This document shows, one piece after another, positions 1-5,030 of a stretch of 5,030 bases of DNA. Position numbers and translations under genes: made by a program. Position 1 is the first letter of the stretch, and each line of letters opens with the position of its first letter. The notes under the pieces were generated by a model. That model had not been told where the DNA came from. It searched no databases and worked only from the letters and a program-made list of their open reading frames with translations. The stretch is from a candidate division TA06 bacterium SM23_40 (GTDB taxonomy: Bacteria; LJUI01; SM1-40), in the NCBI GenBank assembly GCA_001303705.1, contig LJUI01000174.1, positions 1 through 5,030 of the forward strand. Reading direction: 5' to 3'.

Positions 1-63
1 GCCCCTCGTGTCAGAGCCAAGATCGAAGGCTGCTCCTATAATTTCGTATTCCCGGCGCTTCAT
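1..63 (-). CDS. Arginase/agmatinase-like enzyme, N-terminal fragment (runs off the left edge)
   Basis: An ATG at 63 opens 21 codons without a stop up to the window edge. The peptide contains IIGAAFDLGSDTRG from about residue 8. This resembles the first beta strand and following loop of the ureohydrolase family (arginase, agmatinase, formiminoglutamase), where proteins typically begin with a hydrophobic strand, then a G-x-P/A-F-D-L-G segment and a nearby R-G. Members are manganese-dependent cytosolic enzymes that hydrolyse guanidino compounds. The start is supported by a GGGGGAG ribosome binding site 8 bases upstream. The metal-binding residues of the family lie far downstream and outside the window, so substrate and activity cannot be judged. 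The nearest upstream gene ends 62 bases before it on the same strand. I am fairly sure it is a gene and moderately sure of the family. Confidence 0.6.
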   Translation of the reverse strand, partial: MKRREYEIIGAAFDLGSDTRG

Positions 64-71
64 TCGATGTT

Positions 72-78
72 CTCCCCC
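72..78 (-). promoter_or_regulatory. Ribosome binding site of the arginase-like gene
   Basis: On the minus strand this reads GGGGGAG, with 8 bases between it and the ATG at 63. It is the main evidence that the short open frame at the left edge is a real gene start. Confidence 0.65.
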
Positions 79-125
79 AGGTGCCCGCGCAGTTGGGCAA
101 GCCGCGTGCAGCGATTTGCCATGTC

Positions 126-458
126 TCAGAATGACAGCGAAGTGATGGCAACGCCGACGAAAATCAGAAACAGACCCAAGTAGAACTTCACACAACTGAA
201 GGACGGTGTCGAGCCATACTTCGGGAATTCAGTCACCGCCCACTTGAGGCTGTCCCGCCAATTCTTACCGTGCGGCGGAATATTGAACGAAACGGCCGTC
301 GCCAACACAACGGTTCCCTCAAGAGTCGCGAAAAGCCCGATGAATTGCATCCACGTGAGCGGTTTTGCGAACTTGATGACAATGCTGACCACCACCGCGA
401 TAGTCGTGAAACACAGCGCAATCCAGCTGTCGTTCAATTTCGGTCCTTGAGATAGCAT
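126..458 (-). CDS. Small three-helix membrane protein of unknown function
   Basis: This 110-residue protein shows three clear hydrophobic segments, at about residues 11-30, 34-53 and 90-108. A polar stretch of about 35 residues (roughly 55-89, with HGKNWRDSLK and TEFPKYGS) lies between the second and third helices. It should sit in the cytoplasmic membrane. The third helix runs to the C terminus, leaving almost no tail. I recognise no family motif, and there is no cluster of charged or catalytic residues to suggest a function. The ATG at 458 has no convincing ribosome binding site: the bases before it read CCTGAATCAGA, so translation may be weak or the start may differ. It lies 237 bases after the beta-barrel gene and 62 bases before the arginase-like gene. 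The hydrophobic pattern argues that it is real coding sequence. Confidence 0.6.
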   Translation of the reverse strand: MLSQGPKLNDSWIALCFTTIAVVVSIVIKFAKPLTWMQFIGLFATLEGTVVLATAVSFNIPPHGKNWRDSLKWAVTEFPKYGSTPSFSCVKFYLGLFLIFVGVAITSLSF

Positions 459-592
459 TCTGATTCAGGCCAATCTACTGTCTGCGTTGCTCTCCAAAGA
501 GAGTCTTTTCTCTGGGGTACCCTACCACACGGAAATCTCCCCTGACATGGGCTCACGATCGAGCAAGCACTTGCATGCCGAGCGAGATCCCG

Positions 593-617
593 TCGGCTCG
601 GCCACCGAGAGAGCCGA
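593..617 (-). terminator. Hairpin downstream of the beta-barrel gene, possible terminator
   Basis: The gene-free stretch from 459 to 695 contains one clear inverted repeat. TCGGCTC at 593-599 pairs with GAGCCGA at 611-617, and a nested alternative pairs CTCGG at 597-601 with CCGAG at 605-609 across a three-base loop. It lies about 80 bases past the beta-barrel stop codon. No T-run follows it in the direction of transcription, so it is not a classical intrinsic terminator and may only protect the transcript end. A weaker inverted repeat (AGAGA/TCTCT) sits near 495-510. I see no gene in this stretch. Confidence 0.3.
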
Positions 618-695
618 TCAGATGCGGGAGCTCCGAGATGGCCACCGCAGACGACGCACGCGCAGACTATCCATGGACTCGTCAGTCTTATATCG

Positions 696-1385
696 CTAGT
701 AGGCAATCACATTCATAGTGACGAGCAGAGTCACACCGGTGGCGCTTTCCTCATACGTGCGATATCCCATCGGTTCATCGACGCCGTGGCCATACAAGAT
801 GTCGCCTCGGATGTTGAAGTGCGGCACGAATTCGTATCCGGCGCCGACTGAGAACCCCGTCCCGCCCCTCGTGTCCTTTCCGAATTCGTCAGGAACGATG
901 CCTACGCCAACCGTTCCTTCGAAGAAGTACGAGGGGGCTGCCTCATTGAGATAGTAGGTAGCGCCCACCAATCCAAAGACAGTGTGACTTCCCATCATAG
1001 GGATGATCCCGATGGCAAAGGGAAAGGCGATGATCGCCCCGACGGCCTTCAGATCGTCGCCGCGCATTGCATCGAAGTAGTCACCATAGGTCTCCCCGAT
1101 TTTGTCCCAATAGCACATACACATCTTGGCGCCGGTGAAGAAGTGGAGATTGTTCGTCGGCGCAAGACCGAATCTGAAATCCAGTCCCGGTCCTATTCTG
1201 AACACATCGTCGGATCTCTCCCCTGCCTCTGAGTGGATGTAGCTGGGGCCGACCCCGACACCCGCTCCAACGGTAAAACCCTGGCGCTGGCCATTGAAGA
1301 AGAGAAGATCGAACGCCTGAGCACCTGCCTGCTCACTGCACACCACGAGAAGGACAAGCGCAACGAAGGCTCCCTTTCTGAACAT
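696..1385 (-). CDS. Secreted outer-membrane beta-barrel protein
   Basis: The protein has 229 residues. It begins with a Sec signal peptide: basic residues at 3-4, a hydrophobic core at about 6-16, and a signal peptidase I site after Ala24 (AQA before F25) or Ala22. The mature part alternates glycine and aromatic residues in strand-like runs, for example GFTVGAGVGVGPSYI (36-50), FRIGPGLDFRFGL (62-74), FGLVGATYYL (137-146) and GTGFSVGAGYEFV (175-187). It ends in VTLLVTMNVIAY, with a terminal aromatic residue as is typical for substrates of the BAM assembly machinery. This fits an eight- to ten-stranded barrel of the OmpW/OMP_b-brl type, but the family is an inference. Two cysteines in MCMCYWD (89 and 91) are unusual for an outer-membrane protein. 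I chose the ATG at 1385 over the in-frame start at 1424 because it has a strong ribosome binding site and puts the signal peptide at the N terminus. Ligand or role is unknown. Confidence 0.85.
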   Translation of the reverse strand: MFRKGAFVALVLLVVCSEQAGAQAFDLLFFNGQRQGFTVGAGVGVGPSYIHSEAGERSDDVFRIGPGLDFRFGLAPTNNLHFFTGAKMCMCYWDKIGETYGDYFDAMRGDDLKAVGAIIAFPFAIGIIPMMGSHTVFGLVGATYYLNEAAPSYFFEGTVGVGIVPDEFGKDTRGGTGFSVGAGYEFVPHFNIRGDILYGHGVDEPMGYRTYEESATGVTLLVTMNVIAY

Positions 1386-1393
1386 CGCACTCC

Positions 1394-1399
1394 ACCTCC
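1394..1399 (-). promoter_or_regulatory. Ribosome binding site of the beta-barrel gene
   Basis: On the minus strand this reads GGAGGT, 8 bases before the ATG at 1385. It decides that start and excludes the longer reading from 1424. Confidence 0.75.
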
Positions 1400-1439
1400 G
1401 TGTCTGAAGTGCCGGATCTGCCATTCCGCCCTGGGCTCA

Positions 1440-1525
1440 GAACGGCTTGCGCCAGGAGCGGCCGTTCTGCTCATCGGAACGGTTTGCGCCAGGGGCAGCC
1501 GTTCTGCTCATCAGAAGGGCTTGCG
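1440..1525 (-). repeat. 37-bp tandem repeat with hairpins, overlapping the 3' end of the acetyltransferase gene
   Basis: Two full units, 1440-1476 and 1477-1513, match at 33 of 37 positions. A partial third copy (about 1514-1525) is the last coding segment of the acetyltransferase gene. Each full unit contains an inverted repeat: GAACGGC with GCCGTTC in the first (1440-1446 and 1461-1467), and GAACGG with CCGTTC in the second. On the minus strand the repeat therefore looks like copies of the gene's final codons (CGCAAGCCCTTC) with the two adjacent stop codons TGATGA. No T-run follows. The hairpins may act as a transcription end or RNA stabiliser between the acetyltransferase and the beta-barrel gene, which is an inference. 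Confidence 0.8.
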
Positions 1526-2071
1526 GCCCTTGCGGTAGGATCCCTCATCCTTCCAGTCGTCGCGCACTATCGCATAGAGATACATGTCGACATAGCGTCC
1601 GTGGACAAAGGCGACCTTCCGGTAGATGCCCTCGCGCTGCATCCCCGCCGCCTCCGCGACGCGGCAGGAGATGCCGTTCCCCACGACGATGGTGGCCTGG
1701 ATTCGCGCGATCGGCGTAGCATTGAAGAGATGGTTGGCCAGGAGGCAGACCGCCTGCGTTGCGATCCCGCGCCTGCGGAACTCCGGGTGGACGTGCCACC
1801 AGAGCTCGGTCCCCTTGTAGATCTTCGGGAGCGTGAACGGGTTCATGTACCCGGCCGTTCCTGTGGGGCTCTCACTCTCTCTATCGATGATGAGGTATCT
1901 TCGCGTATCCGGAGCATCGTCCTTCGCCAGCAGTTGCTCCCACTGGTGGCGCGTCATGGGCCAGATGTTGAAGTGATCACCCAAGTATTCAGGGTCGCTG
2001 AACCAGTCCGCGAGCAGTTGCGCGTCGTCAGGCGTGACCGGCCGCAGTCTGACATTCTCTCCGATGAGCAC
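1511..2071 (-). CDS. GNAT N-acetyltransferase, RimJ/RimL type
   Basis: The protein has 186 residues, the usual length for a single-domain GNAT of the RimJ/RimL-like (Acetyltransf_3) group. These cytosolic enzymes move an acetyl group from acetyl-CoA to an amine, such as a protein N terminus, an amino acid or a drug. The N terminus (RLRPVTPDDAQLLADW, residues 8-23) is typical of the group. The acetyl-CoA pyrophosphate loop is RRRGIA at 99-104, followed by the helix TQAVCLLANHLF. The later segment NGISCRVAEAAGMQREGIYR (132-151) matches the usual N-x-x-S-x-R-V-A-E-x-A-G-M/F-x-x-E-G block, and the C-terminal strand VDMYLYAIVRDDW is also characteristic. The start codon is GTG at 2071, with AGGAGG 6 bases upstream at 2078-2083. 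The substrate cannot be told. The gene is bracketed by the 19-bp array upstream and the 37-bp repeat that includes its stop codon. Confidence 0.9.
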   Translation of the reverse strand: MLIGENVRLRPVTPDDAQLLADWFSDPEYLGDHFNIWPMTRHQWEQLLAKDDAPDTRRYLIIDRESESPTGTAGYMNPFTLPKIYKGTELWWHVHPEFRRRGIATQAVCLLANHLFNATPIARIQATIVVGNGISCRVAEAAGMQREGIYRKVAFVHGRYVDMYLYAIVRDDWKDEGSYRKGRKPF

Positions 2072-2101
2072 GGTATCCCTCCTCGTTCTGTCTGGGCGTC
2101 G

Positions 2102-2573
2102 TCTACTCCCCCGGAACTGGTCTGATCCTCTGCTACTGGTCTGCCCCCCTGCAGCTGGTCTGCCCCTCTGGGGTTGGTCTGCTTCGGTGCAACTCGTCTA
2201 CTCGTCTGAAGCTGGTCTGCACCGCTGGACCCGGTCTGCACCGCCGGACCTCGTCTGGTGCTCTGCTGCTGGTCTGCCCTTGTGAAGCTGATCTGCCCCT
2301 ATGCACCTGGTCTGCTTCGGTGCAACTGATCTACTCGTGCAGAGCTTGTCTACCACGCTGAGGCTGGTCTGCTACGCTGGAGCTGGTCTACCCCTCTGGA
2401 ACTGGTCTGCCCCTCCGGAGCTGATCTGCCCCGCTGGAACTGGTCTGCCCCTCTGGAACTGGTCTACCCCTCTGGAACTGGTCTGCCCCTGTGGAGCTGA
2501 TCTGCCCCTCTGGAGCCGGCCTGGCGCTCCGGAGCCGGTCTGGCTCTTTCGGGTCCGTCTACCACGAGGCTTG
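2102..2573. repeat. 19-bp tandem array, 24 in-phase units plus a shortened end unit
   Basis: Read on the plus strand, the consensus is TCTGCCCCTCTGGAACTGG. Units start at 2102 and every 19 bases after that up to 2539, and a shortened unit follows at 2558-2573. I laid out all 24 by eye and found substitutions but no insertion or deletion in any of them. The most alike units lie at 2368-2519: the unit at 2444 equals the consensus, and those at 2387 and 2463 are identical to each other. Units at both ends are more diverged. Because 19 is not a multiple of three, the array cannot be a simple coding repeat. It fills the space between a decayed acetyltransferase fragment and the leader of the RimJ/RimL-like gene. 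The 81 bases after it (2574-2654) show nothing I recognise. Its role is unknown: it could be a neutral minisatellite or a set of protein-binding sites. Confidence 0.95.
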
Positions 2574-2654
2574 TCTGCGAGGCGGTTCTGTCGGAATGCG
2601 CGATCCCGCTTGGACTCGACAAGGATCAGATGCAGCGGTCAGCGCCACCTCGCA

Positions 2655-2840
2655 TCAGTCGCGCGGCATGTACGGGCCGCCCGATCCCGTGAGGAGGCAG
2701 CCCGGCCTCTCGGTGGCGTACGCGATTCCGGTTCGCAGGATCCCACCCGGGATCCGTTCTCTGTTCCAGGCGATGCACGAGACAGTGCTTCTGGCAGTGC
2801 TCCCGGCGCTGCTTCAGGAACGCGCAGGCGAGAGGAATCG
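2655..2840 (-). pseudogene. Decayed C-terminal fragment of a GNAT acetyltransferase
   Basis: This stretch aligns base by base with the 3' part of the acetyltransferase gene at the right edge (about 4709-4855). Shared words include TCTGTTCCAGGC, CGCGCAGGCGAG, GATTCCGG and CGATCCC, at the same spacing. The minus-strand translation keeps the family signature in damaged form (LACAFLK, then LEQRTDPGWDPAN, compared with LACALLK and LEQKIDPHWDAAN). Relative to the intact copy it has one-base deletions near 2713 and 2731 and a 36-base expansion at 2769-2816. The position matching the intact stop codon, TCA on the plus strand, is present at 2655-2657. The N-terminal two thirds are missing: similarity fades right at the stop codon of the TerB-like gene (2841). 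It is most likely the remnant of a paralogue or of a partial duplication, since the copies are too diverged for a recent event. Confidence 0.75.
2769..2816 (-). repeat. 12-bp tandem repeat, four copies, inside the acetyltransferase remnant
   Basis: On the plus strand the units are GGCGATGCACGA, GACAGTGCTTCT, GGCAGTGCTCCC and GGCGCTGCTTCA. The intact acetyltransferase gene has a single matching unit, GGCAGTGCTTCA, at 4825-4836. The expansion adds exactly 36 bases (12 codons), so it did not itself break the frame. Twelve bases encode four residues, about one helical turn, in the helix that follows the acetyl-CoA loop. Confidence 0.7.
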
Positions 2841-3260
2841 CTAGCCGCCAAGTATCCCTTGGGCACCCTCTGGGTCGATCCAGAAACCGTCCCGAAGCCG
2901 CTCCAGCAACGCTCCTTCTCTCTCCGATACGGTGTCCGCTCCAGCCAGCCCGCATGCCATCCTAAAGACTTCGACTCGCTGGTTAGGGGTCAGGATCTTA
3001 TTGACAGCCTGGATCAGACATTCGATACCTTCATCGGTGAGGGCCGACTCTTCACAGGGGAGCGTGTGGAATATCTTATTGTATGCAAGCCCCATGAGAT
3101 TCCCGAACTCCACGCGGTCACAGTGCTCGAAGATATCGAGATGTCTCACCTGTTCATAGAGATAATCCCGTTCTTCCTTCGTGCCGCACTTATCCGCAGT
3201 GCAGACGGCCCATGCAACTGCTATGAATGCTTCTGCCGGCGTTTTGAACTCGATAGTCAT
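2841..3260 (-). CDS. TerB-like (tellurite-resistance TerB family) protein
   Basis: The protein has 139 residues and is predicted to be all helical and cytosolic, with no signal peptide. It resembles the TerB family. A first half reads EAFIAVAWAVCTADKCGTKEE (10-30), where the family usually has A-D-G followed by acidic residues. A second half reads LTPNQRVEVFRMACGLAGAD and then SEREGALLERL (90-122), matching the family's second A-D-G-x-x-x-x-E-E block. Both ADG sites deviate here (ADK and ADT), so metal binding through these acidic loops may be weakened. TerB-like domains occur in tellurite and stress-response clusters and in many stand-alone proteins of unknown role. No other ter gene is present, so tellurite resistance should not be assumed. 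I chose the ATG at 3260 over an in-frame GTG at 3275 because the ribosome binding site lies between them. The leader carries a strong hairpin. Confidence 0.75.
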   Translation of the reverse strand: MTIEFKTPAEAFIAVAWAVCTADKCGTKEERDYLYEQVRHLDIFEHCDRVEFGNLMGLAYNKIFHTLPCEESALTDEGIECLIQAVNKILTPNQRVEVFRMACGLAGADTVSEREGALLERLRDGFWIDPEGAQGILGG

Positions 3261-3264
3261 GCTC

Positions 3265-3270
3265 CCTCCT
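3265..3270 (-). promoter_or_regulatory. Ribosome binding site of the TerB-like gene
   Basis: On the minus strand this reads AGGAGG, 4 bases before the ATG at 3260. It lies inside the alternative longer reading from GTG 3275, so that longer start is unlikely. Confidence 0.75.
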
Positions 3271-3276
3271 CTCACC

Positions 3277-3317
3277 TGAGCAATTGTGGTGGCAAAAGTC
3301 CACCACTTATTTGCTCA
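3277..3317 (-). promoter_or_regulatory. Two-part hairpin in the leader of the TerB-like gene
   Basis: TGAGCAA at 3277-3283 pairs with TTGCTCA at 3311-3317, and inside it GTGGTGG at 3286-3292 pairs with CCACCAC at 3300-3306. This gives 14 perfect pairs around a 7-base loop, separated by a small asymmetric internal loop. The structure ends 6 bases before the AGGAGG site of the TerB-like gene. No T-run follows on either strand, so a terminator is less likely than a leader structure or a DNA operator. Its function is inferred from position only. Confidence 0.6.
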
Positions 3318-3397
3318 CCCAGGGCCAATAGAACGACCGACCCTATGTGCCGCATGTTGCCAGAGCCCGCCTGGCCGCACGCTACCGCCCCTACCCC

Positions 3398-3937
3398 CTA
3401 CTCAATCAACAAGAACGCATATCGATTCATCGGCTGGTCGTACCTCGAAAGAACCTCAATGGGAAACCCATGCCGTCGCACGGTGGAGAAGACGTCTACC
3501 GCTAGGCCCTCTGCGGTCGGCCGGGCAGTCTCCGGTTTGATGCATTCCTCTCTCACGCTGGAGCACTCGGGGCAAAAACTGCACGAACTCATGGGGAGCA
3601 GAAACGCCTTCTCGTACCCCGAGAGAAAGACCTCTCTTTCGAGCTCCAACAGCCCTTCGTACACGGACCTACTCCATGCGCGCCGTTCCTCCAGGCTATC
3701 GACCTGCTTATAGAACCGGAAGACTACCACCGTCGAGTACTCGCCGAAGAACTGGCGGCAGTCCGCGACCGACGGCACGTTCGGGGGACAGCACGCGTGC
3801 CTCCCGTAATCGTCGCAGCCGTACTCGCACTTCATACGGACCCACTGGGCGACAACGATAGTCCTGGCGTCGATCCACTTGAACTCTGTGTATCCCCGCT
3901 CATGGAACAGCGCATCAAGAGCTTTGCGGTCTGCCAT
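3398..3937 (-). CDS. DUF2284 putative metal-binding protein
   Basis: The 179-residue protein carries the cysteine pattern of DUF2284 (COG5423, predicted metal-binding). The first block is CEYGCDDYGRHACCPPNVPS, with cysteines 37, 41, 49 and 50. The second is CSFCPECSSVREEC, with cysteines 119, 122, 125 and 132, followed by the family's KPETARPTAEGLAVDVFSTV segment. The second block looks like a 4Fe-4S or zinc site, but its ligand is unproven. Family members are found mainly in anaerobes, often near redox or corrinoid proteins, and no reaction is established. The ATG at 3937 has GGAG 10 bases upstream (3948-3951). A TTG at 3943 would give two more residues with a spacing of 4 bases and cannot be excluded. 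It follows the ferredoxin-type gene by 199 bases, a gap holding a hairpin and a direct repeat. A weak GCCAG/CTGGC inverted repeat lies just past its stop, at 3359-3375. Confidence 0.85.
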   Translation of the reverse strand: MADRKALDALFHERGYTEFKWIDARTIVVAQWVRMKCEYGCDDYGRHACCPPNVPSVADCRQFFGEYSTVVVFRFYKQVDSLEERRAWSRSVYEGLLELEREVFLSGYEKAFLLPMSSCSFCPECSSVREECIKPETARPTAEGLAVDVFSTVRRHGFPIEVLSRYDQPMNRYAFLLIE

Positions 3938-4000
3938 AGCCAATCCACTCCGTTCGCTGGAGACCTGTTTCCGCCCGGGACGAGATGCGGTTCAAGTTCA

Positions 4001-4035
4001 GGTATCATCTGCCGGCACGAAGCGGCCGGCATACC
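4001..4035 (-). promoter_or_regulatory. Bulged hairpin between the ferredoxin-type and DUF2284 genes
   Basis: GGTAT at 4001-4005 pairs with ATACC at 4031-4035, and GCCGG at 4011-4015 pairs with CCGGC at 4026-4030. A five-base bulge lies on one side and the loop is 10 bases. It is about 100 bases after the ferredoxin-type stop and 64 bases before the DUF2284 start. It could be a transcript end or a leader structure. There is no T-run in the direction of transcription. Confidence 0.4.
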
Positions 4036-4083
4036 ATATATTCGAACTCTTCTTCCGGTGCGCGCTCCGCCGATACCTCATGT

Positions 4084-4109
4084 TGATCGACATATTGTGA
4101 TGATCGACA
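4084..4109. repeat. 9-bp direct repeat TGATCGACA, 17 bp apart
   Basis: TGATCGACA occurs at 4084-4092 and again at 4101-4109. The pair lies between the ferredoxin-type stop (4137) and the DUF2284 start (3937), about 150 bases upstream of the latter. Two identical sites under two helical turns apart could be a regulator-binding pair, but chance is possible for repeats this short. Confidence 0.4.
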
Positions 4110-4136
4110 CTGGCATCGATGGCGGGCGCCGGCTCG

Positions 4137-4682
4137 TCATTGTCTGTGTACCATCCGGATAGACCCCTCGGGACAGACATCCACGCAGAGGCCGCACCCA
4201 TAGCACCTGTCGCGGTCGACGACCAACTCCCCGTCGTCCGTCTTACGAGCGCCGAAGTAGCAGACCTCGGTACATGCACCGCAGGCAGCGCAGAGCTCCG
4301 GGTCACTCTCCTGGACGAGGCGACCCTTGTCACACACATCGCTCGGGTCCAGGAAATAGACGCAGCAGTCGTCGCAACAGAAGCAGATCCCGTCCACGCG
4401 TGTCCGATCATCGCTCCGGAATGGGCGGGTGACGAGATGGCAGGTCTCTGCTTCGCGGAAGATCTCTTCCACATCCGCCAGCGCGATCTCCCGCCCGCCC
4501 GAGCCGCTCATCCCTATGTCATCGTAGAATACGAGGCAGAGATCGATCCGCGAGCGGTCGCACTGCCCTCGCCCCTCGCGGCAGCCGCAGTTGGAGACCC
4601 AGAATCGGTCACGACCCCGAATGAGTTCCCGGGCCTCGTCACGAGTACACACGAAGTGCATTGCGGGTACTTGCATATCCAT
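4137..4682 (-). CDS. Ferredoxin-type protein with two 4Fe-4S motifs and a cysteine-rich N-terminal domain
   Basis: The protein has 181 residues. The C-terminal third is a two-cluster ferredoxin domain: CAACGACTEVC (cysteines 131, 134, 137, 141) and CYGCGLCVDVCP (160, 163, 166, 170). The N-terminal part has NCGCREG (32, 34), cysteines 41 and 49, a GGREIALADVEEIFREAE helix, and CFCCDDCC (100-107). This arrangement recurs in ferredoxin-like proteins of anaerobes, where the second block is usually close to C-N-C-C-x-C-C. The protein should be a cytosolic electron carrier or an electron-transfer subunit, possibly holding an extra metal site in its front half; its partner is unknown. The start at ATG 4682 is chosen because AGGAG lies 6 bases upstream, whereas the longer readings from 4709 or 4712 have no comparable site. 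It follows the acetyltransferase stop by 26 bases, which suggests one transcript. Confidence 0.85.
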   Translation of the reverse strand: MDMQVPAMHFVCTRDEARELIRGRDRFWVSNCGCREGRGQCDRSRIDLCLVFYDDIGMSGSGGREIALADVEEIFREAETCHLVTRPFRSDDRTRVDGICFCCDDCCVYFLDPSDVCDKGRLVQESDPELCAACGACTEVCYFGARKTDDGELVVDRDRCYGCGLCVDVCPEGSIRMVHRQ

Positions 4683-4688
4683 GATTAG

Positions 4689-4693
4689 CTCCT
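4689..4693 (-). promoter_or_regulatory. Ribosome binding site of the ferredoxin-type gene
   Basis: On the minus strand this reads AGGAG, 6 bases before the ATG at 4682. It lies downstream of the alternative starts at 4709 and 4712, and so selects the shorter protein. Confidence 0.7.
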
Positions 4694-4708
4694 GATAAGA
4701 ATTTCGCA

Positions 4709-5030
4709 TCACTCTCGCAGCACATAGGCGTCATACGATCCCATGTATACGTATCCGAGTTTCTCGGCCAGCGTGCACGATTCCGGGTTTGCAGCATCCC
4801 AATGGGGATCTATCTTCTGTTCCAGGCAGTGCTTCAGGAGCGCGCAGGCGAGGGCGGTGGCGACACCCCCGGTGCGGTGCGCGGGCACCACGTAGATGCT
4901 CACTTCGATCCCCTTGCTGCAGACGAGCGAGGACCACGCCGCGCCGATCATCTCGTTCCCCTCCTCGAGGAAGAAACCGCATCCCCGCTCCACGAAGTCC
5001 TCTGCCGAATCAAAACAGGAGAGGTCGAGA
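4709..5030 (-). CDS. GNAT acetyltransferase, C-terminal part (start lies beyond the right edge)
   Basis: The frame is open from the window edge: 106 codons to the TGA at 4709. An internal GTG at 4993 could be mistaken for a start, but the residues before it (FDSAEDF) continue the family pattern. The core is an acetyl-CoA-binding segment, VVPAHRTGGVATALACALLK, with the R-x-G-G-x-A loop. It is followed by LEQKIDPHWDAAN and SCTLAEKLGY. The W-D-A-x-N and L-A-x-K-L-G-Y pair is characteristic of the GNAT_acetyltran group (PF12746 as I recall it), which differs from the RimJ/RimL-like enzyme at 1511-2071. These enzymes acetylate small amines or antibiotics in characterised cases; the substrate here is unknown. 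The ferredoxin-type gene starts 26 bases later. A decayed copy of this gene's 3' part lies at 2655-2840. Confidence 0.85.
   Translation of the reverse strand, partial: LDLSCFDSAEDFVERGCGFFLEEGNEMIGAAWSSLVCSKGIEVSIYVVPAHRTGGVATALACALLKHCLEQKIDPHWDAANPESCTLAEKLGYVYMGSYDAYVLRE

Follow-up and report, generated by a model that had tools for sequence, protein, structure and literature searches.

An array of 23 clear tandem 19-bp units without an indel occupies positions 2113–2549 (+ strand) of the window, the whole stretch of DNA that was analyzed, which is one entire contig (5,030 bp; C158) of a 2.88-Mb, 189-contig genome of approximately 90% completeness. The array is real and ordinary, and its regularity is mildly unusual. 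It is very probably a non-coding minisatellite private to this locus, set in a decayed intergenic region that is flanked by a TerB-like gene and a GNAT acetyltransferase gene. As expected of a minisatellite, it consists of head-to-tail units of a size within approximately 10–100 bp in at least four copies, is non-coding, and displays signs of gain and loss of whole units.

Structure and genomic setting of the array

Analysis with TRF identified a period of 19 bp with 22.6 copies, 71% matches and 0% indels at 2113–2542, and a second period of 133 bp (7 × 19), also with 0% indels, is superimposed on it at 2111–2448. When the sequence was cut into 19-bp segments starting at 2113 and each was aligned with the consensus, GGAGCTGGTCTGCCCCTCT (reverse complement, AGAGGGGCAGACCAGCTCC), 23 units were obtained and the register was kept through 2549. 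The self-identity of the array is 0.71, 0.69 and 0.70 at lags of 19, 38 and 57, respectively, compared with 0.10–0.41 at other lags, and the maximum identity over lags of 17–22 in 2000 shuffles of the array bases was 0.36. One degenerate unit adjoins each edge on the same strand, that on the left (2094–2112) matching the consensus at 11 of 19 positions and that on the right (2550–2568) at 9 of 19; the next unit position, starting at 2569 beyond the right edge unit, matches at only 5 of 19. A first-pass annotation of this DNA, which described 24 units holding phase over approximately 456 bp and proposed TRF and a per-unit alignment as the check, was thus fair in its count, and both analyses returned the 19-bp period with zero indels.

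All of the genes in the window point left (minus strand). From the right end, ORF and Pfam analyses identified a GNAT gene (PF12746; 4709–5029), a gene for a 4Fe-4S protein (4137–4712), a DUF2284 gene (3398–3943) and the TerB-like gene (2841–3275), which is separated by the intergenic region from the second GNAT gene (Acetyltransf_3, PF13302; 1511–2071). Between the TerB-like gene and the array lies a decayed duplicate of the PF12746 GNAT gene (2626–2840, minus strand) with a short internal insertion, recognizable by DNA copies at 2730–2776 (77%) and 2798–2832 (86%). The PF13302 GNAT gene begins with a GTG start approximately 30 bp from the end of the array, with a Shine-Dalgarno-like sequence, GAGGAGGG, approximately 6 nt upstream of the start; beyond this gene are an OMP beta-barrel-like protein, slightly below the Pfam cut-off, and then a small ORF. 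A 37-bp unit is repeated downstream of the PF13302 GNAT gene at 1437–1525 (2.4 copies, 86%); each copy is a near palindrome (AGAACGG...CCGTTCT), and a third, diverged copy overlaps the stop codon of the gene.

The 19-bp unit was found at no second site in its own genome by BLAST, pattern or profile searches, and it was not found in 385 other genomes, in plasmids or phages, or, as an exact pattern, in IMG/VR. No second genome of the same phylum was among the genomes compared. A search for relatives via the PF13302 GNAT gene identified none among the searched genome contigs, and the relatives of the DUF2284 protein came only from Aminicenantes, Phycisphaerales and others, with 36–65% identity.

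Whole-unit duplication and strict phase

Two blocks of two units each, at 2170–2207 and 2303–2340 (both + strand), lie 133 bp apart and have rare variants in common. Among the 253 unit pairs scored for shared rare variants, the pairs 2189/2322 and 2170/2303 ranked first and second, and the pair 2132/2265, likewise 133 bp apart, fell within the top ten; a permutation test for a lag of seven units gave p = 0.006, or approximately 0.08 after correction for 14 lags. These common variants, which can be read directly from the sequence, mark a duplication of a whole-unit block of approximately seven units, and an event of this kind preserves the 19-bp phase. The sequence also displays a gradient, in which the seven units at 2379–2511 (+ strand) form the most homogeneous run, each matching the consensus at 17–18 of 19 positions, and divergence is greatest at the edges; this interior run is probably the most recent amplification. 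Both the sharing at 133 bp and the homogeneous interior with decayed edges are expected if whole units are gained and lost.

A chance short duplication most probably founded the array, which would then have grown by slippage or unequal exchange that added or removed whole 19-bp units and, at least once, a block of approximately seven units. Misalignment between copies would be in register, so that gains and losses of copies would leave the phase of 19 bp intact; point mutations would meanwhile accumulate in the units, and the edges would decay. An array formed in this way presumably serves no selected function. The overall heterogeneity of the columns fits a neutral simulation (P = 0.33–0.57). 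Columns 5–11 (CTGGTCT) are conserved as a block above the usual neutral simulation (p of approximately 0.02–0.03), and columns 9–11 (TCT) are almost invariant over the units; this conserved core offers a small opening for a reading in terms of selection.

The absence of indels was compared with that in other diverged arrays of the genome, the siblings described below; for this comparison, every array was aligned, under a strict gap penalty, with its own consensus taken as cyclic. The 19 comparable siblings contain 23 indels per 595 substitutions. The window array has 85 substitutions and 0 indels, against approximately 3.3 indels expected at the sibling ratio (Poisson P = 0.037). Simulation of block duplication with substitutions and with indels at the sibling ratio gave a probability of no indel of 0.09–0.12, which fell to 0–0.05 when the indel/substitution ratio was set to 0.08 or more, twice the sibling ratio. 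Since detection by lag favors indel-free siblings, the true indel ratio may be higher and the window array more unusual. The zero indel count, with a P of approximately 0.04–0.12, is borderline, not exceptional, and suggestive at most. Of the 19 comparable siblings, 8 are likewise indel-free; given these other arrays, strict phase in a diverged array is by itself no argument for selection.

Sibling arrays in the genome

The occurrence of similar arrays was analyzed in a sample of 1.29 Mb (45% of the genome), taken as stretches, in which genes were called with a simple dicodon model that recovers the window genes with starts differing by up to 39 bases. Intergenic regions with a length of 110 bp or longer were scanned for periodicity with a threshold calibrated on dinucleotide shuffles. 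Diverged short-period arrays were identified in 46 of the 429 regions, compared with 0.3 expected from the shuffles, and extrapolation from these 46 gives an estimate of approximately one hundred diverged private arrays for the whole genome. Their periods range from 13 to 44 bp, save for a single hit of 11 bp, which consists of a run of N. The consensus units look unrelated to one another, with the exception of one pair (L071/L089), and nearly all are private; the best resemblance of any sibling unit to the window unit is 68%. The window array has the highest copy number among the sampled arrays, and the closest sibling in size is a 470-bp intergenic array at L083:3056-3530 that is composed of alternating 17- and 18-bp units, most of which contain GATC (24 GATC). 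GATC was considered as a motif common to the arrays and rejected, since it looked enriched in the consensuses but is frequent genome-wide, and the enrichment all but vanishes relative to a Markov expectation (1.12).

The genes beside the arrays, as far as they were checked, are unrelated and include those for ClpB-type AAA, secretin, cytochrome c, FG-GAP and ChaN-like proteins. Several siblings lie directly upstream of a start codon, yet a rule of start-codon proximity was rejected: the array is nearer the start in 19 of 36 co-directional cases (p = 0.49), which is no preference. Nor were arrays enriched by gene orientation among the sampled intergenic regions. In ten other genomes, of which approximately 4–40 kb each was sampled, arrays of non-coding period occur at approximately 19/Mb, a figure that leaves out records resembling runs of N, compared with 36/Mb here, and those in the ten genomes are concentrated in two of them.

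Alternative explanations and known repeat systems

The array could instead be an iteron-like or partition/centromere-like series of phased sites to which an oligomeric protein binds, with both the core CTGGTCT(G/A)C and the spacing of 19 bp kept by selection, but this explanation is unlikely. It accords with the 23 units without an indel, with the near-invariant TCT columns and the seven-column core, and with a period that falls within the iteron range of 17–22 bp; however, the unit occurs at no other site in the genome, a result of the genome-wide consensus search proposed in the first-pass annotation that counts against iteron-like selection for spacing. No replication family is represented among the window proteins, as had been remarked earlier from the sequence, and no Rep_3 (PF01051) was found in the genome. 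DnaA-box matches are at chance number, with no cluster and none inside the array, and no AT-rich segment adjoins the array, the GC content of which is 0.62–0.65; the idea of an iteron origin thus loses the Rep gene, the AT-rich unwinding element and the DnaA boxes by which it was examined. In addition, 19 bp correspond to 1.8 helical turns, so that neighboring sites would point to different sides of the helix, and the many siblings with unrelated units are not explained by a single binding protein. The phase and CTGGTCT could be selected via cooperative binding by a putative protein, and the other arrays could be comparable private docking arrays for related proteins, but this version is very doubtful. 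The missing Rep, DnaA, AT-rich and RNA-fold features leave room for binding by some as yet unnamed candidate protein, and a bound protein, if true, would mean a new class of nucleoprotein array. Because dozens of similar private arrays lie between unrelated genes, ordinary repeat DNA is more likely than a protein-docking site. Between the homogenization and the selection for spacing that had been put forward as alternatives, the seven-unit duplication, the gradient from interior to edges and the sibling arrays favor whole-unit exchange, whereas the unique unit, the siblings without a common motif, the lack of origin features and the borderline indel statistic (P of approximately 0.04–0.12) argue against selection.

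The end of the array approximately 30 bp before the GTG, just upstream of the Shine-Dalgarno-like sequence, would place the promoter of the PF13302 GNAT gene probably within or beyond the array, and the array could then be a transcribed 5′ leader that tunes expression by copy number, as a phase-variable VNTR, or by RNA structure. On the coding strand A exceeds T in the window array and, weakly, in the siblings (0.10 vs. -0.01, p = 0.0035), which is compatible with such a leader. Its likelihood is quite low, given that the siblings are no nearer starts than stops, that the fold of the leader RNA is near that of shuffles (z = -1.49), and that searches in and at the array gave neither a promoter-like site nor an Rfam match; moreover, with diverged units, rapid slippage as between perfect repeats is unlikely. 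The DNA fold of the array is ordinary (z = -0.13), and no inverted repeats were found in or at it. An origin as the frame-lost relic of a protein repeat gene, with 57 bp (3 × 19) encoding 19 residues, is extremely improbable. A + strand frame (2301–3713) is indeed open over much of the array, but it extends through the TerB-like and DUF2284 genes on the opposite strand and is without the codon-position GC pattern of the genome, and identity at a lag of 57 is no higher than at 19 or 38. With a period that is not a multiple of three and an overlapping frame without coding composition, the array is not protein-coding, as the earlier reading had it. A CRISPR array was ruled out, since no spacers separate the units, and their sequence varies from copy to copy.

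Plasmid iterons are direct repeats of 17–22 bp in strict phase, and the array resembles them in its 19-bp direct repeats and strict phase; it differs in being without a Rep gene, an AT-rich unwinding element and DnaA boxes and in having more units and more divergence than is typical. The bacterial VNTR/minisatellite loci (MIRU-type) used in strain typing are intergenic tandem units that change in copy number by whole units; as a rule, these units are almost identical and vary from strain to strain. The window array is likewise intergenic with tandem units but is only 71% self-similar. Prokaryotes whose genomes carry many dispersed satellites that are unique, unrelated and in part non-coding, such as Methanobrevibacter ruminantium and Clostridioides difficile, have been surveyed (Subirana and Messeguer, 2019; PMC6749651). 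The array and its siblings fit this kind, as tandem units within 10–200 nt in at least four copies that are unique to their locus, with many unrelated arrays per genome, and probably stand at its high end in divergence and density: they are more diverged than the regularity filter of the survey probably allows, and their density of 46 arrays per 1.29 Mb, although high, was measured by a laxer criterion. This genome is a useful place for the study of the birth and decay of bacterial minisatellites.

Several other repeats were observed in the genome. A dispersed 28-bp sequence, GGGGACGTTGGTAGGTTCAGAAGGTTAC, has 76 occurrences when as many as 3 mismatches are allowed, compared with 0 for the reversed control, including sites at L089:10424-10601 and L071:14983-15079, often as pairs approximately 31–75 bp apart and in both orientations; it appears to resemble a REP-type element. 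A weak, below-cut-off match to a Y1 transposase was found on C134. Within coding sequence, L043, L077, L086, L093 and L094 contain large repeats with lengths of 156 bp and 279 bp, and the L086 gene with 279-bp repeats encodes Ig-like (He_PIG) domains.
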